Shown here: one piece after another, positions 1-64,000 of the stretch | Numbering within the stretch: position 1 is the first letter of the stretch | Layout of the letters: each line of letters starts with the position of its first letter | Assembly (NCBI RefSeq): GCF_030767025.1 | Contig: NZ_JASITE010000013.1 | Location: 62,001 to 126,000, forward strand | From: Nocardia sp. CC227C | Lineage (GTDB): Bacteria; Actinomycetota; Actinomycetes; Mycobacteriales; Mycobacteriaceae | Reading direction: 5' to 3' | DNA: 64,000 nt | Made by a program: the position numbers and the translations under genes | Notes under the pieces: model-generated | Database searches by the model: none | What the model was told of the DNA's origin: nothing | The model's input: only the letters and a program-made list of their open reading frames with translations

Positions 1-552
1 TGCCCGTCCTCGGACGGCGCGTGCGCGCTGGTCATCGGCGACGAGTCCGCGGCCAAGGAGCAGGAGGCCCGCGGCCGGAAGGTGGCGTGGGTGCACGGCA
101 CCGCCATGCGCACCGAACCGCTCGCCTACGCCGGGCGCGATCAGGTGAACCCCCTGGCCGGAAAGGACGCCGCCCGCGCCCTGTGGGAGCAGGCCGGCAT
201 CACCAATCCGCTCGAGGAGATCGACGCGGCCGAGATCTATGTGCCGTTCTCCTGGTTCGAGCCCATGTGGCTGGAGAACCTCGGCTTCATGCCCGAGGGC
301 GAGGGCTGGAAACTCACCGACTCCGGCGACACCGCCATCGGCGGGAAGCTCCCGGTCAATCCGTCCGGCGGCGTGCTGTCGTCCAACCCGATCGGCGCGT
401 CCGGGCTCATTCGCTTCGCCGAGGCCGCCAAGCAGGTGATGGGCCGGGCGGGCGACTACCAGGTGGAGAACGCCCGCAAAGCCTTCGGCCACGCCTATGG
501 CGGCGGCTCGCAGTACTTCTCGATGTGGGTCGTGGGGAGTGAGCAGCCGTGA
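1..552 (+). CDS. ltp3: Thiolase-like lipid-transfer protein (Ltp3/Ltp4 type), 3' part only
   Basis: The reading frame is open from base 1, so the gene starts before the window; about 183 C-terminal residues are present. They read as the C-terminal half of the SCP-x/thiolase fold. Where classical thiolases have a GHP-x-GATG loop, this protein has SSNPIGASG, so the usual catalytic histidine is replaced by Asn; this is typical of the Ltp (thiolase-like aldolase) branch of steroid side-chain degradation. It overlaps the next gene by four bases (GTGA), implying translational coupling. The neighbourhood (isomerase-like gene, cyp125, fadA5) supports a side-chain role. Ltp3 rather than Ltp4 is a guess from gene order. 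Confidence 0.75.
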   Translation, partial: CPSSDGACALVIGDESAAKEQEARGRKVAWVHGTAMRTEPLAYAGRDQVNPLAGKDAARALWEQAGITNPLEEIDAAEIYVPFSWFEPMWLENLGFMPEGEGWKLTDSGDTAIGGKLPVNPSGGVLSSNPIGASGLIRFAEAAKQVMGRAGDYQVENARKAFGHAYGGGSQYFSMWVVGSEQP

Positions 553-974
553 CCACCACCACCGAGCATCCGGCGCGGGTCGCCGGGGCAGCCTCGCAGG
601 CCGCCGTCCGGGCGCGCGACAAGGCGGCCTGGGTCGCGCTCTTCGCCGCCGACGGCATTGTCGAGGACCCGGTCGGCCCGTCCTTCTTCGACCCCGAGGG
701 CAAGGGGCACCGCGGCGCGGAGGCCATCGCGGCATTCTGGGACAAGGCGATCGCCCCGACCGAGCAGATCGAATTTCACTTCGAGGACTCCTTCGCCTGC
801 GGTCGCGAGATCGCCTTCACCGGGAAGATCCGCACCTACATGGGCGGCCAGGTGATCGACGCCGAGGGTGTCTTCACCTACAAGGTGGACGAGGACGGGA
901 AGATTCTCGCCCTGCGCGCCTTCTGGGAACAGGAGCGCGCCATGGCGACCATGAAACCCGCTGGAACACGCTAG
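549..974 (+). CDS. SnoaL/ketosteroid-isomerase-like protein (NTF2 fold)
   Basis: 141 residues, GTG start overlapping the upstream stop. The segment 'LFAADGIVEDPVGP' matches the steroid delta-5-isomerase signature in which the Asp of VEDPVG is the general base, and the C-terminal 'LRAFWEQE' strand fits the same fold. By hand alignment to bacterial ketosteroid isomerases the oxyanion-hole Tyr is replaced by Ser and the second Asp by Gly. It may therefore be a divergent isomerase or a binding protein for a steroid-CoA. Its coupling to an Ltp thiolase argues for a role in steroid catabolism; the exact reaction is unknown. Confidence 0.75.
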   Translation: MTTTTEHPARVAGAASQAAVRARDKAAWVALFAADGIVEDPVGPSFFDPEGKGHRGAEAIAAFWDKAIAPTEQIEFHFEDSFACGREIAFTGKIRTYMGGQVIDAEGVFTYKVDEDGKILALRAFWEQERAMATMKPAGTR

Positions 975-1115
975 AACCCGTGCCCGCCCGCCGTGCGGGC
1001 GGGCACCGGGCGTTCGTCAGGGCGTGCGACATGTGGCCCGGAAAGCGCGGCGGGCGGCCGGAGTTCCGGACGCCCGCCGCGTTCTTCGTCTCAGTCTTCG
1101 TCTCAGCTCTTGGTC

Positions 1116-2372
1116 TCAGTGCTGCACGGGGCAGGTCCGGTAGTCGACCTCGAACTCCTTGATCCCGTTGAGCCAGCCCGAGCGCAGCCGCCGGGGATCG
1201 CCGATGCCGGTGATATCCGGCATGTGGTCGGCGATGGCATTGAAGATGATCTCCACCTCCAGGCGCGCCAGATTCGCGCCGATGCAGAAGTGCGCACCGG
1301 TACCGCCGAAGGACAAGTGCGGGTTGGGATCCCGCAGGATGTCGAAGGTGAAGGGGTTCTCGAACACCTCTTCGTCGAAGTTGGCCGACCGGTAGAGCAG
1401 CACCACCCGCTGCCCCTTCTCGATCCGGACGCCCGAGAGTTCGGTGTCCTCCAACGCCGTGCGCTGGAACATGCTGACCGGCGTGGCCCAGCGGATGATC
1501 TCGTCCGCCGCCGTCAGGGGCCGCTGCTGTTTGAACAGCTCCCACTGCTCCGGATTCTCGAGGAAGGCGAGCATGCCGTGCGTGGTGGCATTGCGGGTGG
1601 TCTCGTTGCCCGCCACGGCGAGCATCATGACGAAGAAGCCGAACTCCTCCGACGACAGCGACTCACCGTCGATCTCGGCCTGCACCAGCTCGGTGACGAT
1701 ATCGCTGGCCGGACACCGCTTGCGCTCCTCGGCCATCTGGTACGAGTAGCCGAGGATCTCGGTGGAGGCGACCAGCGGGTCGGCATCGCTGTCCGGATCG
1801 TCGTAGCCGGTCATCTCGTTGGACCAGCGGAAGATCTTCTTCCGGTCCTCCTGCGGTACACCGATCAGCTCGGCGATGGCCTGCAGCGGCAGTTCGGCCG
1901 CCACCTGCTCGACGAAGTCGCCGCGCCCCGACTCGGCGGCGGCCCGCACGATCCGCTCGGCGCGCGCGGTCAGCTCGGCGCGCAGGCCGTTGATCACGCG
2001 CGGCGTGAAGCCCTTGGCGATGATCTTGCGCAGCTTGGTGTGCTCGGGGGCGTCCTTGTTCAACATCACGAACCGCTGCATCTCGATCTGCTCGCGGGTG
2101 ATGTCGTCGTTGAAACGCGGGATGGCGGTGTTCTCGTAGTTGGAGAACACATCGCTGCGACGGGAGACCTCCTTGACGTCGGCGTGCTTGCTGACCACCC
2201 AGAAGCCGTCGTCGTGGAAGCCGCCCACTTCCGGCGATTTGGGGTTCCACCAGATGGGGGCCGTCCGCCGCAATTCGGCGAATTCTTCGACCGGGACTCG
2301 GCTCGCCCACATGTCCGGGTCCGTGACATCGAATCCGTCCGGCACATTGGGCCGCATTGAGGTGTCGACCAC
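1116..2372 (-). CDS. cyp125: Steroid C26/C27 monooxygenase, cytochrome P450 CYP125
   Basis: 418 residues from the GTG at 2372, which has AAGGAGA seven bases upstream; a longer reading would begin inside the KstR box. The I-helix motif AVAGNETTRN and the heme loop FGGTGAHFCIGANLAR (Cys363) are intact, and the whole sequence tracks M. tuberculosis CYP125A1 closely (for example IPRFNDDI, LPLQAIAELIGVPQEDR, RSANFDEEVF). CYP125 oxidises the terminal methyl of cholesterol or cholestenone to the acid, the first step of side-chain removal. It is divergent from fadA5 and shares a KstR-controlled intergenic region with it. Confidence 0.95.
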   Translation of the reverse strand: MVDTSMRPNVPDGFDVTDPDMWASRVPVEEFAELRRTAPIWWNPKSPEVGGFHDDGFWVVSKHADVKEVSRRSDVFSNYENTAIPRFNDDITREQIEMQRFVMLNKDAPEHTKLRKIIAKGFTPRVINGLRAELTARAERIVRAAAESGRGDFVEQVAAELPLQAIAELIGVPQEDRKKIFRWSNEMTGYDDPDSDADPLVASTEILGYSYQMAEERKRCPASDIVTELVQAEIDGESLSSEEFGFFVMMLAVAGNETTRNATTHGMLAFLENPEQWELFKQQRPLTAADEIIRWATPVSMFQRTALEDTELSGVRIEKGQRVVLLYRSANFDEEVFENPFTFDILRDPNPHLSFGGTGAHFCIGANLARLEVEIIFNAIADHMPDITGIGDPRRLRSGWLNGIKEFEVDYRTCPVQH

Positions 2373-2393
2373 CAGCAGTCTCCTTTGACCGAC

Positions 2394-2407
2394 TGAAACA
2401 CGTTCTA
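2394..2407. promoter_or_regulatory. KstR operator upstream of cyp125
   Basis: TGAAACACGTTCTA matches the KstR consensus TnnAACnnGTTnnA at every fixed position. It lies 22 bases upstream of the cyp125 GTG, so bound KstR would block that promoter. Confidence 0.85.
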
Positions 2408-2464
2408 CCATCATTGAAGCACAGGTGGTACGACTGAGGAAGATGAATTAGTAAACAGCTGTAA

Positions 2465-3673
<1,209 letters not shown>

Positions 3674-4033
3674 TCCCCAACCTTTTTCGGCCACGAGGTT
3701 GAACATTCATCCTACGACCCGTCAAACGTGGCGTACGCCACACAAACTTCGGTACAGACAAGATGATGACTCGTCAGCTATCTTATAGCTACTGGCGGCC
3801 CGTTGCGGAAGACCTTCGCGACGGGCCAGAACCGGGGCTCTTAAGCCATCCGCAAGAACCGTGAGGGTGGCCCGCAAACGCCCAAGCCACAGCGGCTTCG
3901 CCGGATCACCGTCGAGAAGGTTCAAGGAAATCGCGAATCAGGCGTAGGTTTTCAGTTACTGAGCCGCTAATATCAATGATACGTATCCGAGATAACGACT
4001 GTTAGTACAGCGAAGGGAATTGGGCGGCTCACA
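3674..4033. other. Intergenic region fadA5 to espR-like, with a perfect palindrome
   Basis: 360 bases without a convincing gene. It holds a 14-base perfect palindrome, GTGGCGTACGCCAC (3728-3741), which looks like a regulator site. AT-rich stretches near 3778-3795 and 3966-3985 may contain promoter elements for the regulator downstream. A short minus-strand reading at 3722-3925 has no recognisable content and was not called. Confidence 0.5.
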
Positions 4034-4450
4034 ATGGCTGATTTCGCGGCGCGGCTGAACAAGCTGTTCGAAACCGTGCATCCCCCGGGGCGTAAGCCGC
4101 ACACCAACGCAGAGGTGGCGGCGGCCTTGACGGCCTCCGGCCATCCGATCTCGAAACCGTATCTGTCACAGCTGCGGTCGGGACAGCGCACGAATCCGTC
4201 GGACGAGACGGTGGCTGCACTGGCGAAGTTCTTCAAGGTCAAGCCTGACTACTTCTTCAACGACATCTACGCTGCCAAGATCGATCATGATCTGGAGTTG
4301 CTGTCCCAGCTGCAGGGCTACGGACTGCGTCGGCTGTCGAGTAGGGCCTTCGACCTCTCCGAAGAATCACAGAACCTCCTCACCTCCATGGCGGAGAAGT
4401 TGCGGGCATCAGAGGGGCTGCCCGAAATTCCTCCGGACGGCACGGAATAG
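4034..4450 (+). CDS. EspR-like helix-turn-helix DNA-binding protein
   Basis: 138 residues. N-terminal 'FAARLNKLFETVHPPG', followed by a helix-turn-helix (about residues 25-75, with SKPYLSQLRSGQRTNPS) and a C-terminal helical tail, reproduces the layout of M. tuberculosis EspR (132 aa), a dimeric nucleoid-associated regulator of ESX-1 and cell-wall genes. It is alone on the plus strand and convergent with the membrane-protein operon, so nothing in the layout identifies its targets. Whether it is the EspR orthologue or one of several paralogues cannot be settled from this window. Confidence 0.85.
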   Translation: MADFAARLNKLFETVHPPGRKPHTNAEVAAALTASGHPISKPYLSQLRSGQRTNPSDETVAALAKFFKVKPDYFFNDIYAAKIDHDLELLSQLQGYGLRRLSSRAFDLSEESQNLLTSMAEKLRASEGLPEIPPDGTE

Positions 4451-4464
4451 GCCCTGCCTCAAGG

Positions 4465-4501
4465 CAACACAGTGCGGGTGACTCGGAACCGCACTGTGTT
4501 G
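4465..4501 (+). terminator. Hairpin terminator after espR-like gene
   Basis: A 13-base-pair perfect stem (CAACACAGTGCGG with CCGCACTGTGTTG) around an 11-base loop begins 15 bases after the stop. It is followed by TTTGTC, so there is only a weak U-tract. Confidence 0.7.
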
Positions 4502-4935
4502 GTTTGTCACAGGACTCCTCCAGCCGGTTCCATGAGGAGCATCTGAACGATACGGCGCTGCTTGCAGGGCGGCGTCGCCATCGTGTGGCTGGCACGCGGG
4601 GTGTTAGACCGGTCTCAGGGCACAGAGACCATGTGGCGTACACCCCTGCGCGGAGCAGATATGCGCACTCCTGGCATATCGCTGCGCGGGGTCCGAGAAC
4701 ATATCGGTGAGACGACCTCCCCTGGTGTGCATCGCGCAGATTGTCGGGCGATGCACCGGATACGGCCACGGGGGGTCGTTTCGTTTTGCTGGATTTCCGA
4801 TCGAGTTGTGCAAACCGCACACCCGAACTGTGCAAAGTGCACTTTCAGATGTACAGAACGGTCATGCCCATCGCCATTGCGGCGCACTTATGACCGGAAT
4901 CCACCGAATGCGGATCCCGGTCGAATAGGTGCGTT
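4502..4935. other. Convergent intergenic region with a nested stem-loop (4712-4780)
   Basis: No gene is supported between the two convergent transcription units. A nested inverted repeat lies at 4712-4780: the outer arm ACGACCTCCCC pairs with GGGGGGTCGTT, and the inner arm GGTGTGCATCGC with GCGATGCACC. It is followed on the plus strand by TCGTTTTG. This may be a terminator or a small structured RNA. An inverted GTGCAAAGTGCAC element follows at about 4834-4846. Confidence 0.5.
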
Positions 4936-5961
4936 TCAGCGCTGCGCCGACGGCTGACCGGCCCCGCTTTCCAGCGCCTCGTCGAAGGCGCGAGCAATGG
5001 CCTGAGCCCAGCCGCGCGGGCTCACGCCGGGCGGCGGAGCGATCCACCGACCGTCTACCACGGTCTCGCCGAAGGGATTCCGCGCCCACAGCGCCACCCG
5101 CTCGGCCCGTTCGGTCACCGATTCGGGTGGCGCACCGGCATCGGCCAGCTCCACGCCGCCGCCGGACTGCAGGAACAGGGCGTCCATGATCTGCGCCACC
5201 TGGTCGGACGCCTTGAGCTGGGTGGTGGACCCGGTCTGATCCTTGGTCACCACCTCCGGGAAGCGCGCCACCAGCACCCGGTGCAGGGTGCGAATCTCCC
5301 GCAGCAGCAAGCGCGCTCGCAGCCAGAGCTCGATCACGATCCACACCGCGCCCATGGCGATCAGCAGCGACGCGATCTGCCAGGCGGGCCAGAACCAGTC
5401 CGGTTGCTGCGGTTTCGGCATGGTCGCGTGATCTATCTCACGTCGCAGCGACAGCGTCGACAGCACGCCGACCACCAGGGTGCCGGTGGTGTAGAGCGCG
5501 ATGCCGCGGCCCAGGGTGGTCCAGTCCAGGTTGCGCACGCCGGTGATGACGATGAAGACGCAACCGAGCAGGGCGACCACCCAACCGAAGGTGGTGGACC
5601 ACACCAGGGTGATGATCATCGCGACGAGCCCGCCGGCGTAGATCATCCAGGAGATCTGGCGCAGATTCCGGCGTGACACCACCGGCCACGCCGCCGCGGC
5701 CACCACCGAGGTCGAGGTCACGAACAGCGCCCAGAGCATGGGAGTGAGCCTGTCGGACAACCACATTCCGCGCACCCCGGCCGGGGCGATGTGATCCACC
5801 GCCACCGCGACATCCGGAATCGCGACGGTGGAGGCCGCCGCGACGGACGCCACCGCGATCACGATCGCCACCCGCGCGGTGGTCGCGGGCTTGACCAGCA
5901 CCCGGCCCACCCGCGCCCCGGCCGCCATCCAGACCAGTAGCGCCGTCAACCAGAAGGTCAT
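4936..5961 (-). CDS. Polytopic membrane protein of the MAB_1171c-like type
   Basis: 341 residues. About seven hydrophobic helices fill the first ~220 residues (for example MTFWLTALLVWMAAGARVG, MLWALFVTSTSVVAAAAWPV, WMIYAGGLVAMIITLVW). A cytoplasmic C-terminal region follows, rich in charged residues, with a helix 'LWLRARLLLREIRTLHRVL'. This architecture and its position next to an ImmA/IrrE peptidase resemble the actinobacterial MAB_1171c/DUF6545 group, whose function is unknown. It is the last gene of a three-gene operon, 55 bases after the peptidase gene. The family assignment rests on architecture and context rather than clear motifs. Confidence 0.6.
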   Translation of the reverse strand: MTFWLTALLVWMAAGARVGRVLVKPATTARVAIVIAVASVAAASTVAIPDVAVAVDHIAPAGVRGMWLSDRLTPMLWALFVTSTSVVAAAAWPVVSRRNLRQISWMIYAGGLVAMIITLVWSTTFGWVVALLGCVFIVITGVRNLDWTTLGRGIALYTTGTLVVGVLSTLSLRREIDHATMPKPQQPDWFWPAWQIASLLIAMGAVWIVIELWLRARLLLREIRTLHRVLVARFPEVVTKDQTGSTTQLKASDQVAQIMDALFLQSGGGVELADAGAPPESVTERAERVALWARNPFGETVVDGRWIAPPPGVSPRGWAQAIARAFDEALESGAGQPSAQR

Positions 5962-6016
5962 GCCGTGTCCTCCCGTCCGAGGGGTCCACCGTGGTCACAC
6001 CCGACGCCGCATCCGG

Positions 6017-6535
6017 TCATCCGAGTGCCTCGTCGAAGCGCAGAACCGAGACGCCCGCGCCTCGGCTGTTGAATACACGCAGTCGGGTCATGAGCATGTT
6101 CGCGAAGGTCTCCGCCTCCCACTCGCACAGTTCGTCCTCGCCGAGATCCACGATCTGCTGGTGCGCGCGCTGGCTGAGCATGTAGGCGATGAGATCCTCG
6201 CTGGCCTCCAGCGTGACCTCGGTCGCGGCCTCGCCCGGATGGTCGAACACGATATGCCCCAGCTCGTGCGCGAGCGTGTGCTCGCGCGTGGGTAGCGCGG
6301 CGGCCAGCACGATCACATCCCGGTCCGGGTAGCTGCGGCGCTGTCCGCACACACCCGGGCCCAACTGCGCGCTGGCGATCTCGATGGGCCGCCGCCGCTC
6401 CAGCGAGATGGCGTCCACCACCTCGTCGAGGGTGGTGGCGTCGAAGTCGGCGGCGACCGCGCACACCGCGTCGACGGCGGCCGCCACCCGGCGGTAGGAC
6501 CTGCTGGCGCTGCTATGCGCTCGACTCTCGGTCAT
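6017..6535 (-). CDS. ImmA/IrrE-type zinc metallopeptidase
   Basis: 172 residues with a gluzincin motif HELGHIVFDHP (residues 90-100); a downstream Glu-rich helix around EDELCEWEAETFANMLM supplies the third metal ligand typical of the family. ImmA/IrrE peptidases usually cleave a cognate helix-turn-helix repressor to release genes. No repressor gene is fused or directly adjacent; the nearest is the EspR-like gene on the opposite strand. It starts 10 bases after the repeat-protein stop, so the two are almost certainly cotranscribed. Confidence 0.85.
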   Translation of the reverse strand: MTESRAHSSASRSYRRVAAAVDAVCAVAADFDATTLDEVVDAISLERRRPIEIASAQLGPGVCGQRRSYPDRDVIVLAAALPTREHTLAHELGHIVFDHPGEAATEVTLEASEDLIAYMLSQRAHQQIVDLGEDELCEWEAETFANMLMTRLRVFNSRGAGVSVLRFDEALG

Positions 6536-6545
6536 CGCTGCCCCC

Positions 6546-8012
6546 TCACGCCCTCGGGCCGAAGAACTGGGCGCGCGCGGCGTCGATCCGCGCCTGCGCC
6601 GCCGACGCGCTCTGCGCGCTCACCGCACCGGAACCCACGCCCGCCAGCGTGAGCGCTATGAGTCCGCCGATGACCGACAGCAGTTTGATCGGTGGCAGCA
6701 GACCCGTGTCGGATGTGGGCCGCACCTGCGGATCCGGCTGTGCCACCACAGGATCGGACGCCGCCGGCGGCGCCGGTTCCGCCGGTGGCTCGGGAGCCGG
6801 AGCCGCCGCCACCTCCACGGGCGGCGCGACCACCGGAGCCACCGCGGGCAGCGGCACCTGGGGCGCGGGCGGTGTCGGAATTTCCAGCGGTATGGGCGGA
6901 GGCACCGGCGCGGGCGTCGGCTGCGGAATCAGCAGAAGCAGCAGCGGGGACGCGCAGACGGCGGCCGAACCAGCTCCCGCCGAACCCAGCGCGCCCGAAC
7001 CCGTTGCCGCCGAACCGGCCCCGGCCGAACCGACGGCAGCCGATCCGGCCCCGGCGGAACCGACGGCGGCCGAACCGACCCCGGTCGATCCGGTCGCGGC
7101 CGAACCGAGCGCCGCGGAACCGGCACCGGAACCGGTGGCCGCGGAGCCCGCGGCCGATCCGGCACCCGCGGAACCCACTCCGGCCGAACCCACGGCAGCC
7201 GAACCGGTACACAGTGCGGCCAAGGCCGCCGACCCCGTCGCCGCGGAGCCGACCGCGGCGGAACCCACTGCGGCCGAACCGGTCCCGAGACCGGCCGAAC
7301 CGGTGAAACCCAGCAGGGTCGCGAGCGTCGCGGCCGCCGAGCCGGTGCCGACCGCGGCCGAGCCCAGTGCCGCGGAACCGGTCGCCACACCGGCGGAACC
7401 GGTGAGCCCCAGCAGTGTGGCGAGGGTGGCCGCCGCCGAACCGGTGCCGACCGCGGCGGAACCCACTGCCGCCGAACCGGTCCCGAGACCGGCCGAACCG
7501 GTGAGGCCGAGCAGCGCCGCCATGCCTGCGGATCCGGTGCCGAGCACGGTGCCGGCACCGACTCCGGCGGAACCCACTGCGGCGGAACCCGTTCCGAGAG
7601 CGGCGGAACCCGTGGTCAGGGCGGCGGAACCCGAGCCGAGGACAGCCGATCCGGCTCCCGCGCCCGCCGAGCCGACGGCCGCTCCGGCCGAGCCGGTGGC
7701 GGCGGAGCCGGTGCCGAGGGCGGCGGAACCCGTTCCGGTGGCGGCGGATCCGGTGGCGGCGGAGCCAATGCCCGCCGAGCCGGTGGCGGCCGAGCCGATT
7801 CCGGCCGAACCGGTGCCGAGCAGAGCGCCGACCAGATCCCACGGACCGGCGGCGGGCGTCGGCTCCAGCGGGGCTTCGACGGGCTGGGGTGCGGGCGCGG
7901 GTTCGAGGTCGATCCCGCCGGGCTGGGCAAGGGCAGCCATGGGCCCGAGCAGCGTCGTAGCGGTGACCATCCCGGCCACCGCCACTATGCGCAAGGTGCG
8001 ACCAACACTCAC
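6546..8012 (-). CDS. Exported Gly-Ser-Ala pentapeptide-repeat protein with C-terminal membrane anchor
   Basis: 488 residues. An N-terminal signal peptide (residues ~1-30, ending ALAQPG) is followed by a Pro-rich linker. About 280 residues of imperfect five- to seven-residue repeats follow, of the type GSAA-x and GTGSAG-x (about residues 66-345), with only two Cys. A second Pro-rich stretch of ~95 residues comes next, and a hydrophobic helix LLSVIGGLIALTLAGVGSGA lies near the C-terminus with a short charged tail. This looks like a wall-spanning stalk anchored in the membrane. No enzymatic domain is seen. The repeat DNA produces long shadow reading frames on the other strand, which are not genes. 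Confidence 0.8.
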   Translation of the reverse strand: MSVGRTLRIVAVAGMVTATTLLGPMAALAQPGGIDLEPAPAPQPVEAPLEPTPAAGPWDLVGALLGTGSAGIGSAATGSAGIGSAATGSAATGTGSAALGTGSAATGSAGAAVGSAGAGAGSAVLGSGSAALTTGSAALGTGSAAVGSAGVGAGTVLGTGSAGMAALLGLTGSAGLGTGSAAVGSAAVGTGSAAATLATLLGLTGSAGVATGSAALGSAAVGTGSAAATLATLLGFTGSAGLGTGSAAVGSAAVGSAATGSAALAALCTGSAAVGSAGVGSAGAGSAAGSAATGSGAGSAALGSAATGSTGVGSAAVGSAGAGSAAVGSAGAGSAATGSGALGSAGAGSAAVCASPLLLLLIPQPTPAPVPPPIPLEIPTPPAPQVPLPAVAPVVAPPVEVAAAPAPEPPAEPAPPAASDPVVAQPDPQVRPTSDTGLLPPIKLLSVIGGLIALTLAGVGSGAVSAQSASAAQARIDAARAQFFGPRA

Positions 8013-8431
8013 GCGACAGCCTTCCCCTCATCGGTATTACTGCGCAGTCCAATCGCCCGGTCGCCCCGATTGCCGGACCTTTGCGGAACGCGGGTCATGC
8101 TACCGACAACCCACCCACCCCGCACAACTCTTCCCGGCATTAGGGGCTTCAACCAACCGTACGTCCACCCCTGCTCCGACACGCCGAATATCACAAACCG
8201 CCCCAGGACAATTCGGGCGTAACACCCGCACCACCGCGCAGCTCACCCCGCCGGTCGCGCCATTGTGAGACCACCTGGTCCGCACACGACCGATCGGTTT
8301 GCTGTGCCGGAAACGAAATAGGTTGCGGGAGAGCGGTCCACGATAGCCGCCACCGCGAAATGTGATGATGGACACAAAAGAACGTCGCCGGTACCCCGCG
8401 AGCGGTACCGGCGACGTGAGATCTACGGGTG
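8013..8431. other. Intergenic region upstream of the repeat-protein operon
   Basis: 419 bases without a supported gene; it should carry the promoter of the 8012-4936 operon. The only strong feature is the terminator at its right end. Confidence 0.5.
8382..8417 (-). terminator. Rho-independent terminator of the SDR gene
   Basis: A 14-base-pair perfect stem (ACGTCGCCGGTACC with GGTACCGGCGACGT) has an eight-base loop. Read on the minus strand it is followed by TCTTTTGTGT, a reasonable U-tract, just after the stop at 8432. Confidence 0.85.
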
Positions 8432-9343
8432 CTACGCCCCGTAGACCGGCTCGGGCTCGGTGGCCTTGCTCAGCAGATCGCGGACGACCGGACCGAGCTC
8501 GGCGGGCTCCCAGCGCGCCCCGCGGTCCACCGAGACGCCGTGCCGCCAGCCGTCGGCGACGGTCACCCTGCCGCCCTCGACCTCGAACATGCGGCCGGTG
8601 ACACCGGCGGAGTCGGCACTGCCCAGCCAGACCACCAGGGGTGAGACGTTCTCCGGCGCCATGGCGTCGAAACCGTCCTCCGGGGCCGCCATCATGTCGG
8701 CGAAGACGGTTTCGGTCATGCGGGTGCGCGCGGCGGGCGCGATGGCGTTGACGGTGATGCCGTAGCGCGCGAACTCCGCCGCCGCGGTCAGGGTCAGGCC
8801 CGCGATACCGGCCTTGGCGGCGGCGTAGTTGCCCTGGCCGACACTGCCGAGCAGCCCCGCGCCCGAACTGGTGTTGATGATGCGGGCCTCGGGCCGACGC
8901 CCCGCCTTGGACTCGTTGCGCCAGTACTCCGCGGCGTGCCGCATGGGCGCGAAATGACCCTTGAGATGGACCTTGATCACGGCGTCCCACTCGTCCTCGC
9001 CGAGGTTCACCAGCATCCGGTCGCGCACGATGCCCGCATTGTTGACCAGCACGTCGAGGCGGCCGAAGGTTTCGACGGCGGTGGTGACCAGGCGGCGTGC
9101 GCCCTCCCAGTCGGAGATGTCGTCACCGTTGACCACGGCCTCGCCGCCGTGCGCCTTGATCTCCTCGACCACCTGCGCGGCCGGGGAGTCGGGGCTCGGC
9201 GCGCCGTCCAGCTCGGCGCCGAGGTCGTTCACCACGACCTTGGCTCCGGCGGCGGCGAAGGCGAGAGCGTGCGCGCGGCCGATGCCCCGGCCCGCACCGG
9301 TCACGATGACCACGCGGCCGTCGCAGATCTTGTTGTCCGTCAT
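8432..9343 (-). CDS. Short-chain dehydrogenase/reductase, Rv3548c-like
   Basis: 303 residues from ATG 9343. Rossmann motif VTGAGRGIGRAHAL (about residues 13-26), NNAG, and the catalytic set with YAAAK in GQGNYAAAKAG are all present. Length and position (beside a second SDR and echA20) match M. tuberculosis Rv3548c (304 aa) of the KstR2 regulon. The C-terminal extension beyond the usual 250 residues (EVEGGRVTVADGWRHGVS) is as in that subgroup. The substrate is unknown; a hydroxyacyl-CoA from the C/D-ring pathway is a fair inference. A much longer reading upstream runs through the neighbouring gene antisense and is not the start. Confidence 0.85.
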   Translation of the reverse strand: MTDNKICDGRVVIVTGAGRGIGRAHALAFAAAGAKVVVNDLGAELDGAPSPDSPAAQVVEEIKAHGGEAVVNGDDISDWEGARRLVTTAVETFGRLDVLVNNAGIVRDRMLVNLGEDEWDAVIKVHLKGHFAPMRHAAEYWRNESKAGRRPEARIINTSSGAGLLGSVGQGNYAAAKAGIAGLTLTAAAEFARYGITVNAIAPAARTRMTETVFADMMAAPEDGFDAMAPENVSPLVVWLGSADSAGVTGRMFEVEGGRVTVADGWRHGVSVDRGARWEPAELGPVVRDLLSKATEPEPVYGA

Positions 9344-9375
9344 ATCGATACCTCTGTGTCGGAAGAGTTGAGGCT

Positions 9376-9449
9376 CGGGGGCCCAGCCCCCGCGCCCCCG
9401 GCGGATGTGCGGTGTCGAGAGACGCGGGGCCCAGCCCCCGCGCCCCCGG
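9376..9449. repeat. Direct repeat between the two SDR genes
   Basis: Two copies of a GC-rich unit with core GGGGCCCAGCCCCCGCG (9377 and 9425 onward) are spaced about 49 bases apart. Both continue into CGCCCCCGG and a GCGGTGTC tail. Each copy can fold on itself. This resembles dispersed intergenic palindromes of high-GC actinomycetes. Confidence 0.6.
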
Positions 9450-9504
9450 TGGGCAAGCGGTGTCCGATCGCGCGGCGGAAGTGCGTTCTCGGGAGACCCA
9501 TCGG

Positions 9505-10299
9505 CTAGCCGCCCGCCGCGGCGGGGGCCTCGGCGGTGGAGGCGTCCAGGAAGGCGGGTTTCTCGCCGCCGCCGTGGACCAGCAGGGTGCCGCCGCTGAT
9601 GTAGGAGGCCAACGGGGAGGCGAGGAAGGCGGCGGAGCGGCCGACGTCCTCGGGGGTGGCCAGGCGCTGGAGCGGGACGGTGCCGCTCACCGCGGCGATG
9701 CCGTCGTCGTCGCCGTAGTGCAGGTGAGAGCTCTCGGTCTCGACCATGCCGCAGATGACCGAATTGATGCGGACTTTGGGCGCCCATTCGACGGCGAGCG
9801 ACGAGACCAGGCTGTCCACACCGGCTTTCGCGGCGCCGTAGGCGGCGGTGCCGGGCGAGGGCCGGTGCCCGCTGACGCTGGAGATCATCACGATGGAACC
9901 GCCGTCGCGCTGCCGCTGCATCACCTCGTTGGCGGCCTGCGAAACCAGCAGCGGCGCGAGCAGATTCAACTGCACGATCTTCGAGTGGAAGTTGGCGCTG
10001 GCATCGGCGGCCAGGGCGAAGGGCGCGCCACCGGCATTGTTCACCACGGTGTCGAGCCGCCCGTACTTCATCACGACGGTGTCGACCAGTTTCCGCACCG
10101 AATCCGGGTCGCGCACATCGCACGGCAGGAAGTCGATCGCACGGCCGTCCACTTCGACGGGCGCGTCCGCGGGGCGGCGCGCACAGGCCACCACGGTCGC
10201 GCCGGCCTCCAGGAAAACCCGGCTGATACCGGCTCCGACGCCGCGCACACCGCCGGTCACCAGGACGACGGAGCCGGAGAGGTTCACTTCGATTGCCAC
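9505..10299 (-). CDS. Short-chain dehydrogenase/reductase, Rv3549c-like
   Basis: 264 residues from GTG 10299. The nucleotide motif VTGGVRGVGAGI, NNAGGAP and YGAAKAG (active-site Tyr/Lys) are intact. M. tuberculosis Rv3549c (259 aa) sits in the same place, next to Rv3548c and divergent from echA20. The GTG lies only about 12 bases from the KstR2 box, with TAGGTT as a possible -10 between them, so the transcript may be leaderless. Presumed to reduce or oxidise a C/D-ring CoA intermediate; the exact step is not established. Confidence 0.85.
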   Translation of the reverse strand: MAIEVNLSGSVVLVTGGVRGVGAGISRVFLEAGATVVACARRPADAPVEVDGRAIDFLPCDVRDPDSVRKLVDTVVMKYGRLDTVVNNAGGAPFALAADASANFHSKIVQLNLLAPLLVSQAANEVMQRQRDGGSIVMISSVSGHRPSPGTAAYGAAKAGVDSLVSSLAVEWAPKVRINSVICGMVETESSHLHYGDDDGIAAVSGTVPLQRLATPEDVGRSAAFLASPLASYISGGTLLVHGGGEKPAFLDASTAEAPAAAGG

Positions 10300-10310
10300 C
10301 GTGCTAACCT

Positions 10311-10324
10311 ACCAAGCACTTGCT
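10311..10324. promoter_or_regulatory. KstR2 operator between SDR and echA20
   Basis: ACCAAGCACTTGCT is an exact match to the KstR2 consensus AnCAAGnnCTTGnT and lies between the divergent SDR and echA20-ipdABC units. It also shows that the TTG at 10320 cannot be the echA20 start. Confidence 0.9.
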
Positions 10325-10349
10325 TGCTTTGCCAACGATGGGACATTCG

Positions 10350-11114
10350 ATGGGGATCAACCGTCACACCGAATCGGACGGCGTGGAAGTCGTCACTGTC
10401 GACTACCCGCCGGTCAACGCCCTGCCCTCGGACGGCTGGTTCGCCCTGGCCGACGCCGTCCGCGAGGCCGGGCGCGACCAGAACACCCGGGTGGTGGTGC
10501 TGCGCGCCGAGGGGCGCGGATTCAACGCGGGCGTGGATATCAAGGAGATGAACCGCGATACCGGACACACGGCCCTGATCCGCGCCAACCACGGCTGCTT
10601 CGATGCCTTCGCCGCCGTCTACGACTGCCAGGTCCCCGTCGTGACCGCCGTGAACGGCTTCTGCCTCGGCGGCGGCATCGGCCTGGTCGGCAACTCCGAT
10701 GTCATCGTGGCCTCCGACGACGCCACCTTCGGCCTGCCCGAAGTGGATCGCGGCGCGCTCGGCGCGGCCACCCATCTGTCGCGACTGGTCCCCCAGCACC
10801 TGATGCGCACCATGTTCTACACCGCGGGCACCCTCACCGCCCAGCAGCTCTACCACTACGGCTCCGTGTACAAGGTGGTGCCGCGGCCCGAGCTCGACGC
10901 CGCCGCGATGGCGGTCGCCGAGAACATCGCGAACAAGGACGGCCGCGTCATCCGCGCCGCCAAGCGGGCGCTGAACGGGATCGACGTGCAGGACGTGCAC
11001 CGCTCCTACCGCTACGAGCAGGGCTTCACCATGGAACTCAATCTCGCGGGCGTGGCCGACGAGATCCGGGCGCGCTTCGACGACGATCTGGCCGCGCAGA
11101 AGAAGGGGAAGTAA
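10350..11114 (+). CDS. echA20: Crotonase-family ring hydrolase EchA20
   Basis: 254 residues from ATG 10350 (GGGA six bases upstream); ATG 10338 is an alternative. Crotonase features: oxyanion-hole segments 'GRGFNAGVDIKEM' and 'NGFCLGGGIGLVGNSDV', and an Asp/Glu-rich 'FGLPEVDRGALGAA'. It matches the place and length of M. tuberculosis EchA20 (247 aa). That enzyme hydrolyses the five-membered steroid ring of the IpdC product to give COCHEA-CoA. It is the first gene of the echA20-ipdA-ipdB-ipdC operon, five bases before ipdA, behind a KstR2 box. Confidence 0.9.
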   Translation: MGINRHTESDGVEVVTVDYPPVNALPSDGWFALADAVREAGRDQNTRVVVLRAEGRGFNAGVDIKEMNRDTGHTALIRANHGCFDAFAAVYDCQVPVVTAVNGFCLGGGIGLVGNSDVIVASDDATFGLPEVDRGALGAATHLSRLVPQHLMRTMFYTAGTLTAQQLYHYGSVYKVVPRPELDAAAMAVAENIANKDGRVIRAAKRALNGIDVQDVHRSYRYEQGFTMELNLAGVADEIRARFDDDLAAQKKGK

Positions 11115-11118
11115 AGCT

Positions 11119-11994
11119 ATGCGCGACAAGCGAATGTCGCTGGACGAGGTGGTCGGCGAACTGCGCAGCGGAATGACCATCGGCCTCGGCGGCTGGGGTT
11201 CCCGGCGCAAGCCCATGGCCTTCGTGCGGGCGCTGCTGCGATCGGACATCACCGATCTGACCGTGGTCGGCTACGGCGGGCCGGATCTGGGCCTGCTGTG
11301 CTCGGCGGGCAAGGTGCGCAAGGCGTACTACGGCTTCGTCTCCCTGGACTCCGCGCCGTTCTACGATCCGTGGTTCGCCAAGGCGCGCACCGAGGGCGCG
11401 ATCACCGTGCGGGAAATGGACGAGGGCATGGTGAAGTGCGGCCTGCAGGCCGCCGCCGCCCGCCTGCCGTTCCTGCCGATCCGCGCCGGATTGGGTTCGG
11501 CCGTCCTGGATTTCTGGGAGGGCGAGCTGAAGACGGTCGAATCCCCCTACCCGACCGACGGCCGGACCGAGACCCTGGTCGCCATGCCCGCACTCGAGCT
11601 CGACGCCTCCTTCGTGCATCTGGACCTGGGCGACAGGCACGGCAATGCCGCCTACACCGGCGTCGACCCCTACTTCGACGACCTCTACTCGCTGGCCGCG
11701 CAGCGCCGGTATCTGTCGGTGGATCGCCTCGTCGAGACCGATGAACTGGTGAAAGCCGTTCCGCAGCAGGCGATCATCCTCAACCGCATGATGGTCGACG
11801 GCGTAGTCGAGGCCCCGGGCGGCGCGCACTTCACCTTCTCCGGCAGCTACGCACGCGACGAGAAGTTCCAGCGCCACTACGTGGAGGCCGCCAGCACACC
11901 CGAATCGTGGGCCGAGTTCACGGCGCGCTACCTGGACGTGTCCGAGGACGAATACCAGGCCGCCGTCCGCGCTTTCGCCGAGGAGCAGAAATGA
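11119..11994 (+). CDS. ipdA: COCHEA-CoA hydrolase subunit IpdA
   Basis: 291 residues, the same size as M. tuberculosis IpdA (292 aa). It has the class I CoA-transferase alpha-subunit fold, with 'LRSGMTIGLGGWGSRRKPMA' replacing the usual transferase glycine loop and 'GGAHFTFSGSY' near the end. With IpdB it forms a heteromer that hydrolytically opens the last steroid ring of COCHEA-CoA rather than transferring CoA. The stop overlaps the ipdB start (ATGA), consistent with 1:1 synthesis. Confidence 0.95.
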   Translation: MRDKRMSLDEVVGELRSGMTIGLGGWGSRRKPMAFVRALLRSDITDLTVVGYGGPDLGLLCSAGKVRKAYYGFVSLDSAPFYDPWFAKARTEGAITVREMDEGMVKCGLQAAAARLPFLPIRAGLGSAVLDFWEGELKTVESPYPTDGRTETLVAMPALELDASFVHLDLGDRHGNAAYTGVDPYFDDLYSLAAQRRYLSVDRLVETDELVKAVPQQAIILNRMMVDGVVEAPGGAHFTFSGSYARDEKFQRHYVEAASTPESWAEFTARYLDVSEDEYQAAVRAFAEEQK

Positions 11995-12803
11995 ACACAG
12001 CATCGAACATCGACCCCGCGGGGGGCGGCGGCCGGGCGGCGGATGGGCACGATCCGACCACCGTCACCCGGGCCGAGGTCTGCGTGGTCGCGGCGGCCGA
12101 GATCTTCCGCGGCGCGGGCGAGATCATGGCCAGTCCCATGTCCACGATCACCACCATCGGCGCGCGGCTGGCGCGGCTGACCTTCGAGCCGGATCTGCTG
12201 CTCTCCGACGGTGAGGCGCTGCTGCTCGCCGAGGTTCCGCCCATCGGGGGCAAAGCACCCATCGAGGGCTGGATTCCGTTCTCCAAGGTGTTCGACGTGG
12301 TGGCCTCGGGTCGCCGCCACGTGGTCATGGGGGCTAATCAGCTGGACAAGTACGGCAATCAGAACCTGTCGGCCTTCGGTCCGCTGCAACGGCCGACCCG
12401 GCAGATGTTCGGTGTCCGCGGCGCTCCCGGCAATAGCATCAACCACGCCACCAGCTACTTCGTGCCCAGGCACAACAAGCGCGTGTTCTGCGAGCACGTC
12501 GACGTCGTCTCCGGGATCGGGTACGACAAGATCGATCCGGAGAATCCGGCCTACCGGTTCCACCGCCTGCATCGGGTGGTGTCGAACCTGGGCGTCTTCG
12601 ACTTCGGCGGACCCGGGCACACGCTGCGCGCGCTGTCGCTGCACCCGGGTGTGAGCGCCGACGAGGTCGCCGAGAACACCTCCTTCGAGATCGCCGGTCT
12701 GGCCGAGGCGGGCGAAACCCGGCTGCCCACCGGCGAGGAGCTGCGGATCATTCGAACGGTGCTGGACCCCAAGGGTTTCCGGGAGAAGGAAGTGGCATCG
12801 TGA
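11991..12803 (+). CDS. ipdB: COCHEA-CoA hydrolase subunit IpdB
   Basis: 270 residues from ATG 11991, overlapping ipdA by four bases. It is the beta subunit of the CoA-transferase-like ring hydrolase, with 'EVCVVAAAEIFRGAGEIMAS', 'PMSTITTIGARLARLTFEPD' and 'FGVRGAPGNSINHATSYF'. It has about 20 extra N-terminal residues (Gly/Asp-rich) compared with the 250-aa M. tuberculosis protein; a later start is possible, but the overlap favours this one. It acts with IpdA on COCHEA-CoA. Confidence 0.95.
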   Translation: MNTASNIDPAGGGGRAADGHDPTTVTRAEVCVVAAAEIFRGAGEIMASPMSTITTIGARLARLTFEPDLLLSDGEALLLAEVPPIGGKAPIEGWIPFSKVFDVVASGRRHVVMGANQLDKYGNQNLSAFGPLQRPTRQMFGVRGAPGNSINHATSYFVPRHNKRVFCEHVDVVSGIGYDKIDPENPAYRFHRLHRVVSNLGVFDFGGPGHTLRALSLHPGVSADEVAENTSFEIAGLAEAGETRLPTGEELRIIRTVLDPKGFREKEVAS

Positions 12804-13882
12804 GCGCCCGGCTGCGCACGCCGCTGACCGAGCTGGTCGGCATCGAACACCCCATCGTGCAGACCGGTATGGGCTGGGTCGCCGGGCCCGGCCTGGTCTC
12901 GGCCACCGCCAACGCGGGCGGCCTCGGCATTCTGGCCTCGGCCACCATGACCTTCGCCGAGCTGGAAGCGGCCATCGCCAAAACCAAGGCGCAGACCGCG
13001 AAGCCGTTCGGCGTGAATATCCGCGCCGACGCCGGCGACGCCCCCGAACGCATCGAACTGCTGATTCGAGAGGGAGTGAAGGTCGCCTCCTTCGCCCTCG
13101 CACCCAAGAAGGACCTCATCGCGCGGCTGAAAGACGCGGGCGTGGTGGTGGTTCCGTCCATCGGCGCGGCCAAACACGCGGTGAAGGTGGCGTCCTGGGG
13201 TGCGGACGCGGTGATCGTGCAGGGCGGGGAAGGCGGTGGGCACACCGGCCCGGTCGCCACCACCCTGCTGCTGCCCTCGGTGCTCGACGCCGTGGACATT
13301 CCCGTGGTCGCCGGTGGCGGCTTCTTCGACGGCCGCGGGCTGGCGGCGGCGCTGTCCTACGGCGCGGCCGGGGTCGCCATGGGCACCCGCTTCCTGCTCA
13401 CCCAGGAGAGCAGCGTGCCGGACGCGGTCAAGCAGGAGTATCTGCGGCGCGGACTCCAGGACACCGTGGTCTCCACCAAGGTCGACGGCATGCCGCACCG
13501 GGTGCTCAACACCGAACTGGTGCGGCGGCTGGAACATTCGGGCCGAACCCGCGGATTCGTCGCCGCGGCGGCGAACGCGCTGAAGTTCAAGGGCATGACC
13601 GGCATGAAGTGGTCGACCATAGTCAAGGACGGCCTGGCCATGCGCAAGCACAAGGACCTCACCTGGTCCCAGGTCATCATGGCGGCCAACACCCCCATGC
13701 TGCTGAAAGCCGGTCTGGTGGAGGGCGATACCCGGGCGGGCGTGCTGGCCGCGGGCCAGGTCACCGGCATCATCGAGGACCTCCCCACGGTCGGGGAGCT
13801 CATCGACCGCATCATCGTCGACGCGCTCGCCCGCATCGACGACCTGAACTCCTACCGCGTCACCGATTCCGCGACCACCTGA
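12800..13882 (+). CDS. ipdC: IpdC, flavin-dependent enoyl/hydroxyacyl-CoA oxidoreductase
   Basis: 360 residues, GTG start overlapping the ipdB stop (GTGA). TIM-barrel protein of the nitronate monooxygenase family: the FMN-binding segments 'VQGGEGGGHTG' and 'VVAGGGFFDGRGLAAALSYG' are clear, followed by AGVAMGTRF. IpdC acts on the 5-hydroxy-HIC-CoA branch of C/D-ring degradation together with IpdF, producing the EchA20 substrate. It is the last gene of the operon; tandem hairpins follow at about 13983-14044. Confidence 0.93.
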   Translation: MSARLRTPLTELVGIEHPIVQTGMGWVAGPGLVSATANAGGLGILASATMTFAELEAAIAKTKAQTAKPFGVNIRADAGDAPERIELLIREGVKVASFALAPKKDLIARLKDAGVVVVPSIGAAKHAVKVASWGADAVIVQGGEGGGHTGPVATTLLLPSVLDAVDIPVVAGGGFFDGRGLAAALSYGAAGVAMGTRFLLTQESSVPDAVKQEYLRRGLQDTVVSTKVDGMPHRVLNTELVRRLEHSGRTRGFVAAAANALKFKGMTGMKWSTIVKDGLAMRKHKDLTWSQVIMAANTPMLLKAGLVEGDTRAGVLAAGQVTGIIEDLPTVGELIDRIIVDALARIDDLNSYRVTDSATT

Positions 13883-13982
13883 CCCGCGCGTCACAACCCG
13901 CACCCGGGACGCCCCCGATCCGCGCGGCAGACACGATTCGCCGCGCCACCCGACGGATCCGGACGACCTCGTCCGATCCGCG

Positions 13983-14044
13983 GCGCGACCACCACCTGCC
14001 GGTCGCGCGGGCCGCCCCCGGTTCCTCTCACCCGGGGGCCGGCC
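13983..14044 (+). terminator. Tandem hairpins after ipdC
   Basis: The first inverted repeat pairs GCGCGACC (13983) with GGTCGCGC (14001). The second pairs GGCC-GCCCCCGG (from 14010) with CCGGGGGC-C-GGCC (to 14044). There is no U-tract; this is probably the end of the echA20-ipdABC transcript. Confidence 0.55.
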
Positions 14045-14141
14045 TTCGCATTGCACAGGACCGGGCACCACAGGCGGCCACCTGCGGAGAAGCACTCGAG
14101 CTATGTTTGAGGCGACCGTTCGCAAGGTTGGAGTGATTTCC

Positions 14142-14711
14142 GTGAGCGTACCCGCCATGCACCCGCGCCCGGGAAATCTGCGCGTCGCCGCCGAGCAGAT
14201 CGAACGCGCCACGGGACTGCGCGTGGAAATCCTGGGAGGTCACCTCGTGATGTCACCGACGCCGCGCGGTAAGCACGCGGGAACAATCCGCAGGCTGCGC
14301 GTTCAACTCGAGGCGCGAATGCCACCCGGTCTCGCATCCTACGAGGTGACCTCGATCAGCATGCCGGACGATGCGGACGACTATTGCACCCCTGATCTTG
14401 TGGTCCTGCCCGACGCCTGGGATGTGGACGACTCCTGGCTGGCGGATCCGTCCGATGTCGAACTGGCGGTCGAAGTTATCTCGCAATCGGAGAAGGGCCC
14501 CCGGATCACCGACAAGAACGGCTGGTACAGCACCGCTGGAATTCGAATGCTGCTGGTCCTCGACCCACGATTCGGACGCTGGTCGCTGTTCACGCATCCG
14601 AAGGCCGGCGAGTACCACGGCCAGCTCACCGGGGAATACGGTGACCGGGCTCCGCTGCCGGAGCCGTTCGGATTCGCGCTCGACACGGAGTCCCTGCCCG
14701 TCTATCGGTGA
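14142..14711 (+). CDS. Uma2-family (DUF820) PD-(D/E)xK endonuclease-like protein
   Basis: 189 residues from GTG 14142, which has GGAG eight bases upstream; ATG 14103 would add 13 residues without a ribosome site. The family core is visible: 'YCTPDLVVL' (catalytic Asp), 'VELAVEVISQSEKG' (Glu), then 'ITDKNGWYSTAGIRMLLVLDP'. Uma2 proteins are common singletons or expanded families in actinomycetes and cyanobacteria with no settled role; many are carried on accessory DNA. Nothing around it indicates a partner. Confidence 0.85.
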   Translation: MSVPAMHPRPGNLRVAAEQIERATGLRVEILGGHLVMSPTPRGKHAGTIRRLRVQLEARMPPGLASYEVTSISMPDDADDYCTPDLVVLPDAWDVDDSWLADPSDVELAVEVISQSEKGPRITDKNGWYSTAGIRMLLVLDPRFGRWSLFTHPKAGEYHGQLTGEYGDRAPLPEPFGFALDTESLPVYR

Positions 14712-15444
14712 GGACTCGATGCGGCGCTGACCCCGTGGGTTGATGTGGTGGGGGCGGCTGCGCTGGTCGAGGCGTTGCGGGCGGAAGGGACGCCCGAACA
14801 TCCGGCGGCGGCTTTGCACCGCACCGTGCTCGCCGCGGAGCTCGGCGTGGACCCGGCTCCCGAGCTGCGCGAATTGCACCTGCGACTGCCGCGCGGCGAG
14901 CCCGCTACACGGCGTCGACCGGCTCGCCGTGACCGCCGCCGCCGACGTGTCCGACACCGTGTGGATCGTGAACCTGGCCGCCGTGGTGGAACCCGACGGC
15001 CTGCCGCGGCTGCTCGCGCGAACCCTCGGCATCCGGGAGCAGGGCGATATGCCGGAGCGGGTGGCCGAGGGCCGGCGACAGCTCGAACTCGCGGAACCGC
15101 ATTGCGGCGCACCGCCGGAACGCGCCCTCTACGCCACCACTGCCGGATTCCTCGACGCGGCGGTCGGCGGTCTCGACGCCGCCGACCGCCGCCTGTCGCA
15201 GGCACATGCCCTCGCCGCATCCATGCCGGACCCGCCGATGCTCGTACTGGTGACGGTCGGCGCGGCGGAACTGCGTTGGCGGCGCGGCGATCCGCGCGGG
15301 GCCGCCGAACTGCTCGGCATCGCCGACGCCGTACGCGGCGGGCCCAACTCGGGTAACCCCGATATCGCGCGGCTGCGTCTCCGGCTCGGCGCGCATGGTC
15401 GCGGTTACGGGGCCGGGCTCGAATCAACTGCTCAGCAGGACTGA
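14712..15444 (+). pseudogene. Decayed AfsR/SARP-like regulator (BTAD-NB-TPR fragments)
   Basis: Starting at about 14721, one frame reads 'PWVDVVGAAALVEALRAEGT' and 'HRTVLAAELGVDPAPELREL', the end of a bacterial transcriptional activator domain. At about 14900 the sense continues in another frame: 'GVDRLAVTAAADVSDTVWIV' followed by 'LAAVVEPDGLPRLLARTLGI', as in the NTPase part of AfsR-like regulators. It then jumps to a TPR-like C-terminal part ending at 15444. The DNA-binding domain and most of the NTPase are missing and the frame is broken, so this is a relic. Confidence 0.75.
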
Positions 15445-15449
15445 ACGAC

Positions 15450-15869
15450 TCAGACGGCGTTAGCGGTGCACACCACGGTGTGCACCCACGCACCACTCAG
15501 CTCGGAGGAGCCGAAGGAGGCCAGTGGTGCGGTGGGCGTGTACTCGCCCAGGCTGGCATACGCCTTGTCCTCGGCCTCCTTTCGGGTCGCACCGATTGCG
15601 GCGGCAAAGCCGTCGCCACTCTCGACGATGACCCCGCACCCGTTCGCCCACGACAGCCAGACCTCGCAGTCGTCCGCAGCACAGTCCTCGAGGGCAATCT
15701 GCTCGGCCGTTTCGAAGCTCGACGTATTGACGCCAACGCCGGACTGCCATGTCAACGAACTGAAGGCGATCGAGGCGTACTGGTCCCCTGCCGCATTGGC
15801 GGCACCTGCACCGGCCAGCGATCCCACAACCAACCCAGCGGCGGCCACGAAGCCGCCGATCTTGCTCAT
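15450..15869 (-). CDS. Secreted DUF4189-family protein
   Basis: 139 residues from ATG 15869. The N-terminus MSKIGGFVAAAGLVVGSLAG, running to ...GAANAAG, is a Sec signal peptide with an AxA cleavage site. The mature ~110 residues carry the DUF4189 pattern: 'YASIAFSSLTWQSGVGVN', 'ALEDCAADDCEVWLSWANGC' (paired Cys), 'ATRKEAEDKAYASLGEY'. Such small exported proteins are abundant in Nocardia and mycobacteria; their function is unknown. The four Cys probably form disulfides outside the membrane. Confidence 0.85.
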   Translation of the reverse strand: MSKIGGFVAAAGLVVGSLAGAGAANAAGDQYASIAFSSLTWQSGVGVNTSSFETAEQIALEDCAADDCEVWLSWANGCGVIVESGDGFAAAIGATRKEAEDKAYASLGEYTPTAPLASFGSSELSGAWVHTVVCTANAV

Positions 15870-16005
15870 CTTGCTCAACGCGCTGTGTTCCTCACTCAAA
15901 GTAGCTCCGGTTTCGGAGCTACCGAGATCATCCACGAAACGTTTGTGATTCACACTTCGCGGCTCGATGCCGGTGGGATCAATCACATCCCGGTCGGCGT
16001 CCTGA

Positions 16006-16167
16006 TCACGGGCTCGGGCCGTCAGCGCGCGCTCGCTCGCGTTCGCGTTTCGCCAGGAACTCCGTCCGGCAGCCGTCACAGCAGAAGGCGAACGGTTCGC
16101 CGTCCAATTCCACCGTGGGAGTGTGTTCGTCGAGCGGCACCAGGACGCCGCACAGCGGATCACGCAG
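16006..16167 (-). CDS. Small YHS-domain metal-binding protein
   Basis: About 53 residues: 'LRDPLCGVLVPLDEHTPTVE' then 'LDGEPFAFCCDGCRTEFLAK'. This is the YHS signature (DPxCGM-like loop, then FxFCxxGCxxxF) with Cys ligands, as found in metal-transport ATPases and small heavy-metal proteins. It follows the permease gene directly. The frame has no ATG, GTG or TTG before the domain; the coordinates use a CTG, and the frame also runs back into the permease end. The start is uncertain; the domain itself is convincing. Confidence 0.6.
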   Translation of the reverse strand: MRDPLCGVLVPLDEHTPTVELDGEPFAFCCDGCRTEFLAKRERERARADGPSP

Positions 16168-16202
16168 TGCCCGAGCGGTGACGGTCGTCCGGCTGTCGGC
16201 GG

Positions 16203-17585
16203 CTACCGGGCGGGTGGCTCGTCGTAGGAGGAGGTGCCCTCGTCGAGCAGCGGCTCCTCCACCTTGAAGTGCGCCGGGGCGAACAGGCGCAGCACGTGGT
16301 AGCCGGTGATGACGACGATGGTGCCCAGTGCGATGCCGGAGAGGGTGAAGTTCTCGGTGATCTCCATGCTCACATTGCCGATGCCGATGATCAGGCCCGC
16401 GGCGCACGGCACCAGGTTCAGCGGATTGCGCAGGTCGACCTTGGCATTGGTCCAGATCTGCGCCCCGAGCAGGCCGATCATGCCGTAGAGGATGACGGTG
16501 ATGCCGCCGAGCACGCCGCCCGGAATGGCGGCGACCACCGCGCCGAACTTGGGGCACAGGCCGAAGAGCAGCGCGAACAGGGCCGCGGCCCAGTAGGCGG
16601 CCGTCGAGTAGACGCGGGTGGCCGCCATGACGCCGATGTTCTCGGAGTAGGTGGTGTTGGGCGGGCCGCCGACACCGGTGGAGAGCATGGAGGCCGCGCC
16701 GTCGGCGGCGATCGCGGTGCCGAGTTTGCCGTCCAGATCGTCACCGGTCATCTCGCCGACGGCCTTGACGTGGCCGACGTTCTCGGCGACCAGGGCGATG
16801 ACCACGGGCAGGGCGACCAGGATGGCCGACAGCTCGAATTGCGGGGCGTGGAAGCTCGGCAGGCCGATCCAGGCGGCGTCGGCCACCCCGGACAGATCCA
16901 GCCGCCAGTGCTCGGTGACCGCGCCGCTGCCGTCGGCGGAGGTGGTCGGCCCGAGAATCCGGTCCAGCAGCCACGACAGGCCGTAGCCGAACAGCAGGCC
17001 CAGGAAGATCGCGATACGCGCCCAGAAGCCGCGCAGCGCCACCACCGCCAAACCGGTGAACAGCATGGTGAGCAGCGCCGTCCACTGGTCCTGCGGCCAG
17101 TAGGTGGAGGCGGTGACCGGCGCCAGATTGAAGCCGATGAGCATGACCACCGCGCCGGTGACCACCGGCGGCATGGCGGCGTGGATGATGCCCGCGCCGA
17201 ACTTGCGCACCGCCAGACCGATGAGGAACAGGGCCGCGCCGACCGCCAGGCAGGCGCCGGTAATGGTGGCGATGCTGCCGCCGTCGGCCTTGATCACCGC
17301 CGCGACGCCGACGAACGAGAGTGAACAACCCAGGTAGCTGGGCACCTTGCCGCGGGTGGCGAGCAGGAAGATGGCGGTGGCGACGCCGGACATCATGATG
17401 GCGAGGTTCGGATCCAGACCCATCAGGACCGGGGCCACGAAGCTCGCGCCGAACATGGCGACCACGTGCTGTGCGCCGAGCCCGAAGGTGCGCGGCCACG
17501 ACAGCCGCTCGTCCGGCTTGACGACCGCGCCCGGGGCGGGAGTCCGCCCGTCGCCGTGCAGCGTCCAACGCACGCCGAGGTCCAT
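16203..17585 (-). CDS. NCS2 uracil/xanthine permease
   Basis: 460 residues from ATG 17585 (GTG 17591 possible). There are 14 hydrophobic segments and the family motifs: 'GLGAQHVVAMFGASFVAPVL' near the start, the substrate-site segment 'VALVAENVGHVKAV', and 'GGPPNTTYSENIGVMAATRV'. The Glu of 'ALVAENVGH' matches the nucleobase-binding Glu of UraA-type carriers. It probably imports uracil or a purine by proton symport. Longer upstream readings run into repeat DNA and are not supported. Confidence 0.9.
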   Translation of the reverse strand: MDLGVRWTLHGDGRTPAPGAVVKPDERLSWPRTFGLGAQHVVAMFGASFVAPVLMGLDPNLAIMMSGVATAIFLLATRGKVPSYLGCSLSFVGVAAVIKADGGSIATITGACLAVGAALFLIGLAVRKFGAGIIHAAMPPVVTGAVVMLIGFNLAPVTASTYWPQDQWTALLTMLFTGLAVVALRGFWARIAIFLGLLFGYGLSWLLDRILGPTTSADGSGAVTEHWRLDLSGVADAAWIGLPSFHAPQFELSAILVALPVVIALVAENVGHVKAVGEMTGDDLDGKLGTAIAADGAASMLSTGVGGPPNTTYSENIGVMAATRVYSTAAYWAAALFALLFGLCPKFGAVVAAIPGGVLGGITVILYGMIGLLGAQIWTNAKVDLRNPLNLVPCAAGLIIGIGNVSMEITENFTLSGIALGTIVVITGYHVLRLFAPAHFKVEEPLLDEGTSSYDEPPAR

Positions 17586-17800
17586 TCTCACTCCGCTTTC
17601 TACGGGTCCGACAAATGCTGCGAGCATCGTAGGCGAGCAAACGGTCGGTTTGTGCCGCGGCGGGTGCCGCGGTGCGGCGGGCGCGGGAGCACGGCGGTGG
17701 ACTCGGCGAGCGCGGGTGGAACCGCGCCGGGTACGCCTGCGGCGACGGACGGCAGCAGACGCGGCGACGGGCATCGCCCGATCCGCGCTGTCGCCTGCCA
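17586..17800. other. Intergenic region upstream of the permease
   Basis: 215 bases that should contain the permease promoter. The only pattern is a small imperfect palindrome around CAAACGGTCGGTTTG (17638-17652), a candidate regulator site. No gene seen. Confidence 0.4.
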
Positions 17801-18070
17801 CAGGCCGTAACGCTGTCGGATATGCGGGGTCGGCTGCTACACGCCGCAACGCCGTCGGATACGCGGGGGTCGGCTGCTACACGCCGCAACGCCGTCGAAT
17901 GCGCGGGGTTCGACTGCTACACGCCGCAACGCCGTCGAATGCGCGGGGGTCGGCTGCTACACGCCGCAACGCCGTCGAATGCGCGGGGGTCGGCTGCTAC
18001 ACGCCGCAACGCCGTCGGGTATGCGGGTTCGACTGCTACAGGCCGTAACGCCGTCGGATGTGCGGGGGTA
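17801..18070. repeat. Seven-copy 40-bp tandem repeat array
   Basis: Units start at 17801, 17841, 17881, 17921, 17961, 18001 and about 18040 (the last partial). Core: CGCCGCAACGCCGTCG, then a variable GAATG/GGATA, then CGGGGGTCGG and CTGCTACA. Units 4 and 5 are identical; others differ at a few bases and one base is lost in unit 6. There are no spacers, so it is not a CRISPR array. The last unit overlaps the 3' end of the YbaB-like gene and encodes its final residues. Confidence 0.9.
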
Positions 18071-18638
18071 GGGCGTGGGGGTTCTCGTCGGTGTCGTCGT
18101 GGTCTTCGGCTGGAGGTTGCCGGGGGTGGAGGGGTGCGCTTCGGGTGGGCTGCCGTGGCGGCGGGTGGGGCTGCGCTTGCCCACCCTGCGCCCCCGGCGC
18201 GGACTGCCCGAGCGCAGCGGTCGCGGACGGAGGTACACCGGCGGGCGGTGGCGGGTCCCCTGCGGTCGGATGCCGCGGCGGCGCGGTGGCGGGCGACGGC
18301 GCACCTCCAGCAGTGGGCCGCCGTGCACAGTCGGCCGATTCCGCCTCGATCCCGATGAAGCGTTGCAGGGCAGCGGAAATGGTCGGGTCGGCGACCAGTT
18401 CCCGGCGCAGGCTCACCACCTGGTCGGCGGCCTGCCGCACAGCCTCGGCGTGCGCGGCCGAGAGCGCTTGCGCCAGGGCCGGATCGGCGAGTTCGAGTGC
18501 GGTGATGCGGCCATCGGCGGCCACCTCGATCCGCACCCCGGTCGACGCGGCCGCTCCGCGCACCTCCTCGATAGCGTTCTGCACCCGGCGGGCCGTGCGC
18601 GCGATCTCCTCGAACCGCCCGGCGGCTGATGCCGACAC
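18036..18638 (-). CDS. YbaB/EbfC-like protein with proline-rich tail
   Basis: 200 residues from GTG 18638 (GGGAGG upstream); GTG 18650 and 18662 are alternatives. The first ~95 residues form the YbaB pattern: an N-terminal helix 'GRFEEIARTARRVQNAIEEV', a strand pair 'VRIEVAADGRITALELAD', then a long helix rich in Ala/Gln. Residues 110-200 are low-complexity Pro/Ala/His, and the very end is encoded by the 40-bp repeat array. YbaB-like proteins with tails are common near ESX or exported-protein genes in actinomycetes; no such partner is visible here. Confidence 0.65.
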   Translation of the reverse strand: MSASAAGRFEEIARTARRVQNAIEEVRGAAASTGVRIEVAADGRITALELADPALAQALSAAHAEAVRQAADQVVSLRRELVADPTISAALQRFIGIEAESADCARRPTAGGAPSPATAPPRHPTAGDPPPPAGVPPSATAALGQSAPGAQGGQAQPHPPPRQPTRSAPLHPRQPPAEDHDDTDENPHALPPHIRRRYGL

Positions 18639-18721
18639 CCTCGACCTCACCTCCCGTCTCACGATCCATGGTGGTCGATGCCGTGCTCCCCGGGGCGGGA
18701 TCGGGGGCTTTCGCACCGGGT

Positions 18722-19291
18722 TCAGAGGTTCGGGGAGCCGTCGAAGTAGCGCTGCACCGTGGGGCCGAGCCAGGCGATGAGTTCGTCGGCACCCATGGCG
18801 ACCACGGGGGGCAGGCGCAGGACATAGCGGCACAGGGCCATGCCGAGCATCTGGGTGGCGATGAGGCCCGCGCGGGTGATCGCGTCCGCCGGGTCCGCGC
18901 CGCGCGCCACGATCATGGGCACCACCTGGCCGCCGAACACCTCGCGCATCTTCTGGGCCGCACCGTCGTTGGTGACCGCGGCGCGCAGCAGGGCGGCGAG
19001 GGATTCGTCGGCATCCCAGCGCTGGACGGCGAAGGACACCAGGGCCGTGCCCAGTTCGGCGGCGGGGGTGTCGGCGAAGTCCGGGAGCCGCAGGTCGATA
19101 TCGGCGGCCACGGCGAACAGCTTGTCCTTGGAGCCGTAGTAGCGCATCACCATGGCCGGGTCGATGCCGGCGTCGGCCGCGATGGCCCGGATGGTGGCGC
19201 GGTCGTAACCGTCGCGGGCGAAACGTTCGCGCGCGGCGGTGAGGATCGCGGCCCGGGTCGCATCGGACCGTCTGGTTCGTTCCGCAGTCAT
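18722..19291 (-). CDS. TetR-family transcriptional regulator
   Basis: 189 residues from ATG 19291. The N-terminal helix-turn-helix 'RAAILTAARERFARDGYDRA', 'TIRAIAADAGIDPAMVMRYY', is typical of TetR, with a ligand-binding C-terminal domain of the TetR_C type. It is divergent from the flavin monooxygenase gene, with two 30-bp operator copies between them, so it most likely represses that gene and itself. Confidence 0.9.
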   Translation of the reverse strand: MTAERTRRSDATRAAILTAARERFARDGYDRATIRAIAADAGIDPAMVMRYYGSKDKLFAVAADIDLRLPDFADTPAAELGTALVSFAVQRWDADESLAALLRAAVTNDGAAQKMREVFGGQVVPMIVARGADPADAITRAGLIATQMLGMALCRYVLRLPPVVAMGADELIAWLGPTVQRYFDGSPNL

Positions 19292-19376
19292 GTCAACAAG
19301 TGTAGGCCAACAAGTGTTGACCAAATCGAGCAATGGCCCTATCGTTGTCAACAAGCGTTGGCCAACAATTGTTGAC
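19292..19376. promoter_or_regulatory. Two 30-bp TetR operator copies
   Basis: Copies at 19292-19321 and 19347-19376 share GTCAACAAG-GT--GGCCAACAA-TGTTGAC and are spaced 55 bases start to start. GTCAACA and TGTTGAC form the inverted ends. They lie between the divergent TetR and monooxygenase genes and overlap the only possible ATG for a longer monooxygenase. Confidence 0.85.
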
Positions 19377-19401
19377 CTGGTGGAATGACTTGGAGGGCAT
19401 G

Positions 19402-20832
19402 ATGATTCCCGAACAGACCGACGTCCTGGTGATCGGCGGCGGACCCACCGGCCTGATGCTCGCCGGGGATCTCGCGCGAGCGGGCGTCGCGGTGACACTG
19501 GTGGAGAAGCATGCGCACGGGTCGGAACTCACCCGCGCCTTCGGCGTCCACGCTCGCACGCTGGAGCAGTTCGACGCTCGCGGCATCGCGGACGAAGTGC
19601 TCACCGGCGGAGCGAAACTGGACAAGCTGCGGCTGTTCGAGCACGCCGTGGTGGACCTGGGCAAGCTGCTCGACAGCCGCTTCCCCTACCTGCTCATCAC
19701 CCCGCAGACCCACGTCGAGGACGTTCTGCGCAAGCGCGCGCTGGACGCGGGCGCGAATCTGGTGACCGCCGCCGAGCTGATCACCTTCGCCGACACCGGC
19801 GAGGGCGTCGACGCCGAGGTGCGCTACCAGGATTCGGCCCACCACGTGCGGGCCCGGTACCTGGTCGGCGCGGACGGCTACCACAGCCGGGTGCGCGAAA
19901 CCCTCGGCCTGGAATTCCCCGGCAAGTCGGTGCTGCGGTCCATCATGCTGGCCGATGTGCAGCTCAGCGCGCCACCCCGGGATGTGCTGACGGCCAACGG
20001 CGTCGGTGACGCCTTCGCCTTCGTCGCGCCCTTCGGCGACGGCTGGTACCGCATCTTCGCCTGGAACCGCCGCAATCAGCTGCCCGACAGCGCTCCGGTG
20101 ACCCTGGAGGAGCTGCGCGAGGTCACCACCCGGGCGCTCGGCACCGATTTCGGCATGCACAGCCCGCGCTGGCTCTCGCGTTTCCACAGCGACGAGCGAC
20201 AGGTCGAGACCTACCGGGTCGGCCGGGTGTTCCTGGCGGGCGACGCGGCGCACGTGCACTCGCCCGCCGGCGGTCAGGGCATGAACACCGGCATCCAGGA
20301 CGCCGCCAACCTGGGCTGGAAGCTGGCCGCGGCCGTGCGGGGCTGGGCACCGGAGGGTCTGCTGGACACCTATCAGTCCGAACGGCATCCGGTCGGCACC
20401 GAGGTGCTGCGCAGCAGCGGCGCCATCATTCGCGCCGCCATGCTGGAGTCCAAGCTCGGGCAGCTGGTGCGCAACACCCTGGCCGGTGGCGCACTGTCGC
20501 TGCCGCCCGTCGCGCACAAGGTGGCCGGGTCGCTGTCGGGCATCGGGTTCACCTATCCGCGCAAGCACGGCGCGGACCACCTGGTGGGCACCCGCGCCGC
20601 GGATATCGCGCTCACCGACGGTCGGCTCTACGAGGCGCTGCGCGAGGGGAAGTTCGTGCTGGTCACCGCCGCCTCGACGGCGGTGGACGGACAGGACGAC
20701 CGCATCCGGATCGTCGCCGCCGCCGACCCCGAGCAGCGGCCGATGCTGGTCCGCCCGGACGGCTACATCGCCTGGGTCGGCCCCCGGGGTTCGGTGAATC
20801 TGGATGCGGCACTGGCGGACTGGGTCCACTGA
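19402..20832 (+). CDS. FAD-dependent class A aromatic monooxygenase
   Basis: 476 residues from ATG 19402 (GGAGG five bases upstream; ATG 19399 is three bases earlier). It has a Rossmann FAD motif VIGGGPTGLMLAGDLARAG, the DG motif 'VGADGYHSRVRETLG', and the GD motif 'FLAGDAAHVHSPAGGQGMNT'. C-terminal ~90 residues form the thioredoxin-like tail. Relatives include rifampicin monooxygenase, tetracycline-type hydroxylases and polyketide hydroxylases. The adjacent TetR and operators suggest induction by a phenolic compound or drug. The substrate cannot be told from sequence. Confidence 0.88.
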   Translation: MIPEQTDVLVIGGGPTGLMLAGDLARAGVAVTLVEKHAHGSELTRAFGVHARTLEQFDARGIADEVLTGGAKLDKLRLFEHAVVDLGKLLDSRFPYLLITPQTHVEDVLRKRALDAGANLVTAAELITFADTGEGVDAEVRYQDSAHHVRARYLVGADGYHSRVRETLGLEFPGKSVLRSIMLADVQLSAPPRDVLTANGVGDAFAFVAPFGDGWYRIFAWNRRNQLPDSAPVTLEELREVTTRALGTDFGMHSPRWLSRFHSDERQVETYRVGRVFLAGDAAHVHSPAGGQGMNTGIQDAANLGWKLAAAVRGWAPEGLLDTYQSERHPVGTEVLRSSGAIIRAAMLESKLGQLVRNTLAGGALSLPPVAHKVAGSLSGIGFTYPRKHGADHLVGTRAADIALTDGRLYEALREGKFVLVTAASTAVDGQDDRIRIVAAADPEQRPMLVRPDGYIAWVGPRGSVNLDAALADWVH

Positions 20833-20837
20833 GCCGT

Positions 20838-22664
20838 TCAGGGCAGGATCCGGATCTGCGACATCATGTCGTGGTCGGCGTGGTCGAGATTGTGGCAGTG
20901 CCAGACGTAGCCGCGAATCTCCCGCGCCGACCCGGCGTGTCCACCGTGGGTGCCGCCGGGTGCGATCATCTCCGCGCCCGGCGGCACACGTAGCACCGAG
21001 TCCGGATCGAAGCCCAGTTCCGCCACCGACGGCCAGTACACCAGCACCCGGGTGATGGTGTCGGTCGGACACTCCACGGTGTCCTTCCAGCCGTACTCCC
21101 ACGGTGGCGGCGACTGCTGCGGGCCGAGCGCGTACGGATCGGCGGAGGGTGCCCAGCGGATTCCGAAGGCGGGCGGCAGATTCGACCACCAGTAGGCCGA
21201 AGTGAGAATGGGCTGCCTGCCGACCACGCGCATCCGCGCCAGGTGGATGTGGATGGGATGGTCGAAAGGCGTGGTGTTCACGATGTCCCACTGCTCCACC
21301 GATCCGGCCCGCGCCCGGTCGATATCGTCGGTCAGGAACGGCAGATTGTTCTGCGCCATCATGGTCGGGAAGACGGCGGCGGCGCGGGCGTCGTCATTGA
21401 GTCCGAGCAGTGTCATGGTGCGCACCGCCTCCGGAACCGCCAATGGCGCAAGCGGTTCCGGCAATCCCGGAGCTCCGCGCAGTACCGATGGCACGGCGGC
21501 GGGCGGCCCGCTTCCGGCCACCGCGAACCGCATGATGGGCCGCAGTTCGGGCACCATGAACACGGTGTTGCCGAGATCGTTGTAGGCGGTGTTGATCAGG
21601 TCCACGGTCTCGCCGTCGCGCATGCCGCTGAAGTCGACGAGCAGGTCCACCCGCTCCCCCGGGCTGACGCGAATGGACGGGGTCGGGAACGGCGCGTCCA
21701 GCAGTCCGAGATCGGTGCCGATGGCCCACAGCGGCAGACCGTTGGCGAGCTCGAAAATATAAGGGCGCGAGTTTGACCCGTTGAGCAGCCGGAAGCGGTA
21801 CAGGGTGCGGCGCACCGCCAGGCGCGGCCAGACCACGCCGTTCACGCACGCCACGTCGCCCAACTGCCCGGACTGGTTGAACCCCTCGGGAATGTAGACC
21901 CCCACCATGGGTTGGATGCTGCCGTCCGGATCGAAGGTGCGGTCCTGCACGATCAGCGGGATCTCGAACTCTCCGGCGGGCAGGCCGAGTGGATTGTCCG
22001 CCGCGCCGGTGTCGAATTCGTCCCGCACGTAGTACATCCCGGACAGCCCGGCCTGGATGTTGAGGCGGGTGATCCCCATGGCGTGATCGTGGTACCACAG
22101 CGTCGCGGCCTCCTGCCGATTGCTCGGCCGGTAGCTGGCCCGGCCGCCGTTGCGCCAGGCGATGAGCGGATGGCCGTCGGCGTCCGGGGCATTCGCACCG
22201 CCGTGCACGTGCACGGTCATGCGGGGATCGGTGCGGTCCAGTTCGGTGACGCCGTGCATGGTGAGATCCACATGCGAGGCGAGCACATGGGTGCCGAGTT
22301 CATTGCGAAAGCTGATGTGCGACGGTCGATCTCGCCAGGCTTCCAGGTTCGGTCCCAGATACGCCCGGTCGTAGCCCCAGGTGCGGGTTTCCGGCAGGTC
22401 CCGGTGGAAGCGGTGCGTCCCCGACCGGGCCGCGAACTCCCCGGCGGCGGGGCGGGTCTCCGGAATGGGCAGGGCGTCCACGAAGGGCCGCAGGGGCGGC
22501 GAGTGATAGTTGAGCGGCGTGATGGGCGGCGGCGGAATCGGGGGGACGGGCAGCGGTGCGGGCGGCAGCGGGACCGGGTCCGCCGCCGCGGGCACGGCGA
22601 AGCCCAGTCCGGCGATACCGAGAGCCCCCATCAGGAACCCCCGTCTGGGCAGGTTCTCACTCAT
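20838..22664 (-). CDS. Tat-exported multicopper oxidase (CotA/bilirubin-oxidase-like)
   Basis: 608 residues from ATG 22664. The signal LPRRGFLMGALGIAGLGFAV has a twin-Arg Tat motif. All copper motifs are present: 'MTVHVHGGAN', 'LWYHDHAMG', 'DHPIHIHLARM' and 'WHCHNLDHADHDMM' (type 1 Cys and the following His/Met). A Pro-rich linker follows the signal. It should be an exported laccase-like oxidase acting on phenols, bilirubin or metal ions. It ends only six bases from the convergent monooxygenase stop. Confidence 0.9.
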   Translation of the reverse strand: MSENLPRRGFLMGALGIAGLGFAVPAAADPVPLPPAPLPVPPIPPPPITPLNYHSPPLRPFVDALPIPETRPAAGEFAARSGTHRFHRDLPETRTWGYDRAYLGPNLEAWRDRPSHISFRNELGTHVLASHVDLTMHGVTELDRTDPRMTVHVHGGANAPDADGHPLIAWRNGGRASYRPSNRQEAATLWYHDHAMGITRLNIQAGLSGMYYVRDEFDTGAADNPLGLPAGEFEIPLIVQDRTFDPDGSIQPMVGVYIPEGFNQSGQLGDVACVNGVVWPRLAVRRTLYRFRLLNGSNSRPYIFELANGLPLWAIGTDLGLLDAPFPTPSIRVSPGERVDLLVDFSGMRDGETVDLINTAYNDLGNTVFMVPELRPIMRFAVAGSGPPAAVPSVLRGAPGLPEPLAPLAVPEAVRTMTLLGLNDDARAAAVFPTMMAQNNLPFLTDDIDRARAGSVEQWDIVNTTPFDHPIHIHLARMRVVGRQPILTSAYWWSNLPPAFGIRWAPSADPYALGPQQSPPPWEYGWKDTVECPTDTITRVLVYWPSVAELGFDPDSVLRVPPGAEMIAPGGTHGGHAGSAREIRGYVWHCHNLDHADHDMMSQIRILP

Positions 22665-22824
22665 GACCACACCGATTCTGCGCCGCGGCACCCGAGAGAG
22701 ACCGAGGCTCTTGCTTTTTCGTTATCCAACAGACTCATCGGCCCGGAACCGGCCGCCATTACCCCGCCGGAAGCGGCGGACGCCGCACACCCGGGGGGTG
22801 CACGGCGTCCGAATCGAGCGAGGG

Positions 22825-24024
22825 TCAGCCCAGGCGTTCGATGATCGTCACATTGGCGGTGCCGCCGCCCTCGCAGATGGTGAGCATCCCGTAGCGGCCG
22901 TTCACCCGCTCCAGCTCGTTGAGCAGCGAGGCGAACAGTTTCGCGCCGGTCGCGCCGAGCGGATGGCCGAGCGCGATGGCGCCGCCGTTGACATTGACCT
23001 TCTCCGGATCGGCCCCGGTCTCCTTCATCCAGGCCAGCACCACCGACGCGAACGCCTCGTTGATCTCGATGACGTCCATATCGCCGATGCTCAGCCCGGT
23101 CCGCTCCAGCGCCCACCTGGTGGCCGGAATCGGCGCGGTGAGCATGAGGATCGGATCCGCTCCGCGGGCGCTCACATGGTGGATGCGGGCGCGCGGGGTG
23201 AGGCCGTATTCCCGCACCGCCCACTCCGAGGCCAGCAGGGTGGCGCTCGCGCCATCGGAGATCTGGCTGGCCACCGCCGCGGTGATGCGGCTGCCCTCGG
23301 CGAGCGGCTTCAGGCCCGCCATCTTCTCCATGCTGGTCTCGCGCGGACCCTCGTCGATCCAGAAGTCGCCGACCGGCACGATCTCACGGTCGAACTTGCC
23401 CTCGACGATGGCCTTGCGGGCGCGGTCGTGGCTGCGCAGCGCCCAGGCTTCCATCTCCTCGCGGGAGATGTCCCACTTCTCGGCGATCATGTTCGCCGAA
23501 TTGAACTGCGACACTTCACCGGTGCCGTAGCGGTGGTCCCAGCCCTGCGCGCCGGCGAAGGGCGCGTCGAAGCCGTACTGCTGCCCCGCGAGCATGGCGG
23601 CCGAGATCGGGATGGCGCTCATGTTCTGCACCCCGCCCGCCACGATCACCTCGGCGGTGCCGGACATGACCGCCTGCGCGCCGAAGGTGATGGCCTGCTG
23701 GGAGGAGCCGCACTGACGGTCGACGGTGACGCCCGGCACCGATTCCGGGTATCCGGCGGCCAGCCAGGCGGTGCGGGCGATATTGCCCGCCTGCGGGCCG
23801 ATGGTGTCGCAGCAGCCGAAGACCACGTCGTCGACCGCCACCGGGTCGATATCGCTGCGGCCCAGCAGCCCCTGGATCGCCGCCGCGCCCAGGTCGGCCG
23901 GGTGCACCTCGGACAGCGCGCCGCCGCGCTTGCCGACGGGGGTGCGCACGGCGTCGATCACGTACGCCTCGCGCATGGGGGCGTACCGGCGGCGGGTGGG
24001 TGCGGGCCGGGAGGGTGCGGACAT
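22825..24024 (-). CDS. fadA6: Acetyl-CoA acetyltransferase FadA6
   Basis: 399 residues from ATG 24024 (GGAG seven bases upstream). Thiolase with Cys105 in VTVDRQCGSSQQ, His354 in ALGHPLGATGAK and Cys384 in LTICEGGGTANV. It has ~16 more N-terminal residues than usual; ATG 23976 is an alternative. It lies nine bases downstream of kstR2, the arrangement seen in M. tuberculosis (Rv3557c-Rv3556c). FadA6 is the thiolase proposed for the final C/D-ring steps (MOODA-CoA breakdown). Confidence 0.93.
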   Translation of the reverse strand: MSAPSRPAPTRRRYAPMREAYVIDAVRTPVGKRGGALSEVHPADLGAAAIQGLLGRSDIDPVAVDDVVFGCCDTIGPQAGNIARTAWLAAGYPESVPGVTVDRQCGSSQQAITFGAQAVMSGTAEVIVAGGVQNMSAIPISAAMLAGQQYGFDAPFAGAQGWDHRYGTGEVSQFNSANMIAEKWDISREEMEAWALRSHDRARKAIVEGKFDREIVPVGDFWIDEGPRETSMEKMAGLKPLAEGSRITAAVASQISDGASATLLASEWAVREYGLTPRARIHHVSARGADPILMLTAPIPATRWALERTGLSIGDMDVIEINEAFASVVLAWMKETGADPEKVNVNGGAIALGHPLGATGAKLFASLLNELERVNGRYGMLTICEGGGTANVTIIERLG

Positions 24025-24033
24025 GGGGATCTC

Positions 24034-24648
24034 CTACTTGCTGGGCTGTCCGGGATTGGTCAGCCCGTCGAGCACGATGGTCAGATACTGCTTGGCCAGG
24101 CTGTCGACCGTGATGCGGCCGCCGGGGCGGTACCAGCGCACCGACACCCAGACGGTGTCGCGCAGGAACCGGTAGGCCAGTTCGATATCCAGTTCCGGCC
24201 GGAAGCTGCCGTCGGCGACGCCATTGGACAGCACCCGGTGCCACAGCTCCCGGAACTCTTTGTTGTATTCCTCGATGTAGCCGAAACGCGGTGTGCCGCT
24301 GAGGCGTTTGGCCTCGGCCTGGTAGATGGCCACCGCGGCGTGCGATCGGTCGAACGATTCGTACGACGCGATCACCAGGGCTTCCAGGGTGTCGCGGGTG
24401 GGCAGGTCCGCGTCGACGATCTCCCGGTAGCGGCCGAAGAGGTCGTCGAGGAAGCCGCGCAGGATTTCGTCCACCATCGCTTCCTTGGAATCGAAGTGGT
24501 GGTAGAGACTCCCGGATAGAATCCCCGCCGCGTCGGCAATATCGCGGACCGTGGTGGCACGCAGGCCCCGCTCGGCGAAGAGGTCGGCCGCCAGGCCGAG
24601 CAGCTCGCTGCGACGTGCTGATTTGGAGGGGTCAGGTGGTGGGGTCAC
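24034..24648 (-). CDS. kstR2: TetR-family repressor KstR2 of the C/D-ring genes
   Basis: 204 residues from GTG 24648. The N-terminal DNA-binding domain 'LFAERGLRATTVRDIADAAG' and 'ILSGSLYHHFDSKEAMVDEI' is almost the M. tuberculosis KstR2 sequence, and the C-terminus keeps RDTVWVSVRWYRPGG. KstR2 binds HIP-CoA and derepresses the HIP regulon. A possible -10 TATATT lies just before the GTG and the KstR2 box lies at 24663, so the gene is autoregulated and perhaps leaderless. A TTG at 24663 would sit in the operator and is unlikely. Confidence 0.95.
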   Translation of the reverse strand: MTPPPDPSKSARRSELLGLAADLFAERGLRATTVRDIADAAGILSGSLYHHFDSKEAMVDEILRGFLDDLFGRYREIVDADLPTRDTLEALVIASYESFDRSHAAVAIYQAEAKRLSGTPRFGYIEEYNKEFRELWHRVLSNGVADGSFRPELDIELAYRFLRDTVWVSVRWYRPGGRITVDSLAKQYLTIVLDGLTNPGQPSK

Positions 24649-24662
24649 CCCGCCAATATACA

Positions 24663-24680
24663 ACCAAGCATTTGCTTGGT
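24663..24680. promoter_or_regulatory. KstR2 operator of the kstR2-fadA6 operon
   Basis: ACCAAGCATTTGCTTGGT is an 18-base near-perfect palindrome. It fits AnCAAGnnCTTGnT with one mismatch (CTTG replaced by TTTG) and fills the gap between the upstream gene and kstR2. Confidence 0.85.
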
Positions 24681-24684
24681 CGAG

Positions 24685-25419
24685 TCAGCGCACCGAGTAG
24701 CGCAGCGGCGAGGCCACGGATAGGTCTGCCAGCAGCCGGTCGCAGATGACAATCGGGGAGATTCCGGCTCGGGCCATGCGGGCCACCAGGGCGAGGCGGC
24801 GTTCGGGACTGTCCCATTCGACGGTGAGCGGGTCGCGGCCGGGGCCCGCGTCCACGGTCGCCATGACCCGGGGGACGCCGCCGTCGCTGGGCTCCTCGCT
24901 GATCTTCAGGACCATGCCGCGCTGCCAGGCGCGGTAGGTCTCCATATCCGCGCCCACCACCAGCTTGTCGGTGGCGGCGCACAGCCCCTCGGCGATGCCG
25001 TCGGCGAAAGCCACATTGTCGTAATGGAATTGACGGCAGCGCCGGACCACCTCGAGCAGGTCCGCGCGGACCTCGCACAGCAGGGCGGTGCGTTTGCGGC
25101 GGCGGCGCGCCTCCGCGCTGTCGCCGAAGGAGTCGCGGGACAGGCCGATTCGCCGCGCCCGTTCGCGGTCACGGGCGAGGTCGTGGCGGAGCGCGCCGCG
25201 CGGATCGCGGGCGACGTCGTCCTCGGCCACCGCGTGTTGTTCGAGTATCCGCGCCGCGCGCATGGCGGTGGCGCGTTCGCAGTCGTGGTCCAGCAATTCC
25301 GCCCCCAGTGTGAGGGCGGCCAGAACGGCATTATCGATACGGCGGCGCGCGAGAACCACCTCGCGCACCAACTCGAGTTCCAGTTCTTCCTGGGCTTGTT
25401 GTCGTTGATCCCGACCCAT
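24685..25419 (-). CDS. Conserved hypothetical protein upstream of kstR2
   Basis: 244 residues from ATG 25419. Not recognised by any domain motif. The N-terminal ~100 residues are highly charged and helical ('LELELVREVVLARRRIDNAV', then many Arg/Glu). The C-terminal half looks globular ('CRQFHYDNVAFADGIAEGLC', 'MARAGISPIVICDRLLADLS'). It lies where M. tuberculosis has the hypothetical Rv3555c region, but homology was not established. It ends four bases before the KstR2 box and is codirectional with kstR2. Confidence 0.65.
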   Translation of the reverse strand: MGRDQRQQAQEELELELVREVVLARRRIDNAVLAALTLGAELLDHDCERATAMRAARILEQHAVAEDDVARDPRGALRHDLARDRERARRIGLSRDSFGDSAEARRRRKRTALLCEVRADLLEVVRRCRQFHYDNVAFADGIAEGLCAATDKLVVGADMETYRAWQRGMVLKISEEPSDGGVPRVMATVDAGPGRDPLTVEWDSPERRLALVARMARAGISPIVICDRLLADLSVASPLRYSVR

Positions 25420-25539
25420 GGGTCGCGCCCTTCGACGTGCGGCATCGGCCTAAACCAGGATTGCACACCGAACACAGGGGCGCGCCAGCCATTTTCTTTC
25501 CTGTGGATAAATCCGCGATCCGCCCGAAGGCGAATGAAA

Positions 25540-26334
25540 TCAGGCGCGCTGGCTGCTGATGGAAATGACTTCGCCTGTCAGGTAGGTGGTGTAGTCGCTG
25601 GCGAGCATGGCGATGGTCGCCGCCACTTCCCACGGCTCGGCGGCGCGGCCGAAAGCCTCCTGCGCGGTGAGGTGGTCGAGCAGATCGGCCGAGGTGACCT
25701 TGTCCAGGAAGGCGTGCCGCGCGATGCTCGGCGCGACGGCATTGATCCGCACCCCGTATTCGGCCGCCTCGACGGCGGAGCAGCGGGTCAGCGCCATCAC
25801 CCCGGCCTTGGCGGCGGCGTAGTGGGCCTGGCCGTGCTGAGCGCGCCAGCCCAGCACGCTGGCATTGTTGACGATCACGCCGCCGTGGGAGGCGTCGCGG
25901 AAGTACCGCAGCGCGGCCCGGGTGGCGCGGAAGGTGCCGTTCAGGGTGATGTCGACGACCCGGTCCCACTGCTCGTCGGTCATGTCGACCACGGGCGTCT
26001 CGCCACCGAGCCCGGCATTGTTGACCACGACGTCGATGCGGCCCAGCGCCGCCACCGCTCCGGTGAACAGCGCGTCCACCTGTTCGGTGCTGCTCACGTC
26101 GCAGGGCACGGAAGCCACCCGGCGATCCGGGAATTCGGCGTGCAGGGCCGCCTCGGTCTCCTTCAGGCGACGTTCGTGCCAATCGGAGACGACCACGTCG
26201 GCGCCCTCGGACAGCAGCCGCCGCGCGGTGGCCGAGCCGATGCCGGTGCCCGCGGCGGCGGTCACCACCGCGATCTTGCCCGCCAGCAGGCCGTGGCCCG
26301 GAGTCGGTTCGGGAGCAATGGACAAATCGGTCAC
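25540..26334 (-). CDS. ipdF: SDR dehydrogenase IpdF
   Basis: 264 residues. SDR with 'KIAVVTAAAGTGIGSATARR' as nucleotide motif, NNAGLGG, and active site 'HYAAAKAGVMALTR'. Position next to fadE30 and length match M. tuberculosis Rv3559c (IpdF). It oxidises the 5-hydroxyl of 5-OH-HIC-CoA during C/D-ring degradation, ahead of IpdC and EchA20. Its ATG overlaps the fadE30 stop by four bases, so the two are cotranscribed from the KstR2-controlled promoter. Confidence 0.9.
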   Translation of the reverse strand: MTDLSIAPEPTPGHGLLAGKIAVVTAAAGTGIGSATARRLLSEGADVVVSDWHERRLKETEAALHAEFPDRRVASVPCDVSSTEQVDALFTGAVAALGRIDVVVNNAGLGGETPVVDMTDEQWDRVVDITLNGTFRATRAALRYFRDASHGGVIVNNASVLGWRAQHGQAHYAAAKAGVMALTRCSAVEAAEYGVRINAVAPSIARHAFLDKVTSADLLDHLTAQEAFGRAAEPWEVAATIAMLASDYTTYLTGEVISISSQRA

Positions 26335-27551
26335 GGCCGAGCCTCTCGCGGAAGTCCGAGCACCCGCTCGGAGATGATGTTGCGCTGCACTTCGTTCGAT
26401 CCCCCGTAGATGGTGTCGGCGCGGCTGAACAGGAACAACCGCTGCCAGGCATTGAGGTCGTCACCCGGCGCGTCGGCGATGAGGCCGGGCGCGCCGAGCA
26501 CGTCCATGGCGAGCTCCCCCAGCCCGCGATGCCAGTTCGCCCACAGCAGTTTGGTGACCGAGGCGTGTCCGGCGGCGGTGCGGGCGTCGACGGTGGCCGA
26601 GCCGTGACCGTCGTCCAGGGTGCGCAGCACATGGGCGCGCAGCACCCGCAGCCCCACCCACGCCCGGTCGAGCCGGTCGGCGATCACCGGATTGTCGATC
26701 GCCCCGTTCTCCCGCGCCACCGCCTCCAGGTCGGCGAGTTCGCGAGCGTATCGAATCGACTGCCCCACGGTGGAGATGCCGCGCTCGAAGGTGAGCGTGC
26801 CCATGGCCACCCGCCACCCGTCGCCCGGCTCGCCGACCACGAGATCGGCGGCGGTACGGGCATTGTCGAAGAAGACCTCGTTGAATTCGGCGGTCCCGGT
26901 GAGCTGGACGATGGGCCGCACCTCGACACCGGGCTGCTTCATGGGCACCAGCAGATAGGACAGTCCCCGGTGCCGCTGCGATCCCTTCTCGGTACGGGCC
27001 ACCACGAAGCACCAGTCGGACAGGTGCGCCAGCGAGGTCCAGATCTTCTGCCCGCTGATCGACCATTCGTCGCCGTCCAGATGGGCGGCGGTGGCGACGG
27101 CCGCCAGATCCGATCCCGCGCCGGGCTCGGAGTAGCCCTGGCACCACAGTTCGGTGACTGCGCGGATGCCCGGCAGGAAGCGCCGCTGCTGCGCCTCGGT
27201 GCCGAATGCGATGAGGGTGGGTCCGAGCAGTTCCTCGCCCAGGTGCGAAACCCGGCTCGGCGCGTCCGCCTTGGCGTACTCCTCGTGGAAGATGATCTGC
27301 TGGCGCAGGGTGGCGGCGCGGCCGCCCCATTCCACGGGCCAGCCCAGGCAGGTCAGCCCGGCGGCGGCCAGGGCGCGATCCCATTCGAGGCGTTCGTCGA
27401 AGGCTTCGTGCTCGCGCCCGGGACCGCCCAGACCGCGCAGTTCACGGAACTGCCCGTGCAGGCTCTCGGCCAGCCATTCACGCACTTCGGCGCGGAATTC
27501 GGCGTCCTGTCCCGCCTCGATCCCGCTGGCCGGTTCGGGGGTCTGGATCAT
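26331..27551 (-). CDS. fadE30: HIP-CoA dehydrogenase FadE30
   Basis: 406 residues from ATG 27551 (GTG 27557 possible). Acyl-CoA dehydrogenase with 'CQGYSEPGAGSDLAAVAT', 'ISGQKIWTSLAHLSDWC' and a C-terminal 'YGGSNEVQRNIISERVLGLP'. It closely follows M. tuberculosis FadE30, which desaturates the CoA thioester of the perhydroindane propionate (HIP) after FadD3. An upstream TTG reading would start inside the KstR2 box and is rejected. It forms a divergent pair with fadD3. Confidence 0.93.
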   Translation of the reverse strand: MIQTPEPASGIEAGQDAEFRAEVREWLAESLHGQFRELRGLGGPGREHEAFDERLEWDRALAAAGLTCLGWPVEWGGRAATLRQQIIFHEEYAKADAPSRVSHLGEELLGPTLIAFGTEAQQRRFLPGIRAVTELWCQGYSEPGAGSDLAAVATAAHLDGDEWSISGQKIWTSLAHLSDWCFVVARTEKGSQRHRGLSYLLVPMKQPGVEVRPIVQLTGTAEFNEVFFDNARTAADLVVGEPGDGWRVAMGTLTFERGISTVGQSIRYARELADLEAVARENGAIDNPVIADRLDRAWVGLRVLRAHVLRTLDDGHGSATVDARTAAGHASVTKLLWANWHRGLGELAMDVLGAPGLIADAPGDDLNAWQRLFLFSRADTIYGGSNEVQRNIISERVLGLPREARP

Positions 27552-27573
27552 GCTCACGTCGGTAGAGTAACCT

Positions 27574-27587
27574 ACCAAGCACTTGCT
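27574..27587. promoter_or_regulatory. KstR2 operator between fadE30 and fadD3
   Basis: ACCAAGCACTTGCT is an exact AnCAAGnnCTTGnT match, identical to the box before echA20 including the flanking CCT. It controls both divergent operons. Confidence 0.9.
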
Positions 27588-27622
27588 TTGTTAGACCCCA
27601 TTCCCGGACGGCAGGAATTCCG

Positions 27623-29278
27623 ATGACACCACCTCCGCAGACCACTCCGCTGGCTCTGCACGACGCGGCGCGCGCCCACGGCGATGCCCCCGCCGTCGTC
27701 GACGGTGCCGTACGACTGAGCTGGGCGGAACTGCTCGACTCGGTGCGCGAGACGGCCCGGGCCCTGCTGGCGCGCGGTATCGGCAGCGGCGACCGGATCG
27801 GCATCTGGGCTCCCAACACGCACCACTGGGTGACGGCCGTGCTGGCCACCCACTACGTGGGCGCGGTCATCGTCCCGCTCAACACCCGCTACGTCGCCGA
27901 CGAGGCCGCGGATGTGCTGGCGCGGGTGGACGCCAAGGCGCTGTTCATCGCGGGGCCGTTCCTGGGCCGCGACCGGCTGGCCGAATTGCGCGCAGCCGCA
28001 CCGGATCTGAAGATCCGGACGATCATCGTGATACCGGGCGACACCGGCCCGGGCGGCACCGATGATGCCGGGGCGGCTGCCACGGATGATGCAGCCACGA
28101 TCGGCACGGGTGGCGTCGGCGCGTCCGCCGCCCGCACCGGCGACGACACGCTGACCTGGCGCGACCTGGCCGCGCTGGCCGAACAGGTGAGCACCGCGGA
28201 CGCCGTCGCCCGCGCGGAATCCGTGTCCCCGGACGACCTTTCGGACATCCTGTTCACCTCCGGCACCACCGGCCGCAGCAAGGGCACGCTCATCGCGCAC
28301 CGCCAGGCGCTCGCGGGCGCGCGGGCCTGGTCCGAATGCGCGACCCTGAACAGCGCCGACCGCTACCTGGTGGTGCCGCCGTTCTTCCACAACTTCGGCT
28401 ACAAGGCGGGCATTCTGGCGTGCCTGGTGACCGGGGCGACCATCGTGCCGCAGGCCACCTTCGACGTGCCCGAGACCATGCGGCTGGTGCAGGACCACCG
28501 CATCACCGTGCTGACCGGGCCGCCCACCATCTACCAGACCATCCTGGAGCATCCCGCGCGCCGCGACGCCGATCTGAGCAGCCTGCGGGTGGCGGTCACC
28601 GGTGCGGCCACCGTGCCGGTCGTACTCATCGAAAGAATGCGCACCGAACTGGAATTCGATGTGGTGCTCACCGCGTACGGGCTCTCGGAGTCCGGCGGCT
28701 TCGGCACCATGTGCCGCCCGGAGGACGACGCCGAGACCATCGCCAACACCTGCGGTCGCGCCATCGGCGACTTCGAGGTCGCACTCGCCGACAACGGCGA
28801 GGTGCTCATCCGCGGATCCCAGGTGATGCTGGGCTATCTCGACGATCCGGTGGCCACCGCCGACACCATCGACTGCGACGGCTGGCTGCACACCGGCGAT
28901 GTCGGCAGCCTGGACGGGCGCGGCTATCTGAAGATCACCGACCGGCTCAAGGACATGTACATCTGCGGCGGGTTCAATGTGTACCCCGCCGAGGTCGAAC
29001 AGGCCCTGGCCCGGCTCGACGGCGTCGCCGAGACCGCGGTCATCGGGGTGGCGGACGAACGGATGGGCGAGGTCGGCAAGGCGTTCGTGGTGCGCAAGGC
29101 CGGATCGGGCCTCACCGCCGACGACGTGGTGGCGCACGCCAAGACGCTGCTGGCCAATTTCAAGGTGCCGCGCTACGTCGAATTTCGTGATCAGCTGCCC
29201 TACAGCGCCGCCGGGAAGGTGCTCAAGCGGCAGCTGCGCGACGACACCGGCCGTGCGGAGAACGAGGAGAGAGCGTGA
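27623..29278 (+). CDS. fadD3: HIP-CoA synthetase FadD3
   Basis: 551 residues (M. tuberculosis FadD3 is 503). Acyl-adenylate synthetase with the P-loop 'LFTSGTTGRSKGTL', 'AYGLSESGG', 'WLHTGDVGSLDGRGYLKITD' and the catalytic Lys in 'SAAGKVLKRQL'. It activates 3aα-H-4α(3'-propanoate)-7aβ-methylhexahydro-1,5-indanedione (HIP). Residues ~140-175 are a Gly/Ala/Asp-rich insertion ('TDDAGAAATDDAATIGTGG') that explains the extra length. RBS AGGA precedes the ATG. It is first in the fadD3-ech-fadE31-fadE32-fadE33 operon. Confidence 0.93.
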   Translation: MTPPPQTTPLALHDAARAHGDAPAVVDGAVRLSWAELLDSVRETARALLARGIGSGDRIGIWAPNTHHWVTAVLATHYVGAVIVPLNTRYVADEAADVLARVDAKALFIAGPFLGRDRLAELRAAAPDLKIRTIIVIPGDTGPGGTDDAGAAATDDAATIGTGGVGASAARTGDDTLTWRDLAALAEQVSTADAVARAESVSPDDLSDILFTSGTTGRSKGTLIAHRQALAGARAWSECATLNSADRYLVVPPFFHNFGYKAGILACLVTGATIVPQATFDVPETMRLVQDHRITVLTGPPTIYQTILEHPARRDADLSSLRVAVTGAATVPVVLIERMRTELEFDVVLTAYGLSESGGFGTMCRPEDDAETIANTCGRAIGDFEVALADNGEVLIRGSQVMLGYLDDPVATADTIDCDGWLHTGDVGSLDGRGYLKITDRLKDMYICGGFNVYPAEVEQALARLDGVAETAVIGVADERMGEVGKAFVVRKAGSGLTADDVVAHAKTLLANFKVPRYVEFRDQLPYSAAGKVLKRQLRDDTGRAENEERA

Positions 29279-30156
29279 GCCAGGAACCAGGGCCGATCCC
29301 CGACGAGGGCGAGGTGGTGCGCTACGAGACGCGCGGACCGATCGCGATCGTCACCCTCAACCGACCCGACTACCGCAATGCGCAGAACTCGGTGATGACC
29401 TACGCTCTCGACGCCGCCTTCACCCGGGCGGTCGAGGATCCCGAGGTCAAGGTGATCGTCTTGGCCGGTGCCGGAAAGCATTTCAGCGCCGGACACGATA
29501 TCGGCACGCCGGGGCGCGACCACCACGTTACCTACGAGAACAAGGCCGCGCTCTGGTGGGACCACGTCGACCGCCAGGGCGGCGACCAGCGCTTCGCCCG
29601 CGAATCCGAGGTGTACCTGGGCATGTGCCGCCGCTGGCGGGAGCTCCCCAAGCCCACCATCGCCATGGTGCAGGGCGCGTGCATCGCGGGTGCGCTCATG
29701 CTGGCCTGGTCCTGCGACATGATCGTGGCGTCGGAGGACGCGTTCTTCTCCGATCCGGTGGTGCGCATGGGCATTCCGGGCGTCGAGTACTTCGCGCATC
29801 CGTGGGTGCTCGGCCCGCGCCGCGCCAAGGAGATCCTGTTCACCGGTGAACGCTTCAGCGCCGCACAGGCTTACGAATGGGGCATGGTGAACCGCGTGGT
29901 GCCGCGCGCCGAACTGGAGAGCCACACCTTCGCCCTGGCCGAGCGGATCGCGGAGATGCCGCAGTTCGGCCTGGCGCTCACCAAGAAGGCCGTCAACCAG
30001 TGCGAGGACCTCATGGGTATGCGCGCCGGGATGGATTCCGTCTTCGGCCTGCATCACTTCGCACACGCGCACAATGCCGAGGTCGGCGCGGATTCCCTGG
30101 GCGGCATGAACGCCAGGTCCATGAAGGCGGCCGCCGACCGGAACGGGGTGAGGTAG
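29275..30156 (+). CDS. Enoyl-CoA hydratase/isomerase-family protein
   Basis: 293 residues, GTG overlapping the fadD3 stop. Crotonase fold: 'VLAGAGKHFSAGHDIGTPGR' and 'MVQGACIAGALMLAWSCDMI' give the oxyanion hole, then 'MGIPGVEYFAHPWVLGPRRA'. M. tuberculosis has no crotonase inserted between fadD3 and fadE31. Here it is translationally coupled to both neighbours (fadE31 starts at the next base). It may hydrate the FadE30 product to the 5-hydroxy acyl-CoA; that is inference from context. Confidence 0.85.
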   Translation: MSQEPGPIPDEGEVVRYETRGPIAIVTLNRPDYRNAQNSVMTYALDAAFTRAVEDPEVKVIVLAGAGKHFSAGHDIGTPGRDHHVTYENKAALWWDHVDRQGGDQRFARESEVYLGMCRRWRELPKPTIAMVQGACIAGALMLAWSCDMIVASEDAFFSDPVVRMGIPGVEYFAHPWVLGPRRAKEILFTGERFSAAQAYEWGMVNRVVPRAELESHTFALAERIAEMPQFGLALTKKAVNQCEDLMGMRAGMDSVFGLHHFAHAHNAEVGADSLGGMNARSMKAAADRNGVR

Positions 30157-31287
30157 ATGGATCTCGAATTCGATGCCAGGACCGAGGAATTCCGGCGCGA
30201 GGTGCGGGAGTTCCTGGCCGCCCACGTACCGGCCGCTCCCCTGCCGTCCATGGACACCGCGGCCGGTTTCGAGGCGCACCGGGAATGGGAGGCCACGCTC
30301 GCCGACGCCCGGCTGTCGTGTGTGGCCTGGCCCGCCGAGTACGGCGGCCGGGATGCCTCGCTCACCGAATGGGTGATCTTCGAGGAGGAGTACTACGCGG
30401 CCGGAGCGCCGGGACGGGTGAGCCAGAACGGCATCTTCCTGCTCGCGCCGACGCTGTTCGAGCACGGATCGCCCGAGCAGCTGGCCCGCATCCTGCCGAG
30501 AATGGCTCGCGCCGACGATATCTGGGCTCAGGCGTGGTCGGAGCCCGAGGCGGGCAGCGACCTCGCCGGCATCCGGTCCACCGCCAAGCGCACCGAGGGC
30601 GGCTGGCTGCTGGACGGCCAGAAGACCTGGAGTTCCCGTGCGTCCTACGCGGATTGGGGCTTCGGACTGTTCCGCAGCGACCCGGAGGCGCAGCGGCATC
30701 GCGGCCTGACCTATCTGATGTTCCCGCTCACCGCCGAAGGCGTCACCGTGCGGCCGATTCCGCAGCTGGACGGGGAGCCCGGCTTCGCGGAGATCTTCCT
30801 GGACAACGTGTTCGTGCCCGATCGGGACGTGATCGGGGAACCGAACAACGGCTGGAAGGTCGCCATGGCCACCTCCAGCAATGAGCGCGGGCTCTCGCTG
30901 CGCAGCCCCGGACGGTTCACCGCCACCGCGGCCAAGCTCATCGACCTGTGGCGCACCGTCGCCGACGGATCCGACACCGCGGCGCGGGACCGGGTGGTGG
31001 ATGCCTGGGTGGGCGCGGAGGCGTACCGGCTGAACACCTGGGCCACCGTCACCCGGCTCGCCGAGGGCGGCCAGCTGGGCGCGGAATCCTCGGTGAACAA
31101 GGTGTTCTGGTCCGAACTCGACATCGCCATGCACGAAACCGCGCTGGAGCTGCACGGTGCCGCCGCCGAACAGGAATCGGCCTGGACCGACGGCTACCTC
31201 TTCTCGCTGGCGGGCCCGATCTACGCGGGCACCAACGAGATTCAGCGCAATATCATCGCCGAACGCCTGCTCGGCCTGCCGCGATAG
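30157..31287 (+). CDS. fadE31: Acyl-CoA dehydrogenase FadE31
   Basis: 376 residues, starting immediately after the upstream stop. Full acyl-CoA dehydrogenase: 'AQAWSEPEAGSDLAGIRSTA', 'LDGQKTWSSRASYADWGFGL', C-terminal 'YAGTNEIQRNIIAERLLGLP'. Same length and operon position as M. tuberculosis FadE31 (377 aa), a FadE-type subunit that pairs with shorter FadE32/33-type subunits. The role is late C/D-ring beta-oxidation. Confidence 0.9.
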   Translation: MDLEFDARTEEFRREVREFLAAHVPAAPLPSMDTAAGFEAHREWEATLADARLSCVAWPAEYGGRDASLTEWVIFEEEYYAAGAPGRVSQNGIFLLAPTLFEHGSPEQLARILPRMARADDIWAQAWSEPEAGSDLAGIRSTAKRTEGGWLLDGQKTWSSRASYADWGFGLFRSDPEAQRHRGLTYLMFPLTAEGVTVRPIPQLDGEPGFAEIFLDNVFVPDRDVIGEPNNGWKVAMATSSNERGLSLRSPGRFTATAAKLIDLWRTVADGSDTAARDRVVDAWVGAEAYRLNTWATVTRLAEGGQLGAESSVNKVFWSELDIAMHETALELHGAAAEQESAWTDGYLFSLAGPIYAGTNEIQRNIIAERLLGLPR

Positions 31288-31303
31288 TCGACCGGAGGAC
31301 GAC

Positions 31304-32326
31304 ATGCGATTCGCTCTGACAGCAGAACAACTCGACTTCGCGGCCAGCCTGCGCAAGATGTGCGAGGCCGCCAAGACGCCGAATACCGTGCGCACCTGGG
31401 CGGCCGGGGATCCGGCCGCCGGGAGGGCGCTCATCCGGCAGCTGGCCGAGGCCGGTGCGCTCGGGCTCACCATCACCGAGGACAACGGCGGTTTCGGGGC
31501 CGGGCCGGTGGAACTGGTGGTGGCGGGCACCGAGATCGGCCGGGCCGCCGTGCCCGGACCGCTGGTGGAGACCGCGGCCGTGCTGCCCGCACTGCTCCAG
31601 GCCCTTCCGGTCACCGAGCAGACCGGTGCGTGGCTCGGCGGCTTCGCCGAGGGAGCCACGCTGGGCACCATCGCCCTGCCCGCGCCGGGCACCGCCGCGG
31701 AACCCCTCGCGGTGGACGCCGACACCGCCGATGTGGTGCTGGTGGCGACCGGTGACCGGGTCTCGCTGGCCACACCGCAGGAGCACATCCGATCGGTGGA
31801 CGCGGCGCGACGGCTGTTCCCGGTCATCGAGGAAGCCGTGCTCGCCGAGGGCGACGGTGTGCGCGCGGCCATCGCCACCGCCTTCGACGCGGGCGCTCTC
31901 GCCACCGCCGCCCAGCTGCTCGGCGCCGGGCGGGCGCTGCTGGACACCAGCGTGGAATACGTCAAGCAGCGTCACCAGTTCGGCAAGCCGATCGGCCAGT
32001 ACCAGGCCATCAAGCATCACCTGGCGGATGTGCTCATCGGCCTGGATATGGCACAGCCGCTGCTCTTCCGGGCGGCGCTCTCGGCGCAGGACGGGGCGGC
32101 GACCGCGGCGCGCGACATCTCCGCGGCCAAACTCGCCGCCGGTGAGGCGGCGTACCGGGCCGCGCGCACCGCGCTACAGGTGCACGGGGCCATCGGCTAC
32201 ACCGCCGAATGCGATCTGTCGCTGTGGATCACGAAGGTGACCGCGCTGCGTTCGGCATGGGGCACACCGGATTTCCATCGCGCCCGGATCGCCGAGGCGC
32301 TGCGCTCGGAAGGGACGGCGGCGTGA
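31304..32326 (+). CDS. fadE32: Acyl-CoA dehydrogenase FadE32
   Basis: 340 residues from ATG 31304 with GGAGG upstream. A shortened acyl-CoA dehydrogenase: the C-terminal domain is clear ('KQRHQFGKPIGQYQAIKHHL', 'ALQVHGAIGYTAECDLSLWI'), while the N-terminal half is divergent and Ala/Gly-rich, as in heteromeric partner subunits. A fadE32 mutant in M. smegmatis accumulates MOODA, so the enzyme acts after both rings are open. Confidence 0.88.
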   Translation: MRFALTAEQLDFAASLRKMCEAAKTPNTVRTWAAGDPAAGRALIRQLAEAGALGLTITEDNGGFGAGPVELVVAGTEIGRAAVPGPLVETAAVLPALLQALPVTEQTGAWLGGFAEGATLGTIALPAPGTAAEPLAVDADTADVVLVATGDRVSLATPQEHIRSVDAARRLFPVIEEAVLAEGDGVRAAIATAFDAGALATAAQLLGAGRALLDTSVEYVKQRHQFGKPIGQYQAIKHHLADVLIGLDMAQPLLFRAALSAQDGAATAARDISAAKLAAGEAAYRAARTALQVHGAIGYTAECDLSLWITKVTALRSAWGTPDFHRARIAEALRSEGTAA

Positions 32327-32537
32327 GGTTTCGGCTGGGGCGGCGAGCGGCGGAGCGTCACCACGCGGGGTGGCACGCACGCCGGAATCGACGCGGCGTG
32401 AGCGATTCACGGGGGCGCACGGCAGCCAGGCGTCATCGCCCTACGCCCGGCGGAGGTCGGAACGAGAACAGCGTGGGCGGCTGCCCGCGGCGGCGGAGCG
32501 TCGTGCGGCACTCCGTCCGGACCGAGAGGGAATCAGC
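32327..32537. other. Intra-operon gap fadE32-fadE33
   Basis: 211 bases in an otherwise tightly packed operon. No gene fits. GCGGCGGAGCGTC occurs twice (about 32349 and 32491). This may be residual or inserted non-coding DNA. Confidence 0.45.
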
Positions 32538-33581
32538 ATGGGTCTGAGTGCGGAACAGCGGGAACTCGCGAGCACCGTGCGCGCGGTGCTGGCCAAGCAC
32601 GGGGACAGCGCCGCCGTGCGGCGCGGGCTCGAGGGTCCGCGCGGATACGACGAGCAGCTGTGGACCCTGCTGTGCGAACAGGTCGGGGTGGCGGCGCTGG
32701 CGATTCCGGAGGAGTTCGGCGGCATCGGGGCCGGGCTGGTCGAATCCCTGCTCGTGGTCGAGGAATTGGGCCGCACGCTGAGCGCGCCGCCCATGCTGGG
32801 GTCGGCGGTGCTGGGTGTGCGGGCGCTGCTGCTCGCCGGTGACACCGAGGCGAACGAGCGGCTGCTGCCGGAGGTCGCCGAGGGTGCGCGCACCCTCGCC
32901 CTGTGCTGGGCCGGTCGGCGCGGCTGGGACGGGTGCGGTGTCTCGGCCGCGGACGGAAAGCTCAACGGCACCGCGCATTACGTGCTCGACGGGGCGTATG
33001 CCGACACCCTGCTGGTGCTCACCGCCGACGGTCTCTTCGAGGTGGACGGCGCGGCGGAGGGGGTCGAGCGCACATCGGTGCCGACCCAGGATCCCTCGCG
33101 ACGGCTGGCCGAGGTCGGATTCGACGGTGTCGCGGCGCGACGGCTCGGCACCGTCGACACGGATCGGCTGCGCGAGACCGCCTGGCTGGCGGTGGCCGCC
33201 GAGCAGGTCGGGGCGGCGCAGCAGTGCCTCGACCTGACCGTCGACTACACCGGGTCGCGGGTGCAGTTCGGGCGGCCCATCGGCAGCTTCCAGGCGCTCA
33301 AGCACCGGATGGCCGATATGTACGTGCAGGTGGAGTCGGCGCGGTCGATCGCGCACCACGCGATCGCGGCGCTGGCCGCGGGGGATGTGGACGCGGTGGA
33401 TGTGGCGGCGGCGCGGCTGCACTGCACCGACGCGCTCAATGCGGTGGCCTCGGAGATGGTGCAGATGCACGGCGGCATCGCCATCACCTGGGAGCACGAC
33501 GCGCATCTGTTCTTCAAGCGGGCGCATGGCCTGGCGCAGCTGTTCGGCTCGCCCGCGCGGCCGTTGGCGCGACCGGCGTAG
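32538..33581 (+). CDS. fadE33: Acyl-CoA dehydrogenase FadE33
   Basis: 347 residues from ATG 32538 (GAGAGGGA upstream). A short acyl-CoA dehydrogenase with 'VAALAIPEEFGGIGAGLVES', 'YTGSRVQFGRPIGSFQALKH' and 'MVQMHGGIAITWEHDAHLFF'. It is the last gene of the fadD3 operon and lies in the same order as M. tuberculosis fadE31-32-33. Likely a partner subunit of FadE31 in late ring catabolism. Confidence 0.88.
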   Translation: MGLSAEQRELASTVRAVLAKHGDSAAVRRGLEGPRGYDEQLWTLLCEQVGVAALAIPEEFGGIGAGLVESLLVVEELGRTLSAPPMLGSAVLGVRALLLAGDTEANERLLPEVAEGARTLALCWAGRRGWDGCGVSAADGKLNGTAHYVLDGAYADTLLVLTADGLFEVDGAAEGVERTSVPTQDPSRRLAEVGFDGVAARRLGTVDTDRLRETAWLAVAAEQVGAAQQCLDLTVDYTGSRVQFGRPIGSFQALKHRMADMYVQVESARSIAHHAIAALAAGDVDAVDVAAARLHCTDALNAVASEMVQMHGGIAITWEHDAHLFFKRAHGLAQLFGSPARPLARPA

Positions 33582-33664
33582 GGGAGCATCTCATCGGCAC
33601 GGGCCGGTGGTCTGGGGCATTCGCCCTGGCCACCGGCCTGTGTGGTATTTCACGGCGGAATATA

Positions 33665-33695
33665 GTTAGCATACGTAATCATTTTGGTTAGCATA
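33665..33695. promoter_or_regulatory. Direct-repeat operator candidate before the MFS gene
   Basis: GTTAGCATA occurs at 33665-33673 and again at 33687-33695, 22 bases apart (two helical turns). It lies inside an AT-rich island that probably contains the promoter. No regulator gene is adjacent. Confidence 0.55.
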
Positions 33696-33728
33696 TACAA
33701 CAATTGCCGCGACGATGAGGGAGCCCTT

Positions 33729-34991
33729 GTGAGCACCATGTCGGATGCCCGGCCCGCCACCGGCGGGACCTCCAGCCCAGCCCGATCCACCCGGAAACAG
33801 CCCAAGGCCGTGTGGGCCGTGGCGTTCGCCAGCGTGATCGCCTTCATGGGCATCGGGCTGGTGGATCCGATCCTCAAACCGATCGGGGAGCAGCTGGACG
33901 CGTCGCCGTCGCAGGTGACCCTGCTGTTCACCAGCTACATGCTGGTGACCGGCGTGGCCATGCTGATCACCGGTGTGGTGTCGAGCCGGTTCGGGGCCAA
34001 GAAGACGCTGCTGGCGGGGTTGGCCATCATCGTCGCGTTCGCGGCCCTGGCGGGCGGGTCCGACACGGTCGGCCAGATCGTCGGCTTCCGCGCGGGCTGG
34101 GGGCTGGGCAACGCGCTGTTCATCGCCACCGCGCTGGCGACCATCGTGGGCGCGGCCAGCGGCGGCGTCGCGCGCGCCATCATCCTGTACGAGGCGGCGC
34201 TGGGCATCGGTATCGCGGCGGGTCCGCTGGTCGGCGGCTTCCTGGGCCACTTCAGCTGGCGCGCACCGTTCTTCGGGGTGGCGGTGCTGATGGCGGTGGC
34301 CTTCATCGGACTGGTGATCCTGCTGCCGGAAACCCCGAAGCCCGCCCGGCCGACCTCCATCACCGCGCCGTTCAAGGCCCTGACCTACCCGGGCCTGCTG
34401 CTGGTGAGCATTACCGCCCTGCTCTACAACTACGGCTTCTTCACCCTGCTCGCCTACACCCCGTTCCCGCTGGACATGGGCACCTACGAGATCGGCTTCA
34501 TCTTCTTCGGCTGGGGCGTGCTGCTGGCCGTGGCGTCGGTCTGGTTCGCGCCGAAACTCCAGCGCGCCTTCGGCACCGTGCCCATGATGGCCGCGGCGCT
34601 GGCCCTGTTCGCCGCCGACCTGGCCGTCATGGCCCTGTTCACCGAGCACAAGCCGGTGCTGGTGATCGGCACCGTCCTCGCGGGCCTGTTCCTCGGCGTC
34701 AACAACACCCTCATCACCGAGGCCGTCATGCTCTCGGCCCCCGTCGAACGCTCCACCGCGTCGGCCGCCTACAGCTTCGTCCGCTTCGCGGGCGGCGCCG
34801 CCGCCCCCTACCTGGCGGGCAAGCTCGGCGAACACCACATGTCCATGCCCTTCTGGGTCGGCGCGGCCTGCACCGCCGCCGCCGTCGCGGTCCTCCTGTC
34901 CGGCCGTGCCCTCCTGCGCGGCGTGGACGATCACGACCCCGCACCCCACAGCGTCGAGGAAGCCCAGGCCATCACCCTCGGTGACGACTGA
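33729..34991 (+). CDS. MFS drug/metabolite efflux transporter
   Basis: 420 residues from GTG 33729 (GAGGGAG upstream); ATG 33738 is possible. About 12 membrane helices, with an MFS motif-A-like loop 'VVSSRFGAKKTLLAG' between helices 2 and 3 and 'YEAALGIGIAAGPLVGGFLG' (antiporter motif C-like) in helix 5. This is the drug:proton antiporter pattern. Substrate unknown. It begins the accessory island that interrupts the steroid cluster. Confidence 0.88.
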   Translation: MSTMSDARPATGGTSSPARSTRKQPKAVWAVAFASVIAFMGIGLVDPILKPIGEQLDASPSQVTLLFTSYMLVTGVAMLITGVVSSRFGAKKTLLAGLAIIVAFAALAGGSDTVGQIVGFRAGWGLGNALFIATALATIVGAASGGVARAIILYEAALGIGIAAGPLVGGFLGHFSWRAPFFGVAVLMAVAFIGLVILLPETPKPARPTSITAPFKALTYPGLLLVSITALLYNYGFFTLLAYTPFPLDMGTYEIGFIFFGWGVLLAVASVWFAPKLQRAFGTVPMMAAALALFAADLAVMALFTEHKPVLVIGTVLAGLFLGVNNTLITEAVMLSAPVERSTASAAYSFVRFAGGAAAPYLAGKLGEHHMSMPFWVGAACTAAAVAVLLSGRALLRGVDDHDPAPHSVEEAQAITLGDD

Positions 34992-35007
34992 GCGTCCCCG
35001 ACCGCAC

Positions 35008-35033
35008 AGACCGGCACCCGCGGGCGCCGGTCT
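35008..35033 (+). terminator. Hairpin after the MFS gene
   Basis: An eight-base-pair stem (AGACCGGC with GCCGGTCT) around a GC-rich loop lies 17 bases after the stop; the U-tract is weak. Confidence 0.6.
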
Positions 35034-35037
35034 TCGT

Positions 35038-35116
35038 CGGAGTTGCGGGCCATGGCGACGAAGACGACAGCGATAGCGGCGAGGACAAGCCAGCTGAGGC
35101 AGGGGTAGCCGCCCCA
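35038..35116 (-). pseudogene. Relic copy of an internal piece of the amino acid permease
   Basis: About 76 bases align without gaps to 37948-38023 inside the permease gene, at roughly 80 percent identity by eye (GCGGGCCATGGCG and GCCAGCTGAGG shared). On the minus strand it still reads like 'SWLVLAAIAVVF', matching the permease 'SWLVIAAIAIVF'. It lies in the same orientation and borders the DUF5753 cassette on its left, while the intact permease borders it on the right. Confidence 0.8.
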
Positions 35117-35124
35117 TGGGGTGC

Positions 35125-35961
35125 CTATCGCCGTTTGTCGAGTTCGGACATGATCAGATGCCGTGCTGGCTCACCGTAGACAGCCTGGTCGGCCAGCTGG
35201 GCGAATGCCCTGCCGTAGAGCGCGATCTCTCGTGGCTGGGTGATTGTCAGCTCTGCGCTGAGTGTCTCGACATGGACGAGTCGATTGTCGAACACGATGA
35301 ACCCGTTCGCGGACGGCGCTTCGTATGCTGTGCGCTCCGGGATGATCCCGAGCAGAATTCGCGGCAAGGTCATCACCGTCAGCAGGCGGTCGAGCTGCCC
35401 CAGCATCACCGAGTTGTCCCCCACCGTAGTTCTCAACACCTGCTCACCGATCACGAACGAGAACCGATGGTTGCCCCGATACAAGACCTGCTGGCGTTCA
35501 ATTCGGGACGCGACGCCTTCGTCCAGATCATCCGGAATACCGTAGAAGCCAATGACCTTCCGAAGAACACCCTCGGCATACTCGGGGGTCTGGAGCAGTC
35601 CCGGAACCACTGACGGCTCATACCAGCGCATCGAGCTGGATTCCGCTTCCAGCTTCACCGAGATCCGCTGTCTACGCCGCGTGCCGGTGCCGAGAATCCG
35701 CCTCCACTCCAGATAGGCAGCCTGGATGTTCCGCAGCGTCGCAATCAGATCCGGGAGTTGATCAACGCTGTCGGTATGCGTGCACCACGCCCGGAGATCC
35801 AGCTCCGAGGGAGTCTGTTTGCCGTACTCGATGCGTGAGACTTTCGACTCGTGCCAGTGCGATAGCTCGGCCAGCTTGCGACCGGTCAGGCCAGCGTCAC
35901 GGCGAAGCTCCCGGAGTCTGAGTCCGAGAGCTTCCCGTTGTTCGTTTGCGGCGCTGGTCAC
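35125..35961 (-). CDS. Helix-turn-helix regulator with DUF5753 domain
   Basis: 278 residues. XRE helix-turn-helix 'LRRDAGLTGRKLAELSHWHE' then 'SKVSRIEYGKQTPS', followed by DUF5753 ('YEPSVVPGLLQTPEYAEGVL', 'HRFSFVIGEQVLRTTVGDN'). These Scr1-like proteins are paired with small DUF397 or DUF6879 proteins in actinomycetes. It overlaps the DUF6879 stop by four bases, so it is the last gene of a three-gene operon. Regulatory target unknown. Confidence 0.92.
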   Translation of the reverse strand: MTSAANEQREALGLRLRELRRDAGLTGRKLAELSHWHESKVSRIEYGKQTPSELDLRAWCTHTDSVDQLPDLIATLRNIQAAYLEWRRILGTGTRRRQRISVKLEAESSSMRWYEPSVVPGLLQTPEYAEGVLRKVIGFYGIPDDLDEGVASRIERQQVLYRGNHRFSFVIGEQVLRTTVGDNSVMLGQLDRLLTVMTLPRILLGIIPERTAYEAPSANGFIVFDNRLVHVETLSAELTITQPREIALYGRAFAQLADQAVYGEPARHLIMSELDKRR

Positions 35962-36485
35962 CTAGTACCGAGTGCCACGTAATCGGCGTGTGGAACGGCT
36001 GCCGACCACACGAGGTCTCGAACTTCCCGGCAGTAGTCCACGATCCTCCGGTCCTTCGTCAGAGCCCCACCCGCCCACTGACCGGATGGCTCGAACACCG
36101 TGAAGGCTACGGACTGACCATCGAACAACCACCAGTCGTCAGCAGTCAGCCGACCCTGATCTATCAAATGCCTTGGCAGGTAGCGGATATCCTCTCCCGC
36201 CTCGATGTTCACACGGGAGACGACCAGCCCCCAGTCCGTGTACGGCGCATGCGGCACCGAGATCACACGTGCACGCCGAACGTGAACACCTCGCCCGGCG
36301 ACCTCACGAATGAGAGTCGTCCACGGCTTCATCCATGCGTAGTCGTCAGGTTCACCCGCCTTGAACCGCTCGAACGGCTCGAACTCCTCCGATGTCTCGT
36401 AGGTGTCCTGCACCTCCAGGTGAAACGCTTCCCGCTGGCAAGCGCGGAGAAGACCATCGAACTCGTCACCTTGCAAGAGCAGCAC
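35958..36485 (-). CDS. DUF6879-family protein
   Basis: 175 residues. 'FDGLLRACQREAFHLEVQDT', 'RGVHVRRARVISVPHAPYTD' and 'RYLPRHLIDQGRLTADDWWL' are hallmarks of the DUF6879 family that accompanies DUF5753 regulators. Function unknown; it may be the effector or binding partner of the regulator. It overlaps both neighbours on the same strand (20 bases upstream, four downstream). Confidence 0.85.
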   Translation of the reverse strand: MLLLQGDEFDGLLRACQREAFHLEVQDTYETSEEFEPFERFKAGEPDDYAWMKPWTTLIREVAGRGVHVRRARVISVPHAPYTDWGLVVSRVNIEAGEDIRYLPRHLIDQGRLTADDWWLFDGQSVAFTVFEPSGQWAGGALTKDRRIVDYCREVRDLVWSAAVPHADYVALGTR

Positions 36486-36795
36486 CGTAAAACGTCCTCT
36501 CGCCCTTCGGAACCTCGACAGCCGTCTCGTCCTCGGCTAGATCCAACTGAGCCAACGTATCGAGCTCGGTGATCGGTCGGCCCGACAGGGTGAACGTTCC
36601 CCTGCCCGTGTCCTCCATCCGAGCGCCGACGAACGTATCCGGCTCGGCGAATCCGAGCAGCAGGTGAGGTATTTCGACCACACCAGGGATGTCTGTTGCC
36701 CACCCCTGCACGACGTACGTTCCGCAGTCGGAAACCAGCAGCGACGGGCAGCCTCCGCCCTGGGAACCGTTCTTGCCCAGCAATCGCAACAGCAT
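36466..36795 (-). CDS. Small conserved protein of the DUF5753/DUF6879 cassette
   Basis: 109 residues from ATG 36795. 'MLLRLLGKNGSQGGGCPSLL', 'YVVQGWATDIPGVVEIPHLL', 'RGTFTLSGRPITELDTLAQL' and a final 'ETAVEVPKGERTFYG'. Similar small proteins precede DUF6879 genes in other actinomycetes. No known domain or activity. It opens the operon; a longer reading to 36951 lacks support. Confidence 0.75.
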   Translation of the reverse strand: MLLRLLGKNGSQGGGCPSLLVSDCGTYVVQGWATDIPGVVEIPHLLLGFAEPDTFVGARMEDTGRGTFTLSGRPITELDTLAQLDLAEDETAVEVPKGERTFYGAALAR

Positions 36796-37016
36796 GATCA
36801 ATCCTCTCGTCAAACGGCATGTGGGAGTTTGCGCCATGTATCTCTGATAGTCCTCTGAAATACCCGATGCCACTGCTGAACCGATATAAATTCGCAAATC
36901 ACTGCAAGCTAGTGGAGTTCGGTGTACCTCAGCTCTTAGCGTCTTGTTCAAGCGTTCGGGGGCGGTGCAGTCGACCGCCTCCGGTCGCCGACCACCGACG
37001 AACCAAGGGGAGCGCG
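36796..37016. other. Divergent intergenic region of cassette 1
   Basis: 221 bases between the minus-strand operon and the plus-strand resolvase-like gene, presumably with both promoters. GC content is visibly lower than the surroundings around 36860-36920 (CCGATATAAATTCGC). No gene seen. Confidence 0.5.
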
Positions 37017-37481
37017 ATGACCAGGCGTAGCAGGCTCGGAGAGTTCCCCGGCGGTGTGCTGGAGATCAACGCCTACGACGATGACCCCGCCGACGGGCAG
37101 CCGGGGGTGTATCTGGAGATCTACCACGCTGCCGACGACGCACAGCGAGGAACCGAGATGCGCTACCGGGCAACGGCAATCGGGTATCTGCGGACCGATA
37201 TCAGCGGCGTAGCCCAGTTCCGGGACGAGGGCCAGATCCGCAAGCTGGCCGCTCGGCTCGGCTACGACTTCGCCGACATGATCGTCTACGACCCGAAATT
37301 CGGTCGGCCACCACTGGCCCGGCTGAAGGCCCAAGCCACCCGGCTCGACGCCGACGCGGTCATAGTCCCCGGCCCCGAGCACTTCGAGGGCGGACAGGTG
37401 CCCGGATCACTGGTGCGCCAGGTGGACGTGATCACCGTGACGCCGGAAGAGACCTACGCGCGGTGCGCTGTGCCCATGTGA
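37017..37481 (+). CDS. Resolvase-like protein lacking the catalytic serine (cassette 1)
   Basis: 154 residues from ATG 37017 (AGGGGAG upstream). 'ATAIGYLRTDISGVAQFRDE', 'IRKLAARLGYDFADMIVYDP' and 'GRPPLARLKAQATRLDADAV' resemble the N-terminal fold of serine recombinases (YxRVS...I..LA...G), but the catalytic Ser position reads Asp, and no DNA-binding C-terminal domain follows. The protein encoded at 56230-56823 is a clear paralogue (about 70 percent identical over the shared part, by eye). Function unknown; it is consistently divergent from a DUF5753 regulator. Confidence 0.8.
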   Translation: MTRRSRLGEFPGGVLEINAYDDDPADGQPGVYLEIYHAADDAQRGTEMRYRATAIGYLRTDISGVAQFRDEGQIRKLAARLGYDFADMIVYDPKFGRPPLARLKAQATRLDADAVIVPGPEHFEGGQVPGSLVRQVDVITVTPEETYARCAVPM

Positions 37482-37559
37482 CGCAGCGTGGTTGCGGGCC
37501 TTCCGGTGCGCGGTGCCGCACAATCTCGGAAAGGTGCCCGGCGGCGAGAGGGGTTCGCT

Positions 37560-37829
37560 ATGGATAGCGGAGCGTGGGTTGTGCTGATCATGGCCGTGGT
37601 GGTGGCGTTCGCGCCGATCTGGCTGCTGTGGTTGCGGCGGCGGAAGATCAAGCGGTACGGGGTCGGCGGCGGAGAATTCAACCATCCGTTGGCGAACATC
37701 GGCTACGGCGGCGTGCCGCCGGGGACGACCATTCAGACGGATTTCGGCACGGCGGGGTCGTCCGAACCGCTGCGGAAGAGTTCGGACGATCCGGGTGACG
37801 AGGCCGGGGAGCGACGCCGCGATCAGTGA
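37560..37829 (+). CDS. Small single-pass membrane protein
   Basis: 89 residues from ATG 37560 (GAGAGGGG upstream). One membrane helix 'WVVLIMAVVVAFAPIWLLWL' is followed by Arg/Lys (cytoplasmic side by positive-inside) and a Gly/Asp-rich soluble tail. No known family. Its end overlaps the convergent permease stop by seven bases. Confidence 0.65.
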   Translation: MDSGAWVVLIMAVVVAFAPIWLLWLRRRKIKRYGVGGGEFNHPLANIGYGGVPPGTTIQTDFGTAGSSEPLRKSSDDPGDEAGERRRDQ

Positions 37830-39232
37830 TGCAGGACCTCGACCTCGCGGGTCGGGGGCTTCTTGCCGAACTTGGTGCGCAGGGGGTAGAGGGCGGCTAC
37901 CGCCAGGAGGCTGATGGTGGAGGCGAGGAGTTGGTTGCGCTGGTCGGGGTTGCGGGCCATGGCGATGAAGACGATGGCGATGGCGGCGATGACGAGCCAG
38001 CTGAGGTAGGGGTAGCCCCACATGCGGTAGGTGAGGGCGGAGGGGTCCTCGCGGCGGAGGCGGGCGCGAAGACCCAACTGGGAGAACATGATCGCCACAT
38101 AGACGAAGGCCAGCACCACGCCGATGGAGTTCACCAGAAAGGTGAAGACCTGGTCCGGGGAGACATAGGAGGCGATGACCGCGCCCCACGCGGCGACGGT
38201 GCCGAGCAGCACCGCGCGGGCGGGGACGCCGCGCTTGTTCACCTTCACCAGGGCGGCGGGGGCGTCGCCGTCGCGGGTGAGGACGTAGAGCATGCGCGAG
38301 GAGACGTAGATGGCCGAGTTCAGCACCGACAGCACGGCGGTCAGGATGACCACCTGCATGATGGTGCCCGCGGCCGGAACGCCCATGTGGTCCAGGGCGC
38401 TGACGAACGGGCTCTTCAGCACCTCGGCGTCGTTCCAGGGCAGGATGCAGACGATGAGGAAGATCGAGGCCACGTAGAAGAGGCCGACCCGCCACAGCAC
38501 ATTGTTGGTGGCGCGGGCGACGACCTTCCCCGGCTCCTTGGATTCGGCCGCCGCCACGGTAACGATCTCGGTGCCGCCGAAGGCGAACATCACCACCACG
38601 ATGGCGGAGAACACGCCGGTGATGCCGTTGGGCACGAATCCGCCGTGCCCGGTCAGATTGTGCAGGCCGCCGTCGGCATCGGGCCACAGGCCGAACAGGT
38701 ATACCGCGCCCAGCACCAGGAACAGCACGATGGCCACGACTTTGATGGAGGCGAACCAGAATTCGAACTCGCCGAAGGATTTCACCGACACCAGATTGAC
38801 GGCGGTCATGATCACCAGCAGTGCGGCGGACAGCACCCACTGCGGCAGGTCCACCCATGCGCCGAGAATGGCGGCGCCGGCCACGGCCTCCGCGCCGACC
38901 AGGATGACGTACAGGTACCAGTACAGCCAGCCGACCACGAACCCGGCGAACGGCCCCATGGACATGCGCGCGTACTCGGCCAGCGATCCGGCCACCGGGC
39001 GGGCCACCACCATCTCGCCCAGGGCGCGCAGCACGCACAGCACCAGCAGCCCGGCCGCCGCGTAGGACAGCACCGCCGCGGGCCCGGCGGTCTGGATGAC
39101 CGAGCCGGAGCCCACGAACAGGCCCGCGCCGATCGCGCCGCCGATGGCGATCATCGTCATATGACGTCGCCGCAGTCCGGGCCGCAGCCCGTCCCGCTCC
39201 TGTGTGATCGGCACCGTCACGCTGACCGCCAC
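37823..39232 (-). CDS. APC-superfamily amino acid permease
   Basis: 469 residues, 12 membrane helices. The N-terminal consensus 'MTMIAIGGAIGAGLFVGSGS' and 'AGSLAEYARMSMGPFAGFVV' place it in the amino acid transporter (GABA/aromatic/proline permease) group; 'FAFGGTEIVTVAAAESKEPG' is the usual helix 6 loop. A degraded partial copy lies at 35038-35116. Substrate not predictable. Confidence 0.9.
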   Translation of the reverse strand: MAVSVTVPITQERDGLRPGLRRRHMTMIAIGGAIGAGLFVGSGSVIQTAGPAAVLSYAAAGLLVLCVLRALGEMVVARPVAGSLAEYARMSMGPFAGFVVGWLYWYLYVILVGAEAVAGAAILGAWVDLPQWVLSAALLVIMTAVNLVSVKSFGEFEFWFASIKVVAIVLFLVLGAVYLFGLWPDADGGLHNLTGHGGFVPNGITGVFSAIVVVMFAFGGTEIVTVAAAESKEPGKVVARATNNVLWRVGLFYVASIFLIVCILPWNDAEVLKSPFVSALDHMGVPAAGTIMQVVILTAVLSVLNSAIYVSSRMLYVLTRDGDAPAALVKVNKRGVPARAVLLGTVAAWGAVIASYVSPDQVFTFLVNSIGVVLAFVYVAIMFSQLGLRARLRREDPSALTYRMWGYPYLSWLVIAAIAIVFIAMARNPDQRNQLLASTISLLAVAALYPLRTKFGKKPPTREVEVLHH

Positions 39233-39419
39233 CTTCTGGGTTGTTGCTCGAATGTTGCGGCTACACCATATCCGCCCTGGTCATACGACCAGATTCCGAG
39301 GTGTGAGCCCGGCCGCCCGGCCCTCGCGGTTCCGGGGCGAGCGGGCTCCGCGCCCGCCGCGGCACGCGAACCACCGGAGCGAAGCGGCGGCAAGCGAATT
39401 CGGCGTAGCGTCGGTGGGT

Positions 39420-40172
39420 ATGAGCGAGACGAATCGGAGCGGGGTCCGCGTCGAGCCGTGTGCCAAGCGCGTGCGGACCTATCTCGGAGGTCACCTGGTC
39501 GCCGACACCCGCCATCCCGTACTGGTGTGGGAACACCCGTACTACCCCACCTACTACCTGCCCACCGCCGATCTGACGGCCGAGCTCGAGCCCTCCGGCG
39601 ACGCCCGCGGCTCCACCGAACTCGGCGACGGCACCGTCTTCGACGTGCTGGTGAACAATGTCACCGCCTTCGGCGCGGCCGTGCGCTACCCGGACTCCCC
39701 CGTGGCGGAACTGCGGGAGCTGGTGCGACTGGACTTCGACGCCATGGACGCCTGGTTCGAGGAGGACGAGCCCATCTACGTCCACCCGCGCGATCCCTAC
39801 AGCCGGGTGGACATCCTCGCCAGTTCCCAGCACATCCGCGTGGATATCGACGGCACCACCGTCGCCGACTCCCGCAATCCGCGCATCCTCTTCGAAACCG
39901 GCCTGCCCGCACGGTATTACGTGCCGATGACCGACGTGCGCATGGATCTGCTGCGCGAGTCCGACACCACCAGCCAGTGCCCCTACAAGGGGACGGCCTC
40001 GTATTGGAGCGTGCGGATCGGCGAGAAGGAGTATCCGGACATCGTGTGGGGTTATCCGACGCCGCTGCCGGAGAGCCAGAAGGTTGCCGGGATGGTGTGC
40101 TTCTACAACGAGAAGGTCGACGTCTGGGTGGACGGGGAATTGCAGGCCAGGCCCGCCAGCCCGTTCAGCTGA
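39420..40172 (+). CDS. Tandem DUF427-domain protein
   Basis: 250 residues from ATG 39420. Two DUF427 units are visible: 'KRVRTYLGGHLVADTRHPVL' with 'YYPTYYLPTADL', and 'QHIRVDIDGTTVADSRNPRI' with 'LPARYYVPMTDV', the second followed by 'TSQCPYKGTASYWSV'. The Cys-Pro-Tyr-Lys-Gly motif is the family signature. Function unknown. A reading upstream to 39204 overlaps the permease gene on the other strand and is not needed. Confidence 0.85.
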   Translation: MSETNRSGVRVEPCAKRVRTYLGGHLVADTRHPVLVWEHPYYPTYYLPTADLTAELEPSGDARGSTELGDGTVFDVLVNNVTAFGAAVRYPDSPVAELRELVRLDFDAMDAWFEEDEPIYVHPRDPYSRVDILASSQHIRVDIDGTTVADSRNPRILFETGLPARYYVPMTDVRMDLLRESDTTSQCPYKGTASYWSVRIGEKEYPDIVWGYPTPLPESQKVAGMVCFYNEKVDVWVDGELQARPASPFS

Positions 40173-40220
40173 GCAGCGGCGCGGCCCGGAGATCCATGAT
40201 CGCCGCGCCGGCGTCGGACA

Positions 40221-40923
40221 TCAGCGTTTGGTCGCCTCCCTGCCGAGTTGGACGGCGCGCACGACGCGCGCGAGGCCGGGACGATCCGCGGGCGCTTCGC
40301 TGTCGGCGGGCAGGGTGAGGGTGTGTTCTTCGTGGTCCGGCGTGATCTCGTCGCCGGTCTGGAGCTGCCGCTTGGGTAGCCGTGCGGAGTTCATCGCAGG
40401 CTCACCGCCTTTCGTCCTACCTGTTGGTGCCAGGGCGGCCGCCGCGAGATTGACGCTCATGGCGAGCACCCCGACAAGCAGACTAGGGGCGATCACCGCC
40501 CAAGGGTTGAGGAGGACGCCGGGGCCGTTCTCCCGGATCATGAGTGCCCAGTCGGCGGCCGGGGGTTTGCGGACCGATCTCGAGGAAGCCCGCGGTCGCC
40601 ACGATATAGACGGCGGCCACGAACCGCAGCCCGAACAAGGCCGGCAGGATGGCACGCAGATTGGGCAGCACCTCGCGAAACACCAGGTGCTCGCCGCCCG
40701 CCGCGGCGGCTTCGACGTAGCCGGATGCCGCGATGGGAGCCGCCGCGCCGGTCACCAGCCGCACCGCGTAGGGCACCCCGGGCACCACCGCCGCCGTGAT
40801 AATCCCACTCGACCGCCGCCCGGCCATGACAGCGCGATGAACGGCAGCCCGAGCACGGCGGGCACGGGAACCGACGCCGATCCCCCGGCGCAGGCCGGAC
40901 GCGGCCGATTCGCACGCCGCAGC
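40221..40923 (-). pseudogene. Frameshifted DppC-like ABC transporter permease
   Basis: On the minus strand 'AAVVPGVPYAVRLVTGAAAP' and 'GYVEAAAAGGEHLVFREVLP' form the EAA loop of an oligopeptide/nickel permease. The sense leaves this frame near 40565 (run of C) and continues in another with 'AADWALMIRENGPGVLLNPW' and 'VIAPSLLVGVLAMSVNLAAA'. A second shift lies near 40805, and the 5' part is missing. The final ~57 residues after 40394 are unrelated tail. No binding protein or ATPase gene is nearby. Confidence 0.75.
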
Positions 40924-41120
40924 CGACCTCGGCCACGCCGAGCCGGGCGCGGTCAGCGCTCGGGGCGTGCCGCTGTCGGTCGCGGCGGGACGGATGCGGT
41001 TCATCGGCGGCCTCCGGCCGGGCCGCAGCCTTCGACGCCGAGGAGGTGCTCGACGCGCTCGCGGCGCACGGCATCACGTGGCGTGTCGAAGCCCGAATCG
41101 TCGAAGCCTAGATTGGTGAC
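40924..41120. other. Unassigned sequence before the cupin gene
   Basis: About 200 bases. A plus-strand fragment just before 41112 reads 'AEEVLDALAAHGITWRVEAR' and ends in a stop. It looks like the C-terminus of a lost gene, but I do not recognise it. Confidence 0.3.
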
Positions 41121-41531
41121 ATGAGCGACGACCGACCGCCACTGGCCGCCGAACTGGATCTGCTGCCGCATCCGGAAGGGGGCTGGTATCGGGAAACCTG
41201 GCGCAGCCCGGTGGAATTCACGCCGCCGGGCTATGTCGGGCCGCGTGCCAGCGCCACGGCCATCTACTTCCTGCTGCTGCCCGGCGAGAAGTCCGCCCCG
41301 CACACGGTGGCCTCGGACGAACTGTGGCTGTGGCATCGCGGCGGCCCGCTGGCGCTGAACATCGGCGGCGAGGAGATCGTTCTCGGTCCCGATGTCGAGC
41401 GGGGCCAGCGGCCGCAGGCGATCGTGCCCGGCGGCGTCTCGCAGGCGGCCCGCCCCCTTGGCGACGACTACGTGCTGGTGAGCTGCGTCGTCGCCCCGGG
41501 CTTCGACTTCGCCGACTTCCGGTTGGACTAG
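41121..41531 (+). CDS. DUF985 cupin protein
   Basis: 136 residues. 'LDLLPHPEGGWYRETWRS', 'ATAIYFLLLPGEKSAPH', 'SDELWLWHRGGPLALNIGG' and 'DYVLVSCVVAPGFDFADFRL' match the DUF985 cupin family (YML079w-like). It is a single-domain beta-barrel, perhaps binding a sugar or small ligand. Monocistronic, no ribosome site of note. Confidence 0.85.
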   Translation: MSDDRPPLAAELDLLPHPEGGWYRETWRSPVEFTPPGYVGPRASATAIYFLLLPGEKSAPHTVASDELWLWHRGGPLALNIGGEEIVLGPDVERGQRPQAIVPGGVSQAARPLGDDYVLVSCVVAPGFDFADFRLD

Positions 41532-41618
41532 CCGAATACGCTGCGGCACGCGCACCCGCCCGGCACGGTCACGCCCCGCCGCACCGGGGTCGGGGCATGC
41601 CGGATACGGCGGCCACCG

Positions 41619-41948
41619 TCAGGAATCGATCTCGAGCATCCCCTCGGCCACCGCGTGCTCGATTGTCTTCTCGAGGTTGGGGCAGGAGTCGGGCTTGCCG
41701 AAGATCGGCCCGGCTTCGGCCATGCGGCGGAAGACCGGGCAGTGTGCGGCCGGGTCGACCGTCCACTGCACCGTCTTCTGGTGGGTGCTGTGCTTGCGCA
41801 CCAGCACCTCGGTACCGCAGGACTGGCAGGCGAGCGGGGTGAAGCCCGCCTCCATGTAGTGCTTCTTGTCCTCGACCGTCTGGGCGCGCACCAGTGCCTG
41901 CCGCTCCGGACGGTCCGCGAAATCGGGTGCCTTCGCCCAGTGGGTCAT
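41619..41948 (-). CDS. Small Cys-containing protein coupled to kshA (Rv3527-like position)
   Basis: 109 residues; the ATG at 41948 shares a base with the kshA stop. Contains CQSCGTE, 'WTVDPAAHCPVF' and 'DSCPNLEKTIEHAVAEGMLE', so five Cys that could bind a metal or cluster, though not in a standard ferredoxin spacing. M. tuberculosis Rv3527, next to kshA (Rv3526), may be the counterpart; I could not verify similarity. Strict coupling to an oxygenase suggests an accessory or maturation role. Confidence 0.7.
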   Translation of the reverse strand: MTHWAKAPDFADRPERQALVRAQTVEDKKHYMEAGFTPLACQSCGTEVLVRKHSTHQKTVQWTVDPAAHCPVFRRMAEAGPIFGKPDSCPNLEKTIEHAVAEGMLEIDS

Positions 41949-43156
41949 CAGACGTTCGCCTCCTGCGTGGAGGCGGCCGCTTCGGCCGCCCGCTTCTTGC
42001 GCAGGTTCTCGGCGACCTCCAGTTCCCATGCCTCATTGGCCTTGGAGGTGTCGACCTCGAATTCGAAGCGCTGGGTCGAGCGCGGGTCGATATCGGCCAC
42101 GTCCACGTAGAACTGGTCGTACCAGCGGCGCAGCTGGTAGACCGGGCCGTCCTCCTCGGTCAGCAGCGGGTTGTCGATCTTGGACTTGTGCTTCCAGATC
42201 TCGACGTCCTGCAGGAATCCCTCGCTGATGCCGTCGGTCATCTTCGCGGCGAAGCCCTGGGCCTGCTCATCGGGCAGTCCCTTCGGCTTCTCCAGGGTGA
42301 CGCCCCACTGCAGCACGAAGGAGTTCTGCGTGACCGGGTAGTGGCAGTTGATGAGGACCGAATTCACCTCGAAGCCGCTGTAGATGTTCTTCAGCGGGTT
42401 GATCATGTACGACGGGCCGAAGTACGACGCCTCCGACTCCAGCAGCACATCCACCCCGGCCTCGGCCGCGGAACCGATGTCGGGGCGGCCCTTGGTCTTC
42501 AGGTACTGGGTGGCGATATGCCCCTCGAAGACGTTCTTGAAGTACGTCGGGAAGGCGTAATGGATGTAGAAGAAGTGCGCCATGTCCACGACGTTGTCGA
42601 TGATCTCGCGGCAGTTGGAGCCCTCGATCAGCATGCTGTGCCAGGTCCAGGGGGTCCACGCGTCACTCATCCGCTCCAACGGATTGCCCTCGGCGTCGAT
42701 GAACGCGCCGTCGATGTAGGGAATGGTCACCTCGTCCGGCGGCGGATTGCCCTCGTGGTCGTGCCAGACGAACAGCTGGCCGTTGCGCTCGAGCACGGTC
42801 CACGCGCGGGTGCGGGCCAGCGGCGGCACGCGACGCGCGTAGGGGATCGCCTTGCACTTGCCGTCGCCGCCCCAGCGCCAGTCGTGGAAGGGGCAGGCGA
42901 CCTCGTCGCCCTTGATCTCGCCCATCGACAGGTCGCCGCCCAGGTGGCGGCAGAACGCGTCCAGTACCCGCAGTTCGCCGCCGCTGTCGGCGAAGATCAC
43001 CAGTTTGGTTCCGAAGACGTTGACCGAATGCGGCTTTCCGTCGCGGAAGGTGTCGGCCAGGCCCAGGCAATGCCAGCCCCGGGCATACCGGGTGGGCATG
43101 CTGCCCACGTCGATCTCACGGACCTTTCCGCGGGGCCCCTGGGGGGTTGTTGCCAT
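41948..43156 (-). CDS. kshA: 3-Ketosteroid 9-alpha-hydroxylase oxygenase KshA
   Basis: 402 residues from ATG 43156 (GAGGAGG seven bases upstream). Rieske ligands Cys69/His71 and Cys88/His91 (CRHLGG..., CPFHDW). Mononuclear iron motif D187-N-V-V-D191-M-A-H194-x4-H199. KshA with its reductase KshB hydroxylates C9 of androstenedione-type steroids; with KstD this opens ring B. kshB is not in the window. It is divergent from hsaA with KstR boxes between. Confidence 0.95.
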   Translation of the reverse strand: MATTPQGPRGKVREIDVGSMPTRYARGWHCLGLADTFRDGKPHSVNVFGTKLVIFADSGGELRVLDAFCRHLGGDLSMGEIKGDEVACPFHDWRWGGDGKCKAIPYARRVPPLARTRAWTVLERNGQLFVWHDHEGNPPPDEVTIPYIDGAFIDAEGNPLERMSDAWTPWTWHSMLIEGSNCREIIDNVVDMAHFFYIHYAFPTYFKNVFEGHIATQYLKTKGRPDIGSAAEAGVDVLLESEASYFGPSYMINPLKNIYSGFEVNSVLINCHYPVTQNSFVLQWGVTLEKPKGLPDEQAQGFAAKMTDGISEGFLQDVEIWKHKSKIDNPLLTEEDGPVYQLRRWYDQFYVDVADIDPRSTQRFEFEVDTSKANEAWELEVAENLRKKRAAEAAASTQEANV

Positions 43157-43179
43157 CGTCCATCCTCCTCTGGAAGTAC

Positions 43180-43193
43180 TAGAACACGTTACA
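43180..43193. promoter_or_regulatory. KstR operator upstream of kshA
   Basis: TAGAACACGTTACA matches TnnAACnnGTTnnA exactly, 23 bases from the kshA ATG. Confidence 0.9.
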
Positions 43194-43284
43194 AAATAGT
43201 CAGGGTTATGCGCTAGCCAGAAGATCGATGAGCAGGCGAGAGCCACATTCGACCACGGGAGTTGCCGTGTTCTCGACACGGAAT

Positions 43285-43298
43285 AGGAACGTGTTCTA
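43285..43298. promoter_or_regulatory. KstR-type operator upstream of hsaA
   Basis: AGGAACGTGTTCTA fits TnnAACnnGTTnnA with one mismatch (first base), 55 bases before hsaA. Confidence 0.75.
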
Positions 43299-43353
43299 GT
43301 CTCGAACCCAGAAGAATACGTTCCCGATCTACCAGGCAGGAGCAACTGGCGAG

Positions 43354-44523
43354 ATGACGCAAGAAGTAGTTGAGCGGGTCGAGGTGCTGCTGCCCACGTT
43401 GCGCGACCGCGCACAGGAGGCGGAGGACCTGCGCCGACTGCCCGAGGAGTCCGTCAAGGATCTGCAGGAGACCGGGTTCTTCAAGCTGCTGCAACCGCGC
43501 CAGTGGGGCGGGCACGCCGCCGATCCGGTCGTCTTCTACGATACCGTGCGCAAGATCGCGAGTGCCTGCGGTTCCACCGGCTGGGTGGCGGGCATCATCG
43601 GCGTGCACAACTGGCACTTGGCGCTGTTCGACCAGCGGGCGCAGGAAGAGGTCTGGGGCGAGGACGCCGACGTCCGCATCTCCTCGTCGTACGCGCCCAT
43701 GGGCGCGGGCGTGGTGACCGAGGACGGCAGCGGCTACACCGTGAACGGCTCGTGGGCCTGGTCCTCCGGCTCCGATCACGCCGACTGGGTGGTCGTCGGC
43801 GGGCCGGTGATCAAGAACGGCAAGCCGGTCGATTTCGGCTCGTTCCTCATCCCCCGCACCGAATACCGGATCGACGACGTGTGGAACGTGGTCGGCCTGC
43901 GCGGCACCGGATCCAACACGGTCGTGGTCGAGAACGTGTTCGTACCCAAGCACCGCTTCCTCAGCTTCCGTGCCATGAGCGACTTGAAATCTCCTGGCCT
44001 GGAGCAGAATACCGATCCGGTGTACAAGATGCCTTGGGGCACCATCCATCCCACCACCATCTCCACCCCGATCGTGGGCATGGCCTACGGCGCGCTGGAG
44101 GCGCACGTGGAGCATCAGGGCAAGCGGGTGCGCGCCGCCTACGCGGGCGAGAACGCCAAGGACGATCCGTTCGGCAAGGTCCGCATCGCCGAGGCCGCCA
44201 GCGATATCGACGCCGCCTGGCGGCAGCTGTCGGGCAATGTGGCCGACGAGTACGCCTGCCTGGTCGCGGGCCGGGAGGTGCCGTTCGACCTGCGGGCGCG
44301 CGCCCGCCGCGACCAGGTCCGCGCCACCGGCCGGGCCATCGCCTCCATCGACAAGCTCTTCGAAGCCTCCGGGGCCACCGCGCTGGCGAACGGCACTCCA
44401 CTGCAACGGTTCTGGCGTGACGCACACGCCGGACGGGTGCATGCCGCCAATGATCCCGAGCGCGCCTACGTCATGTACGGCACGCACGCCTTCGGGCTCC
44501 CGATCGCGGATACGATGGTGTAA
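43354..44523 (+). CDS. hsaA: 3-HSA hydroxylase oxygenase subunit HsaA
   Basis: 389 residues. Flavin-dependent group D monooxygenase with the acyl-CoA dehydrogenase fold: 'ACGSTGWVAGIIGVHNWHLA', 'VNGSWAWSSGSDHADWVVVG' and a C-terminal 'FWRDAHAGRVHAANDPERAY'. HsaA with HsaB hydroxylates 3-HSA to the catechol 3,4-DHSA. First gene of the hsaADCB operon, in the same order as M. tuberculosis Rv3570c-Rv3567c. Confidence 0.95.
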   Translation: MTQEVVERVEVLLPTLRDRAQEAEDLRRLPEESVKDLQETGFFKLLQPRQWGGHAADPVVFYDTVRKIASACGSTGWVAGIIGVHNWHLALFDQRAQEEVWGEDADVRISSSYAPMGAGVVTEDGSGYTVNGSWAWSSGSDHADWVVVGGPVIKNGKPVDFGSFLIPRTEYRIDDVWNVVGLRGTGSNTVVVENVFVPKHRFLSFRAMSDLKSPGLEQNTDPVYKMPWGTIHPTTISTPIVGMAYGALEAHVEHQGKRVRAAYAGENAKDDPFGKVRIAEAASDIDAAWRQLSGNVADEYACLVAGREVPFDLRARARRDQVRATGRAIASIDKLFEASGATALANGTPLQRFWRDAHAGRVHAANDPERAYVMYGTHAFGLPIADTMV

Positions 44524-46906
<2,383 letters not shown>

Positions 46907-46936
46907 GCAGCCGAGAGCGGGCCGGTTGTCGTTCGG

Positions 46937-47869
46937 TCAGGCGGCGACGCGGGTCTGGCGGCGGTACTGCCCCGGGGGCAGGCCGTATTCGCGTTTGAAG
47001 GCCTTGCCGAAGGCGAATTCGGAGGTGTAGCCGGTGCGGGCGGCGATCTGGCCGACCGGGATGTCGTCCTCGCGCAGCAGGCGAGCGGCGGTGGTGAGCC
47101 GCCAGCGGGTGAGGTAGGCCAGCGGGGGTTCGCCGACCATGGTGGCGAAGCGTTTGGCGAACGCGGCGCGGGACAGGCCCGCGCGGTCGGCCAGGGACTG
47201 CACCGTCCAGCCGGCGGCGGGGTCGGCATGGATGGCGGCCAGGGCGGGGGCGACAGCCGGATCCCGCAGCGCCGCGGCCCAGCCCACGGATTCCGAGGCG
47301 GGCTGGTCCTCGATCCAGGCCCGCAGGATGTACAGCAGCAGGGCGTCGATGAGCGCGGGCACGATGCCGTGCGAGCCGATGCGCGGATTGTCCAGCTCCG
47401 CGCCGAGCAGCTGCACGGCCGCCGTCAACTCCGGATGATGCCCGTGGCGGGCGGGCAGGTGGATGAACTCCGGCAGCTGCCGCAGCAGCGGATGCCGCCG
47501 CGACCCGTCCAGGTGGTAGTTGCCGCACAACAGACTGGTGAGCGGGCCGTCGCCGCCGATGGACACCGCGCCCACCGGCGGCCGACCCGAATACTGTTCC
47601 GGCCGAGGTTCTTCCGCCGGAGTATCGGGATGGTCGGCGAGGATGTGGCCCGCGCCGTCGCGCAGGAAGATCACATCGCCGGGCCCGAGCGCGACGGCCT
47701 CGGACGAGTCGGCCGAGGGAATGATCCAGCACGTCCCGTGCAGCACCACGTGGAATCCCGCGCCCAGCACCTCCGGCAGCCGCATCGCCCACGGCGCGCG
47801 CCCGTCGGTGCGCACCGAATTGGGCGCACCTGTCCGCATCGACGCCAGCGCCTCGCTGAGCACATCCAT
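46937..47869 (-). CDS. AraC-family regulator with cupin ligand domain
   Basis: 310 residues. The N-terminal cupin-type region ('WAMRLPEVLGAGFHVVLHGT', 'VALGPGDVIFLRDGAGHILA') is followed by two C-terminal helix-turn-helices: 'VQSLADRAGLSRAAFAKRFA' and 'PVGQIAARTGYTSEFAFGKA'. This is the AraC_binding_2/cupin_6 subgroup, often regulating an adjacent oxidoreductase; the neighbour is one. It ends 30 bases from hsaB and is convergent with it. Confidence 0.9.
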   Translation of the reverse strand: MDVLSEALASMRTGAPNSVRTDGRAPWAMRLPEVLGAGFHVVLHGTCWIIPSADSSEAVALGPGDVIFLRDGAGHILADHPDTPAEEPRPEQYSGRPPVGAVSIGGDGPLTSLLCGNYHLDGSRRHPLLRQLPEFIHLPARHGHHPELTAAVQLLGAELDNPRIGSHGIVPALIDALLLYILRAWIEDQPASESVGWAAALRDPAVAPALAAIHADPAAGWTVQSLADRAGLSRAAFAKRFATMVGEPPLAYLTRWRLTTAARLLREDDIPVGQIAARTGYTSEFAFGKAFKREYGLPPGQYRRQTRVAA

Positions 47870-47952
47870 CCACCCACTCCTCGTCCAAGGCCCGCGCGAT
47901 CAACTCGCCGTCGGAGCGAAGTGGCCGCAACGGCACACCTCGCCCGACGCGG

Positions 47953-48879
47953 TCAGTTCACCGCCAGGACCACCTTGCCCACAGTCTGCCCGGAGCCCAC
48001 CAGCTCGTGGGCGGTGGCCGCCTCCTCCAGCGGCAGGGTGCGCGAGACGTGCGGGCGGATCTTGCCCGCGTCCACCAAGTCCGCGATGGCCTCCAGCGCG
48101 GCGTAGTCGGGTTCGACCGAGACTCCGGCGAAGCGGCGGCCCGCGGCCTCCACCTGCGCCGCCCGCTCGGGGTTGAAGTGCTCCATGATGCTCACCAGCA
48201 CGCCGCCCGGCTTCAGCACCCGCGCCGAGCGCTCCCCGTCGGCATTGGAGTCGAAGGCCACGTCGAGGTCGCGCAGCACCTCGGTGTAGTCGGTGGTGCG
48301 GTAGTCGATCACCTCGTCCGCACCGAGGCCGCGCACGAAGTCGTGTTTGGCGGCGCTGGCCAGCGCGATGACGTGCGCCCCGCGCGCCTTGGCGATCTGC
48401 ACGGCCAGATGGCCGACGCCGCCCGCCGCCCGGTGGATCAGCACCCGCTCGCCCGCCGTGATCGCGGCCCTGTCGACCAGGCCCTGCCAGGCGGTCAGCG
48501 CGGCCAGCGGCAGGGCGGCCGCCTCGATGTGGCTGAGGGACTTGGGCTTACGGGCCACCTGGCGCGACGGCGTGGCCACGTATTCCGCGTAGCCGGTGGC
48601 GGCGCGCGGGAAGAACGGCATGCCGTAGATCTCCTCGCCGACCGCGTATCGCGCTCCCGGTGCGGCGGCCGCCACCACGCCGGAGATATCCCAGCCGACG
48701 CCGAAGGGCGGCTCACCCAGCAGCGGGATGGCTCCCGCCCGCACCGCCACGTCGACCGGGTTCACCGAGCTGGCGTGCACCCGCACCAGCACCTCGCCCG
48801 AGAGCAGTTCCGGCCGCTCGACCTCGGCGACCTCGAGCACCTCGGGCCCGCCGATCGACTTCTGAATCACCGCACGCAT
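47953..48879 (-). CDS. NADP-dependent MDR-family quinone oxidoreductase
   Basis: 308 residues from ATG 48879 (GGGAG five bases upstream). Medium-chain reductase without structural zinc: 'VRVHASSVNPVDVAVRAGAI', cofactor loop 'VLIHRAAGGVGHLAVQIAKA', 'LGADEVIDYRTTDY'. Acts on quinones or enones; the substrate is unknown. Codirectional with and 83 bases upstream of the AraC gene, so possibly an autoregulated pair. Confidence 0.9.
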   Translation of the reverse strand: MRAVIQKSIGGPEVLEVAEVERPELLSGEVLVRVHASSVNPVDVAVRAGAIPLLGEPPFGVGWDISGVVAAAAPGARYAVGEEIYGMPFFPRAATGYAEYVATPSRQVARKPKSLSHIEAAALPLAALTAWQGLVDRAAITAGERVLIHRAAGGVGHLAVQIAKARGAHVIALASAAKHDFVRGLGADEVIDYRTTDYTEVLRDLDVAFDSNADGERSARVLKPGGVLVSIMEHFNPERAAQVEAAGRRFAGVSVEPDYAALEAIADLVDAGKIRPHVSRTLPLEEAATAHELVGSGQTVGKVVLAVN

Positions 48880-49103
48880 TGTCACTCCCACTGTTGTTCC
48901 GTTCGATCCGATACGGCAACACTACGAATGACCGTCAAGACGATGTATGGCTACAAGTCTCCTGTTTTGGTCTCATCGTCTTCCGAGCGAGACTTGCATT
49001 CAAGTTCCGGGACATACGTCCGGTCAACGGGCCACAGACGTCGAACAGCGCGGCCACAGAGAAGGATTACTGTTCCCGCGTAGCGTTCGAAGCCGTGGCC
49101 GAG
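48880..49103. other. Intergenic region before the DUF433 gene
   Basis: 224 bases, divergent promoters. No recognised operator. Confidence 0.4.
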
Positions 49104-49289
49104 ATGGAGCGCATTACGTCCGATCCCCGCGTCTGCCGGGGGCTGCCCGTCGTCCGGGGCATGCGGTATCCGGTGGCGCTGCTCGCGGATCTCCTCGGCG
49201 CGGGGGTGAGCGCCGAGGAGATCCTGTCCGACAATCCGGGGCTCGAGGCCGCGGATCTGTACGCGGTGTGGCGGTACGCGGCCGGATAG
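49104..49289 (+). CDS. DUF433 antitoxin-like protein
   Basis: 61 residues from ATG 49104 (GTG 49095 possible). 'RITSDPRVCRGLPVVRGMRY', 'PVALLADLLGAGVSAEEIL' and 'NPGLEAADLYAVWRYAA' are a complete DUF433 domain, a winged-helix-like antitoxin usually paired with a PIN toxin. No PIN gene follows; a terminator does. It therefore appears as an orphan. Confidence 0.85.
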   Translation: MERITSDPRVCRGLPVVRGMRYPVALLADLLGAGVSAEEILSDNPGLEAADLYAVWRYAAG

Positions 49290-49292
49290 CGG

Positions 49293-49324
49293 GCCGGGCC
49301 GCGACCTGTAGGTCGCGGCCCGGC
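49293..49324 (+). terminator. Strong hairpin after DUF433 gene
   Basis: A 14-base-pair perfect stem (GCCGGGCCGCGACC with GGTCGCGGCCCGGC) with loop TGTA lies four bases after the stop. It may also serve the convergent hsaF transcript. Confidence 0.85.
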
Positions 49325-49432
49325 GTGCCTCCGAGTTCAGTTGTCCCTCCGAGCTCATCGGCATCCTCAGGGTAGCGATCCGGCGCGGGCGAGCCGCACC
49401 GTCGCCTTCCCGGCAGCGGGGAGGCGTGGGGT

Positions 49433-50482
49433 TCAGGCGGTCGTCGCCCGCTCCCGCCGCAACTCCAGGGCGATGTCGATGAGCTGGTCTTCCTGGCCGC
49501 CGACCAGTTTGCGCTTCCCCGCGCGCACCAGCATCTCGGCGGCGGAGACGCCGTAGCGCTCGGCCTGCCGCTCCGCGTGCCGCAGGAACGACGAGTAGAC
49601 GCCCGCGTAACCCATCATGAGCGCCTGCCGGTCGAGCAGGCATTCCGCGGGCATGGCCGGGCGGACCACGTCCTCGGCCGCGTCGGTGACGGCGAAGAAG
49701 TCCACGCCGGTCTTGATGCCGAGCTTGTCGCAGACGCCGATGAACGCCTCGACCGGCAGATTGCCCGCGCCCGCGCCGAAACGCCGTGCGGAGCCGTCGA
49801 TCTGGGTGGCCCCGGCGCGCACGGCGTACACCGAGTTGGCGACGGCCAGGCCCAGGTTCTCGTGTCCGTGGAAGCCGACCTGGGCGTCGTCACCGAGTTC
49901 GGCGACCAGCGCCGCCACCCGGTCGGTGACCTGCTCCAGCACCAGCGCACCGGCGGAGTCCACCACGTACACGCACTGGCAGCCCGCGTCGGCCATGATG
50001 CGGCCCTGCTTGGCGAGCATCTCCGGGGTGGTGCTGTGCGCCATCATGAGGAAGCCGACCGTCTCCAGGCCGAGTTCGCGGGCCAGGCCGAAGTGCTGGA
50101 TGGAGACGTCGGCCTCGGTGCAGTGGGTGGCGATGCGGCAGATGCTCGCGCCATTGTCCTGCGAGATCTTGATGTCTTCCTTGACGCCGACGCCCGGCAG
50201 CATCAGGAAGGCGATCTCGGCGCGCTGCGCCGTCTCCGCGGCGGCCTTGATCAGTTCCTGCTCCGGGGTTTTGGAGAACCCGTAGTTGAACGAGGAGCCG
50301 CCCAGGCCGTCACCGTGGGTGACCTCGATGACCGGCACCCCGGACGCGTCGAGGGCGGCGACGATGGCGCGCACCTCGGTGACGGTGAACTGGTGGCGCT
50401 TGTGATGTGAGCCGTCCCGCAGCGAGGTGTCGGTGACGCGCACATCGAGTTCGCCCGAGAAGGGCTTGAACACGTTGTCCAT
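49433..50482 (-). CDS. hsaF: 4-Hydroxy-2-oxohexanoate aldolase HsaF
   Basis: 349 residues from ATG 50482. DRE-TIM aldolase: '[20 protein letters not shown]' start, '[20 protein letters not shown]', metal-binding '[15 protein letters not shown]', and '[20 protein letters not shown]'. Forms a channelling complex with HsaG and yields pyruvate and propionaldehyde from the ring A dienoate. Follows hsaG by 13 bases. Confidence 0.95.
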
Positions 50483-50495
50483 GGTGGATATCTCC

Positions 50496-51437
50496 TTACA
50501 CCCGAGCCGCTGAGTCGGTCTGGTCGCTCCGCCGCGCACCGCTGCTGATCTGATCGGCCACGACCTCGCCCACCCGGGTGGCGGCGGCGGTCATGATGTC
50601 GAGGTTGCCCGCGTACGGCGGCAGGAAGTCGCCCGCGCCCTCCACCTCCACGAAGATCGACACCTTGGCCATGCCACCGGAAACCAGCGACGGCTCGTCG
50701 AACTGCGGTTCGTTGAGCAGCCGGTAGCCGGGCACGTACTCCTGGATGGACTTCTCCATGGCGTGGATGGATTCGGCGATGGCGTCGCGGTCGGCATCGT
50801 CGGGAATCGCGCAGAAGATGGTGTCGCGCATGATCATCGGCGGTTCGGCCGGATTCAGGATGATGATGGCCTTGCCGCGCTCGGCCCCGCCGATGGTCTC
50901 CACGCCCTTGGAGGTGGTCTTGGTGAACTCGTCGATATTGGCGCGGGTGCCGGGACCGGCCGACACCGAGGACACCGACGCCACGATCTCCGCGTATGCC
51001 ACGGGGACGACCCGGGATACGGCCGCCACCATGGGAATGGTGGCCTGCCCGCCGCAGGTGATCATATTGACGTTCGGGGCCTCCACCAGCGAGTCCAGAT
51101 TGACCGGCGGAATCACGGCCGGGCCGACCGCGGCGGGGGTGAGGTCGATGGCGCGGATACCGGCCGCCTCGTATTTGGGCGCGTAGGCGCGATGCACGTA
51201 CGCCGAGGTGGCCTCGAAGAGCAGATCGGGCTTGTCGGGCAGGGCGAGCAGCCAGTCCGCGCCCTCGGCCGAGGTCTCCAGCCCGAGTCCGCGCGCCCGC
51301 TTCAAACCCTCGGAGTCCGGGTCGATGCCGATCATCCAGCGCGGCTCGATCTTCTCCGAGCGCAGCAGTTTGTACAGCAGATCGGTGCTGATATTGCCGG
51401 ATCCGACGATCGCGGCGGTGACCTTGTTCGCAGTCAC
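50496..51437 (-). CDS. hsaG: CoA-acylating propanal dehydrogenase HsaG
   Basis: 313 residues from GTG 51437 (GGAG seven bases upstream). NAD motif '[20 protein letters not shown]', nucleophile Cys in [13 protein letters not shown], '[20 protein letters not shown]'. Converts the HsaF aldehyde to propionyl-CoA. Middle gene of hsaEGF. Confidence 0.95.
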
Positions 51438-51447
51438 GGCAGTTCTC

Positions 51448-52233
51448 CTAGCTGAAACGCAGACGGACGGAACCGAGTCCGGCGAACTCGGCGGTGAAGT
51501 CGTCACCCGGGCGGGCGTCGATGGCGCGGGTGCAGGAGCCGGGCAGCACGATGTCGCCCTTGCGCAGACGCACCCCGAACGAGGCGACCTTGCGCGCCAG
51601 CCACGCCACCGCGATGGTCGGATCGCCGAGCACGGCGTCGCTGCGTCCCTGGGCCACCACCTCGCCGTTGCGGGTGAGCACGGCGTCGATCTTCTTGATA
51701 TCCAACTGATCCGGGGCGACGCGCTGCGGACCCAGCACCCAGCCCGCCGAGGAGGCGTTGTCGGCGATGGTGTCGCACAGGCCGATCTTCCACTCCTTGA
51801 TGCGGGTGTCGATCAGCTCGATGGCGGGCGCGTAGGCGACGGTCGCCGCCAGCACGTCGGCTTCGGTGCAGTCCTCGCCCGGCAGGTCCGCGCCCAGCAC
51901 GAATCCCACCTCGACCTCGACCCGCGGGTACAGGTATTTCGAGGTGTCCACCGGAATGTCTTCGAAGACTTCCATTTCCGCGAGCAGATGGCCGTAGTCG
52001 GGTTCGTCCACGCCCATCATCCGCTGCATGGCCTCGGAGGAGAGCCCGACCTTGTGACCGATCACACGTGCGCCGCCGTCGATCCGCCGCCGGATATTGA
52101 TGAGCTGGATCTCGTAGGCGTCGACGACATCGATGTCGGCATACCGCGCCACCAGCGGATCGAGCGGCACCCGATCCCGCTCGGCGACGGCGAGCTCTTC
52201 TGCCAGTTCCTTCCGTACCGCGTCGGATAGCAC
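51448..52233 (-). CDS. hsaE: 2-Hydroxydienoate hydratase HsaE
   Basis: 261 residues from GTG 52233 (AAGGA upstream). '[20 protein letters not shown]', '[20 protein letters not shown]' and '[20 protein letters not shown]' are typical of the hydratase/decarboxylase family. Hydrates 2-hydroxyhexa-2,4-dienoate for HsaF. An upstream reading to 52356 would pass through the KstR box and is rejected. First gene of hsaEGF, divergent from kstD. Confidence 0.95.
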
Positions 52234-52292
52234 GCTTGTTTCCTTCCATCGAGGGTCAGGCCGTTGACCCGGGCCGTACCGAGCATAGGAAC

Positions 52293-52306
52293 TGAAACGA
52301 GTTTCG
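52293..52306. promoter_or_regulatory. KstR-type operator upstream of hsaE
   Basis: TGAAACGAGTTTCG fits TnnAACnnGTTnnA with one mismatch (last base). It is itself an inverted repeat GAAACgaGTTTC. Confidence 0.7.
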
Positions 52307-52353
52307 TTTCCGGGTTTCGCCCCGAGAGTCCCAGCTGCCAGACCAAGATAGAC

Positions 52354-52384
52354 CAAACCTGGTTTGATTCTATAACGTGTTCTA
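52354..52384 (+). promoter_or_regulatory. kstD promoter: palindrome and KstR operator
   Basis: A perfect palindrome CAAACCTGGTTTG (52354-52366) is followed by TATAACGTGTTCTA (52371-52384), an exact KstR match. TATAAC is also a good -10, and the kstD ATG starts two bases after the operator, so the transcript is probably leaderless and blocked directly by KstR. Confidence 0.8.
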
Positions 52385-52385
52385 C

Positions 52386-54095
52386 ATGAACGATCCGGTT
52401 AGTAGCGAGCACAGCTACGACGTGGTGGTGGTCGGCAGCGGAGCCGCCGGGATGACCGCCGCGCTCACCGCCGCCCACCACGGGCTGCGTGCGGTGCTCA
52501 TCGAGAAGGCACCCCACTACGGCGGATCCACCGCACGCTCGGGTGGAGGCGTATGGATTCCGGGGAACAAGGCGCTGCAGGCCGCCGGACGCCCCGACGA
52601 CCGCGAGGAAGCCCGCACCTACCTGCACAGCATCATCGGCGACGCGGTGCCCGCCGACCGGATCGACACCTACATCGACCGCGGCGCGGAAGCCTTCGAC
52701 TTCGTGCTCGACCACACCCCGCTGCGGATGAAGTGGGTGCCCGGCTACTCCGACTACTACCCGGAGGCTCCCGGCGGCCGGGGCGAGGGCCGCTCCTGCG
52801 AACCCGCACCGTTCAATGCCAAGATCCTCGGCGAGGAACGCTTCAAACTGGAGCCGCCCTACGCCAAGGCCCCGCTCAACGTCGTGGTCATGCAGGCCGA
52901 TTTCGTGCGGTTGAACCTCATCCGCCGCCACCCCAAGGGCATCATGCGCGCCATGCGGGTCGGCGCGCGCACCTATCTCGCCAAGTGGACCGGCAAGCAC
53001 ATCCTCGGCATGGGGCAGGCCATCATCGCCGCCATGCGCAAGGGACTCATGGACGCGAACGTGCCCGTGCTGCTCGAGACCCCCATGACCAAGCTCATCG
53101 TGGAGGACGGGCGCGTGGTGGGCGTCGAGGCGCTGCGCGACGGCAAGCCCGTCGTCTTCCGCGCCCGCCACGGCGTGGTGCTGGGCAGCGGCGGCTTCGA
53201 ACACAACGCCGAGATGCGCACCAAGTACCAGCGCCAGCCCATCGGCACCGAATGGACCACCGGCGCGGCGGCCAATACCGGCGACGGCATCATCGCCGGT
53301 ATGGAAGCCGGGGGCGCGGTGGACTTCATGGAGGACGCCTGGTGGGGGCCGACCATCTTCAAGAGCGGCAAACCGTGGTTCGCACTGGCCGAACGGAATC
53401 TGCCCGGCACCATCATGGTCAACGCCGACGGCAAGCGATTCGGTAATGAGTCCGCTCCTTACGTCGAGGCCGTGCACACCATGTACGGCGGCGAATACGG
53501 GCAGGGTGACGGTCCGGGCGAGAACATCCCGGCCTGGCTGGTATTCGACCAGCGCTACCGCAACCGCTACATCTTCGCCGGATTGCAGCCTGGTCAGCGG
53601 ATTCCGTCCCGCTGGATGGAAAACGACAACATCGTCAAGGCCGACACCATCGCCGAACTGGCCGACCGGATCGGGGTGCCCGCGGCGAATCTCACCGCCA
53701 CCGTCGAACGGTTCAACTCGTTCGCCGAAACCGGCGTGGACGAGGACTTCGGGCGCGGCAAGAGCCACTACGACCGGTACTACGGCGATCCGACCGTGAA
53801 GCCGAACCCGTGCCTGGCCGCGCTGGTGCAGGGACCGTTCTACGCGGCCAAGATGGTGCCCGGCGACCTCGGCACCAAGGGCGGACTCGTCGCCGACACC
53901 GCCGGACGCGTGCTGCGCGAGGACGGCACCGTCATCGAGGGCCTCTACGCCTCCGGCAACAGCGCCACCCCCGCCATGGGCCACACCTACGCCGGACCCG
54001 GCGCGACCATCGGCCCGGCCATCACCTTCGCCTACCTGGCCGTCCTCGACATCGCCGCCAAGGCGAAGCGGAGCGAGGCCGCCACAGCGTCCTGA
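52386..54095 (+). CDS. kstD: 3-Ketosteroid delta-1-dehydrogenase KstD
   Basis: 569 residues from ATG 52386; the earlier GTG lies in the operator. FAD motif 'VVVVGSGAAGMTAALTAA' at the N-terminus, 'GGSTARSGGGVWIPGNKALQ', and a C-terminal 'SGNSATPAMGHTYAGPGATI' followed by GPAITF, which includes the substrate-binding Tyr/Gly region. Introduces the C1-C2 double bond; with KshA this triggers ring B opening. M. tuberculosis KstD is 563 aa. Confidence 0.95.
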   Translation: MNDPVSSEHSYDVVVVGSGAAGMTAALTAAHHGLRAVLIEKAPHYGGSTARSGGGVWIPGNKALQAAGRPDDREEARTYLHSIIGDAVPADRIDTYIDRGAEAFDFVLDHTPLRMKWVPGYSDYYPEAPGGRGEGRSCEPAPFNAKILGEERFKLEPPYAKAPLNVVVMQADFVRLNLIRRHPKGIMRAMRVGARTYLAKWTGKHILGMGQAIIAAMRKGLMDANVPVLLETPMTKLIVEDGRVVGVEALRDGKPVVFRARHGVVLGSGGFEHNAEMRTKYQRQPIGTEWTTGAAANTGDGIIAGMEAGGAVDFMEDAWWGPTIFKSGKPWFALAERNLPGTIMVNADGKRFGNESAPYVEAVHTMYGGEYGQGDGPGENIPAWLVFDQRYRNRYIFAGLQPGQRIPSRWMENDNIVKADTIAELADRIGVPAANLTATVERFNSFAETGVDEDFGRGKSHYDRYYGDPTVKPNPCLAALVQGPFYAAKMVPGDLGTKGGLVADTAGRVLREDGTVIEGLYASGNSATPAMGHTYAGPGATIGPAITFAYLAVLDIAAKAKRSEAATAS

Positions 54096-54585
54096 ACCGT
54101 CCCAACCCGGTTCAGGATCGGGTTGGGCGCGTCCGGGTCACAGCGAGCGCGCCCAACCCACCCTGCCCGTCGGTGCCTGCACACCCCGGGCGGCACAACC
54201 GAATATGCGATACAGCCGAAGACACGGCGGTCGCCCGCCGGGGGCATACCGGCCCGGCGGGCGGCTGCCGCTCGGGGTTGGACATCGAGACCCACCACAC
54301 CGATGGATGTGCCAGCGGCGAGCTGGACCAAGACCCGGCTCCCGCCCCGTGCGCCGACGCACAAGCGCGGCAGGGGGCTTTCGAACCCCGCTCCAAGTAG
54401 GACCCCCCGCAGCAATCCGGTGGAGACACCGATCGGACCGTCTCGACGAGCGAGCACGGGGCTTGCGCCGACGCGGGCGCGGCAAGAGGATCGGAGCCGC
54501 ATGGGTTCGTCCGCGCGGCCACTGCCCGGATACGACGCGGCGGCCCCCTGGGAGCGCCGCTCACCGACATTCACGAGGAGACCAC
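54096..54585. other. Intergenic region kstD to hydratase, no gene
   Basis: 490 bases. Apart from the overlapping hairpins at 54101-54159 I see nothing supported. Apparent reading frames on both strands are Arg/Pro-rich and lack starts or motifs. Confidence 0.5.
54101..54159 (+). terminator. Overlapping hairpins after kstD
   Basis: CCCAACCCG (54101) pairs with CGGGTTGGG (54119). The same GGGTTGGGCGCG (54120) pairs over 12 bases with CGCGCCCAACCC (54148). Only one of the two can form at a time. There is no U-tract. Confidence 0.6.
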
Positions 54586-55446
54586 ATGCCCATCGACCTG
54601 AACAGCGCACTCGGCGCGGAGATCCCCGGGCGGGAGTTCGCCTGGTCGCCCAGCGATGTGCAGCACTACAACCTGGCGCTCGGCGCGGGCGCGCGGTGGA
54701 CCGACGCGGCGGAGCTGCGGTATCTCGACGACCGGGAGCCGCAGGTGCTGCCGTCCTTCGCCACCGTCGCCCCCACCTTCCACGAGACCGCGCCACCCGA
54801 GGTGAAGTTCACCGGTATCGACATCGACCTGGCGAAGGTGGTGCACGGCAGCCAGGAGATCGTGGTGCACCGCCCGATCCCCGCCTCCGGCAAGGCCACC
54901 ACGGTCGGCCGCGTCACCGATATCTGGGACAAGGGCTCGGCCGCGGTGGTGTGGCGCGAGGACACCGCCACCGGCTCCGACGGCGAACCGCTGTGGACGG
55001 CCCGCTCCTCCATCTTCGCCAAGGGCGAGGGCGGTTTCGGCGGCGACCGCGGCCCCTCCTCCACAACCGAATTGCCCGACCGCGCACCCGATTTCGACGT
55101 CCTCACCCCCACCCTCCCGCAGCAGGCCCTGCTCTACCGCATGTGCGGCGACCGCAACCCCCTGCACTCCGACCCCGAATTCGCCCGCAACGCCGGATTC
55201 CCCAACCCCATCCTGCACGGCCTGTGCACCTACGGCCTGGTCCTCAAGACCGCCACCGACACCGCGCTGGACCGAGACGCCGCCCGCGTCAAGGGCTTCC
55301 GCGCCCGCTTCGCCGGCGTGCTCTACCCCGGCGAAACCATCCGCACCCGAATCTGGCGCACCGACAACGAACTCACCATCACCGCCACCGTCGTGGAACG
55401 CGACAACGCCCCCGTCCTCAACGACGTCACCCTCACCCTCGCCTAG
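54586..55446 (+). CDS. MaoC-type 2-enoyl-CoA hydratase, Rv3538-like
   Basis: 286 residues, identical in length to M. tuberculosis Rv3538, which also follows kstD (Rv3537). Double hot-dog fold: an N-terminal half starting 'LGAEIPGREFAWSPSDVQHY' and a C-terminal hydratase-2 half with 'RMCGDRNPLHSDPEFARNAG' and 'PILHGLCTYGL' (catalytic Asp/His). RBS GAGGAG. Hydrates an enoyl-CoA in steroid side-chain or ring breakdown; the exact substrate is not established. Confidence 0.9.
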   Translation: MPIDLNSALGAEIPGREFAWSPSDVQHYNLALGAGARWTDAAELRYLDDREPQVLPSFATVAPTFHETAPPEVKFTGIDIDLAKVVHGSQEIVVHRPIPASGKATTVGRVTDIWDKGSAAVVWREDTATGSDGEPLWTARSSIFAKGEGGFGGDRGPSSTTELPDRAPDFDVLTPTLPQQALLYRMCGDRNPLHSDPEFARNAGFPNPILHGLCTYGLVLKTATDTALDRDAARVKGFRARFAGVLYPGETIRTRIWRTDNELTITATVVERDNAPVLNDVTLTLA

Positions 55447-55583
55447 CCGCCGAGGGGGAACTGGTGGCGGGCGCTACTCGACCGACGCCGCCACCAGTTC
55501 CCCCTCGCATGTCGCTATTGCCGTGCATGGGTGCAGCAGGCGTGGAGTGCGCCGCAATCAGTTCGGCCGCTCGCTCAACCGGC

Positions 55584-56018
55584 TCAGTCGATGCTGCCAG
55601 GAGGTGCGACCCACACGTGCGGTTGCCGCGTGACGGTAGCGATGTGTTCGAAGTCCGAGTCGTAGTGCACGAGTACGGCACCGTGAAACTCCGCGACAGC
55701 GGCCGTCAGCAGATCAACGATACCGGCGGCACGATGCAATCCGTGCCGGGCCATCAGCAACTGAACCTCGCGCGCGCGGTCCGCGATGGTCTCGTTGATC
55801 GGCAGGTTGACATAGCCGGCTCGGCGGCTGTGTGCGATCTTCTGGACTTCCGCCAGGTTCCGGCCGGAGAATCCGGCCTCCAGATCAACCGTCGCACACG
55901 TTGCGGCGGCCCGGTCCACAATGAGCCCGGAGATGACCTTCCGGACGACTGCGTGACGAGTCCGCGCGGCCGCCGAAGTATCGATCAGATGCAGTCGCAA
56001 CGGGGTGGTTTCACTCAA
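55584..56018 (-). CDS. vapC: VapC-type PIN-domain toxin
   Basis: 144 residues. PIN domain with acidic residues in 'LHLIDTSAAAR', 'TCATVDLEAGF' and 'AAGIVDLLTAAVAEFHGA' and the final 'HYDSDFEHIA'. A ribonuclease toxin. Start overlaps the vapB stop by four bases. A shortened, frameshifted copy of its 3' end lies at 58119-58198. Confidence 0.9.
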   Translation of the reverse strand: MSETTPLRLHLIDTSAAARTRHAVVRKVISGLIVDRAAATCATVDLEAGFSGRNLAEVQKIAHSRRAGYVNLPINETIADRAREVQLLMARHGLHRAAGIVDLLTAAVAEFHGAVLVHYDSDFEHIATVTRQPHVWVAPPGSID

Positions 56019-56233
56019 CGGCGAGCCTGACGCATGACCTCGGGGTCCCCGATATCGGGGCCGACTCCCAAGCCGAACGGGTCGTTCAAGACTTGCTCGA
56101 TGCGTCTCCGGCGCTCCGCGACGAACTCCAGCGCGGCATTGACCGTATCTTTTTTGGTCGTGGTGCCGAGTTCCTTGGCAGCCAGCGCCAGGGCCTCGTC
56201 ATTCAGGTCGATCATGGTTTTCATATAGCTCAT
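56015..56233 (-). CDS. vapB: VapB-type antitoxin
   Basis: 72 residues from ATG 56233 (ATG 56224 gives MKTMIDLNDEAL). Ribbon-helix-helix N-terminus 'MIDLNDEALALAAKELGTTT' with 'KKDTVNAALEFVAERRRRIE', then a flexible acidic tail that would wrap VapC. Overlaps vapC and, at its start, the stop of the upstream resolvase-like gene. Confidence 0.9.
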   Translation of the reverse strand: MSYMKTMIDLNDEALALAAKELGTTTKKDTVNAALEFVAERRRRIEQVLNDPFGLGVGPDIGDPEVMRQARR

Positions 56234-56823
56234 GATATATCTCCGGACATCTTGCTATCAATACTCCTGTTGTAGCATTCGATGCCGACCTCCGCCCGGA
56301 TGGGCCGAACTCCTCTCCGAGACGACGGGCAGGACTCGTCCGCGGCGGCGGGCGGCACGCCCGGGGTCATCGCGCCTCGCACGTAGGTCACCTCCGGGTC
56401 GACAGTGATCACGTCGAGCTGTTCGACCAGCCCCACCGGCACCCGTCCGCCCTCGAAGTGCTCGGGGCCGGGGACGATGACGGCCGCGGCGTCCAAGCGG
56501 GTGGCCTGTGCCTTCAACCGGGCCAGTGGCGGCCGCCCGAACTTGGGGTCGTAGACGATCATGTCCGCGAAGTCGTAGCCGAGACGGCTCGCGAGTTCTC
56601 GTATCCGGCTCTGATCCCGGAGCCGGGCCGGGCCGGACACATCGGTCCGCAGATAGCCTATGGCCGTTGGCTTGTCACGCATTCCGCTCCCTCGCTCTGT
56701 CGCTTCGGCGCTGTAGAACTCCAGGTACACGCCCGGACCGGCGACGCATGTCCGGGCGTCGTCGCAATCGCGGAGTTCGAGCACGCCGCCGGGGAACTCC
56801 CACAGCCTGGTGCGCGTGGTCAT
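56230..56823 (-). CDS. Resolvase-like protein lacking the catalytic serine (cassette 2), extended tail
   Basis: 197 residues. Residues ~1-150 are the paralogue of the protein at 37017-37481: 'LWEFPGGVLELRDCDD', 'AIGYLRTDVSGPARLRDQ', 'LGYDFADMIVYDPKFGRPPL', 'DAAAVIVPGPEHFEGGRVP'. The paralogue ends there; this one runs on for ~43 unrelated residues into vapB, as if its original stop had been lost at a junction near 56370. Again Asp stands at the Ser position. Divergent from the DUF5753 gene at 56997. Confidence 0.78.
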   Translation of the reverse strand: MTTRTRLWEFPGGVLELRDCDDARTCVAGPGVYLEFYSAEATERGSGMRDKPTAIGYLRTDVSGPARLRDQSRIRELASRLGYDFADMIVYDPKFGRPPLARLKAQATRLDAAAVIVPGPEHFEGGRVPVGLVEQLDVITVDPEVTYVRGAMTPGVPPAAADESCPSSRRGVRPIRAEVGIECYNRSIDSKMSGDIS

Positions 56824-56996
56824 CTGTCACCCCTGTCCGCTGGTAGTCGTGTGCGCAAGCACAACCAATGCCGGGGGCTTCCGAAAGTGAAAATAGGGAA
56901 TCCGAATAACTCTCCCGAATTCGCAGCACGGCAACCGATCCACCTGCGACGATCAATCCGATACGGGACCACGGGCCGATCCGGAACGGGACTGAC
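56824..56996. other. Divergent intergenic region of cassette 2
   Basis: 173 bases between the resolvase-like and DUF5753 genes, presumed divergent promoters; AT-richer around 56885-56915 (AGTGAAAATAGGGAATCC). Layout mirrors cassette 1. Confidence 0.5.
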
Positions 56997-57824
56997 ATGT
57001 TGGAAGGCGACAGCAGTATCACCCGACGTCAGCTGGGCAGGTATCTCAGGGACGCGCGGGAATCGGTGGGGATGACACTCGAGGACGCCGCGAAGCTCAT
57101 GGAATGGGGCAAGAGCAGCTTGCAGCGCATCGAGAAGGGGATGAACCAGAAGATCCGGATACGCGATCTCGACGGGTTGATCGAGATCTACGCGATCGAC
57201 GACGACCGAGCGGCCGGGCTGCGGGGGCTGGCGCAGCAGGCAGCGGAAAAGAGCTGGTGGCACGAGTTCGGCGATGTCATTCCAGCCAATTTCAACGTCT
57301 ACATCGGACTCGAATCAGCCGCGCAGTCGTTGACGAGCTACCAACCAGATCTGGTGCCCGGGCTACTGCAGACCACCGACTACGCACGCGTCCTGGCCCG
57401 GAACGCCTATCCGAACGATACCGAGCACGACATCGCAGGCCGCGTGCGACTGAAGATGGGGCGGCAACGGAAGATCACCCGACACACGAAGCCCGCCTTC
57501 CTGCACGTCGTGTTGGCAGAGACAGTGTTGCGCCGTGTGATCGGCGGACCTGCGGTCATGGCTGCTCAGCTGCGCCATCTCGCCGACGCCAGTAGTCGTC
57601 CCAACATCACTGTTCGGCTTCTGCCGCTGTCGGCAGGCTGCCCTACCGGTGAGCAGGTAGGCCCCTTCATCATCCTGGAGTTCGGCACAGACAGTCGTGG
57701 CGCACCGGAAGAGCCGACCATCGTCTATTCCGAAGGCTTTACGAGCGACATGTACAGCGAGAAGCTGAGTATCGTCGAGCGGTACACGCACGCGTGGCAG
57801 AGCCTCCAGCGCTTCGCTGGATGA
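56997..57824 (+). CDS. Helix-turn-helix regulator with DUF5753 domain (cassette 2)
   Basis: 275 residues. 'RYLRDARESVGMTLEDAAKL' and 'EWGKSSLQRIEKGMNQKIRI' form the helix-turn-helix; DUF5753 follows ('YQPDLVPGLLQTTDYARVLA', 'KPAFLHVVLAETVLRRVIGG', 'FIILEFGTDSRGAPEEPTIV'). Same architecture as 35125-35961 though clearly diverged. Paired with the DUF397 gene 46 bases downstream, the classical Scr1-type arrangement. Confidence 0.92.
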   Translation: MLEGDSSITRRQLGRYLRDARESVGMTLEDAAKLMEWGKSSLQRIEKGMNQKIRIRDLDGLIEIYAIDDDRAAGLRGLAQQAAEKSWWHEFGDVIPANFNVYIGLESAAQSLTSYQPDLVPGLLQTTDYARVLARNAYPNDTEHDIAGRVRLKMGRQRKITRHTKPAFLHVVLAETVLRRVIGGPAVMAAQLRHLADASSRPNITVRLLPLSAGCPTGEQVGPFIILEFGTDSRGAPEEPTIVYSEGFTSDMYSEKLSIVERYTHAWQSLQRFAG

Positions 57825-57870
57825 GAGCATCACCAGATCACTGCTGCGGGATAAAGCAAGGGAGTACCAG

Positions 57871-58081
57871 CGTGAACGATGATCTGTCCCAGGCCAAGTG
57901 GATCAAGAGCAGCCGCAGCGGGGGTGGCAAGGAATGCGTGGAGGTCGCGTTCCTCGGCGGAAACGCGGTCGGAGTCCGGGACTCCAAGAACCCGTCCGGC
58001 CCGGCACTGATCTTCGGCGCGGCCGAGTGGGACGCCTTCACGGCGGGCATCGCCACAGGCGAGTTCAGCCGGCCGAAGTAG
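57871..58081 (+). CDS. DUF397-domain protein
   Basis: 69 residues from GTG 57871 (AGGGAG upstream). 'AKWIKSSRSGGGKECVEVAF', 'NAVGVRDSKNPSGPALIFG' and 'WDAFTAGIATGEF' are a full DUF397 domain, the small partner (often called toxin- or effector-like) of DUF5753 regulators. Cassette 1 has DUF6879 plus a 109-residue protein instead. Confidence 0.92.
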
Positions 58082-58118
58082 CGCACGAAGCATTCCACCA
58101 CCGCTGTCGACCGATTCC

Positions 58119-58198
58119 GTCGATATTCCCGGATGTCTCGCCCACACGTGCGGTCGCCGGGTGCCGGTGGGCGAGCACGGCATCGTGGAACTCAGCCA
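58119..58198 (-). pseudogene. Relic of the vapC 3' end
   Basis: CCACACGTGCGGT and CACGG-A-CGTG-AACTC are shared with vapC (55588-55697) in the same order and orientation; about 27 bases are missing in between and the frame is broken. Translated pieces read 'AEFHDAVLAH' and, in another frame, 'TRRPHVWARHPGI', matching VapC 'AEFHGAVLVH' and 'TRQPHVWVAPPG'. Confidence 0.8.
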
Positions 58199-58199
58199 T

Positions 58200-58808
58200 T
58201 CATCGGCTGCCGAGTCCCATCCGAATGGGCCGTTCTCCCAACCCCGAAAGGTGTACCGCGAGGATGCGCTCGAGTTGGCGAATACTGCCGGCGGTACCGG
58301 CGGGCAGGTGCATACGCGCACCGGCGTAGCGGTCGAAGAGGATGCCTTCGAGGACGGCGATGAAGTCGGCGGCGTCGGATTCCGGAGTGCGGGAGCCGAA
58401 GGCGGCGAACAGCTCGCGAGCCTTGTCGAGGGAGAACAGCGATGCGGTCAATCGGGACCGCAGTTCCGCGTCACCCATGAGATCCACGAGCAGCGCGTGC
58501 CGCACGATCAGGTGGTCACGGCGGTGAGCCAACAGGCGATCGAGCCAGCGGGCGATGTTCGCGGTGGTGACCTGATCGTTCAGGTCGCGCCGCATCGAGG
58601 CGAAGTCGTCGCGGGAGCGGGTGTGGATGCGATCGACGACGGCCTCGATGAGGGCGCGTTTGGTGCGGAAGTAATAGGACGTGGAGCCCGCGGGTAGGTC
58701 CAGCGCGGTATCCAGGGCGCGGTGGGTCAGCGCTCGCAGCCCCCGGGTGGCGATGAGTTCGATGGCGGAGTCCACGATGCGGGTGCGGCGGTCGAGCACT
58801 GTGGACAT
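58200..58808 (-). CDS. TetR-family transcriptional regulator
   Basis: 202 residues from ATG 58808 (AAGG five bases upstream; GTG 58814 too close). 'RIVDSAIELIATRGLRALTH', 'RALDTALDLPAGSTSYYFRT' is the TetR DNA-binding domain; the C-terminus resembles the TetR_C_6/AcrR-like group. Divergent from the ATPase gene with two palindromic operators between. Confidence 0.9.
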   Translation of the reverse strand: MSTVLDRRTRIVDSAIELIATRGLRALTHRALDTALDLPAGSTSYYFRTKRALIEAVVDRIHTRSRDDFASMRRDLNDQVTTANIARWLDRLLAHRRDHLIVRHALLVDLMGDAELRSRLTASLFSLDKARELFAAFGSRTPESDAADFIAVLEGILFDRYAGARMHLPAGTAGSIRQLERILAVHLSGLGERPIRMGLGSR

Positions 58809-58840
58809 GGTCACCTTTCCGCGCGAGCCCTCTCGCGACC

Positions 58841-58876
58841 CTCTACAACTATAGAGGGAACTCTACAAATGTAGAG
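58841..58876. promoter_or_regulatory. Paired TetR operators
   Basis: CTCTACAACTATAGAG (58841-58856) and CTCTACAAATGTAGAG (58861-58876) are 20 bases apart start to start. Both have inverted CTCTA/TAGAG ends, and the second has 7-base perfect arms. They lie between the TetR and ATPase genes. Confidence 0.85.
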
Positions 58877-58891
58877 GCAAGGGAGGGCGGG

Positions 58892-59839
58892 ATGGGTGTC
58901 GACGCAGTGGCCCTGGACGCGGATCAACTGGTCGCGGCACGGCGGTTGGCGGAGCTCGACGGGCGGCTCGGGCGGCGGTGGCGGCGGGCGCGCGGGGTGT
59001 ACCTGCACGGGCGGCCGGGGCGGGGGAAGACCATGCTCATGGACCACTTCCTCGCCGGGCCGCACTCGGATCGCAAGCGCCGCTTTCACTTCCACGGGTT
59101 CTTCGCGCAGTTGCATCGGGCCGTGCACGAGACCGGTTCCATCGGCGGGGCGGTGGACGCGCTGCTGGACGGTGCCGAACTGGTGTGCTTCGACGAATTC
59201 CACGTGCACGATCCCGGTGATGCCACCCTGGTCGCGCGGCTGCTCGACACCTTGTTCGCGCGGCGCATCACGCTGGTGGTGACCTCGAACTACGCGCCGG
59301 AGCGGCTGCTGCCCCATCCGCTGTTCCACCGGCTGTTCGTCCCGACCATCGAGCGCATCCGCGAGAACCTCGACGTGGTGCCGGTGGACGGTCCTCGGGA
59401 CTACCGCACCGCGGGCGGGCGGGGCGGGGGCTTCGCGGCCGGGGCGTACGTCGTCGACGACTGCGGTGTGCACGGCGACGTGACGGTACCCATCGGTCAT
59501 CGTCTGTTGCGTGCACGGCGGGCCGAATCCGGGTCGCTGACCGTCGATTTCGCGGAGCTGTGTGGAATTCCGGTGTCGGCGGCGGACTTTCTGGAACTCG
59601 CCGGGAAGTTTCGCCGTTGGACGCTCTGCGAGGTACCCGCGCTCGGCACGGTCGATCCGGAATGGGTCATGCGGTTCGCGCATCTGGTCGATGTGCTCTA
59701 CGACGCCGATCTGGAGCTGTGGGTGTACGCCCGGGTTGCCCGGAGCCACCTGGGGCGGGATGTGGCCGGGGTGCCGGACCTCGGGCGGGCGCTCAGTCGG
59801 CTCAGCACCCTTCGATTTCACGCTGGCGACCAGCATTGA
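58892..59839 (+). CDS. zapE: AFG1/ZapE-family ATPase
   Basis: 315 residues, GGGAGGG upstream. Walker A 'YLHGRPGRGKTMLMDHF', Walker B 'LVCFDEFHVHDPGDATLVAR' followed by 'TLFARRITLVVTSNYAPERL', the AFG1/ZapE signature. In proteobacteria ZapE associates with the division ring; in actinomycetes the role is not settled. Unusually it faces a dedicated TetR gene with two operators. Confidence 0.88.
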   Translation: MGVDAVALDADQLVAARRLAELDGRLGRRWRRARGVYLHGRPGRGKTMLMDHFLAGPHSDRKRRFHFHGFFAQLHRAVHETGSIGGAVDALLDGAELVCFDEFHVHDPGDATLVARLLDTLFARRITLVVTSNYAPERLLPHPLFHRLFVPTIERIRENLDVVPVDGPRDYRTAGGRGGGFAAGAYVVDDCGVHGDVTVPIGHRLLRARRAESGSLTVDFAELCGIPVSAADFLELAGKFRRWTLCEVPALGTVDPEWVMRFAHLVDVLYDADLELWVYARVARSHLGRDVAGVPDLGRALSRLSTLRFHAGDQH

Positions 59840-59989
59840 TCATGTGCGCGAAGCGAGTCTGACGGCCGAGTGAACTCGCCGACCGGACCGACGTTCGGGG
59901 TTCATGTCCCGTCCATACCTACGGGGGCTGACGTTGCGGGCGGCTTCTTACGGTGCTTGCAGGAGGCAGCACCGACCGGAGGGGACCCG

Positions 59990-61192
59990 ATGCGAATCCT
60001 GAAAAAGGCCCGGGAGTCGATTCCCGAGCCCCTACCCCTCGCAGACCAGCGCGAAGACCGACTGCGGGTGCTGGTCGTCGCCGAATCCTTCCTGCCACAG
60101 GTCAACGGTGTCACCAACTCGGTGCGCCGGGTGCTCGACCATCTCGCCGCCGAGGGCCACCAGGCCGAACTGCTCGCCCCCACCGGCCCGCGCAGCTACG
60201 CCGGATTCCCGGTGCGCGTGGCGCGCGGCGCGCGGCTGCCGTTCTACCGCGACTTCCGCATCGGCCTGGAGACGCGTCGCCGCCTGCGCCGCATCATGGC
60301 GTCCTTTCGACCCGACGTCGTGCACATCGCCTCCCCCGCCACCCTCGGCTATCAGGCCGCGGTGGTCGCCGCCGAACGCGACGTGCCCTCGGTCGCCATC
60401 TACCAAACCGATCTGGTGGGCTTCGCGCAGCGCTACGACCTGCCCGGCGGCGTGCGCGCCATGACCGAGCTGACCCGCCGCATCCACCTGCGGGTGGACC
60501 GCACACTGGCCCCGTCCACCGCAAGCCTGCGCCAGCTCGAGCTCATGGGCGTGCCCGGCCTGGCGCGCTGGCCGCGCGGCGTGGACCTGGAGCAGTTCGA
60601 CCCGTCGCGCCGCTCCCGAGAGCTGCGCGAACGCCTGGCCCCCCGTGGCGAAGCCCTGGTCGGCTATATCGGCCGCCTCGCCCCCGAGAAGGAACTGGAA
60701 CTGCTCGCGCACCTGCGGCGGCTGCCGAATGTCCGGCTGGTCGTGGTCGGCGGCGGCCCGGAGGAGGCGCGGCTGCGAAAACTGTTGCCGCACGCCGCCT
60801 TCCTCGGTGTCCTGCACGGCGAGGAGCTGGCCGCCGCGTACGCCTCCCTCGATGTCTTCGTGCACACCGGCCGACACGAAACCTATTGCCAGGCAGCGCA
60901 GGAGGCTCTCGCCTCCGGTGTGCCCGTGGTCGCACCGGCCGCGGGCGGCCCCGTCGACGTGGTCGAGCCCGGCACCGGATTCCTCTATCCCCCGGGCGAT
61001 GCCGACGCCATGGTCGGCTTCGTCGAGCAGCTCGTGAACGATCCCGCGCTGCGCCACCGGACCGCTGCCGCCGCCCAGCAGAGCGTGCGGAACCGCTCCT
61101 GGGCAGCGGTCAACCACCTGCTCGTCAGCTACTACCGCGAGGTCATCGCCGAGCGACGTGGCGACGAGCGGCTCACCAAGGAGGCCTGCTGA
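59990..61192 (+). CDS. GT4 alpha-mannosyltransferase (MgtA/PimB-like)
   Basis: 400 residues from ATG 59990 (GGAGGGGA upstream). GT-B fold: 'VLVVAESFLPQVNGVTNSVR', 'RPDVVHIASPATLGYQAAVV', 'AIYQTDLVGFAQRYDLPGG', and the donor site 'HTGRHETYCQAAQEALASGV' (E-x7-E motif). Closest in pattern to the actinobacterial GDP-mannose-dependent enzyme MgtA, which mannosylates glucuronosyl-diacylglycerol. The next gene would supply UDP-glucuronate, which fits that role. Confidence 0.85.
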   Translation: MRILKKARESIPEPLPLADQREDRLRVLVVAESFLPQVNGVTNSVRRVLDHLAAEGHQAELLAPTGPRSYAGFPVRVARGARLPFYRDFRIGLETRRRLRRIMASFRPDVVHIASPATLGYQAAVVAAERDVPSVAIYQTDLVGFAQRYDLPGGVRAMTELTRRIHLRVDRTLAPSTASLRQLELMGVPGLARWPRGVDLEQFDPSRRSRELRERLAPRGEALVGYIGRLAPEKELELLAHLRRLPNVRLVVVGGGPEEARLRKLLPHAAFLGVLHGEELAAAYASLDVFVHTGRHETYCQAAQEALASGVPVVAPAAGGPVDVVEPGTGFLYPPGDADAMVGFVEQLVNDPALRHRTAAAAQQSVRNRSWAAVNHLLVSYYREVIAERRGDERLTKEAC

Positions 61193-62556
61193 TGTTGCGC
61201 ATATCCGTCATCGGCACGGGATATCTCGGCGCGACCCATGCCGCGGGCATGGCCGAACTCGGATTCGACGTCCTGGGCGTCGACAACAATGCCGCCAAGG
61301 CCGCCGCACTGGCGGCCGGGCGGGTGCCCTTCCACGAGCCGGGCCTGCCGGACCTGCTGAGCAAGCACGTCGACCAGGGCCGACTGAGCTTCGGCACCTC
61401 ACCGGCCGAGGCCGCGAGCTTCGCCGATGTGCACTTCCTGTGCGTCGGAACCCCCGAAAGCCCCACGGGCGCGGCGGATCTCACGCAGCTGTACGCGGCG
61501 ATCGAAGGTCTGGTGCCGCACCTGACCCGCAACTGCCTGATCGTGGGCAAGTCCACGGTCCCGGTGGGCACCGCCGAGGCCCTCGCCGCGCGCATCGACG
61601 AGCTCGCACCGCGCGGCATCGCCGTGGAACTGGCCTGGAATCCCGAGTTCCTGCGCGAGGGCCACGCCGTCTACGACACCCTGCACCCGAATCGCCTGGT
61701 CTTCGGTGTCAACACGCCGGACGCGGAATGGGCGCTGCGGCAGGTGTACGCCGCCGCCATCGCCGAGGGCGCGCCGGTGGTGGTCACCAACCTGCCGACC
61801 GCGGAGCTGGTCAAGGTCTCGGCCAATGCCTTTCTCGCCACGAAGATCTCCTTCATCAACGCCATGGCGGAGCTGTGCGAGATCACCGGCGCGGATGTGA
61901 ACCTGCTGGCCGACGCGCTCGGCCACGACGACCGCATCGGCCGCAAATTCCTGGGCGCGGGTCTGGGTTACGGCGGCGGCTGCCTGCCCAAGGATGTGCG
62001 CGCGCTCATCGCCCGCGCCGGGGAACTGGGCGTGCCGGAGTCGGTGCGCTTCCTCGACAGCGTCGACGCCATCAACCTGCGCCGCCGCGAGCGCGTGGTG
62101 CTGGAGACCCTGGAGGCGCTGGGCGGCGACCGCCCCACCGGCCGGGTGGCCGTGCTGGGTGCGGCGTTCAAACCGCTCTCCGACGATGTGCGCGATTCCC
62201 CGGCCCTGGATGTGGCCGTGCGGCTGCACCACGCCGGAATCGAGGTCACCGTCTACGATCCGGAGGCCAACCGGTCCGCCAGCCGGATCGCTCCGCAGCT
62301 GCGGTACGCGCCGAACGCGACCGCCGCGGTGCTCGGCGCGGATGTGGTGCTGCATCTGACCGAATGGCGCGAATTCCGCGACCTCGATCCGGTGCTGCTG
62401 AGCTCGGTGGCGCGCCGCCGGGTGCTCATCGACGCCCGCAACGCCCTCGATCCCGAACCCTGGCTGACCGCGGGCTGGGACTTCCGGGCGCTGGGCCGAC
62501 TGGTGGCGCGGCGGGCGGATGCCGGGCAGGTCGATCCGCTGCTGGAATCGGCCTGA
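61192..62556 (+). CDS. UDP-glucose/GDP-mannose 6-dehydrogenase
   Basis: 454 residues, overlapping the glycosyltransferase stop by one base. Full family: NAD motif 'ISVIGTGYLGATHAAGMAEL', 'LVGVxTPE'-like 'LCVGTPESPTGAADL', 'NPEFLREGHAVYDTLHPNR', catalytic Cys264 in GYGGGCLPKDVRAL, and the C-terminal 'AFKPLSDDVRDSPALDVAVR'. Oxidises a nucleotide sugar twice, probably UDP-glucose to UDP-glucuronate. Confidence 0.92.
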   Translation: MLRISVIGTGYLGATHAAGMAELGFDVLGVDNNAAKAAALAAGRVPFHEPGLPDLLSKHVDQGRLSFGTSPAEAASFADVHFLCVGTPESPTGAADLTQLYAAIEGLVPHLTRNCLIVGKSTVPVGTAEALAARIDELAPRGIAVELAWNPEFLREGHAVYDTLHPNRLVFGVNTPDAEWALRQVYAAAIAEGAPVVVTNLPTAELVKVSANAFLATKISFINAMAELCEITGADVNLLADALGHDDRIGRKFLGAGLGYGGGCLPKDVRALIARAGELGVPESVRFLDSVDAINLRRRERVVLETLEALGGDRPTGRVAVLGAAFKPLSDDVRDSPALDVAVRLHHAGIEVTVYDPEANRSASRIAPQLRYAPNATAAVLGADVVLHLTEWREFRDLDPVLLSSVARRRVLIDARNALDPEPWLTAGWDFRALGRLVARRADAGQVDPLLESA

Positions 62557-62797
62557 GCGGAGGCGGTTCCGACGGCCGCCGGGCGATATCGGCGGGTTCG
62601 CCGACTATTCGAACTTCGAGATAACCCGTTTCAGATCGACGCTGCGGATCCCGCAGGCATTGTGCGAGTTCACAAGCGAATCCGCACTGATCTGGGGACT
62701 TCGCGAGAACCGGTGACCTATGCGGTGACCGTGGGTAATCCGTGTTCGCCATTTCCCGCCCGACGGACCGCTTGGCATGTAACTATGACCCTGTTTT
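62557..62797. other. Intergenic region before the DUF4129 gene
   Basis: 241 bases. TAACTATGAC near 62780 could be a -10. Nothing else recognised. Confidence 0.4.
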
Positions 62798-63763
62798 GTG
62801 CAGGACTCAGGTTGGCTGGGGGTGCTCGTGACCGGGGTGCGAGCGGTGGCATCGCGCGCGATCGGACTGATCGCGCTCCTGGTGCTGGCCGTGCTCGCCC
62901 TGCGCGGCCACATCCCCGGCACCGGCGGGCCGCGCGCACCGCACACACCCCCGGTGGTGGCGGTGGCCCTGATGCCGGTCCTGCTGCTGGTCTCGGTGGT
63001 GATCCTGCTCGCGGGCGTCATCAACAGCCAGCATCGGCTGCCCCTGGCCATGCCGGAACCCGATCGGGACTCCGGCCGTGAACAGTGGCGGCTGAGCCGC
63101 CTCGGACTGCTGATCCTGATCGGGCTGGCCGCCCTCGCCCTGCTGCTCACCGCGGCGGTCTCGGTGCTCTTGGTCGGCCCCGCCCGTGACGAACCGGCCG
63201 AGAACCGCACGGCCCCGGCCACCTCGGAAACCGCCACCGCGGTACCGGATACGGCACCGTCGGACCCCGTCACCGCACCCCGGCTCTCCGGCGCCGCGCT
63301 CATGCTGGTGGGAGCCGGAGCGGTAGCGCTGGTGGCGGTGGCCATGGTCGGCCTGGTGGTGGTCGCGGTGGGCTCCCGGCGCAGGCCGATGGCGCACACC
63401 ACGCCGCCCACGCCGGAGGCGGCCCGCGACATGGTCTCGCTGGCCAAGGTGGCGGAAATGGGCCTGGCGGCCATGATCGCGCCGGGCCAGGATCCGCGCA
63501 CCGCCATCATCGCCTGCTACGTGGCCATGGAACGGGGTCTGGCGCAGGCGCGCGAGGTGGCCCCGCTGGCCTCGGACACCCCGTCCGAGGTGCTGGCGCG
63601 GGCCTTCGAACGCGGCGTGCTGCACGACGCGTCCGCGCGGGAGCTGGTGGCGCTGTTCGAGGAGGCCCGCTTCAGCCCGCATTCGATGTTGGAGTGGCAG
63701 CGGATGCGGGCCGAGCAGCTGCTGCGTATCGTATTGCAGGATCTGCAGGGGCAGAGAGTATGA
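62798..63763 (+). CDS. Membrane protein with C-terminal DUF4129 domain
   Basis: 321 residues from GTG 62798 (a GTG at 62828 would fit a Gly-rich ribosome site). Four membrane segments: 'AIGLIALLVLAVLALRGHIP', 'VVAVALMPVLLLVSVVILLA', 'GLLILIGLAALALLLTAAVS' and 'ALMLVGAGAVALVAVAMVGL'. A cytoplasmic DUF4129 part follows: 'PRTAIIACYVAMERGLAQAR', 'TPSEVLARAFERGVLHDASA', 'LVALFEEARFSPHSM'. DUF4129 is found at the end of TgpA-type transglutaminase-like proteins and in MoxR/DUF58 operons; the next gene starts 41 bases on. Confidence 0.82.
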   Translation: MQDSGWLGVLVTGVRAVASRAIGLIALLVLAVLALRGHIPGTGGPRAPHTPPVVAVALMPVLLLVSVVILLAGVINSQHRLPLAMPEPDRDSGREQWRLSRLGLLILIGLAALALLLTAAVSVLLVGPARDEPAENRTAPATSETATAVPDTAPSDPVTAPRLSGAALMLVGAGAVALVAVAMVGLVVVAVGSRRRPMAHTTPPTPEAARDMVSLAKVAEMGLAAMIAPGQDPRTAIIACYVAMERGLAQAREVAPLASDTPSEVLARAFERGVLHDASARELVALFEEARFSPHSMLEWQRMRAEQLLRIVLQDLQGQRV

Positions 63764-63803
63764 AATTTATTGCTGCACAACAGGTCTGGATGGGGGTCCG
63801 GAC

Positions 63804-64000
63804 ATGAATCGCACCGCCGTGGTGATCGGGGCGCTGCTGCTGGTGGCCCTGTTCGAAGTGCTGGCCTTCGGCAATCAGCGGGACACCCTGCTGATCGTCG
63901 CCGCCATTCCGGTGGCCGGGGCGCTGGCGCTGCTCATCTGGTCGCTGGTCGAGCGATCCCGCCGCATCGACCGCGCCGACCTGGCCGACAACGAGGTCGA
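63804..64000 (+). CDS. Membrane protein, 5' part only (MoxR/DUF58-type operon)
   Basis: 65 residues are in the window. Two membrane segments 'AVVIGALLLVALFEVLAFGN' and 'TLLIVAAIPVAGALALLIWS' are followed by Arg/Asp-rich sequence. It is codirectional with the DUF4129 gene. Such two-helix starts are seen in small partners or DUF58-type proteins of these operons; which one cannot be told. Confidence 0.7.
   Translation, partial: MNRTAVVIGALLLVALFEVLAFGNQRDTLLIVAAIPVAGALALLIWSLVERSRRIDRADLADNEV

What the first reader, a model, noticed from the sequence alone, without database searches (positions are those of the whole stretch)
6546..8012. Exported Gly-Ser-Ala repeat stalk protein in an operon with a metallopeptidase
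About 280 residues of near-pure GSAA-x repeats between a signal peptide and a Pro-rich, membrane-anchored C-terminus form an elastin- or silk-like extracellular stalk. It is cotranscribed (10-base gap) with an ImmA/IrrE peptidase and a seven-helix membrane protein, an unusual combination that may be a surface-stress sensing system.
Basis: partly seen in the sequence, partly recalled or inferred. Interest (0 to 1): 0.55.

Follow-up and report, generated by a model that had tools for sequence, protein, structure and literature searches.

The report
Envelope stalk-protease module beside EspR-like regulator
A long repetitive surface protein of a Nocardia-like bacterium is one part of a widely conserved four-gene set (surface stalk, membrane protein, protease, DNA-binding regulator) that probably reports the state of the cell envelope to a chromosome-organising protein related to a known tuberculosis regulator.

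Summary
In detail: window 8012-6546 (-) encodes a 488-aa exported protein with GSA repeats, a Pro-rich linker, a C-terminal membrane helix and a short tail, 10 bases before an ImmA/IrrE (M78) peptidase and then a seven-helix protein. In 301 family genomes, all 89 close ImmA homologues examined lie within 6 kb of this regulator, 86 beside the 7TM gene, 67 beside a stalk with the same tail. In 80 named ImmA loci, 7TM and regulator are in 80, the stalk tail in 75. Five putative Mycobacterium loci have regulator, 7TM and ImmA; four also an exported low-complexity stalk. The GSA repeat is not the conserved part: other genera and some Nocardia use different repeats, while membrane helix and tail stay. 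In two Nocardia genomes stalk and ImmA are gone, 7TM decayed, regulator intact. Best reading: an envelope-to-nucleoid signalling module in which ImmA acts on the EspR-like protein; that action is inferred, not shown.

The parts
6546..8012 (-). Stalk protein gene, 488 aa: signal peptide, GSA repeats, Pro-rich linker, membrane helix, short tail
7926..8012 (-). Signal peptide region, residues 1-29
   Evidence: sequence; hydrophobic 9-28; helix 2-28; N-terminus similar in Nocardia orthologues
6951..7829 (-). GSA repeat region, residues 62-354, 293 aa
   Evidence: predicted almost without structure
6708..6932 (-). Pro-rich linker, residues 361-435
   Evidence: sequence
6549..6689 (-). Membrane helix and C-terminal tail, residues 442-488 (one predicted helix 442-484); the conserved part of the protein
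   Evidence: profile found in 69 of 301 family genomes, one of them probably chance
6017..6535 (-). ImmA/IrrE-type (M78) zinc metallopeptidase, 172 aa; HELGH at 6254-6268
   Evidence: Pfam PF06114; H90 E91 H94 invariant in 31 sequences
4936..5961 (-). Seven-helix membrane protein with C-terminal helical domain, 341 aa, remote MAB_1171c relative
4034..4450 (+). EspR-like XRE regulator, 138 aa, convergent to the three-gene operon
3939..4033 (+). 95-bp block upstream of the regulator; at most 4 deviations from the majority in 60 of 61 Nocardia rows counted (window included)
3971..3994 (+). Two inverted repeats TATCAATGATA and TATCCGAGATA, candidate operator; the pair occurs once in the genome at up to 2 mismatches
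8382..8417 (-). Terminator-like hairpin (14 pairs, then T-rich) between the upstream SDR gene and the stalk operon; the scan as a whole found 2 against 2.6 in shuffles

Best explanation
It is a four-part envelope-to-nucleoid signalling module. The stalk protein is exported, crosses the wall as a flexible low-complexity tether, and is held in the plasma membrane by one helix with a short cytoplasmic tail. With the 7TM protein it senses the state of the envelope. That signal controls the cytosolic ImmA peptidase, which cleaves or otherwise inactivates the convergent EspR-like regulator, as IrrE does DdrO and ImmA does ImmR, and so changes expression of envelope genes. Shown here: architecture, homologies, near-invariant gene neighbourhood, conserved tail against exchangeable repeats, coordinated loss in two genomes. 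Inferred: topology of the tail, the sensing role, ImmA acting on the regulator, and the target genes.
For: Regulator within 6 kb of 89 of 89 close ImmA homologues examined, 7TM within 1.5 kb of 86 of 89; 80 of 80 named ImmA loci have both, 75 of 80 the stalk tail. The set keeps together although surroundings and layout change: beside a thiolase and P450 in Nocardia, without these in the Rhodococcus stretches, regulator co-directional upstream in Gordonia and genera g30 and g43 (8 of 89 same strand). Five putative Mycobacterium loci carry EspR-like gene, 7TM and ImmA, four of them an exported low-complexity stalk. Two Nocardia genomes: stalk and ImmA gone, 7TM a remnant or in pieces, regulator intact. 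ImmA/IrrE proteases acting on XRE repressors is an established mechanism (abstract of PMC7907104; passages of PMC2701414). ImmA and regulator match the PADLOC capP and capH models (E=1.8e-6 and 7.4e-5), recalled as another such pair. EspR of M. tuberculosis binds mostly near genes of cell-wall function (passages of PMC3315491). A knockout of MAB_1171c, a remote relative of the 7TM protein, had lower clarithromycin and cefoxitin MIC than the parent strain and about half the biofilm (passages of PMC8707978).
Against: No cleavage, interaction or expression data. Regulator and ImmA are on opposite strands at 81 of 89 loci. The regulator persists without the module in three g50 loci and six loci of other genera inspected, so it does not depend on ImmA. 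Three ImmA loci (G109, G223, G340) have no 7TM match nearby at E up to 1e-6. In M. tuberculosis EspR is reported to accumulate stably (passage), though that species was not examined here. The 7TM model has no significant PDB match (best E=0.025). The MAB_1171c similarity is far below the curated cut-off (9.4 against 100 bits). The EspR binding motif of M. tuberculosis is not enriched upstream of the regulator (6 found, 6.2 expected in 41 stretches; a 42nd was empty).
Confidence: 0.5

Rival explanations
1. The stalk is the output, not the sensor: ImmA or the 7TM protein processes or retains the stalk's tail and so controls how much of this surface polymer is displayed or shed; the regulator only sets expression.
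For: Membrane helix and tail are the best conserved part of the stalk (14 invariant columns in 19 Nocardia sequences); stalk and ImmA are adjacent and co-lost; stalk length and chemistry vary widely, as for surface polymers.
Against: ImmA-type peptidases are known for XRE substrates; a regulator lies at every close ImmA locus examined, whereas one genome has the stalk elsewhere (G089).
Confidence: 0.2
2. The 7TM protein is a transporter for an envelope component and the stalk a wall-spanning scaffold; ImmA and the regulator form an ordinary feedback loop for the operon.
For: NCBI names the remote family 'putative transporter' (20 of 31 members match at E up to 1, best 3.2e-5); the MAB_1171c mutant has lower MIC for two drugs and less biofilm.
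Against: No transporter fold match; curated cut-off not met; the regulator is far more conserved than a local feedback repressor needs (98-100% identical to the window's in 31 Nocardia loci while 7TM is 58-88%).
Confidence: 0.17
3. It is a toxin-antitoxin-like or anti-phage unit built on an ImmA/XRE pair.
For: COG2856-Xre pairs were proposed as TA-like (passages of PMC2701414); weak capP and capH matches.
Against: ImmA orthologue in 31 of 35 other Nocardia genomes, at one conserved chromosomal place in the 31 loci fetched; no PADLOC match for stalk or 7TM.
Confidence: 0.05
4. Neighbourhood by inertia: the genes are conserved side by side without working together.
For: In Nocardia the flanking genes are conserved too.
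Against: The same set stays together in genera where the flanks and the regulator's orientation differ, and parts are lost together.
Confidence: 0.05

Closest known systems
EspR (Rv3849), nucleoid-associated XRE regulator of M. tuberculosis
   Same: Homologous over residues 3-129 (E=6.2e-38); same size; a g50 locus carries a much closer EspR relative beside the module (L115, E=2.3e-67)
   Different: Diverged from EspR; the 31 aligned regulators of this group are 72-100% identical to the window's; no TTTGC[TC][GA] motif in the 350 bp upstream in the window
IrrE/DdrO of Deinococcus and ImmA/ImmR of ICEBs1
   Same: M78 zinc peptidase with a small XRE regulator
   Different: Here a bare 172-aa peptidase accompanied by a 7TM protein and an exported stalk, at a conserved chromosomal place; cleavage untested
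CapP/CapH (CBASS control pair; recalled, only the model names come)
   Same: Peptidase and XRE match the two models weakly
   Different: Stalk and 7TM match no PADLOC model; envelope partners instead
MAB_1171c family putative transporter (NF042915)
   Same: Remote similarity of the 7TM protein, best 5.9e-9 in a mycobacterial member
   Different: Below the curated cut-off in every member whose score was shown
PE_PGRS and PPE-MPTR repeat proteins (recalled)
   Same: Gly/Ala-rich repeats of about five residues in mycolate bacteria
   Different: No Pfam match; repeat type changes between relatives while membrane helix and tail stay

Membership tests
ImmA/IrrE metallopeptidase (M78) | Profile match above cut-off | tested here: met
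   PF06114, 25 against 22 bits
ImmA/IrrE metallopeptidase (M78) | HEXXH zinc motif | tested here: met
   HELGH; H90, E91, H94 invariant in 31 sequences
ImmA/IrrE metallopeptidase (M78) | Cleaves an XRE regulator | not testable with these tools
   needs a bench assay
EspR | Full-length sequence homology to solved EspR | tested here: met
   3qf3, E=6.2e-38, residues 3-129
[quoted passage not shown]
   0 in 350 bp upstream in the window; 6 found against 6.2 expected in all; the motif is defined in M. tuberculosis
EspR | Nucleoid-associated, genome-wide binding | not testable with these tools
   needs ChIP-seq
IrrE/DdrO-type switch | Protease gene close to XRE gene | tested here: met
   89 of 89 loci examined within 6 kb
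IrrE/DdrO-type switch | Regulated cleavage | not testable with these tools
   needs a bench assay
MAB_1171c family (NF042915) | Curated cut-off 100 bits | tested here: not met
   9.4 bits for the window protein; 18.9-35.4 for four members of g50, g51 and Mycobacteroides
Silk/elastin-like or known bacterial repeat family | Profile match or predicted repeat fold | tested here: not met
   no Pfam or NCBIfam family at E up to 1; pLDDT 31-38 for 24 of 28 blocks of residues 71-350

The most novel reading that the evidence does not exclude
Across mycolic-acid bacteria the EspR family of nucleoid proteins was ancestrally governed by a trans-envelope proteolytic circuit: a wall-spanning disordered tether whose repeat is freely exchangeable, a 7TM partner and a cytosolic ImmA protease. 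Some mycobacteria lost the sensor and protease and kept EspR alone.
Probability: 0.3. Interest if true: 0.85.

Novelty: new variant of a known kind. Interest (0 to 1): 0.62.

Why it matters
How EspR activity is controlled is not settled by what I read (passages of one paper); a conserved protease and two envelope proteins beside it in several genera give a direct, testable answer. It would also be an ImmA/XRE switch with an envelope input rather than DNA damage or mobile-element control, and a clean case of a surface protein whose repeat sequence is free while its membrane helix and tail are fixed. A paper search for EspR together with IrrE found none; a search for EspR with ImmA was swamped by unrelated words, and the papers listed for EspR with Nocardia were seen as a listing only, so absence from print is not established.

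Tried and rejected
Coding on the opposite strand (539-aa Ala-Glu-Pro frame): rejected by the codon-position pattern; 6 of 10 relatives tested have stops in all three antisense frames, 4 have at least one antisense frame free of stops. A beta-solenoid or silk-like fold for the repeat: no support. A known fold for the 7TM protein: no match at E up to 0.001. A paralogue of the stalk in the same genome: the only other hit is an Ala-Gly-Ser-rich segment inside a different 837-aa frame. EspR motif upstream of the stalk operon: 26 found against 5.7 expected by mononucleotide shuffles in 42 upstream stretches, but positions differ and relatives are not independent, so I do not use it. An Rfam element near the genes: two chance-level matches only. 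RNA structure of the regulator's leader: z-score -1.2, not significant, although a 9-bp stem closes it. Solved structures for the ImmA: none convincing.

Limits of counts: one search was given 89 of the ImmA matches (those at E up to 5.2e-42; the weaker ones were left out), the best 7TM place of each of the 92 genomes (further matches left out), one stalk-tail place for each of the 69 genomes (second copies left out), and regulator places for only 110 of the 157 genomes, so its list of regulators without ImmA is incomplete. The stalk-tail profile is made of Nocardia sequences only and misses divergent tails: with a wider profile G131 and G060 have it beside ImmA, G073 does not. One of the nine genera (g40, G151) is probably a chance match: a 138-aa frame overlapping a P450 on the other strand, with no partner genes. 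In one search three loci were skipped for a low or truncated regulator match. One search took the start of one stalk (L207) from a typed estimate, and three other starts were moved by 18 bases by hand. The folding alignments hold 46 of the 80 named-locus 7TM sequences and 27 of the 51 named-locus stalk sequences, each plus the window's. Signal peptides were judged by eye, a start-codon pattern and hydropathy, with no dedicated predictor.

Full report
What is there. The - strand ORF 8012-6546 encodes 488 aa: a signal peptide, 293 residues of GSA-type repeats, a Pro-rich linker and a C-terminal membrane helix with a short tail. The repeats are far beyond chance for the composition (42 GSA against at most 11 in 2000 shuffles). 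Ten bases on comes an M78 peptidase with HELGH, and 55 bases after that a seven-helix protein. The strand is right: third-position changes dominate against the N. uniformis orthologue.

The missing partner. Convergent to this operon, at 4034-4450 (+), lies a 138-aa XRE protein whose closest solved relatives are EspR of M. tuberculosis (E=6.2e-38). In 31 orthologous Nocardia loci it is 98-100% identical to the window's, against 58-88% for the 7TM protein and 77-98% for ImmA. The own genome has no close second copy (next 34%).

Conservation of the set. Of 35 other genomes of the genus, 31 have the ImmA orthologue, one of them cut by a contig end. In the 31 loci fetched, 31 have 7TM, regulator and thiolase and 30 the P450 (L056 is a short contig); the stalk tail was found by tblastn in 29 (not L062, whose tail is seen, and not L063, which starts inside ImmA). 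Across 301 genomes of the family the regulator is in 157 (E up to 1e-20), ImmA in 113 (1e-12), 7TM in 92 (1e-6) and the stalk tail in 69 (1e-3, Nocardia profile; one probably chance). Of 89 close ImmA loci, 89 have the regulator within 6 kb, 86 the 7TM within 1.5 kb and 67 the stalk tail within 1.5 kb. A second collection, with names and overlapping the first in species, gave 80 loci by ImmA alone, in Nocardia, Antrihabitans, Aldersonia, Smaragdicoccus, Rhodococcus, Gordonia, Mycobacteroides, Mycobacterium and one unassigned MAG: 80 have 7TM, 80 the regulator, 75 the stalk tail. Of the five without, two begin 25 bases before or inside ImmA (L142, L211), two have an exported low-complexity ORF with another tail (L213, L214), and the MAG has none (L200). 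In 249 genomes of the order, 22 match ImmA at 1e-15, all in this family.

Mycobacterium. Genus g50 carries proteins much closer to EspR (L115, E=2.3e-67; L120, E=1.1e-61), with a GDT1-family gene next to the regulator in the two loci tested, L116 and L120, as rv3848 lies before espR (that rv3848 is of this family is recalled). I infer g50 is Mycobacterium. In five g50 loci regulator, 7TM and ImmA lie together; in four (L115, L117, L118, L119) the gene before ImmA encodes a signal-like N-terminus, a low-complexity region and a C-terminal hydrophobic segment followed by GYRQA(K/R)A; in L116 only a short ORF with a related end remains. Three other g50 loci have the regulator without ImmA or 7TM. 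M. tuberculosis itself was not examined.

What is constrained in the stalk. Full-length Nocardia stalks run from 309 to 704 aa (42 sequences, window included), and one of about 190 aa has almost no repeat (L055). N. donostiensis and N. takedensis use other repeats. Other genera use Thr-Glu-Pro, Asn-Gly or Ser-Asn rich stretches. The membrane helix and tail stay: 14 invariant columns in 19 Nocardia sequences, weaker but recognisable in seven other genera (g27, g30, g37, g41, g43, g44, g52). The model gives one helix through membrane segment and tail (442-484) and almost no structure for the repeats. I therefore read the repeat as a replaceable tether. Four N. cyriacigeorgica records differ in length (423 to 519 aa).

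Losses. In G005 and G026 the regulator is intact, stalk and ImmA are gone, and the 7TM gene is a remnant or in pieces (sequencing error was not excluded for the pieces); in G004 the contig ends just after the regulator, so nothing can be said; G023 has neither regulator nor stalk tail nor close ImmA. In G089 the stalk-tail gene lies elsewhere in the genome. Among the 89 loci there is none with ImmA but no regulator, while three lack a 7TM match nearby.

Mechanism. ImmA/IrrE proteases inactivating XRE repressors is established for IrrE/DdrO and ImmA/ImmR (abstract; passages). Here the peptidase is a bare catalytic domain, so input most simply comes from its membrane partners. EspR of M. tuberculosis binds mostly near cell-wall genes. 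A knockout of MAB_1171c, a remote relative of the 7TM protein, has envelope-type phenotypes. The linking steps are inference and none was tested.

Extra. The 95 bp before the regulator's start are nearly invariant in Nocardia (60 of 61 rows with at most 4 deviations), and third positions of its first 14 codons have a mean majority share of 1.00, against 0.69-0.88 in the later blocks. The block holds two TATCNNNGATA repeats, a pair found nowhere else in the genome at up to 2 mismatches. This suggests tight autoregulation.

Verdict. A real, well conserved module. Its kind (protease-controlled XRE regulator) is known; the coupling to a trans-envelope stalk, a 7TM protein and the EspR family was not found in the few paper searches made.

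Noticed in passing
window 3939-4075: About 95 bp upstream of the EspR-like gene plus its first 14 codons are nearly invariant across Nocardia, more so than the rest of the gene at third positions.
   Followed up: partly
window 17790-18069: Tandem array of a 40-bp unit, 7.1 copies, 89% matches; several open frames run across it.
   Followed up: no
window 6649-8268 (+): Long antisense open frame rich in Ala-Glu-Pro, a by-product of the GSA codons.
   Followed up: yes
L135-L211: 24 of the 80 named loci begin within 800 bases upstream of ImmA, that is inside or next to the stalk gene: assemblies often break there.
   Followed up: partly
L104, L105, L106: Second, unlinked stalk-tail proteins with different low-complexity regions in three Nocardia genomes.
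   Followed up: no
L002 (G000 C11), frame 718-3231 +: 837-aa membrane-type protein with an internal Ala-Gly-Ser-rich repeat.
   Followed up: no
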